64,000 bases of DNA from Limnohabitans sp. Rim28 (lineage in GTDB: Bacteria > Pseudomonadota > Gammaproteobacteria > Burkholderiales > Burkholderiaceae_C). Shown in pieces: positions 1-64,000 of the stretch. The stretch covers positions 1 through 64,000 of the forward strand of contig NZ_ALKN02000009.1 of the NCBI RefSeq assembly GCF_000293865.2, in the 5' to 3' direction. How positions within the stretch are numbered: position 1 is the stretch's first letter; the number at the start of each line of letters is the position of its first letter. The notes beneath the pieces were generated by a model. The model was not told the origin of the DNA. It made no database searches and saw only the letters and a list, made by a program, of their open reading frames with translations. The position numbers and the translations under genes are program-made.

Positions 1-57
1 CCATCGCCGGGCTCCTCATGACTCGCTTCGCTCGCAGAAATCGTCACCCGGCGATGG
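1..57. repeat. Long inverted repeat at the window edge
   Basis: Positions 1-11 (CCATCGCCGGG) are a perfect reverse complement of positions 47-57, leaving a 35-base loop. The repeat lies downstream of the DUF3579 gene on the minus strand and next to the window edge, so it may belong to a feature that starts outside. No coding potential was recognised in 1-110. It could be a transcription-stopping hairpin of an upstream gene or a REP-like element; the sequence alone does not decide. Confidence 0.5.
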
Positions 58-110
58 CCCCAACTCAGCGAGAGGCATTGCAATCTGTCGAATCTAATCG
101 CGCTGGCAAC

Positions 111-135
111 AAAAAACCGCCCTTGGGAGGTCGGT
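111..135 (-). terminator. Rho-independent terminator after the DUF3579 gene
   Basis: Read on the minus strand, ACCGACC and GGGCGGT form a 7-bp stem with one mismatch around a 6-base loop, followed at once by a run of six T. It lies about 10 bases past the stop codon of the DUF3579 gene, the expected position for its transcription end. Confidence 0.7.
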
Positions 136-144
136 TCTCGGCTC

Positions 145-465
145 TTATTTTTTGGGGGGTGGGTCGGGCAATAAACAGGCTTCTGCCACTTGCAGGCCAT
201 TGTCTCTGGCGAAGTTCATCACAAAGTCCCAAGCCATGACATCGTGGTCACGCAGGTCATGGTGGACCACCACGCATTTCACGTTGCCCATGGTGGTGGG
301 AATGCACCAGGGCGAATAGCTCAAGTGGCTGCCTGGAACAGCGCCGCCGGGGCGAAACTGGCTCATCACCCCTGCCAAACGCTCAGCCCAATCACTGGGT
401 CTGAAGGTCTTTCCGTCATGGGTAATGCCCTGGATAAAGACTTCTTTAACGGAGTTAGAAACCAT
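145..465 (-). CDS. DUF3579 family protein
   Basis: This encodes a 106-residue cytoplasmic protein of the DUF3579 family, which is known mainly from betaproteobacteria and has no established biochemical role. Visible family features are the opening block KEVFIQGIT, then TFRPSDWAERL and GVMSQFRPGG, and later VMNFARDNGLQV. The length is usual for the family and there is no signal peptide or membrane segment. It is divergent from argD, with 187 bp between them holding a perfect palindrome (536-547) that probably controls one or both genes. The family call is firm; function is unknown. Confidence 0.85.
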   Translation of the reverse strand: MVSNSVKEVFIQGITHDGKTFRPSDWAERLAGVMSQFRPGGAVPGSHLSYSPWCIPTTMGNVKCVVVHHDLRDHDVMAWDFVMNFARDNGLQVAEACLLPDPPPKK

Positions 466-535
466 CGGATAGAAGGGTTGAAGTGGACGCCAAAAACACC
501 AGGATCACCGCTGTTTGAGTTGAATCAGTATTATA

Positions 536-547
536 TCTTATATAAGA
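536..547. promoter_or_regulatory. Perfect palindrome TCTTATATAAGA, probable GntR operator
   Basis: This 12-bp perfect palindrome sits in the divergent gap between the DUF3579 gene and argD. With one more base on each side (535-548) it is the exact reverse complement of 25161-25174, which lies between mdh and the GntR-family regulator gene. Identical long palindromes at two loci, one beside a regulator gene, point to a shared operator. Its AT-rich core also resembles a -10 element, so binding could block a promoter. Confidence 0.65.
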
Positions 548-608
548 CTTGAGCCTATCCTCAAGACCCCAGAAGCCGCAGGCATCTGCCTCTAAAATAT
601 TCACTCAA

Positions 609-640
609 CGGCCCCACACCATTGGGCCGATTTTTATTTC
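609..640 (+). terminator. Terminator-like hairpin in the argD leader
   Basis: CGGCCC (609-614) pairs with GGGCCG (624-629) around a 9-base loop and is followed by ATTTTTATTT. It lies just before the argD ribosome binding site (AGGAG near 641) and after the palindrome at 536-547. It could act as an attenuator for argD or stop transcription coming from upstream. Confidence 0.5.
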
Positions 641-652
641 AGGAGTTCACGC

Positions 653-1855
653 ATGTCCGCTCACATTGAAGCCGCCTCACCGCACACCATGAACACCTAT
701 GGCCGACTGCCGATCGCACTCAGCCATGGTCAAGGTTGCCGTGTCTGGGACGTCAATGGCAAGGAGTACCTCGACGCATTGGCGGGTATTGCCGTGAACA
801 CCCTGGGTCACAACCACCCAGAGCTGGTGCCCGCCCTGCAAGACCAGTTGGGCAAGATGATCCACAGTTGCAACTACTTCCATGTGCCCAACGCCGAAGT
901 GCTGGCGGCCAAGCTGGTCGAGCTGTCGGGCATGACCAACGTGTTTTTCTGCTGCACGGGCTTGGAAGCCAACGAAGCGGCCATCAAACTGGCGCGCAAG
1001 TTCGGTCACGACAAGGGCATCGAAAAGCCCGAAATCGTGGTCTATGAAAAAGCCTTCCACGGCCGCAGCATCGCCACCCTGAGCGCCACCGCCAACGAGA
1101 AACTGAAAAAAGGTTTCGGCCCCATGCTCGACGGGTTTTTGCGGGTGCCGGTCAACGACATCGACGCCCTGAAAAAAGCCACCGAAGGCAACCCCAATGT
1201 GGTGGCGGTGTTCATGGAGACCATCCAGGGTGAAGGCGGCATCAACCCCATGCGCATCGAATACCTGCAGCAAGTGCGCGCCCTGTGCGACCAGAAAGAC
1301 TGGCTCATGATGATCGACGAGGTGCAGTGCGGCATGGGCCGAACCGGCAAGTGGTTTGCCCACCAGTGGGCGGGCATCGTGCCGGATGTGATGCCGCTGG
1401 CCAAAGGCTTGGGCTCGGGCGTGCCGATCGGCGCGGTGGTGGCGGGCCCCAGGGCCGCCCACATCTTTCAGCCCGGCAACCACGGCACCACCTTTGGCGG
1501 CAATCCACTGGCCATGCGCGCCGGCGTGGAGACCATCCGGATCATGGAAAAAGACGGCCTGATGGCCCATGCAGCACGGGTTGGTGACCATCTGCGCGCT
1601 GCCCTTGAAAAAGCCCTGGCAGGGGTTCAAGGCATGAAAGAAGTGCGCGGCCAAGGCCTGATGCTGGGCATTGAGCTGGACCGGCCTTGCGGCGCCATAT
1701 GGACACGGGCCGCCGAAGCCGGTTTGCTGTTGAGTGTCACGGCCGACAGCGTGATCCGCCTGGTGCCCCCATTGATCATGACCGAGGCCGAGGCCGACGA
1801 AGTGGTCGCCATTTTGGTGCCGCTGATCAAAACCTTTTTGGCAGAAACCGCATGA
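653..1855 (+). CDS. argD: Acetylornithine aminotransferase
   Basis: A 400-residue PLP-dependent class III aminotransferase, expected to convert N-acetylglutamate semialdehyde and glutamate to N-acetylornithine in arginine synthesis; it may also act on succinyl-diaminopimelate. Visible features are the GHNHP block near residue 52, the phosphate-binding region with GLEANEAAIK near 103, the MIDEVQ motif near 217 and the PLP lysine in LAKGLGSG near 251. Length fits the family. The start is an ATG preceded by AGGAG. It overlaps argF by four bases (ATGA), so the two are translationally coupled. Related omega-aminotransferases share these motifs, but the argF partner supports ArgD. Confidence 0.92.
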   Translation: MSAHIEAASPHTMNTYGRLPIALSHGQGCRVWDVNGKEYLDALAGIAVNTLGHNHPELVPALQDQLGKMIHSCNYFHVPNAEVLAAKLVELSGMTNVFFCCTGLEANEAAIKLARKFGHDKGIEKPEIVVYEKAFHGRSIATLSATANEKLKKGFGPMLDGFLRVPVNDIDALKKATEGNPNVVAVFMETIQGEGGINPMRIEYLQQVRALCDQKDWLMMIDEVQCGMGRTGKWFAHQWAGIVPDVMPLAKGLGSGVPIGAVVAGPRAAHIFQPGNHGTTFGGNPLAMRAGVETIRIMEKDGLMAHAARVGDHLRAALEKALAGVQGMKEVRGQGLMLGIELDRPCGAIWTRAAEAGLLLSVTADSVIRLVPPLIMTEAEADEVVAILVPLIKTFLAETA

Positions 1856-2820
1856 GTCTGACCCTACCGGTGCCAGTTCGGCACTACCTGCAGTTCACCG
1901 ACCTCACAGCCGATGAATATGGGCATGTGTTTGCCCGCGCAGCCGAGATCAAGCGCAAGTTCAAGGCCTACGAAAAGTACCACCCGCTGGCCGACCGCAC
2001 ACTGGCCATGATTTTTGAGAAAGCCAGCACCCGCACCCGGGTGAGTTTTGAAGCCGGCATGTACCAACTGGGCGGCTCGGTGGTGCACCTGACCACCGGC
2101 GACAGCCAACTCGGCCGCTCCGAGCCGATTGAAGACAGCGCCCGAGTGATCAGCCGCATGACCGACATCGTCATGATCCGCACCTACGGCCAAGACAAGA
2201 TCGAGCGCTTTGCTTCTCACTCGCGCGTGCCCGTCATCAACGGGCTGACCAACGAGTTTCACCCCTGCCAAATTTTGGCCGACCTGTTCACGCTGCTCGA
2301 GCACCGGGGCCTCGATGCCCAAGGGCTGCCCGATCCGTCTTATCTCAAGGGCAAAGTGGTGGCCTGGGTGGGCGACGGCAACAACATGGCCAACACCTGG
2401 CTGCAAGCGGCCGAATTGCTGGGCTTTACGGTGCACCTGAGTACGCCCAGCGGTTACGAAGTGGACCAAGCCGTGGCCGGTTTGCGCAGCGCCGACAGCT
2501 ACAAAATCTTCAAAGACCCCGAAGACGCCTGCCGAGGCGCTGATTTGGTCACCACCGACGTGTGGACCAGCATGGGCTATGAGGCTGAAAACGAGGCCCG
2601 TAAAAAAGCTTTTGCCAACTGGTGCGTGGACGAAGCCATGATGCAAGTGGCCAAGCCCGACGCCCTGTTCATGCACTGCTTGCCCGCGCACCGCGGCGAA
2701 GAAGTCAGCGCCGAAGTCATCGACGGCCCACAGTCGGTGGTCTGGGACGAAGCCGAAAACCGCATGCATGTGCAAAAAGCGCTCATGGAGTTTTTGCTAT
2801 TGGGCCGCGTGAAGGCCTGA
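1852..2820 (+). CDS. argF: Ornithine carbamoyltransferase
   Basis: A 322-residue enzyme that makes citrulline from ornithine and carbamoyl phosphate in arginine synthesis. The carbamoyl-phosphate site STRTR is near residue 60, HPCQ follows near 137 and the catalytic HCLP motif is near 275; FEKASTRTR and EFHPCQILAD are typical of anabolic OTC. The reading frame is open further upstream inside argD, but the ATG overlapping the argD stop (ATGA) gives the family length and is the chosen start. A YkgJ-type gene starts one base after its stop. Confidence 0.95.
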   Translation: MSLTLPVPVRHYLQFTDLTADEYGHVFARAAEIKRKFKAYEKYHPLADRTLAMIFEKASTRTRVSFEAGMYQLGGSVVHLTTGDSQLGRSEPIEDSARVISRMTDIVMIRTYGQDKIERFASHSRVPVINGLTNEFHPCQILADLFTLLEHRGLDAQGLPDPSYLKGKVVAWVGDGNNMANTWLQAAELLGFTVHLSTPSGYEVDQAVAGLRSADSYKIFKDPEDACRGADLVTTDVWTSMGYEAENEARKKAFANWCVDEAMMQVAKPDALFMHCLPAHRGEEVSAEVIDGPQSVVWDEAENRMHVQKALMEFLLLGRVKA

Positions 2821-2821
2821 C

Positions 2822-3130
2822 ATGTCTGTCTGCACCACCTGCGGCGCATGCTGCGTGAGTTTCCGGGTGGACTTCTCGGTCTGCGAATACGAAGAAGGCG
2901 GCGGCCATGTGCCTGCAGGCCTGGCCTCGCCCATCACCGAGCACACCTGCCGCATGCGTGGCACCGACCACAGTCCACCCCGTTGCGCAGCGTTATACGG
3001 AAAGACGGGGGAAAAAGCCATTTGCGGCATCTACGAATGGCGGCCCTCGCCCTGCCGTGAGTTTGAAGAAGGCAGTCCGGCCTGCGAACAAGCACGACGA
3101 CGCCACGGCTTGCCCTCACTGAACGCTTGA
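2822..3130 (+). CDS. YkgJ-type zinc/iron cysteine-cluster protein
   Basis: A 102-residue protein with CxxCxxCC at residues 4-11 and further cysteines near residues 17, 40, 51, 63, 73 and 83, matching the YkgJ (CxxCxxCC) putative metal-binding family. No membrane segment or signal is seen, so it should be cytoplasmic. It begins one base after the argF stop and is likely co-transcribed with argF and kynU. The family is common in proteobacteria, but its role is not established; a metal-cluster function is an inference from the cysteines. Confidence 0.8.
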   Translation: MSVCTTCGACCVSFRVDFSVCEYEEGGGHVPAGLASPITEHTCRMRGTDHSPPRCAALYGKTGEKAICGIYEWRPSPCREFEEGSPACEQARRRHGLPSLNA

Positions 3131-3154
3131 TGTCGTGCTTCAATTTAGCCCACC

Positions 3155-4450
3155 ATGATTTTCACCCCCACCTTGCAAGACTGCGAACTGCTGGACGCAC
3201 AAGACCCACTGCGGTCCCTGCGCCACCAATTTGACCTTCCTGCAGGCGTGATCTACCTGGACGGTAACTCGCTGGGCGCACTGCCCAAAAACGCCCCGGC
3301 GCGCGTGGCACAGGCCATCACCCATGAATGGGGCCACGACCTGATCAAAAGCTGGAACAGCGCAGGCTGGTTCACCCTGCCCCAGCGCGTAGGCGACAAA
3401 ATTGCCCGCGTCATCGGCGCGCAAGCAGGCGAAGTGATTGCCGCCGACAGCACCTCGATCAACCTGTTCAAAGTGCTGGCCGCCGCACTGCACATCGCCG
3501 CCGCCGACCACCCGCATAAAAAGAAGATCGTCAGCGAACGCAGCAACTTCCCTACGGACCTCTACATCGCCGAAGCCTTGTGCCATGAACGCGGCTACAC
3601 GCTTCAATTGGTCGAAGCTGACGAGATCGCCGCGGCCCTGAAAGCCGATGTGGCGGTGCTCATGCTCACCCATGTGAACTACCGCACCGGCGCCATGCAC
3701 GACATGCAGGCCCTCACCGCGCAGGCCCGCGCGCAAGGCATCCTGACGGTTTGGGACCTGGCGCACAGCGCGGGCGCGGTGCCGGTCGACCTGAACGGCT
3801 CGGGGGCCGACTTTGCCGTGGGCTGCGGTTACAAATTCCTCAACGGAGGCCCCGGAGCACCTGCCTTTGTGTGGGTGCACCCGCAGCACAGCGACCGCCG
3901 CGACCTGCCATTCATGCAACCGCTGGCCGGTTGGTGGGGCCATGCCGCGCCCTTTGCCTTCACCCCTGATTACCAACCCGCCAAAGGCATCACGCGCTTC
4001 CAATGCGGAACACAGCCCATTCTGAGCCTTACCGCGCTCGACTGCGGACTGGACACCCTGTTGGCCGCCGAGCCACTGGGCGGCATGGCCGCACTTCGCC
4101 AAAAATCGCTGGCACTCACAGGCCTTTTCATGCAGCTTGTGCGCTCGCGCTTGCACAACCACGGCTTTGGCATCGCCACACCGGCTGAGGAAGCGCTGCG
4201 CGGTTCGCAAGTGAGCCTGACCCGCGCCGAGGGCGCCTACGCCATCGTGCAAGCCCTGATCGCGCGTGGCGTCATCGGTGACTTCAGGGCTGGTGATGGC
4301 GGCTTGCACGCCGACATCCTGCGCTTTGGCTTCACGCCGCTTTACATCGGCTATGCCGATGTGTGGCAGGCCGCAGAGCATTTACGCCAAGTCATGCAAA
4401 GTGGCGAATGGCAAGATGCCGGCTTTGCACTCAAAAATGCGGTGACTTGA
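3155..4450 (+). CDS. kynU: Kynureninase
   Basis: A 431-residue PLP enzyme expected to cleave kynurenine to anthranilate and alanine. The N-terminal YLDGNSLG motif near residue 30 is diagnostic; VWDLAHSAG near 200 holds the cofactor-contacting Asp and His, and the PLP lysine lies in GCGYKFLNGG near 230. The C-terminal block with LRFGFTPLYIGYADV also fits KynU. The start is an ATG 24 bases after the YkgJ-type gene. Tryptophan 2,3-dioxygenase (kynA) and formamidase (kynB), the usual partners, are not adjacent. Confidence 0.93.
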   Translation: MIFTPTLQDCELLDAQDPLRSLRHQFDLPAGVIYLDGNSLGALPKNAPARVAQAITHEWGHDLIKSWNSAGWFTLPQRVGDKIARVIGAQAGEVIAADSTSINLFKVLAAALHIAAADHPHKKKIVSERSNFPTDLYIAEALCHERGYTLQLVEADEIAAALKADVAVLMLTHVNYRTGAMHDMQALTAQARAQGILTVWDLAHSAGAVPVDLNGSGADFAVGCGYKFLNGGPGAPAFVWVHPQHSDRRDLPFMQPLAGWWGHAAPFAFTPDYQPAKGITRFQCGTQPILSLTALDCGLDTLLAAEPLGGMAALRQKSLALTGLFMQLVRSRLHNHGFGIATPAEEALRGSQVSLTRAEGAYAIVQALIARGVIGDFRAGDGGLHADILRFGFTPLYIGYADVWQAAEHLRQVMQSGEWQDAGFALKNAVT

Positions 4451-4536
4451 AAGGTACGCCATGTGTTCTTCACCTGATGCAGGCATAAAAATGAGCTCAT
4501 TTGTCCTATGACGACATCATTCACCGGAAAAACACC

Positions 4537-5004
4537 TTGCAACTGAACATCAACGGCCTAAGCCACACCACAAGCGCCGACCCGAGCATGCCCTTGCTCT
4601 GGGTGCTGCGCGACGAACTGAACCTGACGGGCACCAAATTTGGCTGCGGCATCGCCGCTTGCGGGGCCTGCACAGTGCACGTGGGCGGTCAGCCTGTGCG
4701 CTCATGCGTGATGCCCGTGTCTGCTGTTGCATCTCAAAAAATCAAAACCATCGAATCCTTGGGCACGGCAGAAAAGCCCCACCCCTTACAAGCCGCGTGG
4801 ATTGCCGAGCAGGTGCCGCAATGTGGTTACTGCCAAAGCGGCATGCTGATGGCCGCTGCCGCCCTGCTGGACCAAAACCCCCAGCCCAGCGATGCCGACA
4901 TTGACGCCGCCATGACCAACCTGTGCCGCTGCGGCACCTACCAGCGCGTGCGCGCCGCCATCCACCGGGCAGCGGTGCAAATGAAAAAAGGCGGTGCCGC
5001 ATGA
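4537..5004 (+). CDS. [2Fe-2S] subunit of a molybdenum hydroxylase, IorA type
   Basis: A small iron-sulfur subunit of the xanthine oxidase family, closest in layout to the isoquinoline 1-oxidoreductase alpha subunit; it passes electrons from the molybdenum site. The plant-ferredoxin cluster motif [16 protein letters not shown] lies near residue 39 and the second [2Fe-2S] motif CGYCQSGM and CRCG in the C-terminal half. No in-frame ATG exists. TTG at 4537 gives a typical family start (155 residues); TTG at 4501 would add 12 residues. It overlaps the large subunit by ATGA. Confidence 0.85.
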
Positions 5005-7268
5005 AACGCCGCACCTGGTTACTCAGCGCCCTGGGCGCGACCGGCGCATTGATCGTCGGCTGGGGCGTCATGCCCGCACGCTCGCGCTTGGGCGCACCCG
5101 AACTCATGCGCCAAACCCAAGGCGATGTCGCCCTGAACGGCTGGATCAAAATCGCTGCCGACGGCGCCGTGGTGCTGGCCATGCCGCGCAGCGAAATGGG
5201 TCAGGGCGTGCACACGGCGCTGGCCATGTTGGTGGCCGAAGAACTGGACATGCCACTGGGCCGCGTGCGCCTGGAACAAGCCGGCGCCGACAGCATTTAT
5301 GGCAACGTGGCCATGCTGGTGGCCAGCCTGCCCTTTCACCCGCTGGACAGCGAGGGCGAGCACAAGCCCACCAAGATCAAGATGGGCGAATGGCTGGTGG
5401 GAAAAATCGCCCGCGAATTGGGCATCAACGCCACCGGCGGCTCGTCCTCCATCGCTGACCTGTGGGACCCTTTGCGCATGGCCGCTGCCACAGCACGCGC
5501 CAGCTTGCTGCAAGCCGCTGCGGCGGCGTGGCAAGTGCCCGTCAGCGAAATCACCGTGGCCTCAGGTGTGATGCAACACGCTTCGGGTCAATCTGCGCAC
5601 TACGGGCAGATGGTGGCCGCTGCTTCAGGCAGCACGCCCTCGGGCATCCAAACCAAATCGCGTGAAAAGTGGCAGCTCATCGGTCAACCCGCGCCGCGCA
5701 CCGACATCCCGGCCAAAGTCACAGGTCAAGCCCAGTTTGGTGCCGATGTGCGCCTACCCGGCTTGCTGTTTGCCGCCGTGCAGATGTGCCCCATGCTGGG
5801 CGGCAGCGCTGCGTCCATGGACACCAAAGATGCTTTGGCCCTGAAGGGCGTTTCCAAAGTCGTGCCGCTGGACGCTTGGGGCGGCGGTACCGCGGGCTTG
5901 GCCGTGGTGGGTCAAACCACTTGGCACGCCCGCCAAGGCGCGCAGGTCGTGAAAGTGAAGTGGCAGGCCCCGGCCACGGGCGCGGTGGACACCCAACGCA
6001 TCCAGGCCGACTTGCTCAAGGCCTTGAACAAAGACAGCGGCTTCACCTTCCACGAGCAAGGCTTACCCACACAGGCCGAAAAAGCCGCCGCCAACCGCAT
6101 CGATGCGCTGTACCAAGCGCCCTATCTGGCTCACGCCACGATGGAGCCCATGAACTGCACCGCGCAAGTCAAAGATGGCAAGGTGGAGATCTGGGTGCCC
6201 ACGCAAGTGCCGCAAATGGCCCGTGACATGGCGGCCAAAGTGGCCAAGGTCGATGTGACACAAGTCACCGTTCACGTCACGCAACTGGGCGGTGGTTTCG
6301 GGCGTCGTCTGGACGTCGACTTTGTCGGCCAAGCCGTGCAAGTGGCCATGGCCTGTGAGGGGCAGCCGGTCCAGCTGAGTTGGTCACGCGAAGAAGACAT
6401 GAAGCACGACTTTTACCGGCCCATGCACCTGGCCAAGTTCCAGGCCTCGCTCGACGACAAAGGCGAAGTCAGCAGCTTGCGCATCAAGTCGGCCGGTGAC
6501 GCCATCACCCCACGCTGGATGGCGCGTGCAGCGCCCCACTTATCAGGCCCCATCGACATGCCCGACAAGACCACCTCGGAAGGCCTGTTCGATTTGCCCT
6601 ACGGTTTTGCCAGCCAGCACATGAGCCATGTGGCCACCAAGTCCGGCGTGCCCGTCGGCTTTTGGCGCTCGGTTGGCCATTCGCACAACGCCTTTTTCTC
6701 GGAAAGTTTCATTGATGAGCTGGCCGTTGCCACCCAACAAGACCCGCTGGCCTTCCGCCTGAAGCTGTTGAAAGACGTGCCGCGCTACGCCGCTGTGCTG
6801 CAGTTGGCGGCCGACAAAGCGGGCTGGGGCAAGCCCTTGCCCGCAGGCCTTGCGCGGGGCATCGCGCTGCACAGATCCTTTGGCGCCATCGTGGCGCAAG
6901 TGGCCGAAGTGTCCCTGGCCAAGGGTCAGATCCGCGTGCACCGTGTGGTCTGTGCCATCGACTGCGGCACCGTGGTCAACCCCGGCACGGTGGCCCAACA
7001 AATGGAAAGCAGCGTGGTCTATGCCCTGAGCGCCGCGCTTTTCGGCAAGATCGACATCGTGGGCGGCGTGGTGCAACAAAGCAACTTTGGGGATGCACCC
7101 ATGCTCACGCTCAGCCAGACCCCTGTGGTGGAAACCCACATCGTGCCCAGCACCCGCCACCCGGCTGGCGTGGGCGAACCGGCGGTGCCGCCACTGGCAC
7201 CGGCAGTGGCCAATGCGCTGTTTGCTTTAACAGGCAAAAGGCAAAGGGCTTTGCCGTTGATGGCGTGA
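5001..7268 (+). CDS. Molybdopterin-binding subunit of a molybdenum hydroxylase, IorB type
   Basis: A 755-residue catalytic subunit related to isoquinoline 1-oxidoreductase beta and periplasmic aldehyde dehydrogenases; it binds molybdopterin and hydroxylates an N-heterocycle or oxidises an aldehyde. The N-terminus has an RR pair followed by a hydrophobic stretch (residues 3-24), like a Tat signal. Family motifs include [19 protein letters not shown], a GGGFGRR block near 430, and the late [18 protein letters not shown] segment. The ORF extends upstream, but the ATG overlapping the IorA stop is the natural start. No cytochrome c subunit or XdhC-type maturation factor adjoins. The substrate is unknown; the kynU neighbour makes an aromatic N-compound only a guess. 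Confidence 0.85.
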
Positions 7269-7441
7269 TCCCCACATCGGCGCTCTCTGGTATGGAGATC
7301 GGTGGCTTTGGCCCAGACAGGAAGGCAAACCAAAGGCCCGCAAGTTGAAGCTCAAGCTCCGCCCTACAACAGGTCATCCAGGAGTTCAGTTTGCAGCTGC
7401 TCGGCCGTTGGCAAACTGATGATCAGTTTTGGGGATGCCCC

Positions 7442-8260
7442 TCAGCGCGGATACCCCTCCATCCCAAAGCCCACAGCACCCAACGCACGCCGTAGCGACG
7501 CAGCCGCCTCCTCGTCGAGCCCGCACAAAGGCGGGCGCACCCTCGCCCAATCCGCATGGCCCGAGTGTTCTGCGGCTGTGCGTTTCATGGCGGCAATCTT
7601 GGGCGTCGCTTGGAAGATTTTGCGGATTTGATCGGCCTGCTCCTGCAGCATCATCCCATCAGGCATGTTCCAGCGGTCAAACAAAGCCTTGATGCCCGAC
7701 GGGTTCACGCTCACCGTGGCGCTGATGCAGCCTGCCCCGCCAAGGGCCAAGGAAGCGGTCAAAAGGGATTCACTGGCCGGAAACACCGCAAAGCCGATGG
7801 GTGCAAAAGCTTCGATCATGGCACGCGAGTTGGCCCAATCGCCCGACGAATCCTTGGCGCCCATGATGGTGTGCGGATACCGTTTGATCAGCCGCTCAAT
7901 CAAGGACATCGTGAGCGGCACCTGCGTCATCTGCGGGATGTGATAAAGGTAAATGCCCAGCTTGTCGCTGCCCACCCGCTCGATGATCTCGCTGTAATAC
8001 GTGAACACCCCCTCTTCAGACCCACCTTTTTCCAACAGGTGGTCGGTCAGGTGCAGGCACTCATCCACCGACAGCGATGCGGCTTCAGAGTTGGTGCCAA
8101 AAATAGCAAGCCCGGCACCATGGTTCACCAGCCAACGACAGTGGGCCGTGAAGCGCTCAGCGTCGGACGCGAGCGCGCGGTCAAAGGGCGTGATGACAGG
8201 CGCATAGACGCCTCGAAGGGGTTGTGCCGTGGTGTCTGTCCAAACTGTTGGATGGCTTGA
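7442..8260 (-). CDS. Dihydrodipicolinate synthase / N-acetylneuraminate lyase family aldolase, start codon unresolved
   Basis: A class I (Schiff-base) aldolase of the DapA/NAL superfamily. Homology-like sequence begins at LRGVYAPVITPF (about 8218), then IFGTNSEA (equivalent of GTTGE), YLYHIPQ with the Tyr position, and the Schiff-base Lys in MGAKDSSGD. The frame is open from 8260, directly after the stop of the HpaI aldolase and in the same frame, but contains no ATG, GTG or TTG before the internal GTG at 8128, which would delete the first barrel strand. It therefore uses a non-standard start, is made by readthrough, or has lost its start. It is the last gene of the leftward catabolic cluster, so it more likely acts in a keto-acid pathway than in lysine synthesis. 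Confidence 0.75.
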   Translation of the reverse strand, partial: SSHPTVWTDTTAQPLRGVYAPVITPFDRALASDAERFTAHCRWLVNHGAGLAIFGTNSEAASLSVDECLHLTDHLLEKGGSEEGVFTYYSEIIERVGSDKLGIYLYHIPQMTQVPLTMSLIERLIKRYPHTIMGAKDSSGDWANSRAMIEAFAPIGFAVFPASESLLTASLALGGAGCISATVSVNPSGIKALFDRWNMPDGMMLQEQADQIRKIFQATPKIAAMKRTAAEHSGHADWARVRPPLCGLDEEAAASLRRALGAVGFGMEGYPR

Positions 8261-8968
8261 TCACTTCTTCATCACAGCATTGAGCTCGCGCAGGGCGCGA
8301 TCGAGCAGCCACTCGACCGGGAAGTACAGCAAGGTCGCCCCCGCCTGCTTGAAGCCCTCGAGCTGCGCCCAATTGGCTGGCATGCCAAACACCTTGCCCG
8401 CCTGCTTCAGCCGCTGGCTGACCTCGGCAATCGTGGCCATCACTTCGGGCGTCTGCGCGCCGCGCTTGCCCATGATGCTGTAGGCCAGGTCGTTGGGGCC
8501 CACCAAGTAAGCATCCACGCCCGGCACGGCCATGATCGCATCCAGGTTACGCACCGCGTCCACAGTCTCGATCTGCACGATCACCGATTTTTTCAGCGCC
8601 TGCTCGCCGCAAGCGTAGTGCATGAGTTCGACCACATCGGCCGCGTCCTGGGCAGTGTTGATGTGCGGCACCACCAGCCCACAGGCTTGCCGATCCAGGT
8701 ACTGCACCAGGACCTGTGGGTCCTTGGACCAGCTGCGCACAATGGGCGCCAGACCCGCCACTTGGGCGGCGCGGATCATGTCGGTCGCAACGTCCAGGCC
8801 GATGCCGGAGCGTTCACAATCAATGAAAGCAAAGTCGGCGCCAGATGTCGCCAGGGCCTTGAGGATGTCGGGGTTGCGACCGCCCACGTTGACGGCGATC
8901 ACGGACTGGCCTTCGCGCAGTCGCTGTTGGCCAGGGTAAATAGAAGCAGAGGGGGGAGCTGAGGTCAT
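8261..8968 (-). CDS. HpcH/HpaI family class II aldolase
   Basis: A 235-residue metal-dependent pyruvate-type aldolase related to HpaI (4-hydroxy-2-oxoheptanedioate aldolase) and 2-dehydro-3-deoxyglucarate aldolase. It should split a 2-oxo-4-hydroxy acid to pyruvate and an aldehyde or keto acid. FAFIDCERSG near residue 47 corresponds to the family D.EH region, VIVQIET (near 136) carries the metal-binding Glu, and VGPNDLAYSIMG (near 160) the metal-binding Asp. It overlaps the upstream LigI-like gene by ATGA and precedes the DapA-like aldolase in the same frame. The exact substrate cannot be read from the sequence. Confidence 0.85.
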   Translation of the reverse strand: MTSAPPSASIYPGQQRLREGQSVIAVNVGGRNPDILKALATSGADFAFIDCERSGIGLDVATDMIRAAQVAGLAPIVRSWSKDPQVLVQYLDRQACGLVVPHINTAQDAADVVELMHYACGEQALKKSVIVQIETVDAVRNLDAIMAVPGVDAYLVGPNDLAYSIMGKRGAQTPEVMATIAEVSQRLKQAGKVFGMPANWAQLEGFKQAGATLLYFPVEWLLDRALRELNAVMKK

Positions 8969-9858
8969 GGATATCCGTAGAGTCGGGCTGGGTTATCGAC
9001 CAGAATGGACTGGAGCAACTCCGGCGTGCCCAACCAGTCCAGAAAAAGGTTGAACAGATCACCATCGTTGGGCATTGCGCTTTTGATGAAGACGTGCGGC
9101 CAATCGCTGCCCCACATCAGGCTTTGAGGCACCTCTTGCAGCAGACGCGTCGCGACGGGGTGCACACTGGGGTAGGGGCTGGCTTCTGTCGTCAGTCGGT
9201 AGGGCGCGGTCAGCTTGATCAGGGCGCGACCGGCACGCGCCAGTTCGACCAAACCTTCAAACCCGGCGCCAAATCCCAACTGCGTGGGCACATAGCCCAG
9301 ATGGCCGAATACCAACTGGACCGGCAGGTCACCCAGTTGCTGCGCGAGGTCGGGGAATTCGTTGACGTGCATCAAAAATTCGATATGCCAGCCCAACGGC
9401 GCGATGGTGGCCGCCAAGCGGCGCAGCCCCTCCATCGGCAACTGCCCTTTGCCGTCCTTGAGGTCGACGATGTTGCAGCGCACGCCGCGCACCCCCAGGG
9501 CATGCAGCTCGCGCACGCGCTGGGTGTCCACGTCAAAAGGCACCACCGCCACGGCGCGAAGACGCACCGGGTCTTGCGCCAAGGCTTCGAGCATGGCGCT
9601 GTTGTCGGTGCCATAGACGCTGGGCTGCACCAGGACCGCGCGCTCGATGCCCAGAGTATCGAGCATGTGCCGAAATTCATGCAACGGCGCCTGCGGCGGG
9701 TTGTACAGACGATTGGCCACCAGAGGAAAGAGCGAACGAGGCCCGCAGACATGGGCATGTGTGTCGCAAGCATGGGCCGGAATTTGGATCCGCGGCTTTT
9801 GGGGGTGCGGATCGTGTGCCTCACATTCGGGCAGGTCGTCGAGGTTCGTGTCAGTCAA
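8965..9858 (-). CDS. LigI-like amidohydrolase (2-pyrone-4,6-dicarboxylate lactonase family)
   Basis: A 297-residue amidohydrolase-superfamily lactonase. Motifs are DTHAHVCGP near residue 30 (metal-site HxH), IEFLMH near 145, VFGHLG near 167 and WGSDWPHV near 250 with the catalytic Asp. This layout fits the family of 2-pyrone-4,6-dicarboxylate hydrolase, which opens a lactone ring. An upstream ATG/GTG would place about 90 bases inside the preceding gene; a TTG at 9858 with CAGGAG eight bases upstream overlaps the TctC stop and is preferred. It overlaps the HpaI aldolase by ATGA. The substrate is probably a lactone or pyrone carboxylate. Confidence 0.82.
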   Translation of the reverse strand: MTDTNLDDLPECEAHDPHPQKPRIQIPAHACDTHAHVCGPRSLFPLVANRLYNPPQAPLHEFRHMLDTLGIERAVLVQPSVYGTDNSAMLEALAQDPVRLRAVAVVPFDVDTQRVRELHALGVRGVRCNIVDLKDGKGQLPMEGLRRLAATIAPLGWHIEFLMHVNEFPDLAQQLGDLPVQLVFGHLGYVPTQLGFGAGFEGLVELARAGRALIKLTAPYRLTTEASPYPSVHPVATRLLQEVPQSLMWGSDWPHVFIKSAMPNDGDLFNLFLDWLGTPELLQSILVDNPARLYGYP

Positions 9859-10810
9859 TCTTGGCTCCTGTTTCCTTAACGACCTTGCCCCATTTGGCGA
9901 CTTCGTCACGCAAAAAGGCAGCATATTCGGCCTGGCTGCTGGTGTAGGCATCGGCGCCCTGCTCGCTCAGGTACTTGCTCATGGCGGGCTCCTTGACGAT
10001 GCGCACGACAGCGGTGTGGATCTTGGCTGCGATGGCCGGCGGCAAATTGGCCGGGCCCACCAGGCCAAAGAAGCCACTGGCCTCATAACCCGGCAAGCCC
10101 GAGTCGTTGATGGTGGGCACCTCCGGCAGCGCCGGGATGCGTTGGCGCGAGCTCACGCCCAAGGCCTTGATCCTGCCGCTCTTGATGAAGGGCACAGCCG
10201 AGGGGGCGGTGGCCAAGGAGACCTGCACATGGCCGGCGACCAGATCGGTCATGGCCTGGGGTCCGCCCTTGTAGGGCACGTGCAGCATCTTGGTGTCGCT
10301 CATGGTCTTGAACATCTCGGCAGACAGGTGGGGCTGACTGCCGTTGCCGGCAGAGCTGTAGCTCACCGGCGCAGACGTGGTCTTCAGGTATTGAATCAGT
10401 TCGCGCGTGGTGTTGGCCGGAACCGAGGGATGCACCACCAGCACCTGGGCGGTCTCGGCCACCAGAGTGAGGGGCGTGAAGTCCTTCAGGGGGTCATACG
10501 TCATCTTGGGATACAGCGTGGCGTTGATGCTGTGCGCGGTGGAGGCCATCAGCAGGGTGTAGCCGTCGGGCGCAGAACGCACCGCATGCTCGGCGCCGAT
10601 GTTGGCGCCGCCACCGGGTCGGTTGTCAACCACCACGGGTTGCTTCCATTCTTCCGAGAGCTTTTGGGCCAGCGCGCGGGTGATGATGTCGGTTGTACCG
10701 CCGGCTGGAAAGGGGACAACGATGCGCACCGGTCGGTTCGGGTAGTCCTGCGCCTGAGCGGCAAAGGTCAGGCAGGTGGCGGCAAGAACGAAAAGGCGAC
10801 GGAACGACAT
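9851..10810 (-). CDS. Bug-family (TctC) periplasmic solute-binding protein
   Basis: A 319-residue tripartite-tricarboxylate-type binding protein. Residues 1-20 form a Sec signal peptide ending in AQAQ; the mature protein opens with YPNRPVRIVVPFPAGGTTD, the hallmark of Bug proteins, and has the LLMASTAHSINATLY and HVPYKGGPQAMTDLVAG blocks. Bug proteins bind carboxylates in the periplasm. No TctA or TctB membrane subunits are found in the window, so it is an orphan that either uses distant permeases or serves as a sensor. It overlaps the LigI-like gene and follows the racemase-like gene by 12 bases. Confidence 0.9.
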   Translation of the reverse strand: MSFRRLFVLAATCLTFAAQAQDYPNRPVRIVVPFPAGGTTDIITRALAQKLSEEWKQPVVVDNRPGGGANIGAEHAVRSAPDGYTLLMASTAHSINATLYPKMTYDPLKDFTPLTLVAETAQVLVVHPSVPANTTRELIQYLKTTSAPVSYSSAGNGSQPHLSAEMFKTMSDTKMLHVPYKGGPQAMTDLVAGHVQVSLATAPSAVPFIKSGRIKALGVSSRQRIPALPEVPTINDSGLPGYEASGFFGLVGPANLPPAIAAKIHTAVVRIVKEPAMSKYLSEQGADAYTSSQAEYAAFLRDEVAKWGKVVKETGAKID

Positions 10811-10822
10811 GCGGTAGACCTT

Positions 10823-11524
10823 TCAAGAATTTTGGAAGAGGCGACCAGCCCCAAGTACCACCCGCATATCACGGAGGCTTCGCAGAGTCCCCCACAGAGC
10901 GGCCTGGTTACTGGTGATGACGGGTACTCCGGTTTCGGCTTCCAGCGATGAGATGATGTCCAGCGTGCGGAAGTTCGAGCAGCTGATGAAGAGGGCCTCG
11001 GTCTCAGGGCGCATCACTTCATGCGCCAGCGCCTTGACAGCTTCGGTCGAGATGGCCGCGTGCGATTGTGTGCCCAGGCCCTTGATGGCCAGCACGTCGA
11101 ACCCGTCGGCCTGCAAGTACTGCGCTACCCGTTCATTGAGCCAAGGTTCATAGGGCGAGGCCACGCTGATGCGGCGGGCCGACACGGCACGCAAGGCCTT
11201 GGCAATCGACGACGACGAAGTGGTGCACGGCACGCCTGTCAGCTCGCTCAACTCCTGGGCCTGAGCCAGGTCTTCCTGCGGCGTCTTGAGAAAGCCGCTG
11301 GCGGTGCAGCCGTGGCAGATCGCGTGAACCTTGGCATGCGACAGCAGCGTTGCAGCCGCCGGGGCTTGGGTGCTGAGCCACTTCAAACTGCTCTCGGCGT
11401 CGTCGGTGTGCTTGATGCGCTGGGCATGGATGGACAAGGAGGGGTCGGCCATGCGCTGGAACTCGTATTCCATGACCGTGTTCCAGGAAGGAACGATGAT
11501 GCCGAGCTTGTGTTGCCAGTTCAC
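10823..11524 (-). CDS. Asp/Glu racemase superfamily protein, maleate isomerase-like
   Basis: A 233-residue protein of the Asp/Glu/hydantoin racemase and maleate cis-trans isomerase superfamily. The start KLGIIVPSWNTVMEYEF matches maleate isomerases (GxIVPSxNxxxE). The two catalytic cysteines are visible: HGCTASG near residue 71 and ISCSNFRT near 187, the latter shared with maleate isomerase and arylmalonate decarboxylase. In context, with a LigI-like lactonase and two aldolases, it would isomerise an unsaturated dicarboxylate intermediate. It lies between two Bug-protein genes on one leftward transcript. Confidence 0.8.
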   Translation of the reverse strand: MNWQHKLGIIVPSWNTVMEYEFQRMADPSLSIHAQRIKHTDDAESSLKWLSTQAPAAATLLSHAKVHAICHGCTASGFLKTPQEDLAQAQELSELTGVPCTTSSSSIAKALRAVSARRISVASPYEPWLNERVAQYLQADGFDVLAIKGLGTQSHAAISTEAVKALAHEVMRPETEALFISCSNFRTLDIISSLEAETGVPVITSNQAALWGTLRSLRDMRVVLGAGRLFQNS

Positions 11525-11535
11525 AGGGTGGTCCT

Positions 11536-12504
11536 TCAGTCGAGTTTGATGTTCTTGTCACGAACGACCTTCGCCCAGCGCTGTAGGTCTTCACGAATCA
11601 GTTGTGAGAACTGTGTCGGCGTGCTGGCGGCCGCCTCGACGCCCATGGTGCCGAAGGACTTGAGCACAGCTTCGTCTTGCAGGGCCTGCGTGGCCGCACG
11701 TTGCAGCACAGCGATCACCTCAGGCGGCGTACCCGCTGGGGCCACCAGACCGGTGAAGTTGCTCAACACCAGTTCCTTGAGCCCGGCTTCCGTAAAAGTA
11801 GGCACCCCAGGCATGGCCTTCCAGCGCTCTGCTGAAGAAACGCCCAGGGCTTGAACCTTGCCCTGCTCGATGAAGGCCAGCGACGAAGTGACCTGGTCAA
11901 AGAGCACATCCACCCTGCCGGCGATCACATCCTGAAGGGCCGGGCCCGCCCCTTTGTATGGCACATGCAACAGGTTGGTGCCCGTCAGCGCCTGGAAGTA
12001 CTCGCCCACCAGTTGGTTGGAGGTGCCACTGCCGGCGGAGGCCATGGTGAGCCCTCCGGGTTTTTGTTTGGCCAAAGCAACCAGTTCCTGCACGTTCTTG
12101 GGCCCGAGGCCAGACCGGGTGACCAGAACGAAGGGCACGCGGGCCAGCTGACTCACCGGGGCAATCCCCGACTGGGGGTCGTAAGGCCAATCCTTGAACA
12201 GGTTGGGCGCCACGCTCAGAGAGCTGTTGGAGCCCATCATCAAGGTGTAGCCGTCGGCCGGCGACTTCATCGCAAACTCCGCGCCCACCTTGCCGCCGGC
12301 GCCCACCTTGTTTTCTATGACCACCGGCTGATTGAGCAGTCGCGACATGGACGCGCCAACCACCCGGGCAGTGACGTCCACGTTGCCGCCCGGTGCGAAG
12401 GGCACCACGATGCGAATGGGCTTGTTGGGGAAAGTCTGTGCCTGAGCCAAAGGCGCAGTCAGGCCCAAGCAAAGAAGAACAGTGCGCAAAAACAAAAGTT
12501 TCAT
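11536..12504 (-). CDS. Bug-family (TctC) periplasmic solute-binding protein
   Basis: A 322-residue second Bug protein of the cluster. Residues 1-22 are a Sec signal peptide ending in AQAQ, followed by TFPNKPIRIVVPFAPGGNVDV and later LLHVPYKGAGPALQDVIAGR, the family signature. It differs clearly from the other Bug protein (9851-10810), so this is not a recent tandem duplication. It is the first gene of the leftward cluster, 143 bp from the divergent LysR gene, and is probably the most direct target of that regulator. Confidence 0.9.
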   Translation of the reverse strand: MKLLFLRTVLLCLGLTAPLAQAQTFPNKPIRIVVPFAPGGNVDVTARVVGASMSRLLNQPVVIENKVGAGGKVGAEFAMKSPADGYTLMMGSNSSLSVAPNLFKDWPYDPQSGIAPVSQLARVPFVLVTRSGLGPKNVQELVALAKQKPGGLTMASAGSGTSNQLVGEYFQALTGTNLLHVPYKGAGPALQDVIAGRVDVLFDQVTSSLAFIEQGKVQALGVSSAERWKAMPGVPTFTEAGLKELVLSNFTGLVAPAGTPPEVIAVLQRAATQALQDEAVLKSFGTMGVEAAASTPTQFSQLIREDLQRWAKVVRDKNIKLD

Positions 12505-12604
12505 GAGATGTCCGGTCCTGAAAAAAGGGGCAAAAAGCGCTGCACGACCCCTAGTCTAGGAAGCGCCCAAGGGTAAGGTCCAATAGCATTTTTAGAGTAA
12601 TTCC

Positions 12605-12619
12605 ATAACAATTCGTTAT
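12605..12619. promoter_or_regulatory. LysR-type operator, ATAAC-N5-GTTAT
   Basis: A perfect interrupted palindrome, ATAAC then AATTC then GTTAT, contains the T-N11-A signature of LysR-family binding sites. It lies in the 143-bp divergent gap, 29 bases before the LysR gene start, where such regulators usually bind to control both their own gene and the opposite operon. Confidence 0.65.
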
Positions 12620-12647
12620 CGGCGCAACCCACCCTAGCCCTTTTGAC

Positions 12648-13577
12648 ATGGACCTCAGACAACTGCGTTACTTCATCGCCTTGGCCACGCACCAACATTT
12701 CGGACGGGCCGCCAGCGTTCTTCACGTGGCCCAGCCTGCGCTCAGCCGCCAGATCCGGCTGCTGGAGGAGGAATTTGGCGTACAACTTTTTGTGCGCCAT
12801 GCCCGTGGCGCCACGCCCACCGAGGAGGCTCTCTTTTTGCTGGAGCGCGCCTCTTTCCTGGTGCGTTACGCCGAGCAGATCAAACAAGACATGGGTGCCC
12901 GCCAACGCGAACCGAGCGGCTCGGTGTCGGTCGGTTTGACGCCTGGCTTGGCGCTGCTGCTCACACTGCCCCTGACGCAGGCCATCGAGCAACGCCTGCC
13001 CGGCGTGCGGCTGCGGATCGTCGAGGGCTTCCCGCCCACCCTGCGCACCCTGTTGCTCGAAGGCGGCGTGGACGTGGCCATCCTCAACCCCCCTTACGAG
13101 CCGACCAAGCTGCTGGGCGCGCCCCTGCTCACGGAGCAGATCTGCCTGATTGGCCGTGGCGGTGATCCGAAACTCAAGGTCCGCAGCATCTCCCCCGCCA
13201 AACTGGCGGGCCTGCCGCTGGTGATGACAGGTCTGGCCAAGTCGGGGGTGCGCATGGAGCTGGACCTGGCCGCCGCCCACGCGGGTATCAGCCTGAATCA
13301 AACCGTCGAAGTGGCCACACTCGACGTGGCCAAACGCTTGGTGATGGCCGGTGTCGGCTACACCGTTCACTTCGCCGCCCCCGTTCAGCCTGATCTGGAC
13401 GAAGGCCACTTGGTCGCCGTGCCGATCCGGGGCCTGTACCTGCGCAGATTCCTCGCGCGTGCCGCTGAGCGCCCGCTTTCTCGGGCCACGGAGGAAGTGA
13501 TCACCACCATTGGCCACGTTGTCCAAGATTTGGTGAACAGCGGGGGCTGGTTGCACGCACGCCTGGAAATTTCATGA
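12648..13577 (+). CDS. LysR-family transcriptional regulator
   Basis: A 309-residue LysR regulator. The N-terminal winged helix-turn-helix begins MDLRQLRYFIALATHQHFGRA and includes VAQPALSRQIRLLEEEFGV (residues about 27-46); the rest is a periplasmic-binding-like effector domain of two lobes. The start ATG gives the canonical family N-terminus. It is divergent from the catabolic cluster ending at 12504 and has a T-N11-A palindrome just upstream, so it is very likely the activator of that cluster, responding to a pathway metabolite. Confidence 0.93.
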   Translation: MDLRQLRYFIALATHQHFGRAASVLHVAQPALSRQIRLLEEEFGVQLFVRHARGATPTEEALFLLERASFLVRYAEQIKQDMGARQREPSGSVSVGLTPGLALLLTLPLTQAIEQRLPGVRLRIVEGFPPTLRTLLLEGGVDVAILNPPYEPTKLLGAPLLTEQICLIGRGGDPKLKVRSISPAKLAGLPLVMTGLAKSGVRMELDLAAAHAGISLNQTVEVATLDVAKRLVMAGVGYTVHFAAPVQPDLDEGHLVAVPIRGLYLRRFLARAAERPLSRATEEVITTIGHVVQDLVNSGGWLHARLEIS

Positions 13578-13605
13578 GTCTGGCGATAGACGACCCAGCG
13601 GGCAC

Positions 13606-14835
13606 TCAACCCCCACGCAAAGCCCTGAGGATTTTTTGGCCACCACGGCCATTGGCCTCGTGGCCCAGGCGTTGCTGTTCGGCGCGAATCGCCTGGCGCG
13701 ATTTGTCGCCCAGCATCCCGTCGATGGGGCCAATGTCGTGACCGCGCAGGGTCAGCAGGCCCTGCAACTCACGTCGCTCGGCCCGCGACAGGCCTGCGTC
13801 GTCGGTTGGCCATGGCGTGGCGAATGGGCCTGCGCCGCGCAGGCGGTCACTCAGGTGGGCAATCGCCAATCCATAGCTTTCGGCCGCGTTGTAGCTGTAA
13901 AGCGCATCGAAGTTACGCGTCACTAAAAACGCTGGGCCGTTGGCACCGGCCAAGGTCAGCAAGCCCACTGAACCCAAGCTTTCTGGCAAGGCTGAACCAT
14001 CGGCGCGCCGAACGCCCCGAGCTGTCCAATCGGCCACTGGGCGTTTGGTTCGACGCCCCTCCCCTGCCCAAGAAATGCCCGTGGGGAGCTTCACCTCGAT
14101 GCCCCACGTCAAGCCACTTTGCCAACCGGCACGGGCCAAAAAGTTGGCGGTTGAGCCCAGCGCATCCACAGGGCTGTCCATCAGGTCGGCGCGACCGTCG
14201 CCGTCAAAGTCCACCGCCAAGCGTTCAAACGTGGTGGGCATGAATTGGGTGTGGCCAAAGGCCCCTGCCCAAGAGCCCACCAAGCGCTCGGGTGCGATGT
14301 GTCCGGCTTGCAAAATGCGCAGCGCCGCGAAAAATTCGCCCCTGAAAAAGCTTTGACGCCGCCCATGACACGACAGCGTGCCCAGTGCTTGTACCAGCGG
14401 GTATTTGCCAAAGGTCTGACCAAAATTACTCTCCACGCCCCACACCGCCACCACGGTGGCCGGGTCGACACCAAAGCGCTCTTCGGCACGCGCCAGCGCC
14501 TGGCGGTGCTGAGCCAAACGCGCAGCGCCATCGGCCACACGCTCGTCATCGACCAAGGCCGACATGTAATCCCAAATGGGCATGCGAAATTCGGGCTGGA
14601 AATTCAGCTTTTCGATGACGCTGAAGTCGGCCTGCAGCCCCGCCGTGTGACGCGCCCAAGTGGCGTCACTCACCTTTCCCGTGCGGGCGGCCGGACGCAA
14701 CTCGGCCATGCAAGCTGACAAATCGGTGCTTTGCGCCCAGGCTGTAGGGCCAAAGCCAAAGGCGGCCAACACCGCGCTCATGGCTGCAGCACGCACCAAG
14801 GCTGTGGCGCATGGATGGGATGGACGTGGCGTCAT
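13606..14835 (-). CDS. Lytic murein transglycosylase, MltB-type, with peptidoglycan-binding domain
   Basis: A 409-residue exported enzyme cleaving peptidoglycan glycan strands with 1,6-anhydro product formation. Residues 1-35 look like a signal peptide ending in AWAQ. The SLT_2 catalytic core carries the Glu in VWGVESNFGQ near residue 134 and the FGHTQFMPTTF block; a peptidoglycan-binding module (LTLRGHDIGPIDGMLG) ends the protein. The ORF is open far upstream through the next gene, but the ATG at 14835 overlaps the FAD monooxygenase stop by ATGA and precedes the signal peptide. No lipobox Cys was seen, so it is likely soluble in the periplasm. Confidence 0.88.
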   Translation of the reverse strand: MTPRPSHPCATALVRAAAMSAVLAAFGFGPTAWAQSTDLSACMAELRPAARTGKVSDATWARHTAGLQADFSVIEKLNFQPEFRMPIWDYMSALVDDERVADGAARLAQHRQALARAEERFGVDPATVVAVWGVESNFGQTFGKYPLVQALGTLSCHGRRQSFFRGEFFAALRILQAGHIAPERLVGSWAGAFGHTQFMPTTFERLAVDFDGDGRADLMDSPVDALGSTANFLARAGWQSGLTWGIEVKLPTGISWAGEGRRTKRPVADWTARGVRRADGSALPESLGSVGLLTLAGANGPAFLVTRNFDALYSYNAAESYGLAIAHLSDRLRGAGPFATPWPTDDAGLSRAERRELQGLLTLRGHDIGPIDGMLGDKSRQAIRAEQQRLGHEANGRGGQKILRALRGG

Positions 14836-16067
14836 GAAGAAAAGTCCCTGAAAGTGGATTGACTGTCCGAAATTGGCCCGCCGCCATACAACCAAGGCAC
14901 ATCCATCACCCGCTCGCCCAAAAGCTGCATCGACAGGTTGCGCCCCAGCGCCAGCGCACCTTGAGCATGGAAGATGCGGCCGTTGCGGATGGCACGCGCT
15001 TGCACCCGTGCGTTGCGCGCCCAGCGTTGATCGGCATAGGCCTGCAGCTTGTCGGGCACCGCCGCGCTGCGCTTGCTCAAGTTCTGCGCCAAGGCCTGTG
15101 CGTCTTCGATGGCCATGCCAGCGCCTTGGGCCAAATACGGTCGCATGGGGTGCGCCGCGTCGCCCAACAAAGCCACGCGGCCTTGGGCCATTTGGCCAGC
15201 AGCACTCAAGGGCGCACGGTCGTGCAGCGCCCACTGCCGCCAAGCGGGCACCGATGCCAAACGCTCGTGCAAATCGCGCCCTACCGCGCCCATGGCCTGC
15301 ATCAGCGCCAAGGTATGCCCGACCTGGTCCCATCCTTGAGCTTCTTGGGCTTGTTCTGGCTTGACGCCATGCACGATGGCTACCAGGTTGAGCCACTGCC
15401 CGCTGCGAACCGGGTAATGCACCACATGCAGCCGCGGCCCCATCCACACGGTGACCTGGTCGCTGCGCAAGTGCCCGGGCAAATCGGCCTGGGCTACAAG
15501 TGCCCGATACGCCAGGTGCCCGGTAAAGCTTGGCGGGACGTCGCCCAGCATCTGCTGGCGCACCCTGCTCCACACGCCATCGGCCCCGATCAAGGCGCTG
15601 GCCTGCAGGCTGAGGCCTTGCGCCGTGTTCACTTGCAAAGCCGCTTCGCTGTCCAGCCAACCTTTCACGGTCTGACCCAGCAGCATGTCCACCCCAGCGC
15701 TCTGCGCCGCCCGGTGCAACAAGCCCTGCAAATCGGCCCGGTGGAGGGTGGCGTAAGGCGCGCCATACCTGGCCTGCGCCCGTGCGCCCAAAGTCAGCGT
15801 GCCCAGCACCCGCCCGGTTTGGGCATCACGCGCTTGCAAAGCCTCCGGGAAAGCGGCCACTTGCGACAGCGCTGCGCCCAAGCCCCACACCTGCAAAATG
15901 CGCGTCACATTCGGCCCGATCTGGATGCCCGCGCCCACCTCGCTCAGCTGCGGTGCGTGTTCCAGCAACTTCACCTGCACGCCGCTTTGGGCACACGCCA
16001 CGGCAGCGGCCAAGCCGCCTATGCCGCCGCCCGCGATCACCACCTGTTTATGCTCTTGGCTTGCCAT
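14832..16067 (-). CDS. FAD-dependent aromatic monooxygenase
   Basis: A 411-residue class A flavoprotein hydroxylase of the salicylate / 3-hydroxybenzoate hydroxylase group. The GGGIGGLAAAVACAQSG dinucleotide-binding motif is at residues 12-28, a DG motif (LIGADGVWSRVR) near 160 and the second FAD motif GDAAHPMRPYLAQG near 290. It should hydroxylate a small aromatic carboxylate with NAD(P)H. The start at 16067 puts the Rossmann motif at the usual distance; an ATG at 16112 would add 15 residues. It overlaps the lytic transglycosylase gene by ATGA, a probable chance packing rather than shared function. Confidence 0.85.
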   Translation of the reverse strand: MASQEHKQVVIAGGGIGGLAAAVACAQSGVQVKLLEHAPQLSEVGAGIQIGPNVTRILQVWGLGAALSQVAAFPEALQARDAQTGRVLGTLTLGARAQARYGAPYATLHRADLQGLLHRAAQSAGVDMLLGQTVKGWLDSEAALQVNTAQGLSLQASALIGADGVWSRVRQQMLGDVPPSFTGHLAYRALVAQADLPGHLRSDQVTVWMGPRLHVVHYPVRSGQWLNLVAIVHGVKPEQAQEAQGWDQVGHTLALMQAMGAVGRDLHERLASVPAWRQWALHDRAPLSAAGQMAQGRVALLGDAAHPMRPYLAQGAGMAIEDAQALAQNLSKRSAAVPDKLQAYADQRWARNARVQARAIRNGRIFHAQGALALGRNLSMQLLGERVMDVPWLYGGGPISDSQSTFRDFSS

Positions 16068-16121
16068 GCTTGGATTGTGCGGCAAACCCAAGTTTGGCCT
16101 GCTGCAAAGCATCAGGCAGTT

Positions 16122-17117
16122 TCAGCGCCCATTCATGGGATAGGAAGGATCGTTGTAACCTGGCGTGGACGGATGACCCTGAGCCACCAAGCTGTTCACC
16201 AAGGCTTCGTCTTCGGCGGTGATCTGCACCTGCAGCGCCCCGGCGTAGTCTTGCCACTGGTCCAAGGTGCGCGGGCCTGCGATGACCGCACTCACATGGC
16301 GGTTGGCCAAGACCCAAGCCGTTGCAAAGTGTGCCAAAGACACGCCTTTGCGCTTGCAATGCTGCAACAAAACTTGGGCCACCTGCAAGGACTCCTCGCG
16401 GAACTCGGTCTCCAAAATGCGTTTGTCACCCCGAGCGACGCGACTGCCCTCTGCAGGCGTCTGACCGGGGGCATATTTGCCCGTCAACACGCCGCGCGCA
16501 ATCGGGCTGTAGGGCACCACGCCCAAGCCGTAGTGACCACAGGCCTCCAAAATTTCCACCTCGGGCAAGCGGTTGAGCAGGTTGTAATAAGGCTGGCACA
16601 CCACAGGACCCGGCATGTTCATCTGGCGCGCCATGTTCACCATCTCGGCAATGCGCCACCCCCTGAAGTTGGAGACACCCCAATATCGAATCTTGCCGTC
16701 GCGCAACAAGGCCTCGATGGCCCGCAACGGCTCCTCCAAGTGCATGCCGTTGTAGTCGCGGTGCAGGTAATAAATGTCCAAGTGATCGGTGTCCAAGCGG
16801 CGCAAGCTGTCTTCGCAAGCACGCAGCATCCAACTGCGCGAGTAGCCTTGCTGGTTGGGATGGTCCGACATCGGGTTACCGACCTTGCTGGCCAAGACCC
16901 AGTGCTGGCGCTGACCCTTGAGGATTTGGCCCACCATCTCCTCGGACATGCCCCGTGTGTACACGTCAGCGGTGTCGATGAAGTTGCAGCCTTTATCGTA
17001 GGCATCGGCCACGATGGCGCGGGCATCTTCCAGCGGCGTTTGGTCACCGAACATCATGGTGCCCAAGCACAGGCGGGAAACTTTCAGGGGACTTTGGCCT
17101 AAGGTGGTGAATTGCAT
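16122..17117 (-). CDS. Aldo/keto reductase
   Basis: A 331-residue NADPH-dependent aldo/keto reductase of the YajO/Tas-like group. Visible are LCLGTMMFGDQT near residue 17, the active-site region FIDTADVYTRG near 47 with Asp and Tyr, the Lys in LASKVGNP near 82, and the cofactor site VIAGPRTLDQW near 281. It reduces carbonyl compounds; the substrate is not predictable. The gene lies about 50 bases before the FAD monooxygenase in the same direction and may share its transcript. Confidence 0.9.
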   Translation of the reverse strand: MQFTTLGQSPLKVSRLCLGTMMFGDQTPLEDARAIVADAYDKGCNFIDTADVYTRGMSEEMVGQILKGQRQHWVLASKVGNPMSDHPNQQGYSRSWMLRACEDSLRRLDTDHLDIYYLHRDYNGMHLEEPLRAIEALLRDGKIRYWGVSNFRGWRIAEMVNMARQMNMPGPVVCQPYYNLLNRLPEVEILEACGHYGLGVVPYSPIARGVLTGKYAPGQTPAEGSRVARGDKRILETEFREESLQVAQVLLQHCKRKGVSLAHFATAWVLANRHVSAVIAGPRTLDQWQDYAGALQVQITAEDEALVNSLVAQGHPSTPGYNDPSYPMNGR

Positions 17118-17224
17118 GGTTTCTCCGACAAAACAAGGCGTACCGCTTGCGCCATAGGCTCAAACTTTCGGTACTTCAACCATATTAGCCAAGCGCATGG
17201 CATGTGACTGTTCAAAACGGACAC

Positions 17225-17256
17225 AAAAAAGCCCGCGCTGTTGGGCGCGGGCTTTG
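17225..17256 (-). terminator. Rho-independent terminator after the metallo-hydrolase gene
   Basis: Read on the minus strand, GCCCGCGC and GCGCGGGC form a perfect 8-bp stem with a 6-base loop, followed by six T. It lies 25 bases past the stop of the metallo-beta-lactamase-fold gene at 17281. Confidence 0.85.
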
Positions 17257-17280
17257 GGGGATGCCGCTTCTGAGATGGGC

Positions 17281-18243
17281 TCAGGCCACCGGCACAAACT
17301 GGTAACCATTGCCCGATGGGGTGATGGAACCAAAGGCCGGGAATGGGAAGTGAAAACCACCGGCCATCATTTTGTCTTTGACCAACATGTCAAAAATGCG
17401 GCGGCGGCTTTGGCGGGCCATTTCAGGGTTCATGTCAAAGAGCACTGCCCAATCAGGGTTGCGGGCAAACAAGGATGGCACGTTGGTGATGTCGGCCACA
17501 TAGGCAAACGACTGGCCTTCAGAACGTGCCGTGAACAAAGTGTGGCCAGGGGTATGGCCAAAGGCGGCCACCGACTGGATGCCGGGGGCCAAGGTGCTGC
17601 CCGGCTCGAACTTGACCAATTGGTCTGGCGTCAAGCCCGTCAAGGCACGCTTGACGGCCCCAAAGGCCCCTTGCATCTGGGCAGGCGCTGCCGCGATGCG
17701 GGCTTCGTCCGTCCAAAATGCGTGTTCGGGCGCCGGCACATGCACGCGGGCGTTGGGGTAGACCAAATTGCCGTTTTTGAAGCGCAAGCCGTTGATGTGA
17801 TCACCGTGAAAATGGCTCAACACCACGTTGTTGATGTCCTCAGGCTTGAAACCCGCTGCGGCCAGGTTGCCCAGCAACTTGCCCGTGGTGGGGGGGCCGT
17901 TGTCGGCAAAACCGGTGTCAAACAAATAACGCTGGTTGCCGTTGATCAACAAGAACGGGGTGTACGGCACATCGATGTAATCGGTGGGCAGGTTTTGCGA
18001 AGCCAGCAGCGCCTTGACTTGGTCGAGGGGTACAGCAGGCACAAACTCTTGGCCCAGTGGGCGGCGCACCGCGCCATCGTTCAGGGCAATGACCTCCATG
18101 GCCCCCAATTTCATGCGCCGAAAGCCCACCGAGGGCAAGTCGGGTGCGCCGAACTGGGGTGTGTTTTGGGACCAAACAGAAGAAAAGGTCAAGGCGGTGG
18201 CACTGGCCAGGCCTGTACCCAGAAAATGGCGGCGGTTAAGCAT
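17281..18243 (-). CDS. Tat-exported metallo-beta-lactamase-fold hydrolase
   Basis: A 320-residue MBL-fold hydrolase. The N-terminus has a clear Tat signal (NRRHFLGTG at residues 3-11, hydrophobic stretch, cleavage near VWSQ). The zinc motif HFHGDHING is near residue 155, with a later FGHTPGHT His near 230, giving the two-metal site. Such proteins include N-acyl-homoserine lactonase-like and other periplasmic hydrolases; the exact substrate is unknown. It has its own terminator and about 150 bp of upstream space, so it is probably a single-gene unit. Confidence 0.88.
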   Translation of the reverse strand: MLNRRHFLGTGLASATALTFSSVWSQNTPQFGAPDLPSVGFRRMKLGAMEVIALNDGAVRRPLGQEFVPAVPLDQVKALLASQNLPTDYIDVPYTPFLLINGNQRYLFDTGFADNGPPTTGKLLGNLAAAGFKPEDINNVVLSHFHGDHINGLRFKNGNLVYPNARVHVPAPEHAFWTDEARIAAAPAQMQGAFGAVKRALTGLTPDQLVKFEPGSTLAPGIQSVAAFGHTPGHTLFTARSEGQSFAYVADITNVPSLFARNPDWAVLFDMNPEMARQSRRRIFDMLVKDKMMAGGFHFPFPAFGSITPSGNGYQFVPVA

Positions 18244-18391
18244 GTGTTCTCCAAAAAAGTGCTTCTACCTTACGCTTTACTTGGCCCCCGCCCCAAAGCC
18301 CGCAGATTGACCATGGTCTGTGCTCGGACATGCATCGGTGGGTCAAAGACGCACCCTGACTCAGCCTTCTGGGTCTACAAGCGCTCAAGAT

Positions 18392-19414
18392 TCAGAGGTA
18401 ACTCGCTTTGATGGCCTTCATCAGGTCAGCGACAAAACGGTTGGCTGCATTGGAACTCGCGCCAATCCAACCAAAGCGTTGCGAAGCCGTGGGGCCGGAA
18501 CCGTAAGTGCGCATACCTCGATCGATCGGTCCCGCTAACAAACCATGGGCCGCTTCGTCGTAGAACCAGAACTCCACCGGCTGTCCCTCGGACTGGAGCT
18601 GCTCTCCCCATTGGAAAGGCGAAAGCCCCTGCGCCGTTGGATGGACCTGAAGGCTACAGCGTTGGGCCGTGCCTGGCGCCGCGCCTTCGGCGGGCAGATT
18701 CACCACACAGGGGTCGGTACGCAGGTGCATCCAGTCGTCTGCCGTTCTGCCGCCGTAATTGTCGATCTTGCCGAACACCATTTTCAGGGGCACCCGGATC
18801 TGATCCGGCATGCCAATGCCTGCCGAAGGCGCCCCTTCAGAAAACACCATCCGGACATGCGCCGGATCCACCACAGCGGCCATGTTCAGCGCCACACTGC
18901 CGCCGTTGGACAAGCCGTGGATGTACAGGCGCGTGGTATCAACGCGGGCGTTTTGACGAATCCAGTGGTAAGCCCCAAGGGTGGCTTTGAAGATCATGCG
19001 CTGGCGCGATTCATTGGTGGCGCCCGTCAAAAACAGCGCGGTGCCACGGTACTGAAAGCCGTTCATCTCATAGGCATCAAACAACAAGGTGGCCACACCG
19101 CGCGCATTCATCCGCCGAACCATTTCCTGCTCGGCAGATCCGGGTCCATTGCCCCCGTGGGCAATGATCATCAAAGGCGGCTTGTCGGCCAGCTTGTCCG
19201 CAAAAAGACCTGGCATCGACAGTTGAACGGAACGGTGGCAGGGATCGAACTCGGCCAATGGCCCTCGGACCCGATGAAAGCCGGGTCGAATTTCAAGCAA
19301 CTGGGCCACGCCCGCGGGCGCTGGCCGACAATCGGATTGAGCTTGCGCAGAGGCCATCAAGGCCATGGCTGTGAGGAAAGCGCAGACCCTGAGGCCATGA
19401 AAAGCAAAAGCCAT
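18392..19414 (-). CDS. Exported alpha/beta hydrolase, dienelactone-hydrolase-like
   Basis: A 340-residue protein with a signal peptide (residues 1-25, ending AQAQ). The oxyanion region IIAHGGNGPGS is near residue 84, the nucleophile in HGLSNGGSV near 166 (GxSxG-type), and the catalytic His in EAAHGLL near 300. Cysteine pairs near residues 29/59 and 234/253 could form disulfides in the periplasm. The fold class is clear; the substrate (ester, polymer or lactone) is not. It stands alone between the MBL gene and acnB with short gaps. Confidence 0.8.
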   Translation of the reverse strand: MAFAFHGLRVCAFLTAMALMASAQAQSDCRPAPAGVAQLLEIRPGFHRVRGPLAEFDPCHRSVQLSMPGLFADKLADKPPLMIIAHGGNGPGSAEQEMVRRMNARGVATLLFDAYEMNGFQYRGTALFLTGATNESRQRMIFKATLGAYHWIRQNARVDTTRLYIHGLSNGGSVALNMAAVVDPAHVRMVFSEGAPSAGIGMPDQIRVPLKMVFGKIDNYGGRTADDWMHLRTDPCVVNLPAEGAAPGTAQRCSLQVHPTAQGLSPFQWGEQLQSEGQPVEFWFYDEAAHGLLAGPIDRGMRTYGSGPTASQRFGWIGASSNAANRFVADLMKAIKASYL

Positions 19415-19542
19415 TGAGAAGTCTCCAAGGTGTTCTTGTGCCCCCCTAAAGAGGGAGGAAACTGGTCAAAGAATACAGCGTAGCCCAAGTGGAGGAACAC
19501 TGGTCATTGATCCAGAGGTCGTCCCCACTGTGCTCACCAACG

Positions 19543-19566
19543 CAAACGGCCCCGAAGGGCCGTTTG
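19543..19566 (-). terminator. Hairpin downstream of acnB, terminator-like
   Basis: CAAACGGCCC pairs with a nearly perfect complement GGGCCGTTTG around a short loop. The hairpin lies 23 bases past the acnB stop. No long T run follows on the minus strand, so termination may be weak or the hairpin may protect the 3-prime end. Confidence 0.5.
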
Positions 19567-19589
19567 TGCGCTCAGCGTGGGACCTTCGC

Positions 19590-22181
19590 TTACGCCGTCA
19601 CACCCTTGGCGTTCTCCACGTACTCTTCAATCTGGTTGAAGTTCAGGTACTTGTATATCGCCGCGTTGTCCTTGTTCACGATGCCCATGGCTTCGTGGTA
19701 CTCGGCCACAGTCGGGATGTGGCCCAGCTTGGACGCGATCGCCGCCAACTCGGCGGAGGCCAAAAACACGTTGGTGTTCTTGCCCAAACGGTTGGGGAAG
19801 TTGCGGGTGCTGGTGGACACCACCGTGGCGCCTTCGCGCACTTGGGCTTGGTTGCCCATGCACAGCGAGCAGCCGGGCATTTCAGTCCGGGCACCGGCGG
19901 CGCCGAAGTTGGCGTAATGGCCTTCCTTGATCAACTCGCTCTCGTCCATCTTGGTCGGTGGGGCGACCCACAGCTTGACCGGGATGTCGCGGCTGCCGCC
20001 GAGCAGCTTGGCAGCTGCGCGGAAGTGACCGATGTTGGTCATGCACGAACCGATGAAGGCTTCGTCGATCTTGGTGCCGGCCACATCGGACAAGAACTTG
20101 GCGTCGTCCGGGTCGTTGGGGCAGCACAGGATCGGCTCTTTGATCTCGTTCATGTCGATCTCGATGACGTGCGCGTACTCGGCGTCCTTGTCGGCTTCGA
20201 GCAGGTTGGGCGCGTCGAGCCAGGCCTGGACCTTCTCGATGCGGCGCTGCAGCGTGCGCTTGTCCTCGTAGCCGTTGGCGATCATGTTTTGCATGAGCAC
20301 GATGTTGGACTTCAGGTACTCCTGAACCGGCTCTTTGTTCAGCTTGATCGTGCAACCCGCGGCCGAGCGCTCGGCGGAGGCGTCGGACAATTCAAACGCT
20401 TGCTCGACCTTCAGGTTGGGCAGACCTTCGATTTCCAAGATGCGACCCGAGAACTCGTTGATCTTGCCGGACTTGGCCACGGTCAGCAGACCCTTCTTGA
20501 TGGCGTACAAAGGAATCGCGTGCACCAAATCGCGCAGGGTCACGCCGGGCTGCATGTCGCCTTTGAAGCGCACAAGAATAGACTCAGGCATGTCCAAAGG
20601 CATCACGCCCGTGGCCGCGCCAAAGGCCACCAAGCCCGAGCCTGCTGGGAAGGAAATACCGATGGGGAAACGGGTGTGCGAATCGCCACCGGTACCGACG
20701 GTGTCGGGCAAGAGCAAGCGGTTGAGCCAACTGTGGATCACGCCGTCACCGGGGCGCAAGGACACGCCGCCGCGGTTGCTGATGAAGGCCGGCAGTTCGC
20801 GGTGGGTCTTGACGTCCACGGCCTTGGGGTAAGCGGCGGTGTGGCAGAAGGACTGCATGACCATGTCGGCGCTGAAGCCCAGGCAGGCCAGGTCTTTCAA
20901 CTCGTCGCGGGTCATGGGGCCGGTGGTGTCTTGTGAACCCACGGTGGTCATCTTGGGTTCGCAGTAAGTGCCGGGGCGCACGCCCTGGCCTTCTGGCAAA
21001 CCGACCGCACGGCCGACCATTTTCTGGGCCAAGGTGAAACCGGCCTTGGTCGATGTGGGCACGGTGGGCAAGCGGAACACGGTGGAAGCGGGCAGACCCA
21101 AGAACTCACGCGCCTTGGCGGTGAGCGAGCGGCCAATGATCAAGTTGATGCGGCCGCCAGCGCGCACTTCGTCAAACAGCACATCGCTCTTGAGCTGGAA
21201 AGTGGTCACGGTCTCGCCGTTCTTCACGATCTTGCCTTCGTAGGGCAAGACGTCAACCACATCGCCCATGTTCAAGCCCGACACGTCGGCTTCGATGGGC
21301 AATGCGCCGGAGTCTTCTTGGGTGTTGAAAAAGATGGGGGCGATTTTGCCGCCCAAAGTCACACCGCCAAAGCGCTTGTTGGGCACAAAGGGAATGTCTT
21401 CACCAAAGCCCCAGATGATGCTGTTGGTGGCGGACTTGCGGCTGGAACCTGTGCCGACCACGTCACCCACGTAAGACAGCAAGTGGCCTTTTTTCTTGAG
21501 CTCTTCGATCATGGCCATGGGGCCACGCTTGCCGTCTTCTTCGGGCTTGAACGGTGCGCCTTCGCGGGTGTTTTTCAACATCGCCAGGTAGTGCAGCGGG
21601 ATGTCGGGGCGGCTCCAGGCGTCGGGCGCGGGCGACAGGTCGTCTGTGTTGGTCTCGCCCGGCACCTTGAACACGGTGATGGTGATTTTTTTCTCGACTT
21701 CAGGGCGGCTCGTGAACCACTCGGCCTCGGCCCAGCTTTGCATGACTTCTTGGGCCTTGGCGTTTCCGGCCTTGGCTTTTTCGGCGACGTCGTTGAAAAA
21801 GTCGAACATCAACAATGTTTTCTTCAGAGCTTGAGCGGCTTCAGTGGCCACTTCGGCATCGTCGAGCAACTCGATCAGCGGGTGCACGTTGTAGCCGCCC
21901 ACCATGGTGCCGAGCAACTCGGTGGCCTTGGCTTTGGAAATCAAGCCCACCTTGATTTCGCCATGGGCCACAGCGGCCAAAAAGGAGGCCTTGACCTTGG
22001 CAGCGTCGTCCACGCCCGGTGGCACGCGGTGGGTCATCAAGTCCATCAAAAACGCCTCTTCGCCAGCAGCGGGCGCCTTGATCAACTCGATCAATTCGGC
22101 GGTTTGCTTGGCATCCAAAGGCAGGGGCGGGATGCCCAAAGCAGCGCGTTCGGCGGCGTGTTCACGGTAGGCTTTCAACAT
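19590..22181 (-). CDS. acnB: Aconitate hydratase B
   Basis: An 863-residue bifunctional aconitase / 2-methylisocitrate dehydratase of the TCA cycle. It has the AcnB domain order: an N-terminal HEAT-like domain ([16 protein letters not shown]), a swivel domain, then the catalytic core. The [4Fe-4S] ligands are in [12 protein letters not shown] near residue 710 and CSLCMGNQ near 770. Length is typical (E. coli AcnB 865). It is last in the leftward series mdh / citE-like / hypothetical / acnB, and its stop is followed by a hairpin. The gntR operator between mdh and gntR could govern the whole series. Confidence 0.97.
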
Positions 22182-22213
22182 GGTTTTTCTCCGGTAAGTC
22201 GAGGTTTCAAGGG

Positions 22214-22978
22214 TTATCGCCCCAAGCCTTTGGTGTCGATCAGGCTGGGCGGGGGATTGGTTTTCATGGTTTCGGCATAGGCCAATTGATCAGGATGAGC
22301 GCACTCATCCGCCAAACGTCGGCCCCTTTTCTGATCCATCAGCATGGATTTGTTGGCCAACTGGAGCCAAACAGCACCTGCTTTTTTGTCTTCCAGTCGC
22401 AAGGCTCCAGTGCTGGTTTGAACAGGGAACATCCGGTACCTGAAGCCTTTGCCATGCACATGGAAAAAACCAGGCTGGGTCGCATCGGCTTCGATGCGAA
22501 CGCTGGCACCCAGCTCGCAGGGCAAGTGGCCTTGGTGAATTTGCTGAGCGATCAACAACTCGGGGGCGACGGCGGGCAACACCTTTGTTTCTGGGGGTGT
22601 TGCAGGCGTCAATTCGATGGCATGCGCTGGCTGCGGGTGAACCACAGCATCGGGCTGCGCAACCGCTGCGGGCACAGCAATGTCAGCGCCCGCAGGGGTG
22701 TTTGACACCAGCAAAGCGGCAGAACGGGCTGCAGCTTGGGCCGCAGCTTGGGCCGCCGCCATGGCTTGCAATTGGGCTGTGGTGTCCGCGGAAACGGCAC
22801 GTGGCAAAAGCTTGTTTTGGGGTGCCGCCGTCGATGGCTTGCTGTGGGCTTTGGCTTGAGGTTTGGAATTGGACTTGGCCTGCGCCTGAGATGGACTCTG
22901 CGCCCCAGCGGGAAGGGTCAAAACCACCACCCAAGAGAGCATGCAGCCAAACCCACGAACCCAGGAGTGCCATCTCAT
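22214..22978 (-). CDS. Conserved hypothetical exported protein
   Basis: A 254-residue protein with an N-terminal hydrophobic segment (residues 9-26, ending PAGAQ) that looks like a signal peptide or anchor. A low-complexity Ala/Gln/Pro/Lys linker spans about 27-130. The folded C-terminal part (about 150-235) contains [43 protein letters not shown] and ADECAHPDQ, which I take as the conserved core. Similar proteins occur at this position beside acnB in Comamonadaceae, but their function is unknown. It overlaps the CitE-like gene by ATGA and precedes acnB by 32 bases. Confidence 0.75.
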
Positions 22979-23979
22979 TTTGCACCCCCGCTGGCCGAAG
23001 AAGCATCAAAAAACATCTGCACCTCAGGCGCTAAAGAACAACCTGTCTGGTGAGCGCGGGTGATCAGTTGCCAAAAAAATCGGTAACTGGCGCGGTCGTG
23101 TAATTGACCCGCGTGGCTGATCGGGGCCCAATCTGCCGCTTGGGCGGCCAAGATGATCCGGCAAGCTTGCTCAATCTGCGCCTCACTGGGTGCCATGGCC
23201 TCCAGAATGGGGCGTATCTGATCGGGGTGAATGCTCCACATGCGGGTGTAACCCAACTCTCGGGCTGCTTTTTGAGCAGCCACGCGAACCGCATCGGTGT
23301 TCTTGAATTCGGTCACCACGCAATGCGAGGGCACTTTGCCATGGGCATGGCAGGCGCTGGCGATCTCGAGCTTGGCGCGCAGCACCAGCGGATGGGTGAA
23401 TTGCCCCTCAATGCCCATGCCATCGGCTGGGATGGCACCACCGTGCGCAGACACAAAGTCCATCAAACCAAAACTGATGGACTGCACACGGGGATGGGCC
23501 GCAATGTCAAAAGCACGGTGCACGGCAGCGGGCGATTCGATCAGCACATGCAAGGGCAAATCAACGGCTCCTGCCGCTGTCAAAGCCTGCTCGGCCGTGT
23601 GCACATCGGCCACCGACTCGACTTTGGGCACCATGATGTGCGTCAAGCGGTTGGCCGCGCGGCCTGCAATGGTGGCCATGTCGGCCTGAAAACTGGGGTG
23701 ATCAACGGGATGGACGCGAACGCCCACGCGGGCCTTGGGTGCTGCGCCTGCAGCCAACTCAGTGACCAGCGCAGCATGCTCGGCTTCTGCGCCCACAGGC
23801 GCGCCGTCTTCACAATCTAAAGTGACATCAAAAACGCAAGTGCCAAACTCTTGCGTCATGTCGGCTTGCAGCTGCAAGCTTTTACGCATCCTCGCCTCCA
23901 CCCCGCTGTAATGGTCACAAACCGGCAGCTGAACGCTTCCGGCTTGTGCTCCCAACAGGACGTCGCGAGGATGGCTCAC
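22975..23979 (-). CDS. HpcH/HpaI aldolase / citrate lyase beta-like protein (CitE family)
   Basis: A 334-residue CitE-like lyase. The N-terminus SHPRDVLLG and LPVCDHYSGVEARMRKSLQ is characteristic of a CitE subfamily next to mdh and acnB in Burkholderiales. Metal and substrate motifs are FDVTLDCEDGAP (near 49), LIESPAAVHRAF (near 158) and SFGLMDFVSAHG (near 180). No citrate lyase alpha or gamma subunits are present, so it probably acts on a CoA thioester such as malyl- or citramalyl-CoA, or is a stand-alone lyase. The frame is open into mdh; the GTG at 23979 gives the family start and leaves 23 bases to mdh. Confidence 0.82.
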   Translation of the reverse strand: MSHPRDVLLGAQAGSVQLPVCDHYSGVEARMRKSLQLQADMTQEFGTCVFDVTLDCEDGAPVGAEAEHAALVTELAAGAAPKARVGVRVHPVDHPSFQADMATIAGRAANRLTHIMVPKVESVADVHTAEQALTAAGAVDLPLHVLIESPAAVHRAFDIAAHPRVQSISFGLMDFVSAHGGAIPADGMGIEGQFTHPLVLRAKLEIASACHAHGKVPSHCVVTEFKNTDAVRVAAQKAARELGYTRMWSIHPDQIRPILEAMAPSEAQIEQACRIILAAQAADWAPISHAGQLHDRASYRFFWQLITRAHQTGCSLAPEVQMFFDASSASGGAK

Positions 23980-24002
23980 TGAGGGTCTCTGAAGAATGGC
24001 GA

Positions 24003-24986
24003 TCAGATCAAGTGGGCCACGCCAGCTTGCTCGTCGGTCAACTCTTTCAGTGTCTTGTCGATGCAGCCTTGGCTGAAAGCGTCGATGTCCAGACCTTCCA
24101 CCACTTTGTACTGGCCATTTTCGCAAGTGACAGGGAAGCCGAACATGACGTCCTTGGGGATGCCATACCAGCCTTGTGACGGAATGCCCATGGTGACCCA
24201 CTTGCCGTGGGTGCCCAGAGCCCAGTCGCGCATGTGGTCGATGGCGGCGTTGGCAGCCGATGCGGCCGAAGACAGGCCACGCGCCTCGATGATGGCCGCG
24301 CCGCGCTTGCCCACGGTGGGCAGGAACACGTTGGCGTTCCATTCCTGGTCGTTGATCATGGCCTTGACCGACTCGCCCTTGATGGTGGCGAAACGGTAAT
24401 CGGCGTACATGGTGGGCGAGTGGTTGCCCCAGACGCACAGTTTTTCGATGTCGGCCACGGCTTTACCGGTTTTTGCAGCGATTTGCGACAAAGCACGGTT
24501 GTGGTCCAAACGCAGCATGGCGGTGAAATTGCCGGGCTTGAGGTCGGGCGCGGCTTTCATGGCAATGTAGGCATTGGTGTTGGCGGGATTGCCCACGACC
24601 AGCACTTTGACGTCACGCGAAGCCACGGCGTTCAAGGCCTTGCCCTGCGCGGTGAAGATGGCGCCATTGATGGCCAGCAACTCGGCACGCTCCATGCCGG
24701 GGCCGCGTGGGCGCGAACCGACCAGCAAAGCGTAGTCCACGTCCTTGAAAGCGGTCATCGGGTCGCCGTGGGCTTCCATGCCGACGAGCAATGGGAAGGC
24801 GCAGTCTTCCAGTTCCATCATCACGCCCTTGAGCGCTTTTTGCGGGCCTTCAACAGGCACTTCCAGCAATTGCAGGATGACGGGCTGGTCTTTGCCCAGC
24901 ATTTCGCCGGAGGCGATGCGGAACAACAATGCGTAACCGATTTGACCTGCTGCGCCGGTAACGGCAACGCGGACGGGCTTTTTCAT
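24003..24986 (-). CDS. mdh: Malate dehydrogenase
   Basis: A 327-residue NAD-dependent malate dehydrogenase (oxaloacetate from malate) of the TCA cycle. [12 protein letters not shown] near residue 9 is the Rossmann motif, [10 protein letters not shown] the mobile substrate loop near 93, LRLDHNRA the catalytic Asp region near 158 and [11 protein letters not shown] the catalytic His region near 188. The ORF is open upstream, but the ATG at 24986 with GGAG before it gives the family N-terminus MKKPVRVAV. It heads the leftward series and is divergent from gntR, with the TCTTATATAAGA palindrome between them. Confidence 0.96.
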
Positions 24987-25161
24987 GTGGAGAACTCCGA
25001 GAGGTTGAAAACAAGGGTTGCAGTCCATTGCCAACAATCGTGTCGGCAGGGCCATCCGGCAGACCGGATACACGCCAGTGATCCATTGAAAGAGGTCACG
25101 GCGCAAGCAAACAGCCGCTGAGTGTACCCGCGAAAACTCCAAATCGTCAATTTGTCTTATG

Positions 25162-25173
25162 TCTTATATAAGA
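25162..25173. promoter_or_regulatory. Perfect palindrome TCTTATATAAGA between mdh and gntR
   Basis: This 12-bp palindrome lies 176 bp upstream of mdh and 50 bp upstream of the preferred gntR start, and it overlaps a TATAAG-like -10 element. With flanking bases (25161-25174) it is an exact reverse complement of 535-548 upstream of argD. HutC-type GntR proteins bind short AT-centred palindromes near their own gene, so self-regulation and control of mdh are likely. Confidence 0.7.
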
Positions 25174-25222
25174 TATGATGCTTCACTTGATTTGCAACCG
25201 GCACGCACGCCTTGCTTTTTCC

Positions 25223-26008
25223 ATGAACAACCCCATGACTTTGAACGAAGCACCCGCTGGAGCGACCGAACCATCGCTGGCCACCCCTGCTTTCAGCCCG
25301 CTTTACCAGCAGATCAAAGGTTTGATCCTGCAAAGTCTCCAAGCCCGTGAATGGAAGCCCGGCGAATCCATCCCCAGCGAAATGGAATTGGCAACGCGCT
25401 ACCGCGTCAGCCAAGGCACGGTGCGAAAAGCCATCGATGAATTGGCCAGCGAACACCTGCTGATCCGCAAACAGGGCAAGGGCACCTTTGTGGCGACCCA
25501 TGCCGAGCATCAGGTGCAGTACCGTTTTTTGAAACTGGTTCCCGACCAAGGCGACCTGAACACCGAAGGGCCCGCCCAACGCCACATCGTGGACTGCAAG
25601 CGCCTGAGAGCCACGGCCGAGATCGCCCGAGCTTTGGCGCTGCGCTCGGGGGATACCGTGCTGCAAGTCAGGCGTGTTCTTTCGTTTGCAAATGTACCCA
25701 CCATCTTGGAAGATTTGTGGCTGCCCGGCGCGCCCTTCAAAGGTTTGACCGCCGAAAGACTGTCGGGTTACAACGGCCCGATGTACGCGCTTTTTGAAAC
25801 CGAATTTGGTGTCCGCATGGTGCGGGCCGATGAAAAAATCAGGGCCGTTTTACCTGACAAAACGCAAAGGGAATTGCTGCATTTATCGACCCACACGCCC
25901 CTCTTGAGCGTGGAACGCATAGCCTACACCTACAACGACACGCCGATGGAGTTGCGACGCGGCTTTTACCGCACCGACACACACCACTATCACAACGCAT
26001 TGAATTGA
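25223..26008 (+). CDS. GntR-family (HutC type) transcriptional regulator
   Basis: A 261-residue repressor-type protein. The winged helix DNA-binding domain spans about residues 30-90, with WKPGESIPSEMELATRYRVSQGTVRKAIDELASE carrying the recognition helix in its second half. A UTRA effector domain fills the remainder (about 110-255), ending in VERIAYTYNDTPMELRRGFYRTD. An in-frame ATG at 25175 abuts the operator palindrome, so the ATG at 25223 or 25235 is a more likely start. Location between the mdh-citE-acnB and sdh-gltA gene groups suggests that it regulates the TCA cycle; the effector is unknown. Confidence 0.9.
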   Translation: MNNPMTLNEAPAGATEPSLATPAFSPLYQQIKGLILQSLQAREWKPGESIPSEMELATRYRVSQGTVRKAIDELASEHLLIRKQGKGTFVATHAEHQVQYRFLKLVPDQGDLNTEGPAQRHIVDCKRLRATAEIARALALRSGDTVLQVRRVLSFANVPTILEDLWLPGAPFKGLTAERLSGYNGPMYALFETEFGVRMVRADEKIRAVLPDKTQRELLHLSTHTPLLSVERIAYTYNDTPMELRRGFYRTDTHHYHNALN

Positions 26009-26036
26009 AAGCAGCACACGACCCACAAAAATGTTC

Positions 26037-26066
26037 AAACTGTCACTGAAATGCTCATGTCAGTTT
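26037..26066. promoter_or_regulatory. Inverted repeat AAACTG-N18-CAGTTT upstream of sdhC
   Basis: AAACTG (26037-26042) and CAGTTT (26061-26066) are perfect inverted copies, 18 bases apart, and a TAGAAT element follows about 20 bases later. The site lies 71 bases before the sdhC start in the gap after gntR. It may be an operator for the sdh operon or a weak terminator of gntR. Confidence 0.4.
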
Positions 26067-26136
26067 GCTGCGTTGCAATAGAATCCATCGGTTTGTTATC
26101 CATGTCACGAACGCGTTACACCCAGAAAGTACACAC

Positions 26137-26568
26137 ATGACTGAACTCGCCCGCAAGCGGCCTGAATTCCGCAACATCAACGCCCTCAAAGACCTGCCTA
26201 CTTACCGCCTGCCTGCCGCCGGCATCGTGTCCATCTTGCACCGCATCAGTGGTTTTTTGATGTTTGTGCTGATGCCCTTGATCATCTGGATGTTTGACCA
26301 TTCCATCACTTCAGAAATTTCGTTCGCCAAGCTCTCCGCCGCCTTCAGTCTGGGCTTCGGCTTTGTGCCTGGCTGGTTCTTCAAATTGGTGGCTCTGACA
26401 CTGATCTGGGCTTATTTGCACCACTTCATCGCGGGCATTCGCCACATTTACATGGACGCATTCCATGCCGTGAGCAAGGAATTCGGTAAATCTTCAGCCG
26501 TGGCCACATTGGTGTTGAGTCTGGGCTTGACCGCCGTGTTGGCGGCCAAGCTGTTCGGCTTGTACTGA
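26137..26568 (+). CDS. sdhC: Succinate dehydrogenase cytochrome b556 subunit
   Basis: A 143-residue inner-membrane anchor of complex II. Three hydrophobic helices are seen at about residues 28-52, 70-95 and 112-140. The heme and quinone region has SILHRISG near residue 31, with RP.F.NI at the start as in betaproteobacterial SdhC, and HHFIAGIRH near 92. The frame is open upstream of the ATG, but this start yields the typical N-terminus. It is first of the sdhCDAB-sdhE series. Confidence 0.94.
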   Translation: MTELARKRPEFRNINALKDLPTYRLPAAGIVSILHRISGFLMFVLMPLIIWMFDHSITSEISFAKLSAAFSLGFGFVPGWFFKLVALTLIWAYLHHFIAGIRHIYMDAFHAVSKEFGKSSAVATLVLSLGLTAVLAAKLFGLY

Positions 26569-26603
26569 TCTCGCACCCCACCATAACAACAAGGAATTGC
26601 AAC

Positions 26604-26972
26604 ATGTCGTCTGTGAACTACGGCTCCAAACGCATCGTGACCGGTGCTGGCTACGGCTTTCGTGACTGGCTGGCCCAACGAGTGACTGCCGCCCTGATGG
26701 CTTTGTTCACTGTGGTCTTGCTGGCCCAAGTGATCTTCACCTCCGGCCCCATCGGCTACGAAGAATGGGCAGGTATTTTTGCCTCACAGTGGATGAAGGT
26801 CCTCACTTTCTCCGTGATCATCGCTTTGCTCTACCACGTCTGGGTGGGCATGCGCGACATCTGGATGGACTATGTCAAACCCTTGGCTGTGCGCCTGGTT
26901 TTGCATGTTTTCACCCTGGTTTGGCTGATCGGCTGTGCTGGTTGGTCTGTTCAGGCCCTGTGGCGCCTTTGA
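26604..26972 (+). CDS. sdhD: Succinate dehydrogenase hydrophobic membrane anchor
   Basis: A 122-residue second membrane anchor of complex II with three hydrophobic helices (about residues 27-48, 64-84 and 95-117). LYHVWVGMRDIWMDYVKP near residue 73 has the His that ligates heme b and the conserved Asp-Tyr used in ubiquinone reduction. It begins 35 bases after sdhC and is followed by sdhA. Confidence 0.94.
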   Translation: MSSVNYGSKRIVTGAGYGFRDWLAQRVTAALMALFTVVLLAQVIFTSGPIGYEEWAGIFASQWMKVLTFSVIIALLYHVWVGMRDIWMDYVKPLAVRLVLHVFTLVWLIGCAGWSVQALWRL

Positions 26973-27023
26973 TGCGTCAGCCCTCATTTTCATTGCGCTG
27001 AAACCACACCTACCCATTTACCC

Positions 27024-28829
27024 ATGAGCTATACCAAAGACAAAATCACCACCCGCAAGTTTGACGTCGTGATCGTCGGCGCCGGTGGTTCGGGCATGCG
27101 TGCCTCGCTGCAGCTGGCCCGTGCTGGCCTCAATGTAGCTGTCCTGTCCAAAGTGTTCCCAACACGTTCACACACCGTGGCCGCCCAAGGCGGGATCGGT
27201 GCCAGCTTGGGCAACATGTCCGACGACAACTGGCACTACCACTTCTACGACACCATCAAGGGCTCCGACTGGCTCGGCGACCAAGATGCGATCGAATTCA
27301 TGTGCCGCGAAGCGCCCAAGGTCGTGTACGACCTGGAGCACATGGGCATGCCGTTTGACCGCAACCCCGACGGCACCATCTACCAGCGCCCATTTGGCGG
27401 CCACACCGCCAACTACGGTGAAAAGCCTGTGCAACGCGCTTGCGCTGCCGCTGACCGCACCGGCCACGCCATGCTGCACACCCTGTACCAGCAAAACGTC
27501 GCGGCCAAAACCAGCTTCTTTGTGGAGTGGATGGCGCTGGACCTGATCCGCGACGCCGAAGGCGACGTGGTGGGCGTGACAGCCTTGGAGATGGAAACCG
27601 GCGACCTGCACGTCTTGCACGCCAAGACCGTGCTGATGGCCACCGGAGGCGCAGGCCGCATTTATGCCGCTTCCACCAACGCCTTCATCAACACCGGTGA
27701 CGGCTTGGGCATGGCAGCGCGCGCTGGCATTCCTTTGGAAGACATGGAATTCTGGCAATTCCACCCCACAGGCGTGGCGGGTGCTGGCGTGCTCTTGACC
27801 GAAGGCTGCCGTGGTGAAGGCGCCATCTTGCTCAACAGCAATGGCGAACGCTTCATGGAGCGCTATGCACCCACCCTGAAAGACCTGGCCCCACGCGACT
27901 TCGTGTCGCGCTGCATGGACCAGGAAATCAAGGAAGGCCGTGGCTGCGGTCCCAACAAGGATTTCGTGTTTCTCAAACTCGACCACCTGGGCGCCGAAAC
28001 CATCCACAAGCGCCTGCCCTCGGTGTACGAAATCGGCGTCAACTTCGCCAACGTCGACATCACCAAAGAACCCATCCCTGTGGTGCCCACCATCCACTAC
28101 CAGATGGGCGGCATCCCCACCAACATCAACGGCCAAGTTGTGACGCAAAACGCCACCGACCACAACGCCGTGGTCAATGGTTTGTACGCCGTCGGTGAAT
28201 GCTCTTGTGTGTCGGTGCACGGCGCCAACCGCCTGGGCACCAACTCGCTGCTCGATCTGCTGGTGTTTGGCCGCGCAGCGGGTAACCACATTGTCGACTT
28301 CGCCTCCAAAACCAAGTCGCACAAGCCATTGCCCGCCGATGCCGCGGATTACACATTGGGCCGACTGAACAAGCTCGAAGGCCGTGGCGGCGAATACGCC
28401 CAAGACGTGGCCAACGACATGCGTGCCGCCATGCAGTTGCACGCTGGCGTGTTCCGCACCCAAGCTTCTATGGACGAAGGCGTTCAAAAGATCGCCGCCA
28501 TCCGCGAGCGCGTCAATGCCATCGGTCTGAAGGACACCTCTAAAGTGTTCAACACCGCCCGCATCGAAGCCTTGGAAGTGGACAACCTGATCGAAGCCGC
28601 GCAGTCCACCATGGTGTCTGCCGCTGCCCGCCGTGAGTGCCGTGGTGCTCACACCGTGAGCGATTACGAGCGCCCAGTGGACGACGCCGTGGCCCCATTG
28701 GGACGCGACGATGCCAACTGGATGAAGCACACCCTGTGGCACAGCGCCGACAACAGCCTGACCTACAAGCCGGTCAAGCTCAAGCCCCTGACTGTGGACT
28801 CCGTGCCACCCAAGGTTCGCACTTTCTAA
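27024..28829 (+). CDS. sdhA: Succinate dehydrogenase flavoprotein subunit
   Basis: A 601-residue catalytic subunit that oxidises succinate to fumarate with covalently bound FAD. The Rossmann motif VGAGGSGMRA is near residue 19; the flavinylated His sits in RSHTVAAQGG near 48; HPTG near 247 and the catalytic Arg region (RGEGAILLNSNGERFMERY) follow; EC(S)C VSVHGANRLG is near 395. Length is usual. sdhE, needed to attach FAD, is in the same operon. Confidence 0.97.
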   Translation: MSYTKDKITTRKFDVVIVGAGGSGMRASLQLARAGLNVAVLSKVFPTRSHTVAAQGGIGASLGNMSDDNWHYHFYDTIKGSDWLGDQDAIEFMCREAPKVVYDLEHMGMPFDRNPDGTIYQRPFGGHTANYGEKPVQRACAAADRTGHAMLHTLYQQNVAAKTSFFVEWMALDLIRDAEGDVVGVTALEMETGDLHVLHAKTVLMATGGAGRIYAASTNAFINTGDGLGMAARAGIPLEDMEFWQFHPTGVAGAGVLLTEGCRGEGAILLNSNGERFMERYAPTLKDLAPRDFVSRCMDQEIKEGRGCGPNKDFVFLKLDHLGAETIHKRLPSVYEIGVNFANVDITKEPIPVVPTIHYQMGGIPTNINGQVVTQNATDHNAVVNGLYAVGECSCVSVHGANRLGTNSLLDLLVFGRAAGNHIVDFASKTKSHKPLPADAADYTLGRLNKLEGRGGEYAQDVANDMRAAMQLHAGVFRTQASMDEGVQKIAAIRERVNAIGLKDTSKVFNTARIEALEVDNLIEAAQSTMVSAAARRECRGAHTVSDYERPVDDAVAPLGRDDANWMKHTLWHSADNSLTYKPVKLKPLTVDSVPPKVRTF

Positions 28830-28891
28830 ACGTTGCTGGGACCGCACACCTTGGGTGGCGGTCCACCCCCGAATACACCAGGAGTTCTTTC

Positions 28892-29596
28892 ATGACCCTA
28901 CGCACCTTCCAAATCTACCGCTACGACCCCGACAAGGACGCCAAGCCTTACATGCAAACCATCCAGGTCGAACTGGACGGCAACGAGCGCATGTTGCTGG
29001 ACGCCCTGATGAAGCTCAAAGCTGTGGATCCCAGCATTTCGTTCCGCCGCTCTTGCCGCGAAGGCGTGTGCGGCTCCGACGCGATGAACATCAACGGCAA
29101 AAACGGTTTGGCATGTTTGACCAACATGAACACCTTGCCGGGCACCATCGTCTTGAAGCCCCTGCCCGGCCTGCCCGTGATCCGAGACGTGATCGTGGAC
29201 ATGACCCAGTTCTTCAAGCAATACCACTCGATCAAGCCTTACTTGATCAACAGCACCATCCCGCCCGAAACCGAGCGCCTGCAAAGCCCGGAAGAGCGTG
29301 ACGAGCTGAACGGCTTGTACGAATGCATCTTGTGCGCCAGCTGCTCGACCAGCTGCCCCAGCTTCTGGTGGAACCCCGACAAGTTTGTCGGCCCCGCTGG
29401 TTTGTTGCAGGCTTACCGCTTCATCGCCGACAGCCGCGACGAAGCCACCGCCGAGCGCCTGGACAACCTGGAAGACCCCTACCGTTTGTTCCGCTGCCAC
29501 ACCATCATGAACTGCGTCGATGTCTGCCCCAAGGGTCTGAACCCCACCAAGGCGATTGGCAAGATCAAAGAGATGATGGTTCGCCGCGCTGTCTGA
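28892..29596 (+). CDS. sdhB: Succinate dehydrogenase iron-sulfur subunit
   Basis: A 234-residue electron-transfer subunit of complex II. The [2Fe-2S] ligands are in SCREGVCGSDAMNINGKNGLAC (residues about 51-71, shown in the family order). The [4Fe-4S] and [3Fe-4S] ligands are in CILCASCSTSCPSFWW near 146 and CHTIMNCVDVCPKG near 203. The ATG follows AGGAG, 62 bases after sdhA; an upstream in-frame extension is not family-like. It overlaps sdhE by one base. Confidence 0.96.
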   Translation: MTLRTFQIYRYDPDKDAKPYMQTIQVELDGNERMLLDALMKLKAVDPSISFRRSCREGVCGSDAMNINGKNGLACLTNMNTLPGTIVLKPLPGLPVIRDVIVDMTQFFKQYHSIKPYLINSTIPPETERLQSPEERDELNGLYECILCASCSTSCPSFWWNPDKFVGPAGLLQAYRFIADSRDEATAERLDNLEDPYRLFRCHTIMNCVDVCPKGLNPTKAIGKIKEMMVRRAV

Positions 29597-29904
29597 TGAC
29601 CGTCACCCCCATCCTGGAAGACGCGTCGCTGGTCGGCGCTGAGCGCCTCTCACCGTTGAGCGAGCGCTCGCTCAGCAAGCTGCGCTGGCGCAGCCGACGC
29701 GGTTTGCTCGAGAACGATTTGTTCATCGAGCGCTTCTTCAACCGTCACGCCCAAAGCTTGACGGTTGGTCAGGCCCGGGGCATGTACGTGCTGATGGACT
29801 TGTCTGACAACGATCTCATGGACTTGTTGCTGCGCCGAAAGGAACTGCAAACCGAGATCAGCACCGAAGAGGTGCTTGAAGTCCTGAACATGCTGAGAGC
29901 GTGA
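29596..29904 (+). CDS. sdhE: FAD assembly factor SdhE (succinate dehydrogenase assembly factor 2)
   Basis: A 102-residue protein (YgfY/SDH5 family) that helps attach FAD to SdhA. The invariant RGxxE is seen in SRRGLLENDLFIERFF near residue 36, and the C-terminal half with DLSDNDLMDLLL fits the five-helix fold. Its start ATG shares one base with the sdhB stop (TGATG), so translation is coupled. The N-terminal 25 residues are longer than in E. coli SdhE. Confidence 0.93.
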   Translation: MTVTPILEDASLVGAERLSPLSERSLSKLRWRSRRGLLENDLFIERFFNRHAQSLTVGQARGMYVLMDLSDNDLMDLLLRRKELQTEISTEEVLEVLNMLRA

Positions 29905-29946
29905 ACCCTGATCGGTTCGCACCTGGAAACTTAGAGGAAACCCACC

Positions 29947-31245
<1,299 letters not shown>

Positions 31246-31266
31246 TCGGTCAACACCCGAGCCCCG

Positions 31267-31292
31267 AAAGCCCGCCTTGTGCGGGCTTTTTT
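31267..31292 (+). terminator. Rho-independent terminator after gltA
   Basis: AAAGCCCGC and GCGGGCTTT form a perfect 9-bp stem around a 5-base loop and are followed by further T residues. It lies 21 bases past the gltA stop. Confidence 0.92.
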
Positions 31293-31299
31293 CATGGGG

Positions 31300-31440
31300 A
31301 AATTAACCACTTGGTCGGTTGCGGTCCGGGGCTGCCAGGCCGATTTGCTGGCGCGAAGCGACTGATGAGGCCTGGCAGGCCACGGATACGGTCGCTCCAG
31401 TCCTTGCTAGGCTGATACTTCGTGAACTCTGCCTGCGCAA
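31300..31440 (-). pseudogene. Possible remnant of a coding sequence between gltA and leuC
   Basis: On the minus strand an open frame that ends at 31292 has a protein-like tail containing TKYQPSKDWSDRIRGLPG and RFAPANRPGSPGPQP. The frame starts only inside leuC and has no family I can name. The stretch sits just past the gltA terminator and before the leuC promoter region. It may be a fragment left by a deletion or simply a chance open frame, so confidence is low. Confidence 0.25.
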
Positions 31441-31521
31441 AGCTGTAAATGTGAAGAGCAAGAGTGACAAGGCAAGCATGCGAACCGCATAAAATGGCAG
31501 GCTGCACAGCAAGGAAACCCC

Positions 31522-32943
31522 ATGGCACGCACGCTTTACGACAAAATCTGGGACGAACACGTCGTCCACACCGAAGAAGACGGCACCTCCGTCCTCTACA
31601 TCGACCGCCATTTGGTGCACGAAGTCACCAGCCCCCAAGCCTTCGAAGGCATTCGCCAAGCGGGCCGCAAAGTCTGGCGTGTCAGCTCCATCGTGGCGAC
31701 TGCCGACCACAACACCCCCACCACCGGCTGGGAACTGGGCTACGACGGCATCACCGACCCGATCAGCAAAGAACAAATCACCACGCTGGATGCCAACATG
31801 AAGGAGTTCGGCTCTGCCGCCTTCTTCCCATTCCTGTCCAAGCGACAGGGCATCGTGCACGTCATTGGCCCTGAAAACGGCGCCACCCTGCCCGGCATGA
31901 CCGTGGTCTGCGGCGACTCGCACACCTCCACCCACGGCGCATTCGGCGCTTTGGCCCACGGCATCGGCACCTCCGAGGTCGAGCACGTCATGGCCACGCA
32001 AACACTCTTGGCCAAAAAAGCCAAGAACATGCTCATCAAGGTTGAGGGCAACCTGGCCAAAGGCATCACCGGCAAAGACATCGTGCTGGCCATCATCGGC
32101 AAGATCGGCACTGCGGGCGGCACCGGCTACACCATTGAATTCGCAGGCTCGGCCATCCGCAGCCTCTCCATGGAAGGCCGCATGACGGTCTGCAACATGG
32201 CCATCGAAGGCGGCGCGCGGGCTGGTCTGGTGGCCGTGGACGAGAAAACCATCGAGTACGTCAAAGGCCGTTTGCTCTCGCCCACGGGTGTGGAGTGGGA
32301 CCAGGCCGTGGCCTACTGGAAGACCCTGCAGTCCGACCCGGGCGCGCACTTTGATGCCGTGGTCGAGCTGGACGCCAGCGCCATCGTGCCGCAAGTCACC
32401 TGGGGCACTTCGCCTGAAATGGTGCTGGGCATCGACGGCCACACGCCCGACCCCGACAAAGAAAAAGACGACGTCAAGCGCGACGCCATTGAACGTGCAC
32501 TCACTTACATGGGACTGCAGCCCGGCAAAGCACTGTCCGACATCACCATCGACAAGGTGTTCATCGGGTCGTGCACCAACAGCCGCATCGAAGACATGCG
32601 CGAAGCCGCTGCGGTGGTCAAAAAGCTCGGCCAAAAAGTGGCCAAAAACGTCAAACTGGCCATGGTCGTGCCCGGCTCGGGCTTGGTCAAAGAACAAGCC
32701 GAGCGCGAAGGTCTGCACGAGATCTTCAAGGCTGCAGGCTTTGAATGGCGCGAGCCAGGCTGCTCCATGTGCCTGGCCATGAACGCCGACCGCCTGGAGC
32801 CCGGTGAGCGCTGCGCCTCGACCAGCAACCGCAACTTCGAAGGCCGTCAGGGTGCGGGTGGCCGCACCCACCTGGTCAGCCCCGCCATGGCCGCCGCTGC
32901 GGCTGTGCATGGCCACTTTGTTGACATCCGCAAATTCGCCTGA
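31522..32943 (+). CDS. leuC: 3-isopropylmalate dehydratase large subunit
   Basis: A 473-residue aconitase-family subunit that, with LeuD, isomerises 2-isopropylmalate to 3-isopropylmalate in leucine synthesis. [23 protein letters not shown] near residue 134 (given here as its order of motifs), [12 protein letters not shown] near 350 and CSMCLAMN near 414 supply the substrate site and the three [4Fe-4S] cysteines. The start ATG follows AAGGAAA. leuD starts 20 bases later. Confidence 0.97.
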
Positions 32944-32963
32944 AGCGCTCGAGGAACCACAAC

Positions 32964-33617
32964 ATGCAGAAATTCACCCTCCTCAAAGGCATCGTGGCCC
33001 CGATGGACCGCGCCAACGTGGACACCGATGCCATCATCCCCAAGCAGTTCCTCAAGTCGATCCGCAAGACTGGCTTTGGTCCCAACCTGTTTGACGAATG
33101 GCGCTACCTCGATGTCGGTCAGCCCGGCGTGCCCGAGTCCGACCGCAAGCCCAACCCCGACTTCATGCTGAACCAGCCGCGCTACAAAGGCGCCAAAGTT
33201 CTGTTGGCCCGCAAGAACTTTGGCTGCGGCTCCAGCCGCGAACACGCCCCCTGGGCCATCGACCAATACGGCTTTCGCTGCGTGATCGCACCCAGCTTTG
33301 CCGACATCTTCTTCAACAACTGCTTCAAAAACGGCCTGTTGCCCATCGTGCTGCCCGAAGCCGCCGTCGACCTCCTGTTCAATGAAGTGGCCGCCTTCCC
33401 CGGCTACGAACTCACGGTCGACCTGGCGCGTCAAGTGGTCGTGCGCCCCCAAGGCGAAGAGATCCCCTTCGAAGTGCAGGCTTTCCGCAAGTACTGCCTG
33501 CTCAACGGTCTGGACGACATCGGCTTGACCTTGCGCCATGCCGACAAAATCAAGGCCTTTGAAGCCGAACGCCTGGCCACCAAGCCTTGGTTGGCTCACA
33601 CCGCCGTCAACGCCTAA
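32964..33617 (+). CDS. leuD: 3-isopropylmalate dehydratase small subunit
   Basis: A 217-residue swivel-domain subunit that pairs with Leu[14 protein letters not shown] near residue 19 and [14 protein letters not shown] near 83 are the family hallmarks. No entericidin-type lipoprotein gene, sometimes found between leuC and leuD in relatives, is present. leuB starts 17 bases after. Confidence 0.96.
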
Positions 33618-33634
33618 AGAACTCTGGAACTTTC

Positions 33635-34720
33635 ATGAAAATCGCAGTCCTCCCCGGTGATGGCATCGGCACCGAAATCGTCGCCGAAGCCGTCAAAGTT
33701 TTGAACACGCTCGACCTGAAGTTCGAGATGGAAACCGCCTTGGTCGGCGGCGCGGCCTACGACGCGTTTGGCCATCCCCTGCCTGAGGCGACGCTCAAGC
33801 TGGCCATGGCGTCTGACGCCGTGCTTTTTGGCGCGGTGGGCGACTGGAAGTACGACAAACTCGACCGGCCTCTGCGCCCCGAGCAAGCCATTTTGGGCCT
33901 GCGCAAAAACATGGGCCTGTTCGCCAACTTCCGCCCTGCCATCTGCTACGAACAACTGGTGGGCGCTTCCAGCCTCAAGCCTGAGCTGATTTCGGGTCTG
34001 GACATCCTGATCATCCGCGAGCTCACGGGCGACATTTACTTCGGCCAGCCACGCGGCCGACGTGTGGCCACCGACGGCCACTTCCCCGGCGCCGAAGAAG
34101 CCTTCGACACCATGCGCTACGCCAAGCCAGAGATCGAGCGCATCGCCCATGTGGCCTTCCAGGCTGCGCGCAAGCGCAAAGCCGCAGGCTTTGAGGGCCG
34201 CGTGACCAGCGTGGACAAAGCCAACGTGCTCGAGACCTTCCAGTTCTGGAAAGACGTGGTCACCGAAGTGGGCCAGCAATACCCCGACATCGCGCTCGAC
34301 CACATGTACGTGGACAACGCCGCCATGCAACTGGTCAAAGAACCCAAGCGCTTTGACGTGGTGGTCACCGGCAATATGTTTGGCGACATCTTGTCTGACG
34401 AAGCGTCCATGCTCACCGGCTCGATCGGCATGCTGCCTTCGGCCAGCCTGAATACCAAGAACCAAGGTTTGTACGAACCCAGCCACGGCAGCGCCCCTGA
34501 CATCGCCGGCAAAGGCGTGGCCAACCCACTGGCGACCATCTTGTCTGCAGCCATGATGCTGCGCTTCAGCTTGAACCAAGGCGAAGCCGCCGAGCGCATC
34601 GAAGCCGCAGTGCAAAAAGTGCTGGCCCAAGGCCTTCGCACTGGCGACATTTACAGCGAAGGCACCACCAAGGTGGGCACCCGCGAAATGGGTGATGCGG
34701 TCGTCAAAGCCCTGGGCTGA
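33635..34720 (+). CDS. leuB: 3-isopropylmalate dehydrogenase
   Basis: A 361-residue NAD-dependent dehydrogenase of leucine synthesis. [15 protein letters not shown] opens the protein, [12 protein letters not shown] near 135 and VDNAAMQLV near 226 line the active site, and [19 protein letters not shown] near 286 is the cofactor signature. An upstream open frame in leuD is ignored; the ATG at 33635 gives the family start. A terminator follows. Confidence 0.97.
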
Positions 34721-34738
34721 TCAAACTGCGCGAAGGAC

Positions 34739-34773
34739 AAAGCCCGGCACCTGCCATGGTGGTCGGGCTTTTT
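34739..34773. terminator. Terminator between leuB and the D-aminoacylase-like gene
   Basis: AAAGCCCG and CGGGCTTT form a perfect 8-bp stem with a 17-base loop that can itself fold (CACCTGCCATGGTGG), followed by a short T run on the plus strand. It ends the leu operon and can also serve the convergent gene whose stop is at 34802. Confidence 0.85.
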
Positions 34774-34801
34774 ACGTCAGACGTTTCAAAAATGAAGCGC
34801 G

Positions 34802-36556
34802 TCAGTTTTGGCCCATGCGCACCAAGCGCCCCGGGCGAGCCGCGGTGATCTCACCTTCGCGCTGCACCTGCTCACCCGCCACCCAAGTGGCCACATAACC
34901 CTCAGCCTTTTGCACAAAGCGCTTGCCGCCTGCAGGCAGGTCACGCACCAGTTTCGGCAGGCCCACGCTCAAACGCTTGGGGTCGATGGCATTCAGGTCG
35001 GCACGCATGCCCGGCGCGATCACGCCACGGTCGGACAAGCCTAGGTACCGGGCATTGCGGCTCGTGAGCATTTCGATCGCGGTTTCCAGGGGTAGGGATT
35101 CGCGCCCCCGATCGCGCACCCAGTGTGTGAGCATGAAGGTCGGGAAGCTGGCATCGCACACCGTGCCCACGTGGGCGCCTGCATCGCTCAGGCTGCTGAG
35201 CGCTCTGGGGTGGGCCAGCATGCGGCGCACCGCGTCGAGCGAGCCCTCGTTGTAATTGAAGATCGGGAAGTAAATCAGGCCTTCGCCGGTGCCCGCACTC
35301 AGGTGGTCGTAAATCGCCGCCAGCGGCGTGATGCCCGCCTGCTTGGCCCGCACCAGAAAGCTCTGCATGACCGAGGGCTCGTAATTGAGGGTGTCCTCCA
35401 GCGCGAACATGCGCCCACTGATGATCTCAATTTTGGCCAGCAAAATGTCCACCAGCGGCGGGATGGCGCTGCCGTCTCCAGCAAGACGCTCGGACTTTTC
35501 CGACAAGATGCGGGCCTTGCGCGCCGGATCGCGCAGCGCCTGGGCGCGCTCTGGCAAAGGCAAATGCGCCACTTCTTTGTAAGACGGGAAACCCATGAAA
35601 GGGTGAAAGCTCGCGTCCAGCCCATTGAGCACGCCAATGCCCCGAACCGCCGTTTGCATGAACAGCGGCAGACCCGCTTGCACCGCCGCTTCGACCCGCT
35701 GCTGGATCTTCAGGTATTGCTCGCCACCCGGGTCGCGTTGCAGCCAGGTCATGGACACCGGCTTGCCGCTGGCCCGCGCCAGCGCCTCCACGCTGTCGAA
35801 CTCGGCGTCAAACTGATCGGGGCCGTTCAGCAGGTTGAAGTCACTCACGATCTGCACGACACCGTGGCCCAAGCCCTCAAAGGCCTGGGCCAGGCCCGTC
35901 AACTCGTCGTTGCCCGCATTCGCGGCAGGTGTGTCCTTGCCCTCGGAGGTGCGGTGGTTGTCGCTGCGCCCGGTGCTGAAACCGGCGGCACCGGCCTGCA
36001 GGGCTTCGCGCAAGAGGGCGCGCATGGCCTCGATGTCTTGCCGAGTGGCCTTTTCGTGGGCCAGGGCGCGCTCCTTCATCACATACATGCGCAAGGGGTC
36101 GTGCGGCACCTGCACCAAATAGTCCAGGCTGCGCGGCGTGGCGGCCAGCGCGTCCATGTACTGCGGAAAGTTTTCCCAGTTCCAGCGGATGCCCTCGTGC
36201 AGCGCGGCACCAGGAATGTCTTCAACGCCCTCCATCAGCTTGATCAGGTCGCCCTCGTGGCCCGGGCGTTTGGGCGCAAAACCCACACCGCAGTTGCCCA
36301 TGAGCAGCGTGGTGACACCGTGGTAAATACTGGGTGTGAAGCACTCGTCCCAGGTCACTTGGCCGTCGTAGTGAGTGTGAATGTCCACAAAACCGGGCGT
36401 GATCCACAGGCCATGGGCGTCCACGGTTTGCAAGGCGGGTTGGTCCACTTGGCCCACCGCCACAATGCGGCCGCCTTTCACCCCCACATCGGCCACAAAG
36501 GCCGGCGCACCCGTGCCGTCCACCACGGTGCCGTTCTTAATCAAGCAATCGAGCAT
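34802..36556 (-). CDS. N-acyl-D-amino-acid deacylase-like amidohydrolase
   Basis: A 584-residue zinc amidohydrolase of the D-aminoacylase / dihydroorotase-like family. The metal motif FVDIHTHYDGQ is near residue 57, GNCGVGFAP near 95 is the diagnostic cysteine-bearing segment of D-aminoacylases, and SDAGAHVG near 470 carries the late metal-binding Asp. The C-terminal part holds a typical composite-barrel strand set (GVIAPGMRADLNAIDP). It would release a carboxylate and a D-amino acid, or act on a related amide. The frame is open upstream; the ATG at 36556, preceded by GGAAGAG, overlaps the symporter gene by 20 bases. It is convergent with leuB. Confidence 0.85.
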   Translation of the reverse strand: MLDCLIKNGTVVDGTGAPAFVADVGVKGGRIVAVGQVDQPALQTVDAHGLWITPGFVDIHTHYDGQVTWDECFTPSIYHGVTTLLMGNCGVGFAPKRPGHEGDLIKLMEGVEDIPGAALHEGIRWNWENFPQYMDALAATPRSLDYLVQVPHDPLRMYVMKERALAHEKATRQDIEAMRALLREALQAGAAGFSTGRSDNHRTSEGKDTPAANAGNDELTGLAQAFEGLGHGVVQIVSDFNLLNGPDQFDAEFDSVEALARASGKPVSMTWLQRDPGGEQYLKIQQRVEAAVQAGLPLFMQTAVRGIGVLNGLDASFHPFMGFPSYKEVAHLPLPERAQALRDPARKARILSEKSERLAGDGSAIPPLVDILLAKIEIISGRMFALEDTLNYEPSVMQSFLVRAKQAGITPLAAIYDHLSAGTGEGLIYFPIFNYNEGSLDAVRRMLAHPRALSSLSDAGAHVGTVCDASFPTFMLTHWVRDRGRESLPLETAIEMLTSRNARYLGLSDRGVIAPGMRADLNAIDPKRLSVGLPKLVRDLPAGGKRFVQKAEGYVATWVAGEQVQREGEITAARPGRLVRMGQN

Positions 36557-37412
36557 CTTTTCTCTTCCAATAAAAAGCCAGTCCCAGGCCGCTGACGATG
36601 TGCCAAATGCCCCAAAGGCTGGCCAAGGTGACCATGCCCAGATCGCTGCCAAACTGCAAGGCAATGATGCCCAGCGCCAGGCCCGAGTTCTGCATGCCGC
36701 CTTCAATCATGATGGCCCTGCGGTCGCGCTCGGTCATGCCCATGGACTTGGCGGTGGCCCAGCCCAAAAACAGGCCGCTGGCGTTGTGCAACACCACAAT
36801 CAAAAAGGTGGGCAAGAGGCCCAGCGTCAGCAACTGCCGTTCCTTGATGAGACCCGCCACGATGAACAAGATCAAAGCGCCCACAGCAAAGTTGCCCATG
36901 GGCTTGCGGATGCGCTGGGTCAGCAGTGGCAAGCGGTGCGAGAACAGCAGACCCAGCGCCAGCGGAATGCCCAAGACCATCAACAAACTCAGCCAAATGC
37001 CGGACGGATCGATGGACAACTCACGCAACCAGGATGCGGTTTCAGGGTTGGCAGCAATCATCCAGCTGAAGTTGAAAGGCGTCGCAAACAGCGCAATCAA
37101 ACTGGCCACGGCAGAGATGCTGACCGACAAGGCCGTGTTGCCCCGTCCCATGTGGGTGATGACGTTGCTCAAGCTGCCGCCGGGGCAGGCCGCCACCAAA
37201 ATCATGGCCGCCTCCACGTTGGCGGGCAGATCCAGCGCCAGCGTGGCCAGCCAAGTGCCCACCGGCAAGAGAATGAACTGGGGAATCAAGCCGCACAAGA
37301 CCGCTCGGGGGGCTTGGGCGACCCGCCTGAAGTCCTCGATCCGAAGCTCCAGCGACACCGAAAACACCATGGTGGCCAGCACCAAGCTCAAGATCAATTG
37401 TTGTGAAGTCAT
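36537..37412 (-). CDS. Bile acid:sodium symporter family (BASS) transporter
   Basis: A 291-residue integral membrane protein with about nine or ten hydrophobic helices. It has the family motifs ACPGGSLSNVITHMGRGNTALSVS (about residues 74-97, in parts) and EGGMQNSGLALGI near 240, which match the sodium-binding crossover helices of BASS proteins. It likely imports an organic anion or acid with sodium. The overlapping D-aminoacylase-like gene downstream suggests that it may feed that enzyme, an inference from pairing only. Confidence 0.87.
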   Translation of the reverse strand: MTSQQLILSLVLATMVFSVSLELRIEDFRRVAQAPRAVLCGLIPQFILLPVGTWLATLALDLPANVEAAMILVAACPGGSLSNVITHMGRGNTALSVSISAVASLIALFATPFNFSWMIAANPETASWLRELSIDPSGIWLSLLMVLGIPLALGLLFSHRLPLLTQRIRKPMGNFAVGALILFIVAGLIKERQLLTLGLLPTFLIVVLHNASGLFLGWATAKSMGMTERDRRAIMIEGGMQNSGLALGIIALQFGSDLGMVTLASLWGIWHIVSGLGLAFYWKRKDARLLD

Positions 37413-37722
37413 GCATTTTTCCTTGCGAAAAGTATAGACAGCGCCTACAAGCTGAAGACAAAGGGTTTACGCGCAGATCAAGCCACGCTTTGTCAGGTCC
37501 GCAACAGGCCATCCGCTACAATCTGAGGCTATGTTTAACCCATGTGCGTTCTCTTGGAGCCCTGCAACCACCACCCTGGTACTTGCAGATGTGGGTGCTA
37601 TTTCCACAAAAACCACGACCATTAAGGGCTGATCCAGTCTGGTTCGTCGCGCGCCCCCCGGCCAGACGAGCCGGGCAAACAGTCTGGTCTGACACTGTTT
37701 TAAAAACTGAAAGGGCGTTGAA
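37413..37722. other. 310-bp divergent gap holding the asd leader
   Basis: This gap separates the leftward symporter gene from asd. A TACAAT element near 37519 is a plausible -10 for asd, giving a leader of roughly 200 bases. The leader has several overlapping inverted repeats: GGTTCGTC (37641-37648) with GACGAGCC (37665-37672, one G-U pair), CCCGGC (37657-37662) with GCCGGG (37670-37675), GTCTGG (37637-37642) with CCAGAC (37662-37667), and AAACAGT (37677-37683) with ACTGTTT (37694-37700). They cannot all form together. No open frame of note was seen. Confidence 0.5.
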
Positions 37723-38853
37723 ATGAGCAAGTTAGTAGGTTTGGTTGGCTGGCGCGGCATGGTCGGCTCGGTGTTGATGGACCGCATGACTCAGGAAAAA
37801 GACTTTGACCTGATCGAGCCTTTGTTCTTCTCCACATCGAACTCAGGCGGCAAAGCCCCCTCGATGGCCAAGAACGAGACCACGCTGCAAGACGCTTTCG
37901 ACATCGAGCAGCTCAAACGCTGCGAGATCATCATCACCGCCCAAGGCGGCGACTACACCTCTGAAGTCTTCCCCAAGCTGCGGGCTGCGGGCTGGAACGG
38001 CCACTGGATTGATGCCGCTTCGACCCTGCGCATGGACAAAGATGCGGTCATCATCCTGGACCCGGTCAACATGCCCGTGATCAAGAACGCGCTGGCACAC
38101 GGTGGCAAGAACTGGGTGGGCGGCAACTGCACCGTGTCGTGCATGTTGATGGGTGTGGGCGCCCTGTACAAAGCCGGTTTGGTCGAGTGGATGAGCACCC
38201 AGACTTACCAGGCGGCCTCTGGCGGCGGTGCGCAACACATGCGCGAGCTGCTGACCCAATACGGCACATTGAACGCCGAAGTCAAAGCCCTTCTGGACGA
38301 CCCCAAAAGCGCCATCCTCGAAATTGACCGCTTGGTGGTGGCCAAGCAACGCGCCCTCACCGCGTCCGAGACCGCCAACTTTGGCGTGCCGCTGGGTGGC
38401 TCCTTGATCCCTTGGATCGACAAGGATCTGGGCAACGGCATGTCCAAGGAAGAATGGAAAGGCATGGCTGAAACCAACAAGATTTTGGGCATGGGCGAGG
38501 GCTTTGGCTCTGCGGCCATTCCGGTCGACGGTTTCTGCGTGCGTGTGGGCGCCATGCGTTGCCACAGCCAGGCCCTGACTTTCAAGCTCAAGAAAGACGT
38601 GCCTGTGGCCGACCTCGAAGCCATGATCGCCGCGGACAACGAGTGGGTCAAACTGGTGCCCAACACCCGGGAGGCCACCATACGTGACCTGACCCCCGTG
38701 GCCGTGACCGGCACCATGACCATCCCCGTGGGCCGAGTGCGCAAGCTGGCCATGGGCCCCGAGTACGTGGGCGCATTCACCATCGGTGACCAATTGCTGT
38801 GGGGTGCAGCCGAACCGCTGCGCCGCATGCTGAGGATCTTGCTTGACGCTTGA
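37723..38853 (+). CDS. asd: Aspartate-semialdehyde dehydrogenase
   Basis: A 376-residue NADP-dependent enzyme that reduces aspartyl phosphate to the semialdehyde, the branch point to lysine, methionine and threonine. [17 protein letters not shown] opens the Rossmann fold, [10 protein letters not shown] near residue 134 has the catalytic Cys, and [13 protein letters not shown] near 270 has the catalytic His. The ATG follows AAAGGGCG. The expected fimV gene is missing downstream; truA starts 78 bases later. Confidence 0.96.
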
Positions 38854-38931
38854 TACACAGCCGCCAGTGCCCATCTGCCTGACCATCTTGATGCAACCAC
38901 CCCACCCTGTCCAGACCAAGGGGTTTCGCTT

Positions 38932-39717
38932 GTGAGACTGGCATTGGGCATTTGTTACGCGGGCACGGCTTACCAAGGTTGGCAAAGTCAATCCACGGGT
39001 CTGACGGTTCAGGACAAGCTGGAAAAAGCCTTGTCCCAATTTGCCGATGTGCCCCGCGTGAGCACCTTGTGCGCTGGCCGCACCGATGCGGGTGTCCATG
39101 GCCTGATGCAAGTGGTGCACTTTGACACAGAGTTGGACCGCGACACCCATTCTTGGGTGCGCGGCACCAACCGCTACTTGCCCTCTGACATCGCCGTGCA
39201 ATGGGCGCATGTCGTGCCAGAAAGTTTTCATTGCCGAGCCAGCGCCACCGGCAGACGCTACATCTATGTGCTGCTCGACTCGGCTGTGCGGCCCAGCCTA
39301 GAAAGCGGCCGTGTTGGCTGGGTGTACCGCCCCTTGGCCGAGGCAAGCATGCGAGAAGCCAGCCAGCATTTGCTGGGCGAACACGATTTTTCATCTTTCA
39401 GGGCCAGCAGCTGCCAAGCCCAGTCACCTGTCAAGACGCTGAGGCATATCCGGATTTCAAGGCACGGCGCCTATTGGCGCTTTGAGTTTGAAGGCAACGC
39501 CTTTTTGCACCACATGATCCGCAACATCATGGGCTGTCTGGTGACGATTGGCCAAGGCAACCAGCACCCCGACTGGATGCGCGAGGTGCTGCAAGCCCAA
39601 AGCCGAGATGCTGCTGCCCCTACTTTTTCGCCCGACGGCCTGTACTTTGCGGGCCCGATCTACAGCCCCGAGTGGGGTTTGCCCGACACCACCCCTGCTT
39701 TTGATTGGTTGCCATGA
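38932..39717 (+). CDS. truA: tRNA pseudouridine(38-40) synthase
   Basis: A 261-residue enzyme that makes pseudouridine at positions 38-40 of tRNA anticodon arms. The catalytic Asp is in CAGRTDAGVHG near residue 47, with HHMIRNIMG near 195 as a second family signature. The start is a GTG at 38932 (MRLALGICYAGTAYQGW), no in-frame ATG lying nearby. It overlaps trpF by ATGA. Confidence 0.95.
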   Translation: MRLALGICYAGTAYQGWQSQSTGLTVQDKLEKALSQFADVPRVSTLCAGRTDAGVHGLMQVVHFDTELDRDTHSWVRGTNRYLPSDIAVQWAHVVPESFHCRASATGRRYIYVLLDSAVRPSLESGRVGWVYRPLAEASMREASQHLLGEHDFSSFRASSCQAQSPVKTLRHIRISRHGAYWRFEFEGNAFLHHMIRNIMGCLVTIGQGNQHPDWMREVLQAQSRDAAAPTFSPDGLYFAGPIYSPEWGLPDTTPAFDWLP

Positions 39718-40421
39718 GCCTCGCCAACACGCCCTCAAACACGCCTCTGCAGCAACGCACCCGCATCAAAATGTGCGGCTTCACCCGCGAATCTGACGTG
39801 TTGACCGCCTGCGCCGCAGGGGCCGACGCCATCGGTTTTGTGCTGTACCCACCCAGCCCGCGCAGCGTGAGCATCGAACGTGCGGCCGATCTGGCCCGTT
39901 GGCTGCCCACCTTTGTGACGCCCGTGCTGCTGTTCGTCAACGACACGCCCGAACGCATCGAGGCCGCCTGCTCGGCCGTACCGGGGGCTTTGCTGCAGTT
40001 TCATGGCGACGAGTCGCCTGAATTTTGCGAGGCCATGACGCGGCTCACCGGCCGCCCGCACCTCAAAGCGGCCCGAATCCCCTTGTCCGAGGTGCAAAAC
40101 TTCAACTTGCTAGAATTTGCACTCATTCATTCAGCAGCCCAAGCCCTCTTGCTCGACGCCCATGTCGACGGGTACGGCGGCGGCGGACAAACATTCAATT
40201 GGTCACTCCTGCCACCAAACGTCAATGCTCACCTCGTTTTGTCTGGTGGACTCACACCTGCAAACGTGGGCGATGGCATGCGGACCTTGCGCACGCATGG
40301 CCTGTCTCTGGCCGTTGACGTGAGCTCGGGCATCGAAGCAGGCAAGGGCCTGAAAGATGCCGACAAAATGCGGCAGTTTGTCCAAGCGGTGCGCACCGCA
40401 GACAGCACCCTCCACACCTGA
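39714..40421 (+). CDS. trpF: Phosphoribosylanthranilate isomerase
   Basis: A 235-residue TIM-barrel enzyme for the third step of tryptophan synthesis. [11 protein letters not shown] near residue 19 carries the catalytic Cys (usually IKICG), [16 protein letters not shown] near 146 the catalytic Asp region, and [10 protein letters not shown] near 180 the phosphate-binding loop. The ATG at 39714 overlaps the truA stop (ATGA). The N-terminal 15 residues are an extra extension. Confidence 0.95.
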
Positions 40422-40506
40422 TCCTTTTCGGCTCGCTGAGGTACCGCTTGCAGCCCCCTCTGGCTTGCAAACCCCCAGCAGTTCCGCCCCAACTGAGCAC
40501 CACACC

Positions 40507-41790
40507 ATGTTCGATTACCAACAACCCGATGTCAAAGGCCATTTCGGCGTGTATGGCGGCAGCTTCGTCAGTGAAACCCTGACGCACGCCATCAACGAGC
40601 TCAAAGCCGCCTACGCCCAATACCAGCACGACCCGGCCTTCATCGCCGAATTCAAGTCTGAACTGGCGCACTTTGTGGGCCGCCCCTCGCCCGTTTACCA
40701 TGCGGCCCGCATGAGCCGTGAAATGGGCGGCGCGCAAATCTTCTTGAAGCGCGAAGACCTGAACCACACCGGTGCGCACAAGATCAACAACACCATCGGT
40801 CAGGCCATGCTCGCCAAGCGCATGGGCAAGCCGCGCATCATTGCCGAGACCGGCGCAGGCCAGCACGGTGTGGCCACCGCCACCATCTGCGCCCGTTACG
40901 GCCTGGAATGCGTGGTCTACATGGGCGCCGAAGACGTCAAACGCCAAAGCCCCAATGTCTACCGCATGAAGCTCTTGGGCGCCACCGTGGTGCCCGTCGA
41001 GTCGGGCAGCAAGACCCTCAAGGACGCCCTGAACGAAGCCATGCGCGACTGGGTGGCCAACGTGGACAACACTTTTTACATCATCGGCACCGTGGCCGGC
41101 CCCCACCCCTACCCCATGATGGTGCGCGACTTCCAGAGCGTGATCGGCGAAGAGTGCTTGAAACAAATGCCACAAATGCTGGTCGAGGCTGGCTGCCAGG
41201 GCGAACAGCCCGATGCGGTGCTGGCCTGTGTGGGCGGCGGCAGCAACGCCATGGGCATCTTCTACCCCTACATCCCACACGACAAAACACGCCTGATTGG
41301 CGTGGAAGCCGCTGGCGAAGGCCTGGAAACCGGCAAGCACTCGGCTTCGCTGCAACTGGGCACACCCGGCGTGCTGCACGGCAACCGCACTTACATCTTG
41401 CAAGATGACAACGGCCAGATCACCGAAACCCACAGCGTGAGCGCGGGCTTGGACTACCCCGGCGTGGGCCCCGAACACGCCTTCTTGAAGGACATCGGCC
41501 GCGCCGAGTACGTGGGCATCACCGACAAGGAAGCGCTCGAAGCCTTCCACTACCTGTGCCGCACCGAAGGCATCATCCCTGCGCTGGAATCGAGTCACGC
41601 TGTGGCCTACGCCATGAAACTGGCCAAAACCATGCGCTCCGACCAATCGGTCTTGGTCAACCTCTCGGGCCGTGGCGACAAAGACATCGGCACCGTGGCC
41701 GACTTGTCGAACGCCGATTTCTACTGCCGCCCCAGCTGCCAAGGCCAATCGGTCAAAGGCGGCGAGCAGCCTGTGAACTTCGTGAAATAA
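40507..41790 (+). CDS. trpB: Tryptophan synthase beta chain
   Basis: A 427-residue PLP subunit that joins indole and serine. The PLP lysine is in [10 protein letters not shown] near residue 99, [11 protein letters not shown] near 117 is the catalytic Glu region, and [11 protein letters not shown] near 240 binds the cofactor phosphate. The frame is open upstream; the ATG at 40507 gives [14 protein letters not shown], the family start. trpA follows after 9 bases. Confidence 0.97.
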
Positions 41791-41799
41791 GAGCCCCAC

Positions 41800-42609
41800 A
41801 TGAGCCGCATCGACGCCACCCTCTCTGCCCTGAAAACCCAAGGCCGCAAAGCCCTGATCCCGTATGTCACGGCAGGCTTTCCCCAAAAAACCACCACAGT
41901 GCCCTTGATGCACGCCATGGCCGAGGCCGGGGCCGACATCATCGAGCTGGGGGTGCCGTTTTCTGACCCCTCGGCCGACGGTCCGGTCATCCAAAAAGCG
42001 GGCGACAAAGCCCTGGCGCTGGGCATTGGCACCGTCCAGGTGCTGGCCATGGTGCGCGAGTTTCGCCAAACCAACAGCACCACCCCGGTGGTGCTGATGG
42101 GTTACGCCAACCCCGTCGAGCGCTACGACCAAAAACACGGTGCTGACAGCTTCATCCGCGACGCCTCGGCTGCCGGGGTGGACGGTGCGCTGATCGTGGA
42201 CTACCCACCCGAAGAATGCGTAGAATTTGCGGCCAAGTTGCGCGCTCACAGCATGGATCTGATCTTTTTGCTGGCCCCCACCAGCACCGACGAACGCATG
42301 CAGCAAGTGGCCAAGGTCGCCAGCGGCTACGTGTACTACGTCTCGCTCAAGGGCGTGACCGGTTCGGGCACGCTCGACACCGACGCGGTCGAGGCCATGC
42401 TGCCACGCATCCGCCAGCACGTGAGCGTGCCAGTCGGCGTGGGCTTTGGTATCCGCGACGCTGCCACGGCGCAAGCCATCGGCAAAGTGGCCGACGCGGT
42501 GGTGATTGGCTCGCGCCTGATCCAGCTGATCGACGCGGCCCCGGCAGACCGGATCAACGCCGTGGCGGGTGAATTCCTCTCGGGGATTCGGCAAGCGCTG
42601 GACGCTTAA
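41800..42609 (+). CDS. trpA: Tryptophan synthase alpha chain
   Basis: A 269-residue TIM-barrel subunit that releases indole from indole-3-glycerol phosphate. The catalytic Glu and Asp lie in [17 protein letters not shown] near residues 47-63, with GVTGSG near 185 and VGFGIRD near 215 binding phosphate. It forms the trpFBA set with its neighbours and is followed by accD after 54 bases. Confidence 0.97.
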
Positions 42610-42663
42610 ACCCAAAGGCCCGAGCCCGTTTCAACGATAATTTGCCGCTGAAGGAGAACCCTC

Positions 42664-43536
42664 ATGAGTTGGCTCGAAAAACTGCTTCCCCCCAAAATCC
42701 AGCACACCGACCCGGCCGACCGCCGCACCGTGCCGGAAGGCTTGTGGGTCAAGTGCCCCAGTTGCGAGACGGTGCTCTACAAAACCGACCTGGAAGAAAA
42801 CCAAAATGTTTGCCCAGGTTGCTCTCACCACCTGCGCATTGGCGCCCGTGCACGCTTGAACGGTTTTCTGGATGGCGAAGGCCGATACGAAATTGGCCAA
42901 GAAGTCGTCCCGGTGGACCCACTCAAGTTCAAGGACAGCCGCAAATACCCCGAACGGCTGAAAGAGGCCATGGACAATACGGGCGAAACCGATGCTCTGG
43001 TGGTCATGGGCGGCTCGGTGCACAGCATCAATTTGGTGGTGGCCTGCTTTGAGTTCGACTTCATGGGAGGCTCCATGGGCTCGGTGGTCGGTGAGCGCTT
43101 TGTGCGCGGCGTCGAAACCGCCATCGCTCAAAAAGTGCCTTTTGTTTGCTTTACCGCCACGGGTGGTGCACGCATGCAAGAAGGCCTGCTGTCACTCATG
43201 CAAATGGCCAAGACCAATGCCGCCTTGACCCGTTTGGCCAAAAAAGGGCTGCCCTACGTCAGCGTGCTGACCGACCCGACCATGGGCGGCGTGTCAGCCG
43301 GTTTTGCCTTTTTGGGCGACGTGGTCATTGCCGAGCCCAAAGCCCTGATCGGTTTTGCTGGCCCCCGCGTGATCGAAAGCACCGTGCGCGTGACCTTGCC
43401 CGAAGGCTTCCAGCGTGCGGAGTTTTTGCAAAGCAAGGGCGCGGTGGACTTCATCTGCGACCGCCGTGAGCTGCGCATGACCATCGCCAACACGTTGGCC
43501 ATGCTTCAGCGCCAGCCAGCCGATGCCGTCAGTTGA
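42664..43536 (+). CDS. accD: Acetyl-CoA carboxylase carboxyltransferase beta subunit
   Basis: A 290-residue subunit that transfers carboxyl from biotin to acetyl-CoA. The zinc ribbon is visible as CPSC near residue 26 and CPGC near 45. The crotonase-like core carries [15 protein letters not shown] near 130 and [15 protein letters not shown] near 160. Start ATG follows AAGGAGA. In many relatives folC comes next; here a terminator and a convergent gene follow. Confidence 0.96.
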
Positions 43537-43558
43537 TCAAACACCCATTTCCACATGC

Positions 43559-43583
43559 AAAGGCCCTCCTCAGAGGGCCTTTT
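43559..43583. terminator. Terminator between accD and yggT
   Basis: AAAGGCCCTC and GAGGGCCTTT form a perfect stem around a 4-base loop with T residues after it on the plus strand and A/T ends on both sides, so it can serve both convergent genes. Confidence 0.88.
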
Positions 43584-43616
43584 GCGTGGCGCAGCGCTCA
43601 CCGCCAATTCAGCCCT

Positions 43617-44165
43617 TCAGCGCAAGCCACCCATTTGCAGGCCCATCAAAACAATGCCCACCATTTGCAGCGCCAGCAGCAGCACCAAGGGCGATAAATC
43701 AATGCCACCGATGAGCGGTACCAAGCGCCGGAATGGACGCAAAATCGGCTCAACCAGCCTCGATACCAAGTCATTCAAGGGGGAGTGAGGGCTGATCCAC
43801 GACATGACCGCGTAGATCAAGACCAAAGCGCTCAGTGCCGAGACCACCAACTGAAGCAAACTCAAGACACTGAACCACGGCAATAACCACCAGGGTGCAT
43901 GGCCTCCAGACACCAGCCACAACAAGGACACCTGAGCCAACTTGATCAGCCAAGCCCCTGCCAGGCTGGACAAGTCCCATGCCGACCAAGACGGCATCAC
44001 TTTGCGCAAAGGCAGGACCAGCCAATCGCTCAATGCAAACACGAATCGGCCCACGGGCTGGTGAAATGAAATGCGTTGGCGCTGCATGAGTAAACGCAGC
44101 AGGCACGTGCCTGCCAACAAGCCTGCCACCACGTCTAAAACCAGACTGACCATTTGAAACCACAT
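43617..44165 (-). CDS. YggT family membrane protein
   Basis: A 182-residue integral membrane protein with two YggT repeats: one near residues 60-75 (VLPLRKVMPSW region) and one near 135-160 (VEPILRPFRRLVPLIGGIDLSPL), each beside a pair of hydrophobic helices. YggT/YlmG proteins have been linked to osmotic tolerance and membrane-associated cell-division or protein-assembly roles, but the exact role is unsettled. The open frame extends upstream into the neighbour; the ATG at 44165 gives a sensible first helix. Confidence 0.87.
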   Translation of the reverse strand: MWFQMVSLVLDVVAGLLAGTCLLRLLMQRQRISFHQPVGRFVFALSDWLVLPLRKVMPSWSAWDLSSLAGAWLIKLAQVSLLWLVSGGHAPWWLLPWFSVLSLLQLVVSALSALVLIYAVMSWISPHSPLNDLVSRLVEPILRPFRRLVPLIGGIDLSPLVLLLALQMVGIVLMGLQMGGLR

Positions 44166-44198
44166 CGATTTTTCTCCTGCTCGTGCGATGATACCCAG

Positions 44199-44873
44199 AT
44201 GCCTCCAAGCCCTCCCCCCAAGCCCATGACCCCGATCGATCTGCCCCTTTTTCCATTGGGGACGGTGCTGTTTCCCGGCGCTTTGTTGCCCCTGCAATTG
44301 TTTGAATTGCGTTACCTGCAAATGATCGGTGACTGTGAACGGCATGGCACTGACTTTGCCGTGGTCACCCTCACCCAAGGCCGTGAAGTGCACCGCCCTG
44401 GGGGGCCCACAGCGCAATTTGAAGCCCTGGGCACGCGGGTCCGCATCGAGCGCTTGGAAAGGCCCCAAGCTGGGCTGGTCAGGGTCTGGTGCCGAGGCAT
44501 CGAAAAAATCAGCATTCAAAACACGCAGCAACGCAGCGACGGCTTGTGGACCGGCCAAGTACAAGCCCTGTCGCCCGAGCCTGCCGTTCAAGTACCTGAA
44601 GACCTGCAACACCTGTCGGTGCAAATGCACGAGGCCCTGACCCAGTTGAGCGCCCAGCCCAGCGAGGTGCCCCACTGGCCAGAGGCTTGGCGTCTGCAAG
44701 ACTGCAGCTGGTTGTCCAACCGCTGGGGCGAATTGCTGCCCTTGCCTTTGCAAATGAAGTACCGCCTGTTTGCACTGCAAGAACCCTTGATGCGCTTGGA
44801 GTTGATCGGCGACATGGTATCGCCCTCAGCGCCGCCATCTCAGCCATCACCGCCGCCTGCGTCCAGGCCTTAA
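44199..44873 (+). CDS. LON peptidase substrate-binding domain protein
   Basis: A 224-residue stand-alone LON N-terminal (PUA-like) domain protein without the ATPase or protease parts. LPLFPLGTVLFPGALLPLQLFELRY (residues about 15-39, in order) is the family opening, and RGIEKISI near 100 is typical. Such proteins bind unfolded segments or act in unknown regulation. ATG at 44199 is chosen over one nine codons later because it leaves no clash. It is divergent from yggT. Confidence 0.82.
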   Translation: MPPSPPPKPMTPIDLPLFPLGTVLFPGALLPLQLFELRYLQMIGDCERHGTDFAVVTLTQGREVHRPGGPTAQFEALGTRVRIERLERPQAGLVRVWCRGIEKISIQNTQQRSDGLWTGQVQALSPEPAVQVPEDLQHLSVQMHEALTQLSAQPSEVPHWPEAWRLQDCSWLSNRWGELLPLPLQMKYRLFALQEPLMRLELIGDMVSPSAPPSQPSPPPASRP

Positions 44874-45009
44874 GGCAGCGCCAAGCCCAAGCCCTCGCTA
44901 ACTCTTAAAATAGTGGGTTTTGCGCTTTGGCGCAATTGTGCTGATCCAAGCTTTTCCCGCCAACCAGGTTCAGGCACGCCCAGGCCCCTGATCCCAACCC
45001 CTACCCGCC

Positions 45010-46563
45010 ATGTCCGACAAGAACGCCACCGACGCAGCCGCACCCGCCCCACAAGATGAAAACCAGCTGATCGCCGAGCGCCGCGAAAAACTCAAGGCCA
45101 TGCGCCAAGCGCAGGCCGACGGCAAAGGCGTGGCTTTTCCCAACGACTTCAAGCCCGAGCACCATGCCGCCAACTTGCATGAGGCGCATGGCACCAAAGA
45201 CGCAGAATCCCTGAACGGCGAAGGCGTGGCCAAGACCAGCGCCAAAGTGGCGGGCCGGATGATGCTCAAGCGCGTGATGGGCAAGGCCAGCTTTGCGACC
45301 TTGCAAGACGCCACGGGCCGCATCCAGGTCTATGTGACCCGCGACGATGTGGGTGAAGACCTGTACGCGCTGTTCAAGCATTGGGATTTGGGGGACATCG
45401 TGGGCGTGGAAGGCCACCTGTTCAAAACCCGCACGGGCGAGCTGTCCATCCACGCGACCCGCATCCGCATGCTCACCAAGAGCCTGCGCCCCATGCCCGA
45501 CAAGTTCCATGGCATTGCCGACCAAGAGGTCAAGTACCGTCAGCGCTATGTGGACCTGATGACCGACGAAAGCGCCCGCAAGCGTTTTGCGGTCCGCAGC
45601 AAGGCCGTCAGCGGTATCCGTGAGTTCATGGTCCAGCACGGCTTTTTGGAAGTCGAAACACCCATGCTGCACCCCATCCCCGGGGGTGCCAACGCCAAGC
45701 CCTTTGTGACGCACCACAACGCGCTGGACCAAGAGATGTTCTTACGGATAGCGCCCGAGCTCTACCTCAAGCGCTTGCTGGTGGGTGGCTTTGAGCGGGT
45801 GTTCGAGATCAACCGCAACTTCCGCAACGAAGGCATCTCGGTGCGCCACAACCCCGAGTTCACCATGATGGAGTTCTATGCGGCCTACTGGAATTACCAG
45901 GACCTGATGGGTTTCACGGAAAGCCTGATCCGCGACGCAGCCATGACCGCGGCAGGCACGCTGGACTTGACGTACAACGGCAAGCCCGTCGATCTGAACA
46001 AGCCTTTTGCCCGCATGACCATTCGCGAAGCCATCCTGAAACACACGGAGGCTGGTGAGAATGTAGACAACACGGAATGGTTGATCAAGGCCCTCAAAAA
46101 GCTGGGCATGAACGAAGAAAAAAACAAGCTGTCCACCCGCAGCTTGGCCAGCTTGCAGGTGTTCTACTTCGAAGAAACCGTGGAAGACAAGCTCTGGGAG
46201 CCCACTTTCATCATGGAACACCCGACCGAGATCAGCCCGCTGGCCCGCGCCAACGACAGCCGACCCGAAGTGACCGAGCGCTTTGAGCTCTACATCACCG
46301 GCCGCGAGTTCGGCAACGGATTTTCAGAACTCAACGATGCCGAAGACCAAGCCGCACGCTTTCAGGCGCAAGTGGCCGCCAAAGACGACGGCGATGACGA
46401 AGCCATGTACTACGACCACGACTTTGTGCGTGCCCTCGAATACGGCATGCCCCCCGCAGGCGGCTGCGGCATTGGCATCGACCGTCTGATGATGCTGCTG
46501 ACCGACAGCGCCAGCATCCGCGACGTGATCCTGTTCCCTGCCCTGCGCCACGTGCAAGAATAA
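45010..46563 (+). CDS. lysS: Lysyl-tRNA synthetase, class II
   Basis: A 517-residue enzyme that charges tRNA-Lys. An OB-fold anticodon domain covers about 70-170; class II motif 2 ([20 protein letters not shown]) is near residue 275 and motif 3 ([12 protein letters not shown]) near 485. The N-terminus is slightly longer than in E. coli LysS (505). It ends at a strong bidirectional terminator. Confidence 0.97.
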
Positions 46564-46579
46564 TCTCTAGCACCCCATG

Positions 46580-46607
46580 AAAAAACCCGGCCTAGGCCGG
46601 GTTTTTT
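46580..46607. terminator. Perfect palindromic terminator after lysS
   Basis: The 28 bases are a perfect palindrome: A-run, CCCGGCC, a 2-base centre and the reverse complement ending in a T run. It serves lysS on the plus strand and the convergent gene at 46623 on the minus strand. Confidence 0.93.
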
Positions 46608-46622
46608 GTTCACCCAATGCAT

Positions 46623-46949
46623 TCAGGGGCGTCGGTCGGACGGCAAGCGCGGCGCGTCTTCGACCACCTCGCGGGCCTCCACATCCACGACTTGGTCCTT
46701 GCGCGAAAACGGGGTCCCTTTGCCCATGTGTTGCTCAAAATCTGGCCTGGATGCGGCACGAAAGCCACCTTGTCTGAAATTTTGGCGCATGGCGCTGAAT
46801 TGCTGCCAAACCATCACCACCTGAGGCTTGCGGCCCGTCAAGAGCCAGCGCAGGGTGGCATAAACCACGTAACAAGCCAAGCCAAACAACAAGATGCCCA
46901 GAAACAAGAGCCCCAACAAACCCATGACAATGCGCGCAATCCAGTTCAT
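46623..46949 (-). CDS. Hypothetical single-pass membrane protein
   Basis: A 108-residue protein with one long hydrophobic segment (residues about 5-36, with VMGLLGLLFLGILLFGLACY) followed by a basic turn (RWLLTGRKP) and a charged soluble tail rich in Arg, Gln and Glu. By the positive-inside rule the tail is likely cytoplasmic. I recognise no domain. It lies 18 bases after nagZ in the same direction and may be its co-transcribed last gene. Confidence 0.65.
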   Translation of the reverse strand: MNWIARIVMGLLGLLFLGILLFGLACYVVYATLRWLLTGRKPQVVMVWQQFSAMRQNFRQGGFRAASRPDFEQHMGKGTPFSRKDQVVDVEAREVVEDAPRLPSDRRP

Positions 46950-46967
46950 GACAGTGTCCTGTTCAGG

Positions 46968-48053
46968 TCAAGGCAGGCGATCGAGCGCTTGCATGTAGTC
47001 GGCCGAGCGCACCAGCTCGTCCCAGGGGCGAGCGGGCGATGTGGGCAACAGGTTCAGGCGCCGCTCTTCGCTGATGTCGCTGGGCATCCAGTTCCCCTTG
47101 ACGGCAGCCTCGGTCAGTGCAGCCAGCACCTCGTCCAACTCAGCACCGCCGTTCACCGCCGAACGGTTGCACAGCAAGGCCAAATCACACCCCGCCTGCA
47201 AAGCGGTGATCACCGCTTCGGCATAGCTGAGCGTGCGCCCATCCATCTGGCGTGCGGCGGCCATCGACAAGTCGTCGGTGCAAATCACACCTTGAAAGCC
47301 CAACTGACCCCGCAAAATATCTTGTAACCAACGTGAAGAAAAACCAGCTGGGCGGCTGTCCACCTTGCTGTAGATCACATGGGCAGGCATCACGGCCGTG
47401 AGCACACTGGTGAGCCAGCGGTAAGGCTGCGCATCGTCGGCCAGGATGGCTTTGAGACTGCGCTGATCGACCGGCAGCGCCACATGCGAGTCGGCCTTGA
47501 CCGCGCCGTGGCCCGGGAAATGCTTGCCACAGTTGCCCATGCCCGCCTGCAGCAGGCCTTGCATCAGGCTGCGGGCCAGCAGGCTGACCTCACGCGGGTC
47601 GCGGGCAAAAGCGCGGTCGCCGATCACGCCACTCTCGCCATGATCAAGATCAAGCACCGGCGTGAAGCTGAAGTCGACGCCGCAGGCACGCAACTCGCTG
47701 GCCAGCACAAAGCCCACCGAGGTGGCCGCTTCGCAGGCTTTGAGCACACCCGAGCCGGGCTGAGCTTTGTCATCCTTGCCCCAGAGCTCACCCAAGGCTT
47801 GCATCGGCGGCAAGTGGGTGAAGCCATCGGTGCGAAAGCGCTGCACTCGGCCACCTTCATGGTCCACCGCGATCAAGAGGTCTTGTCGGATGCTTTTGAT
47901 CTCGGCGCACAAGTCGGTCAGCTGCGCACGGCTTTGCCAGTTGCGGCCAAACAAAATCATGCCGCCCACCAGCGGATGGGCCAAGCGGCGGCGGTCCACC
48001 TTGGTCAATGTGGTACCAGCGATGTCGATGATCAAGGGGGCGTGGATGCGCAT
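46968..48053 (-). CDS. nagZ: Beta-N-acetylglucosaminidase NagZ
   Basis: A 361-residue GH3 enzyme that removes GlcNAc from anhydro-muropeptides in cytoplasmic cell-wall recycling. KHFPGHGAVKADSHVALP near residue 174 is the NagZ signature with the His-Asp catalytic dyad, and the catalytic Asp nucleophile is in ICTDDLSM near 258. There is no signal peptide, as expected. It lies 35 bases after acpS in the same leftward series. Confidence 0.95.
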   Translation of the reverse strand: MRIHAPLIIDIAGTTLTKVDRRRLAHPLVGGMILFGRNWQSRAQLTDLCAEIKSIRQDLLIAVDHEGGRVQRFRTDGFTHLPPMQALGELWGKDDKAQPGSGVLKACEAATSVGFVLASELRACGVDFSFTPVLDLDHGESGVIGDRAFARDPREVSLLARSLMQGLLQAGMGNCGKHFPGHGAVKADSHVALPVDQRSLKAILADDAQPYRWLTSVLTAVMPAHVIYSKVDSRPAGFSSRWLQDILRGQLGFQGVICTDDLSMAAARQMDGRTLSYAEAVITALQAGCDLALLCNRSAVNGGAELDEVLAALTEAAVKGNWMPSDISEERRLNLLPTSPARPWDELVRSADYMQALDRLP

Positions 48054-48088
48054 GCGTGTGTCAGCAGTTCAGGGTGAACAAAAGAAAT

Positions 48089-48517
48089 TCAAGTGGGTGA
48101 GGCGCCTGACGATAGCGCCACCGGCGCCAAGGTCTCGACCACGCAAAAGCTGGCCGCGTACTCGGACTCGTCGGTCACGGTGATGTGGGCGCTGAGATTT
48201 TTGGCCTCAAACCAGTCTTTCAGGCCGCCGTGCAGCACGATGACCGGCTGGCCGCTGGGGAGTTTGCCGATCTCGCACAAGCGCCAAGTCATGGGCATGC
48301 GCATGCCCAGACCAATCGCTTTGCTGAAGGCCTCTTTGGCAGAAAAGCGCGTGGCCAGATAGCGCACACCCCGCTCGGGCCAACGGGCACTGCGGGCCTT
48401 CCAGGTTGTCAACTCGGCGTCTGACAGCACCTTGGCGGCAAAACGTTCGCCATGCTTGTCCAGGCTGGCCCGGATGCGGCGGATGTCGCAAATGTCGGTG
48501 CCGATGCCGTAGATCAT
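48089..48517 (-). CDS. acpS: Holo-[acyl-carrier-protein] synthase
   Basis: A 142-residue enzyme that attaches 4-phosphopantetheine to acyl carrier protein. The metal-binding Asp is in [12 protein letters not shown] near residue 8 and the Glu in [15 protein letters not shown] near 60. ATG at 48517 overlaps the pdxJ stop (ATGA) and is preferred to a TTG four codons upstream. Its substrate gene acpP is in this window near 58.4 kb. Confidence 0.95.
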
Positions 48518-49275
48518 GTTTTCAAGCAAGCGAGGTAAGCCTGCACAGTGGCGCTGTAGCCCATTTCCAGCGCGTCGGCCATGAAAGCGTGGCCAATCGA
48601 GACTTCTTGCAGGCCTTTGACGGCCGCCACAAAGGCGGGCAGGTTGTCGCGGTTGAGGTCGTGGCCGGCATTCAGGCCCAGGCCCGCCTGGGTGGCGGCC
48701 ACTGCGGCATCGGCGTAGCGCTGCAGCTGCAGGCCTTGCTCTGGCGTGCCAAAGGCGGCGGCATAGGGCTCGGTGTACAGCTCCACCCGGTCGGCGCCCA
48801 CGGCGCGGGCGGCGGCCATTTGCTCAGGGATGGGGTCCATGAAAAGGCTTACTCGCACGCCCAGGGCCTTGCATTCGTCGATCAGGGGTTTGAGGCGTTC
48901 GGCGTCCTGCGGGAAGGCCCAGCCATGGTCGCTGGTGAACTGGCCTTCGCTGTCGGGCACAAAGGTCACCTGGTGCGGCCGAACGGCACGCACATGGTCC
49001 ATCAGGTTGTGGAAGGGGTTGCCTTCGATGTTGAACTCGCGCTCGGCCCAGGCTTTCATCAAGGCGGTCAGCTCGGGCACGTCGCTGGCGCGGATGTGGC
49101 GCTCGTCCGGACGGGGATGAATGGTGATGCCGCTGGCACCCGCTTGGAGGCACAGCTCAGCAGCGCGCGTGACGCTGGGAATGCCCAGGTGACGCGAGTT
49201 GCGCAACAAGGCGACTTTGTTGACGTTGACCGACAGGGCCACGCGTTGGGAAGATGTGGGCATGGAGGTGTTCAT
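48514..49275 (-). CDS. pdxJ: Pyridoxine 5-phosphate synthase
   Basis: A 253-residue TIM-barrel enzyme that closes the pyridoxine ring from deoxyxylulose phosphate and 3-hydroxy-1-aminoacetone phosphate. [13 protein letters not shown] near residue 16, [13 protein letters not shown] near 50 with the catalytic His, and FNIEGNP near 80 with the catalytic Glu are visible. The ATG at 49275 overlaps the recO stop by ATGA. Confidence 0.96.
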
Positions 49276-50021
49276 AAAGTTTGCAAGTCCAGCATCATTT
49301 GGCGGGTGCGCAATGCGCCCACACCGCAATGGTAGTTGAGCAACAGGCGCAAGGGGCGTTGCAGCTGGACCAGCAGGTCGGCGCACTCGCGCAGCAACGC
49401 GGCAAAAGGGCTGGGGGACGCGAGCGCCGCATGCAGCGCCAGCCACTGCTCGCCGCGCAAGGCGTGGCGCGGGTCATCGTTGACCCACTGCAGCCCCGCC
49501 TCTGGCACCAGCGCATAACAGTCCAGGGGGGACAAAGGCTTGAGTGTCAGCGTTTGCAGGTTCAGGGCCGGCAAGAGACCCATTTCTCTGAGCAGCAGCA
49601 GCTCAAAGCCGCGCAATGCCCATTGCAAGGCTTCAGGGTCGCCACTGGCCAGCAGGCGCACGGCAGCGGCATACACCTCGAACAAAGCTGGGTGCGGGTC
49701 GTCGCGTGCCGTCAGGCGCATCAGCAACTCATTGAGGTAGTAGCCCGACAACAGCGCCTCACCCGTGGGCATGACGTGCCCGCCCACCCATTCGGCCGAC
49801 TTGAGGGTGCGGATGTCGCCATCGCCCCCAAAGGCCAGCGACAAAGGCTGCAAGGGCAGCAACACCGGGCGAAAACTGGATGAGGGCCGCTTGGCCCCTT
49901 TGGCCACCAAAGCCACCCGGCCATGGTGGCGCGTGAACACTTCCAGAATCAGGCTGGTTTCGCTCCAGTCGTAGCGGTGCAGCACATAGGCTGGCTCGTC
50001 TGCAATCCGCTTGGTGGCCAT
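49272..50021 (-). CDS. recO: DNA repair protein RecO
   Basis: A 249-residue recombination mediator that acts with RecF and RecR to load RecA on gaps. The N-terminal OB fold begins with [23 protein letters not shown] near residue 12 (in order), and [15 protein letters not shown] near 89 is a family block. The zinc-finger cysteines of some RecO proteins are not seen in the C-terminal half. It overlaps pdxJ and starts 12 bases after era. Confidence 0.93.
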
Positions 50022-50033
50022 GAACGCCGAGAC

Positions 50034-51089
50034 TTACTCGTAGCCGAAGCTGCGCACTCGGGCTTCGTCGTCGGCCCAGCCCGAACGCACTTTGACCCAC
50101 AGCTCGATGAAGACCTTGGCGTCGAGCAGCTTTTCCAGCTCGACGCGGGTTTCGGTGCCGATGCGCTTGAGCTTTTCGCCCTTGTCACCGATCACCATGG
50201 CCTTGTGCCCTTCGCGCTCGACCACGATGGTGGCGGCAATGCGGAGCATGCGCTTGGCGGTACGACCGGCTTCTTCTTCGAACTTGTCGATCACCACCGT
50301 GGAGGTGTAAGGCAGCTCGTCGCCCGTCAGGCGAAAGAGTTTTTCGCGCACCATTTCACTGGCCAAGAATTTTTCGCTGCGGTCGGTGAGTTCGTCCTCG
50401 GCATGCCACCAAGGCTGCTCGGGCAGGTATTTTTCGCACACATCGAGCAAACGCTCAATGTCTTTGGGCTGTTTGGCCGACATGGGGAAAAACTCGGTGA
50501 AAGCATGGCGCTCTTGCATCTCGCGCAGCCAAGGCGCGATGTCGCCTCGGCGGTGGACGTTGTCGAGTTTGTTGGCGACCAACAAGACCGGAATGCCGGG
50601 CTTGAGCAAGGCCAGCACTTTGGCATCGGCCGTGGTGAAGCTGCCTGCCTCCACCACAAACAAGACCAAGTCCACGTCGGTCACGGCGCCCACCACTGTT
50701 TTATTCAGCGACTTGTTGAGTGCAGTGCCGTGGATGGTTTGAAAACCGGGTGTATCCACAAACACATATTGAGAGGCGCCTTCGGTGCGGATGCCGGTGA
50801 TGCGATGGCGCGTGGTTTGGGCTTTGCGTGAGGTGATGCTGATCTTTTGACCCACCAAGGCATTGAGCAAAGTGGACTTGCCCACGTTGGGCTTGCCCAC
50901 AATGGCGACCAGGCCGCAGTGTTGGCCTGCGACCGGCAAGGGGGCCGGTGCAGCAGGCATCGGGGGCAAAGAAGCGTCTTCAGAGGAGGAGCGTGGCTGA
51001 ATGGTCACACCCGCGATTTGCACGGGGCGGCGCATGGCTTGCTCTTGGGGCATGCGTTCGGATTCGGCGGGTTTTTTATCGGTGCTCAT
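50034..51089 (-). CDS. era: GTPase Era with long N-terminal extension
   Basis: A 351-residue GTPase needed for 16S rRNA maturation and 30S assembly. G1 is GKPNVGKS near residue 66, G3 DTPG near 112, G4 NKLD near 173, and the KH RNA-binding domain at about 275-340 includes [13 protein letters not shown]. Usual Era has G1 near residue 15; here a proline- and serine-rich extension of about 50 residues precedes it. The start ATG overlaps the rnc stop (ATGA), supporting the extension unless a later start (near MPAAPAP) is used. Confidence 0.94.
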
Positions 51090-51796
51090 GCGGCGCTTTC
51101 GGATTTCAGGTGGTGCAGCATGGCGGCGGCCGCTGCTTGTTCGGCCGCGCGACGCGACGCGCCCGAGCCCTGTTGGGTTTGGCGCAATTCGGTCACTTCG
51201 CAAGAGACCTCGAACTGCTGGCGGTGCGCCGCGCCAGATGTACCAACCACGGTGTATTTGGGCAGCGCGAGCTTGCGCCCCTGCAACCACTCTTGCAATT
51301 CCGTCTTGGGGTCTTTGCCCACGGCCTGCATATCGGGCTTGATGTCCACTTTGGCAAACAGGCGCTCGACCAAGGCCTGTGCTGCTGCATAACCACCGTC
51401 GAGGTAGACCGCACCGATGACGGCTTCGACCGCGTCAGCGAGGATAGAGGGACGACCTTGACCGCCAGAGCGCATCTCGCCTTCACCCAAGCGCATCACA
51501 GCAGGCAAATCCAGCGTTTTGGCCAGTTGGTGCAAGGTGTCCTGCTTGACCAAATTGGCCCGCACCCGCGACAAATCGCCCTCGGGCAAATTGGCCAATT
51601 GGGTGTACAACAGGTGCGCGACCGAGAGGTTCAGCACCGAGTCACCCAAGAACTCCAGGCGCTCGTTGTGGTCGGCGCTGAAGCTGCGGTGAGTGACCGC
51701 TTGTTGCAACAAGCTGGTCTGGCGGAATGCGTACCCCAGGCGTGTTTGCAACTCCGACAAAGACAAGGTGACAGGGGTGGAGGTGTTCACACTCAC
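51086..51796 (-). CDS. rnc: Ribonuclease III
   Basis: A 236-residue double-strand-specific endonuclease that processes rRNA precursors. The signature [11 protein letters not shown] is near residue 45, with acidic catalytic residues there and in [15 protein letters not shown] near 115; a double-stranded RNA binding domain fills the last 70 residues. The ORF is open into lepB. GTG at 51796, one base after the lepB stop, or GTG at 51790 gives a usual N-terminus; a TTG at 51832 would overlap lepB. Confidence 0.94.
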
Positions 51797-51797
51797 C

Positions 51798-52763
51798 TCA
51801 ATTGAAAGCGCCGATGCGCTTGAGGTTGCCAAAATTCATCCAGACAAAAAAGGCTTTGCCCACGATGTTGGCGTCCGGCACAAAGCCGAAGTAACGGGAA
51901 TCCAAGGAGTTGTCGCGGTTGTCACCCATCATGAAGTAATGGCCTGCGGGCACTTTGCAAGTCACGCCTTCGACCGTGTAGTTGCAGTTTTCGCGCCCTG
52001 GAAACTGGTCAGCCCCGGGCACAAAGGCCGGACGGTCATCGTCTTGCAAGGTCTGATACGGCTTGGCATCCAAGGTTTCACGGCGGTGCTTGTGATAGCG
52101 CATGGTGGATTCGTCAAAGAAATCGGGCAAGACTTCGGTCGGAACAGGTTTGCCGTTGATGCTGAGCGTTTTGTTGATGTAGGCGACCTCATCGCCCGGA
52201 AGTGCGATCACGCGCTTGATGTAGTCGACACTGGGCTTGGGCGGGTAACGGAACACCATCACATCACCGCGCTGCACAGGGGTGCCCTCGGTCAGCTTGC
52301 TGTTGGCCACCGGCAAGCGAATGCCGTAATGGAATTTGTTGACCAGAATCAGGTCGCCAATGTGCAGTGTGGGGATCATGGAGCCCGAGGGGATTTTGAA
52401 GGGCTCAAACAAAAATGAGCGCAATACAAACACCACCAAAATCACCGGAAACAGGCCTGCTGTCCAGTCCAGCCACCAGGGCTGCATGAGCAGCTTCTCG
52501 CGGGACTCGCGGATGTCCGTGTCCACTTTGTCGATGCCCATTTTGGCCAGCTCAGCACGGCGCTGGGCCGTTTCAGCCTCCAAATGCGCCACGGCTTTCA
52601 GGCGCTGGGGCAAGAAGACAAATCGCTCTGCCAGCCAATAAATGCCCGTGACCACCGTGGCCAAAAGCAATAGAAGGGCAAAGTTACCCTCCAAAAACCC
52701 CAGGTACCAAGAACCGGCATAGCCGACAAAAGCGGCCAAGACCATAGACGTGATGAACTGCAT
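51798..52763 (-). CDS. lepB: Signal peptidase I
   Basis: A 321-residue inner-membrane peptidase that removes Sec signal peptides. Hydrophobic helices at about residues 2-24, 28-46 and 103-118 anchor it. The catalytic Ser is in PSGSMIPTL near residue 128 and the Lys in YIKRVIALPGD near 185; box E (GDNRDNSLDSRYFG) is near 290. The ATG at 52763 shares one base with the lepA stop (TGATG). The extra first helix and charged loop are longer than in minimal forms. Confidence 0.95.
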   Translation of the reverse strand: MQFITSMVLAAFVGYAGSWYLGFLEGNFALLLLLATVVTGIYWLAERFVFLPQRLKAVAHLEAETAQRRAELAKMGIDKVDTDIRESREKLLMQPWWLDWTAGLFPVILVVFVLRSFLFEPFKIPSGSMIPTLHIGDLILVNKFHYGIRLPVANSKLTEGTPVQRGDVMVFRYPPKPSVDYIKRVIALPGDEVAYINKTLSINGKPVPTEVLPDFFDESTMRYHKHRRETLDAKPYQTLQDDDRPAFVPGADQFPGRENCNYTVEGVTCKVPAGHYFMMGDNRDNSLDSRYFGFVPDANIVGKAFFVWMNFGNLKRIGAFN

Positions 52764-54571
52764 CAATCTTCCACCTGCAAAATGGCCAAGAATGCCTCTT
52801 GTGGCACCTCAACCGAGCCAATTTGTTTCATGCGCTTTTTACCGGCTTTTTGTTTTTCCAGCAGTTTGCGTTTACGCGAGATGTCACCACCGTAGCACTT
52901 GGCCAAAACGTTTTTGCGCAAGGCCTTGATGCTCTCTCGGGCAATGATGTTGGCGCCAATGGCCGCCTGGATGGCCACGTCGAACATCTGACGGCTGATG
53001 ATCTCGCGCATTTTGGCCACCACCGCCCTGCCCCGGTACTGAGACTGGGAACGGTGCACGATGATGGACAAGGCATCGACTTTTTCGCCGTTGAGCAAGA
53101 TGTCGACCTTCACCACATCCGAGGCGCGGAACTCTTTGAACTCGTAGTCCATGGAGGCATAACCCCGGCTGACCGATTTGAGCTTGTCAAAGAAGTCCAG
53201 CACGATTTCGCCCAAAGGCATTTCGTAGGTCAGCATGACCTGACGGCCGTGGTAAGCCATGTTCATCTGGACGCCACGTTTTTGGTTGGCCAGCGTCATC
53301 ACGGGGCCGACATAGTCCTGCGGCATGTACAAGTGAACGGTGACGATGGGTTCTCGAATTTCTTGCAACTTGCCTTGGTCGGGCATCTTGGAGGGGTTTT
53401 CCACCATGAGGACTTCGCCACCGGGTTGGACCACTTGGTAGACCACGCTGGGTGCAGTGGTGATCAGGTCTTGGTCAAACTCGCGCTCCAAGCGCTCTTG
53501 CACGATTTCCATGTGCAACAAGCCCAAGAAACCGCACCTGAAACCAAAACCCAGCGCTTGCGAGACTTCGGGCTCGTAATGCAAAGACGCATCGTTGAGC
53601 TTGAGCTTTTCAAGAGCGTCTCGCAAACCGTCGTATTGGTTGGCTTCGGTCGGGTACAAACCGGCAAACACCTGCGGCTGGATTTCCTTAAAGCCAGGCA
53701 GCGCCTCAGCGGCCGGCCCTAAATTGTTGGGCAGCTTCTTTTCCAGGGTCACGGTGTCGCCCACCTTGGCCGCCTGCAACTCCTTGATGCCCGCGATGAT
53801 GTAACCCACCTCGCCTGCCCGTAAAGACTGACGCGGCTCGTTGGCGGGTGTGAAGACGCCCAGGCTGCCCGCTTCGTAGACGGCATTGCTGGCCATCATT
53901 TTGATGCGCTCGTTTTTAAGCAACTGTCCATCCACCACGCGCACCAACATGACCACACCCACATAGCTGTCGAACCAGCTGTCGATGATCATGGCGCGCA
54001 GTGGCGCATCGGGATTGCCCTTGGGCGGTGGAATTCGGGCCACCACGGCTTCGAGGATTTCCTCAATGCCCATGCCGGTTTTGGCCGAGCAGGGAATCGC
54101 ATCGGTGGCATCGATGCCGATCACATCCTCCACTTCGGCTCTGGCGTTGTCCGGGTCGGCATTGGGCAAGTCCATCTTGTTGAGCACGGGCACCACCTCC
54201 ACACCCAGGTCGAGCGCGGTGTAGCAGTTGGCCACGGTTTGGGCTTCCACGCCTTGGCTGGCATCGACCACCAGCAAAGCGCCTTCACAGGCCGACAAGG
54301 AACGCGACACCTCATAGGAGAAGTCCACATGGCCGGGGGTATCAATCAAATTGAGGTTGTACACCTGTCCGTCTTTGGCCTTGTATTGCAGCGCGGCTGT
54401 TTGCGCTTTGATCGTGATGCCGCGCTCTTTCTCAATGTCCATCGAGTCAAGCACTTGCGCTTCCATTTCGCGTGCTTCCAGACCGCCACAGCGTTGGATC
54501 AGCCGGTCTGCCAGCGTGGATTTGCCATGGTCAATGTGGGCAATGATCGAAAAGTTTCTGATGTGATTCAT
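52763..54571 (-). CDS. lepA: Elongation factor 4
   Basis: A 602-residue ribosomal GTPase that back-translocates or helps 30S assembly. The P-loop region [14 protein letters not shown] is near residue 11, the switch region [16 protein letters not shown] near 78 and NKMDLPNAD near 133; the unique LepA C-terminal domain ends with [16 protein letters not shown]. The start ATG at 54571 follows a TTG; it is the first gene of the lepA-lepB-rnc-era-recO-pdxJ-acpS-nagZ series. A terminator sits 50 bases upstream. Confidence 0.97.
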
Positions 54572-54610
54572 CAACGAAGTTCTGCAAGTAGGAGTGGATC
54601 AATGATCCGG

Positions 54611-54646
54611 AAAAGAAAAAAGGGCGCGTCTGGTGGTGACGCGCCC
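54611..54646 (-). terminator. Strong hairpin terminator between the lepA promoter region and lepA
   Basis: Read on the minus strand, GGGCGCGTC and GACGCGCCC form a perfect 9-bp stem with a 7-base loop, followed by six T and further T-rich sequence. It lies about 40 bases before the lepA start, so it would stop transcripts coming from upstream and require a later promoter or regulated readthrough. Confidence 0.8.
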
Positions 54647-54989
54647 TGAACCAACAATCAATGGCAACTGCGATAGTTGGGTCCTCATTGTAGGCAAATT
54701 GGCCCACTCGCACACCCCCAACTCTGGGCTCAGCAGGACGTTGCAGACTTGCAACACAGAATTTACACACAACTTATCCACAACTTGATGAGCTTCAAAG
54801 TGAACAACTTGTGGGCTGTCTGTGGATCATCGGTGGACACCTGTGTGAAATATCGCATGGTGAATCCAGACCTGCTTTGAGTGCCATGAATCGTCGTTCA
54901 AGACGGGTGATTTTAGCCAAATTCGTCATGACTGGCGAAAAATGTTAGCAGGCACGAACATTTAAAATTATGATGATTAGGTTAAAAAA

Positions 54990-55051
54990 TTAAAAAAAAC
55001 CTGAAAGACCCCACAAGCCTAAAACCCATCGTGATGTCAGGTTTTGTGGGG
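54990..55051 (-). terminator. Terminator after mucD with alternative fold
   Basis: On the minus strand AAAACCTGA (55045-55037) pairs with TCAGGTTTT (55004-54996) and a T run follows. CCCCACAA (55051-55044) can instead pair with TTGTGGGG (55016-55009). The two stems overlap at 55044-55045, so they exclude each other. The structure begins 14 bases past the mucD stop. Confidence 0.6.
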
Positions 55052-55064
55052 GCATGGGTTGGCC

Positions 55065-56537
55065 TCAAGGTGCAGGACGAATGGTGACAAAGTCAGCCGC
55101 ATTGCCTCTGCGAATCAACACACTGACGGGTTTGGTCTTGTCCATACGGGCGACCAAGGTCTCCAAAGACTGCACCGAAGCCACCTCGGCATTGGCAACG
55201 GCCAAGATCAGATCGCCCTCTCGAATGCCCGCACGGGCTGCGGCATCCACCGCCGCATCGACACGGACACCCGCCCGAACGCGGGCTTCTTTGCGCTGTT
55301 CGTCGGACAAATCACTCAAAGTGAGGCCCAAATGCGCAACCGTCGCAGGTGGCGTCTTTTTCTCGGGCACCACAGCCGCGGTTTTTTCGGGTTCCACCTC
55401 GGCCACCGTCACAGACAGGTCGCGGTTGCTGCCACGCCTGAAAACGGTGAGTGTGACGCGGTTACCGGGTGGTGTATTGCCCACAGCGCGAGGCAAATCT
55501 GCAGTTTTCTCAATGGCTTTGCCGTCAAAACGCAGGATGATGTCGCCAGCTTCCAGGCCCGCTTTTTCTGCGGGAGAGCCCTCCTCGACGCCCCGGACCA
55601 AGACACCTTGCGCCTTGCCCAGACCAATAGATTCGGCCACATCCTTGGTCACTGGCGCGATTTGAACCCCGATTCGGCCACGCGTGACACGCCCGCTCTT
55701 GCGCAACTGGTCACTCACACGGGTGGCTTCGTCCATGGGAATGGCGAAAGAAATGCCCATGAATCCGCCTGAACGCGAATAGATCTGGCTGTTGATGCCC
55801 ACCACCTCACCGCGCATGTTGATCAATGGTCCACCCGAATTGCCAGGGTTGATGGCCACATCGGTTTGAATGAAGGGTAAAAAATCACCCGTATCACGTT
55901 GTTTGGCACTCACGATGCCGGCGGTGACGGTGTTATCCAAGCCAAAAGGCGAACCGATGGCCATGACCCATTCACCCACGCGCAGGCGACTGACGTCCCC
56001 CACTTTCACAGCCGGCAAGCCCGAAGCCTCGATTTTCACGACCGCCACATCCGTTCTTTTATCCGCGCCCACAATGCGCGCCTTGAATTCACGCTTGTCA
56101 GGCAAGGTGACCAAGACCTCCTCTGCGCCGTCCACCACATGGGCGTTGGTCATGATGAAGCCGTCAGCGCTCAAGATGAAACCTGAACCCACGCCTCGAG
56201 GTTGGGCCTCTGGTGAGGGTGAGGGACGGTTGGGTCTTGGAGCCTGCCTTGGCGCATTGGGCATCGGCACACCAAAAAATCGCCGAAACAACTCTTGCAT
56301 CTCCTCATCGGCCCCTCCCGGGGCGGGCGCTGTGGTTCGCGCTTTTTCAAGGGTGCGGATATTCACCACCGACGGGCCAACCCGCTCAACCAATTCCGTG
56401 AAGTCTGGCAAACCTCTGACCAAAGCACTGGATGATTGCGCCCAAGCCGGGCCCGCGGGGATCAGGGCCAGAGCCGATACCAAGGCACTGCTCAACACGG
56501 CTGCTGCTGCAGCTTGGGTCCAATTTCTTTTGATCAC
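55065..56537 (-). CDS. mucD: Periplasmic serine protease, DegQ/MucD type
   Basis: A 490-residue HtrA-family protease for periplasmic protein quality control. A signal peptide spans residues 1-33 (ending AWAQ). The catalytic triad is visible: His in TNAHVVD near 132, Asp in TDVAVVKI near 162 and Ser in NPGNSGGPL near 232. Two PDZ domains follow, near 285-375 and 400-485. The ORF is open upstream, but the GTG at 56537 has a perfect AAGGAGG five bases before it. The rpoE-rseA-rseB genes usually upstream are missing. Confidence 0.93.
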   Translation of the reverse strand: MIKRNWTQAAAAAVLSSALVSALALIPAGPAWAQSSSALVRGLPDFTELVERVGPSVVNIRTLEKARTTAPAPGGADEEMQELFRRFFGVPMPNAPRQAPRPNRPSPSPEAQPRGVGSGFILSADGFIMTNAHVVDGAEEVLVTLPDKREFKARIVGADKRTDVAVVKIEASGLPAVKVGDVSRLRVGEWVMAIGSPFGLDNTVTAGIVSAKQRDTGDFLPFIQTDVAINPGNSGGPLINMRGEVVGINSQIYSRSGGFMGISFAIPMDEATRVSDQLRKSGRVTRGRIGVQIAPVTKDVAESIGLGKAQGVLVRGVEEGSPAEKAGLEAGDIILRFDGKAIEKTADLPRAVGNTPPGNRVTLTVFRRGSNRDLSVTVAEVEPEKTAAVVPEKKTPPATVAHLGLTLSDLSDEQRKEARVRAGVRVDAAVDAAARAGIREGDLILAVANAEVASVQSLETLVARMDKTKPVSVLIRRGNAADFVTIRPAP

Positions 56538-56615
56538 GAAAGCCTCCTTGTCGTCTTTAAAAAGCGGATTCAATTCAACATCACTTGGGGCATAAAACGA
56601 GCGATTCAAGGTGGG

Positions 56616-57110
56616 TCAGTGGCGGTCAAACCCCAAGTCATTTTTGAGCGCATTGGTCTTTGGGCGCGAATATACAGCGCATCTAAATCCATGCCACTTT
56701 GAGGGCATCGCATCCGCTTGCAGCCACGCACTGGTCAAGGGTCCCTTCGCCCTGCCCTGATCGTCCACCTTCTTGACCCACAACAAAAGACCCGCGCCTG
56801 TATCCCACGCCACCGTCAATTGGACGGCCTGAGATGACCCTGACACAGCATGCTCGGCTTGCCACACCCATGCATCACCGGTCCAGAACAAGCTGCCCCC
56901 TGAAATGCCTTGTCTAGGGACCCAAAACGCAGCAGCCACACCACACAACAGCCAGACGCCCCATGCCAATGTCACCTGCAATGGGGTCACTTGGCTTTGG
57001 ATTTGCCAAGCGATCAATCCCGCAGCTGACAGGCCGAGGGCCAACATCAACACCCATCGACCCCAAACAAAACGCCCCACCGGGAAAGCCACTGGTGGGG
57101 CGTTGTGCAT
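56616..57110 (-). CDS. Hypothetical membrane protein downstream of fabF
   Basis: A 164-residue protein with two hydrophobic helices (about residues 19-36 and 45-64) and a hydrophilic C-terminal half with scattered Trp (WTGDAWVWQAEHAV) near 80-88. The position between fabF and the rpoE/mucD locus is occupied by similar small membrane proteins in relatives. The fabF terminator hairpin lies within codons 3-13, so the true start may be an ATG at 57047 (residue 22). Function unknown. Confidence 0.65.
   Translation of the reverse strand: MHNAPPVAFPVGRFVWGRWVLMLALGLSAAGLIAWQIQSQVTPLQVTLAWGVWLLCGVAAAFWVPRQGISGGSLFWTGDAWVWQAEHAVSGSSQAVQLTVAWDTGAGLLLWVKKVDDQGRAKGPLTSAWLQADAMPSKWHGFRCAVYSRPKTNALKNDLGFDRH
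57067..57104 (-). terminator. Terminator after fabF, inside the start of the next ORF
   Basis: AACGCCCCACC and GGTGGGGCGTT form a perfect 11-bp stem around a 12-base loop, followed on the minus strand by TTGTTT. It lies 21 bases past the fabF stop and overlaps the first codons annotated for the hypothetical gene. Confidence 0.75.
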
Positions 57111-57124
57111 GGTCTTGTCTCAGA

Positions 57125-58369
57125 TCAGACGCGTTTGAACACCAGAGAGCCGTTGGTGCCCCCGAAACCAAAGTTGTTTTTCAGGGCCACATCGATTTTC
57201 AGGTCGCGCGCCGTGTTGGCACAGTAGTCCAAATCGCACTCAGGATCGGGGTTGAGCAGGTTGATCGTCGGCGGCACTTTTTGGTGGTACAGCGCCAGCA
57301 CAGTGAACACGCTCTCAATACCGCCAGCGCCCCCTAACAAATGTCCGGTCATGGACTTTGTCGAGCTGACAACGGTTTTGTAAGCGTGGTCGCCCAAAGC
57401 CGCCTTGATGGCATGGGTTTCGTTGATATCACCCAACGGCGTCGAGGTGCCGTGAGCGTTCAAGTAGTCGATCTGGTCGGCACGGACACCCGCATTGCGC
57501 ATGGCATTGAGCATGGCGCGGCGTGGGCCGTCCATGCTGGGCGCGGTCATGTGGCCAGCGTCGGCGCTCATGCCGTACCCCCCCAGCTCGGCGTAAATTT
57601 TCGCGCCTCGGGCTTTGGCATGTTCGTACTCTTCGAGCACCATCACACCAGCGCCTTCGCCCAACACAAAACCGTCGCGGTCCTTGTCCCAGGGACGAGA
57701 AGCAGCTGCAGGGTCGTCGTTGCGGGTTGATAAAGCCCGCATCGCAGCAAAGCCGCCCACACCCAATGGCGAGACGGTGCCTTCGGAGCCCCCCGCGATC
57801 ATCACGTCGGCATCGCCGTACTCGATCAAACGGCCGGCTTCGCCGATGCTGTGCAGACCGGTGGTGCAAGCCGTGACCACGGCCAGATTCGGGCCTTTGT
57901 AGCCATGGCGCATCGACACGTGACCCGAGATCATGTTGATGATCGAGGCGGGCACAAAAAACGGGGAGATGCGTCGTGCACCACGTGCGGTGTATTCGAT
58001 GTGCGTTTCTTCGATCAGCGGCAGACCACCGATGCCGGAACCGATCACCACACCCGTGCGGCAAGCTTGTTCTTCACCCAAGGCATCGCCAGTGGGCAAG
58101 CCGGCGTCTTGGATCGCTTGGGCAGCTGCAGCAATGCCGTAATGAATGAACCGGTCCATGGTCCGCGCCTCTTTGGCGCTGATGTAGGACTCGAGGTCGA
58201 AATTTTTGACTTCACCCACGATTCGGCAAGACATGGCCGAAGCGTCAAAACGGGTGATGGGACCGATACCGGATTGACCGGCAAGCAGGTTGGTCCATGC
58301 ATCAGCGACCGTGTTGCCCACGGGGCTGACGCATCCCAAACCCGTGACAACAACGCGGCGCCGGGTCAT
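57125..58369 (-). CDS. fabF: 3-oxoacyl-[acyl-carrier-protein] synthase II
   Basis: A 414-residue condensing enzyme that elongates fatty acids. The catalytic Cys is in [13 protein letters not shown] near residue 167, and the two His are in [11 protein letters not shown] near 306 and [10 protein letters not shown] near 343. It is last in the fatty-acid series and starts 6 bases after acpP. A strong terminator follows. Confidence 0.97.
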
Positions 58370-58375
58370 CGTCGA

Positions 58376-59413
<1,038 letters not shown>

Positions 59414-59417
<4 letters not shown>

Positions 59418-60364
59418 ACCAACAGTCCTTTCACTTCAGCCAACGTGGCCGGGTCAAAAAGTGCCACGCCGTTCAATTCAGGGTCAATGCGCTTGGTCAT
59501 GCCGGCCAACACTTTGCCCGGGCCGCACTCCACCAGCGTGGTCACGCCCCGGGCTTTGATGGCCTGAACGCACTCTACCCAACGCACTGGGCCAAAGGCT
59601 TGGCGGTACAGCGCATCGCGGATGCGGTCCGCATCGGTTTCGATGGCCACATCGATGTTGTTGAGCACCGGGATCTGCGGCACGCCTAAAGTGAGGGTGG
59701 CCAGCTTGTCACGCAGCTTTTCGGCGGCAGGTTTCATCAGGCTTGAATGGAAAGGCGCAGACACAGGCAAGATCAGTGCTCGCTTGGCCCCCATGCCCTT
59801 GAGCACTTCGCAGGCTTTGTCCACCGCCGCTTTGCTGCCCGCGATCACGGTTTGTGCGGCATCGTTGAAGTTCACGGCTTCCACCACTTCTGCACTGCCA
59901 GCACCAAAGGTGGCTTGAGCAGCTTGACAGCCTTCGATCACTTTGTCCGAGGCCAAGCCCAAAATCGCGGCCATGGCGCCCACGCCCACGGGCACGGCTT
60001 CTTGCATGGCAGCGGCACGCAGGCGCACCAGCGGCGCTGCTTGGGCCAAGGTCAAAACCCCCGAAGCCACCAAGGCGCTGTATTCGCCCAATGAGTGACC
60101 GGCAACCACCGAGGGCTGGGCACCGCCTTCGGCCAACCAAGCACGGTAGGCCGCCACAGCCGACACCAGCATCACAGGCTGGGTGTTGGTGGTCATGGCC
60201 AGCGCTTCTTTGGGGCCTTCGTGGATCAGTTGGCCCACGTTTTCGCCCAAGGCGTCTGAGGCTTCTTTCAAGGTTTCAAGGACCACAGGGTGGTCGCCCC
60301 AAGCGTCCAGCATGCCGACAGATTGGGAACCTTGGCCAGGAAAAACAAAAGCAAATGTGGTCAT
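59414..60364 (-). CDS. fabD: Malonyl-CoA:ACP transacylase
   Basis: A 316-residue enzyme that loads malonate on acyl carrier protein. FVFPGQGSQSVGM opens the protein, the catalytic Ser is in AGHSLGEYSAL near residue 91 and the His in SAPFHSSLM near 203. The ORF is open upstream; the ATG at 60364 gives the family start. It is coupled to fabG by ATGA and is 77 bases after fabH. Confidence 0.96.
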
Positions 60365-60441
60365 GTGCAAATTCGGTATCTGGAATGAACTTGGTCTGGC
60401 CAACAAGCAGCGCAGACCCAATTTGTCATGCGGCGCTTGGG

Positions 60442-61419
60442 TCAGTAACGCAAGAGGACTGAGCCCCAAGTGAAGCCCCCGCCAACGCCTTCGAGCATCA
60501 GGGTCTGACCACGCCGGATGCGCCCGTCGCGCACAGCAGTGTCCAGCGCCAGCGGAATCGAGGCCGCCGAGGTGTTGCCGTGCTGGTCAACGGTGACCAC
60601 CACTTTGTCGGGGCTCAGCTTCAGTTTCTTGGCCGTGCTTTGCATGATGCGGATGTTGGCTTGATGAGGGATCAACCAATCGATGTCTGCATCGGTCAGA
60701 TGGGCCTTGGCCAAGCTGGCGCGAGCGGTTTCTTCGAGCACGCCCACCGCCAGCTTGAAGACCGCTTGTCCGTCCATCTTGAGCACCGGGTCGCCCAAAA
60801 TACCGCCACGGTTGACATGACCCGGCACGCACAAAATGTCTTTGTACTTGCCATCGGCATGCAAATCGGTGGCCAAAATACCGGGGGTGTCCGAGGCTTC
60901 CAACACCACAGCGCCTGCACCGTCACCAAACAACACGCAGGTCGTGCGGTCCTTGTAGTCAAGGATGCGGCTGAAAATTTCGGAACCAATCACCAAAGCG
61001 CGCTTGGCTGAACCGGTCTGGATCATGGAATCGGCCACGGTGAGTGCATAAATAAAGCCACTGCACACGGCTTGTACATCAAACGCCGGACAACCTGACG
61101 CACCCAGCTTGTGCTGAACCATGGTCGCCACAGACGGGAAGACCATGTCAGGGGTGGATGTGGCCACAATGATCAAATCGATGTCTTGTGCGGTCAAGCC
61201 TGCTGCACTCAGGGCCTGACGCGCAGCATGGGTGGCCAAGTCGCTACAACCCTGCTCATCGGCAGCGAAGTGCCGCGCGCGAATGCCCGTGCGTTCTACG
61301 ATCCAATCGTCAGAGGTCTCAACACCTTGCTGTGCCAGTTCAGCGGCAAGGTCGGCGTTGCTCAGGCGTCGCTCGGGCAAATAGCTGCCCGTGCCCAAAA
61401 TGCGTGAATAGATGCTCAT
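60442..61419 (-). CDS. fabH: 3-oxoacyl-[acyl-carrier-protein] synthase III
   Basis: A 325-residue enzyme that starts fatty-acid synthesis from acetyl-CoA and malonyl-ACP. The catalytic Cys is in [13 protein letters not shown] near residue 116, the His in IPHQANIRI near 252 and the Asn in [10 protein letters not shown] near 282. The ATG overlaps the plsX stop (ATGA). Confidence 0.96.
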
Positions 61420-62480
61420 ACAGTGGTGACCGCGATCTCTGAAGGCTCTGCTTGAGCGCCCATCAACAAGGGGGCTGCATGGGCAATTCGCTCTCGAACG
61501 CGATCCAACAATTGGTTTCGGGCTGCATCATAAGCCCGGTTCAAGGCATTCTCAAAGGCCAACTCGTCTGCCGACCCATGGCTTTTGAACACCAGACCAC
61601 GCAAACCCAACAAGGCAGCGCCGTTGTATCGACGGTGGTCAACTCGATTTTTAAATGCCGTTAAGACCGGATAAGCCAATAAGGCCGCAAATTTGGTGAA
61701 GATACTGCGCGAGAACTCCGCCTTGAGAAAGCCGCTGACCATGGTCGCCAAGCCCTCGCTCGCCTTCAGGGCCACATTGCCGACAAAACCATCGCAGACC
61801 ACAATATCGACCGTGCCTTTGAAAATATCATTGCCTTCCACATTGCCATGAAAGTTCAAATCACCCGAGTTGGCAGCCGATCGCAACAGTTCTCCGGCTT
61901 TTTTGATGATTTCATTGCCTTTTATGGCCTCTTCGCCAATGTTGAGCAAACCCACTGTGGGTTGGTTTTTGTTTTGCAAGACCGATACGAGGGCTGAGCC
62001 CATCACAGCGAACTGCAACAAATGCTCCGGGGTGCAATCGACATTGGCACCCAAATCCAGCATGGTGGTGCCACCGCCCTTGAAATTGGGCATCTGACCT
62101 GCAATCGCTGGACGGTCAATGCCTTCCATGGTCTTGAGCACATAACGGGCGATGGCCATCAAGGCGCCGGTATTGCCCGCAGAGACGGCCACTTGAGCCT
62201 GACCATCGCGCACCTGCTCTATGGCCAGACGCATCGAAGAGTCTTTTTTCTTGCGCAAAGCCACTTCCAAAGGGTCATCCATCTCCACCACTTCGGTGGC
62301 CACAACCACTTGCGCACGCGGATCCGAAAAACCCGCCAAGGCCTCAGCCCGGCCCACCAAAATCAAGCGCGCTTCAGGGTGAGCGGTCAAGAATCGGCGG
62401 CAAGCCGCGAGCGTGACGCGAGGGCCGTGGTCACCGCCCATGCAATCGACAGACACAGTGATCGGGTTGGGTGATGTCAT
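61416..62480 (-). CDS. plsX: Phosphate acyltransferase PlsX
   Basis: A 354-residue enzyme that makes acyl phosphate from acyl-ACP for phospholipid synthesis. The family start [12 protein letters not shown] is near residue 10, [10 protein letters not shown] near 97 and [12 protein letters not shown] near 235. The ATG at 62480 is chosen over one 13 codons upstream because the protein then begins with the family N-terminus. It follows rpmF across a 108-base gap with an attenuator-like hairpin. Confidence 0.96.
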
Positions 62481-62524
62481 GTCATCCTTCGGATCAAAAC
62501 CGGGAGAAATACAAGCCATAAACT

Positions 62525-62560
62525 AAAAAGCCCGAGGCTACTCAAAAAGTAGCGCCGGGC
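62525..62560 (-). terminator. Hairpin with T run between rpmF and plsX
   Basis: On the minus strand GCCCG-GC-GCTACT and AGTAGC-CT-CGGGC form a two-part stem with a small internal bulge and a 5-base loop, then TTTTTAG. It may partly terminate rpmF transcripts, giving more L32 mRNA than plsX mRNA. Confidence 0.65.
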
Positions 62561-62588
62561 CTCTGGAGGCTTGAGGGCTGCGGGCCGA

Positions 62589-62771
62589 TCAAGCTTCCGA
62601 TTTGTTTTTGAGCACTTGACGGCCGCGGTAAAAACCGTTGGGGCTGATGTGGTGACGCAGATGTGTTTCGCCCGTGGTCGGCTCCACAGCGATACCCGGC
62701 ACGTTCAGTGCGTTGTGCGAACGGTGCATGCCGCGCTTTGAAGGCGACTTTTTGTTTTGTTGGACGGCCAT
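62589..62771 (-). CDS. rpmF: 50S ribosomal protein L32
   Basis: A 60-residue ribosomal protein. [19 protein letters not shown] is the typical start and [13 protein letters not shown] the typical end. The zinc-binding cysteines of some L32 proteins are absent (a Cys-minus form). It is followed by plsX, the usual order, with yceD upstream. Confidence 0.96.
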
Positions 62772-62894
62772 GGTGGCTCCTTGAAAGCTTGGAGGCCGCG
62801 ACGATGTGAACGCAGCTTCTGGTTGAAGGGATGTCACTTGGCGCACCAAGCGAAGCTCACGATTATAGCCCAAGCTGCGTCAGCTGCAGGGAAC

Positions 62895-63443
62895 TTATTT
62901 GGACACACCTGTTTTGAGACTCGCCAAGACGCCAAACGGGTTGGGGCGCTCGGAGGCAGCCTCAAACGCCGGATCGGCCACGGACATGGGTAAAACCTCT
63001 GGGCACACCTCGTGCAAGGGCACCAAAGGCAAGGCCAAGATCAACTCATCTTCCACCAAAGCCAGGGCATCAAAGTCGCGACTGAGCACCAAAATGTCTT
63101 CTTCCGACTCGTCATCCAAAGCCGCTGCCGTCGCCTCATCGGCCACAAAACGAAAGGATCGCTCTGCTGAAACTTCCTGCAAAACAGGTGTCAGGCAGCG
63201 CTGGCATTGCATGGGCAACTGCACAGAAGCCCGCAAATCCAGCCAAATCTGGTCTGCACCACCTGCTTGCTCGACCCAGCGACCCTGAAGCTGCCAGAGC
63301 ACGGCACCTGCTGCGAGCTCCTGTCCATGCTCCTCGACAGCCAAACGAGGCCAATCGGTCAAAGCGCCCTCTCCGCGCAACGCCAAGCCGTCTCGCGCAA
63401 ACGACTGCAAATCCAAGTGTTGGGGGTCGATTTTTTTATCCAT
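62895..63443 (-). CDS. YceD / DUF177 family protein
   Basis: A 182-residue protein of the DUF177 family, normally encoded beside rpmF and implicated in 23S rRNA accumulation. The conserved block with QCQRCLTPVLQEV near residue 80 has the metal-type CxxC, and an acidic stretch DDESEEDILVL follows. The frame is open upstream; the ATG at 63443 gives the family length. It is 123 bases before rpmF and divergent from maf. Confidence 0.88.
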   Translation of the reverse strand: MDKKIDPQHLDLQSFARDGLALRGEGALTDWPRLAVEEHGQELAAGAVLWQLQGRWVEQAGGADQIWLDLRASVQLPMQCQRCLTPVLQEVSAERSFRFVADEATAAALDDESEEDILVLSRDFDALALVEDELILALPLVPLHEVCPEVLPMSVADPAFEAASERPNPFGVLASLKTGVSK

Positions 63444-63493
63444 GGGCAGCAGTGTAAGAGAATCACCCCTCTGCACACACCGGGATCTGCGCT

Positions 63494-64000
63494 GTGACAA
63501 CGACTTTTGCCAATTCACCCCTTCAAACCTCTGTCAGCCGTTCTGTCGTGCTGGGCTCGACCTCGCGCTACAGGCGTGAATTGCTGGAGCGGCTGCGCAT
63601 TCCTTTTGATGTGACAGCCCCAGAAGTTGACGAAACACCTCAGGCTGGTGAGCCCCCCAAGGCTTTGGCCTTGCGCCTGGCTTTGGCCAAAGCCCAAGCA
63701 GTCGCAGCACTTCACCCCGAAGCGGTGGTGATCGGCTCCGACCAGGTGGCCGATCTGGGGGGGCAACCCTTGGGCAAACCGGGTGATCACGCCCGCGCCG
63801 TGGCCCAATTGCGTCAAATGCGGGGCCAAACCGTGATTTTTCAAACCGCTTTGGCCGTGGTTTGTTTGGCTTCGGGCTTTGAGCAAGTTGATTTGGCCGA
63901 GGTGCGGGTGGTTTTTCGGGACCTGAGCGACGCCGAAATCGAGGCTTATTTGCACGCCGAACAACCCTATGATTGCGCGGGCAGCGCCAAGAGTGAAGGT
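63494..64000 (+). CDS. Maf-family nucleotide pyrophosphatase, 3-prime end cut by the window
   Basis: The first 169 codons of a Maf/YceF-type protein that hydrolyses modified nucleoside triphosphates such as 7-methyl-GTP. VVLGSTSRYRRELL near residue 18 is the substrate motif, VIGSDQVAD near 78 the catalytic Asp region, and CAGSAKSEG near 160 (ending at the window edge) the YceF-type signature. The start is a GTG at 63494; no ATG is nearby. The remaining 30-40 residues lie outside. Confidence 0.9.
   Translation, partial: MTTTFANSPLQTSVSRSVVLGSTSRYRRELLERLRIPFDVTAPEVDETPQAGEPPKALALRLALAKAQAVAALHPEAVVIGSDQVADLGGQPLGKPGDHARAVAQLRQMRGQTVIFQTALAVVCLASGFEQVDLAEVRVVFRDLSDAEIEAYLHAEQPYDCAGSAKSEG

Follow-up and report, generated by a model that had tools for sequence, protein, structure and literature searches.

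Young bacterial pseudogenes can arise through point mutation and in-frame deletion. Within the analysed stretch of 64,000 nucleotides from Limnohabitans sp. Rim28 (hereafter the window), an open frame belonging to the DHDPS/DapA superfamily (PF00701) shares with them an apparent start loss, an internal deletion, signs of relaxed selection and intact neighbours, and nothing notable sets it apart from them. We consider it very probable, at roughly 90%, that this DapA-like gene is a young pseudogene, the last gene in an otherwise open cluster.

The frame matches PF00701 with an E value of 1.4e-22, above the Pfam cut-off. The nearest solved structure by sequence is 3b4u, which aligns to residues 7–293 of the 305 residues of an intact relative. 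Against the NCBIfam model of true DapA the window copy scores 75.8 bits and the intact relative 114 bits, both far below the cut-off of 206 bits. None of the four proteins queried against NCBIfam reached the cut-off of a listed family.

Genomic context and relatives

The DapA-like frame is located at the 3' end of a minus strand cluster which looks catabolic. The order of the cluster is a TctC-type receptor, an Amdase-family protein (PF17645), a second TctC-type receptor (both receptors PF03401), an amidohydrolase (PF04909), an HpaI/HpcH-family aldolase (PF03328) and the DapA-like gene, and all five genes ahead of the latter are open frames. The amidohydrolase (8965–9951, minus strand) lies upstream in the same direction; these coordinates describe its longest ORF, and the true start may be downstream of 9951. 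The HpaI aldolase (8261–8968, minus strand) encodes 235 amino acids in an intact frame, from an ATG at 8968 to a TGA at 8263–8261, and is 97% identical to its counterparts in both of the closest relatives.

A scan of species genomes identified seven loci, the closest of which, L001 and L002, come from Burkholderiales metagenome genomes. In the window's genus, 86 out of 90 genomes, counting the one that holds the window, were matched at E ≤ 0.001, mostly weakly. Besides the window's own match, only two of these exceeded 85% identity, G057 and G059, which correspond to L001 and L002; the close comparison therefore rests on two relatives. In a sample of the family, 22 of 299 genomes were matched at E ≤ 1e-50, again including the window's own, and a search for plasmid relatives gave no match. 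L001 and L002 have the same order of amidohydrolase, HpaI aldolase and DapA-like gene as the window, and the same C terminus of the DapA-like protein. Unlike the window, both possess an ATG start and 43 residues that the window copy lacks, and both are full length. Of the differences between the window and L001 over 261 shared codons, 10 are synonymous and 13 nonsynonymous.

A DapA-like homologue in two frames was observed in Variovorax sp. E3 (L005, 2989–3902), with a break around 3199–3206 and 8 bases between the pieces. This split is possibly a frameshift or a sequencing error.

No second intact copy of the DapA-like gene was found in the window's genome, where a protein search returned just the window's frame and a gene on contig C12. 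The latter is a full-length DapA (C12:63623–64480, 339 bits), and a weaker-scoring PF00701 member is located at C9:135576–136475. Because of the full-length DapA on C12, loss of the DapA-like gene need not affect lysine synthesis.

The missing start codon

The DapA-like frame occupies 7442–8260 on the minus strand and comprises 272 codons, with its stop at 7444–7442. As the preliminary description had reported, it has no normal start and is in frame with the HpaI TGA, beyond which it stays open from 8260 onwards. The same description placed the first ATG, GTG or TTG at about residue 36 of the family alignment, and this is borne out as well: the first such codon is a GTG at 8126–8128 (minus strand), which is codon 45 of the open frame and corresponds to residue 35 of the intact L001 protein. 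A product starting there would have 228 amino acids, without the first 34 residues and without the internal stretch described below.

Start-codon loss, a rare start codon and readthrough of the TGA had all been put forward for the odd start, together with a comparison of the junction in relatives. That comparison favours the first of the three. Both L001 (3031) and L002 (3010) have a clear ATG exactly where the alignment places an ACG in the window (8228–8230, minus strand), and the surrounding sequence is closely similar in all three. That the close orthologues both place an ATG at this very site is strong evidence that the start was lost, and it carries most of the weight; in the window lineage the ATG would have mutated to ACG, thereby removing the normal start. 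We also surveyed 56 of the 58 loci with a DapA-like match, leaving out two duplicate records. An in-frame ATG, GTG or TTG within 45 codons before alignment residue 7, and ahead of any stop, was present in all 55 other loci and missing in the window, a count that serves as a weak control since a start in such a stretch often occurs by chance and many of the loci are distant, with a different N terminus.

The GTG that overlaps the HpaI stop (GTGA, 8264–8261) was tried as an aldolase start and rejected in the window, L001 and L002. In the window and L001 it opens a different frame that ends after 27 codons, and in L002 the corresponding GTG is in the aldolase frame with a TAG six codons on.

The internal deletion

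The preliminary description had overlooked a second lesion. Alignment with L001 places an in-frame deletion of 129 bases at 8029–8030 (minus strand) of the window, corresponding to 3232–3360 of L001 and to residues 68–110 of the intact protein. The DNA match to G057 splits at the same junction, with 129 bases between the pieces; since L001 comes from G057, this match repeats one finding with a different program. The 129 bases would have been lost within the window lineage. No clear direct repeat was found at the two ends of the deletion, and we propose no mechanism for it.

The stretch is retained throughout the family. None of 38 aligned relatives lacks more than 10 of its residues (loci of at least 40% identity matched over nearly their full length, excluding duplicates and the frame-split L005), and P77, G78, L90, G98, L105, P106 and P107 are identical in all 38. 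It ends with the motif P-P-F-[FY]-Y, which aligns with the T-P-Y-Y segment of a true DapA, a segment bearing an active-site tyrosine. L001 itself carries a Phe at the second of these positions.

The intact L001 protein was modelled by AlphaFold2 with a mean pLDDT of 94.5 and a pTM of 0.92. In this model the deleted stretch contains a helix (84–96), a strand (102–104) and bridge residues 75 and 78, and we take it to represent strands 3 and 4 of the (beta/alpha)8 barrel and the intervening helix, with the strand numbers inferred. The window copy, missing residues 68–110, does not have a complete barrel, and its predicted model falls to a mean pLDDT of 78.3 and a pTM of 0.71. Values below 50 are found at residues 77–86, beginning at the junction, and at residues 1–14.

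The remaining frame is free of premature stops and frameshifts. That it still looks open reflects the recent date of the loss and a deletion that left the reading frame undisturbed. The window copy retains the Lys of the GAKDSS motif and the Tyr of YHIP, matching the invariant K136 and Y106 of alignment A3, which we take to be the Schiff-base lysine and the tyrosine of the Y-x-x-P motif.

Selection on the window lineage

L002 served as outgroup for polarising the changes over the 261 shared codons of the aldolase. In the DapA-like gene, 3 changes on the window branch are synonymous and 10 nonsynonymous (pN/pS 1.07), as compared to 6 and 3 on the L001 branch (pN/pS 0.16). For the window branch, three neighbouring genes were examined as well: the HpaI aldolase with 16 synonymous and 5 nonsynonymous changes (pN/pS 0.10), the amidohydrolase with 6 and 0 (pN/pS 0.00) and a molybdopterin oxidoreductase with 78 and 41 (pN/pS 0.17), giving 100 and 46 when pooled. 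The DapA-like gene differs from the pooled neighbours (Fisher p = 0.0018), in a test that was picked after the lesions had been seen and that draws on only 13 changes in the DapA-like gene. The difference between its window and L001 branches is not significant (Fisher p = 0.079). Taken together, these counts give moderate support to relaxed selection on the DapA-like gene in the window lineage.

Some of the changes affect conserved sites. An Asn-to-Ser change at 7709–7711 (minus strand) replaces a residue found in 38 of 38 relatives, and a Val-to-Gly change at 8021–8023 (minus strand) adjoins the deletion junction, at a position with Val in 26 of the 38 and Gly in none. Other changes of the window lineage are at variable positions, and some of the window's residues are also seen in relatives.

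Synonymous divergence between the window and L001 is uneven over 7442–9966, the DapA-like gene standing at about 0.055, the amidohydrolase at about 0.068 and the HpaI aldolase at about 0.181. Such differences among adjacent genes may point to recombination inside the cluster.

Alternative explanations

The genome is a draft of 67 contigs; the species' gene could be intact, and both the ACG and the 129-base gap could stem from sequencing, binning or strain mixing. We regard this as quite unlikely, given two separate lesions, an excess of amino acid changes on the same lineage, some of them at conserved sites, and three neighbours that have kept their frames open and show low pN/pS on that branch. 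Both lesions would be expected in the living cell. Very unlikely, too, is continued initiation at ACG, or at some other rare codon, to make a shortened DapA-like protein with some function. The open frame and the conserved-motif Lys and Tyr that it retains would fit such a protein, yet residues 68–110 of the barrel are absent, the structure prediction degrades, pN/pS is about 1 and ACG is a very weak start codon in E. coli. It is more doubtful still that the frame has been kept open by use, with a shortened protein made from the ACG, from the GTG at 8128 or by readthrough of the TGA, and still bearing the Schiff-base Lys, partnering or regulating the HpaI aldolase without catalysis of its own.

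Readthrough of the TGA to give a fusion of two aldolases draws on the fact that the window and L001 share a frame across the junction with no stop in between. A match of frames between the HpaI and DapA-like genes is by itself a one-in-three event, and the junction is not conserved: in L001 the aldolase has its own in-frame ATG 30 bases after the HpaI stop, whereas in L002 the spacing is 32 bases, the two genes are in different frames and a TAG precedes the ATG in the aldolase frame. The common frame is probably due to chance, because L002 uses another one. With the second domain of the window copy damaged in addition, a fusion protein is exceedingly improbable. Of the origins proposed in the preliminary description, loss of the start codon is the one supported, readthrough and a rare start both being made unlikely by the damage to the barrel. 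Together with the evidence of relaxed selection, which the preliminary description had likewise overlooked, the 129-base deletion turns what was described as an odd start into a probable pseudogene, and the decay is most likely an ordinary gene loss as opposed to an unusual translation start.

Implications for annotation and function

Judged from the sequence, the two lesions would disable the DapA-like copy, and most likely no working enzyme is produced from it. This suggests that the lineage has lost the step carried out by the cluster's last gene, or that another enzyme performs it. The consequence is mostly for correct annotation, with little beyond: automatic annotation might call a rare start, or an aldolase of 228 amino acids that begins with the GTG at 8128. 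Comparison with close relatives is what distinguishes gene decay from unusual translation in such a case.

On the plus strand of the window, a kynureninase-like gene, a [2Fe-2S] protein and a molybdopterin-binding oxidoreductase are found in a row at 3155–7268, convergent with the putative pseudogene.
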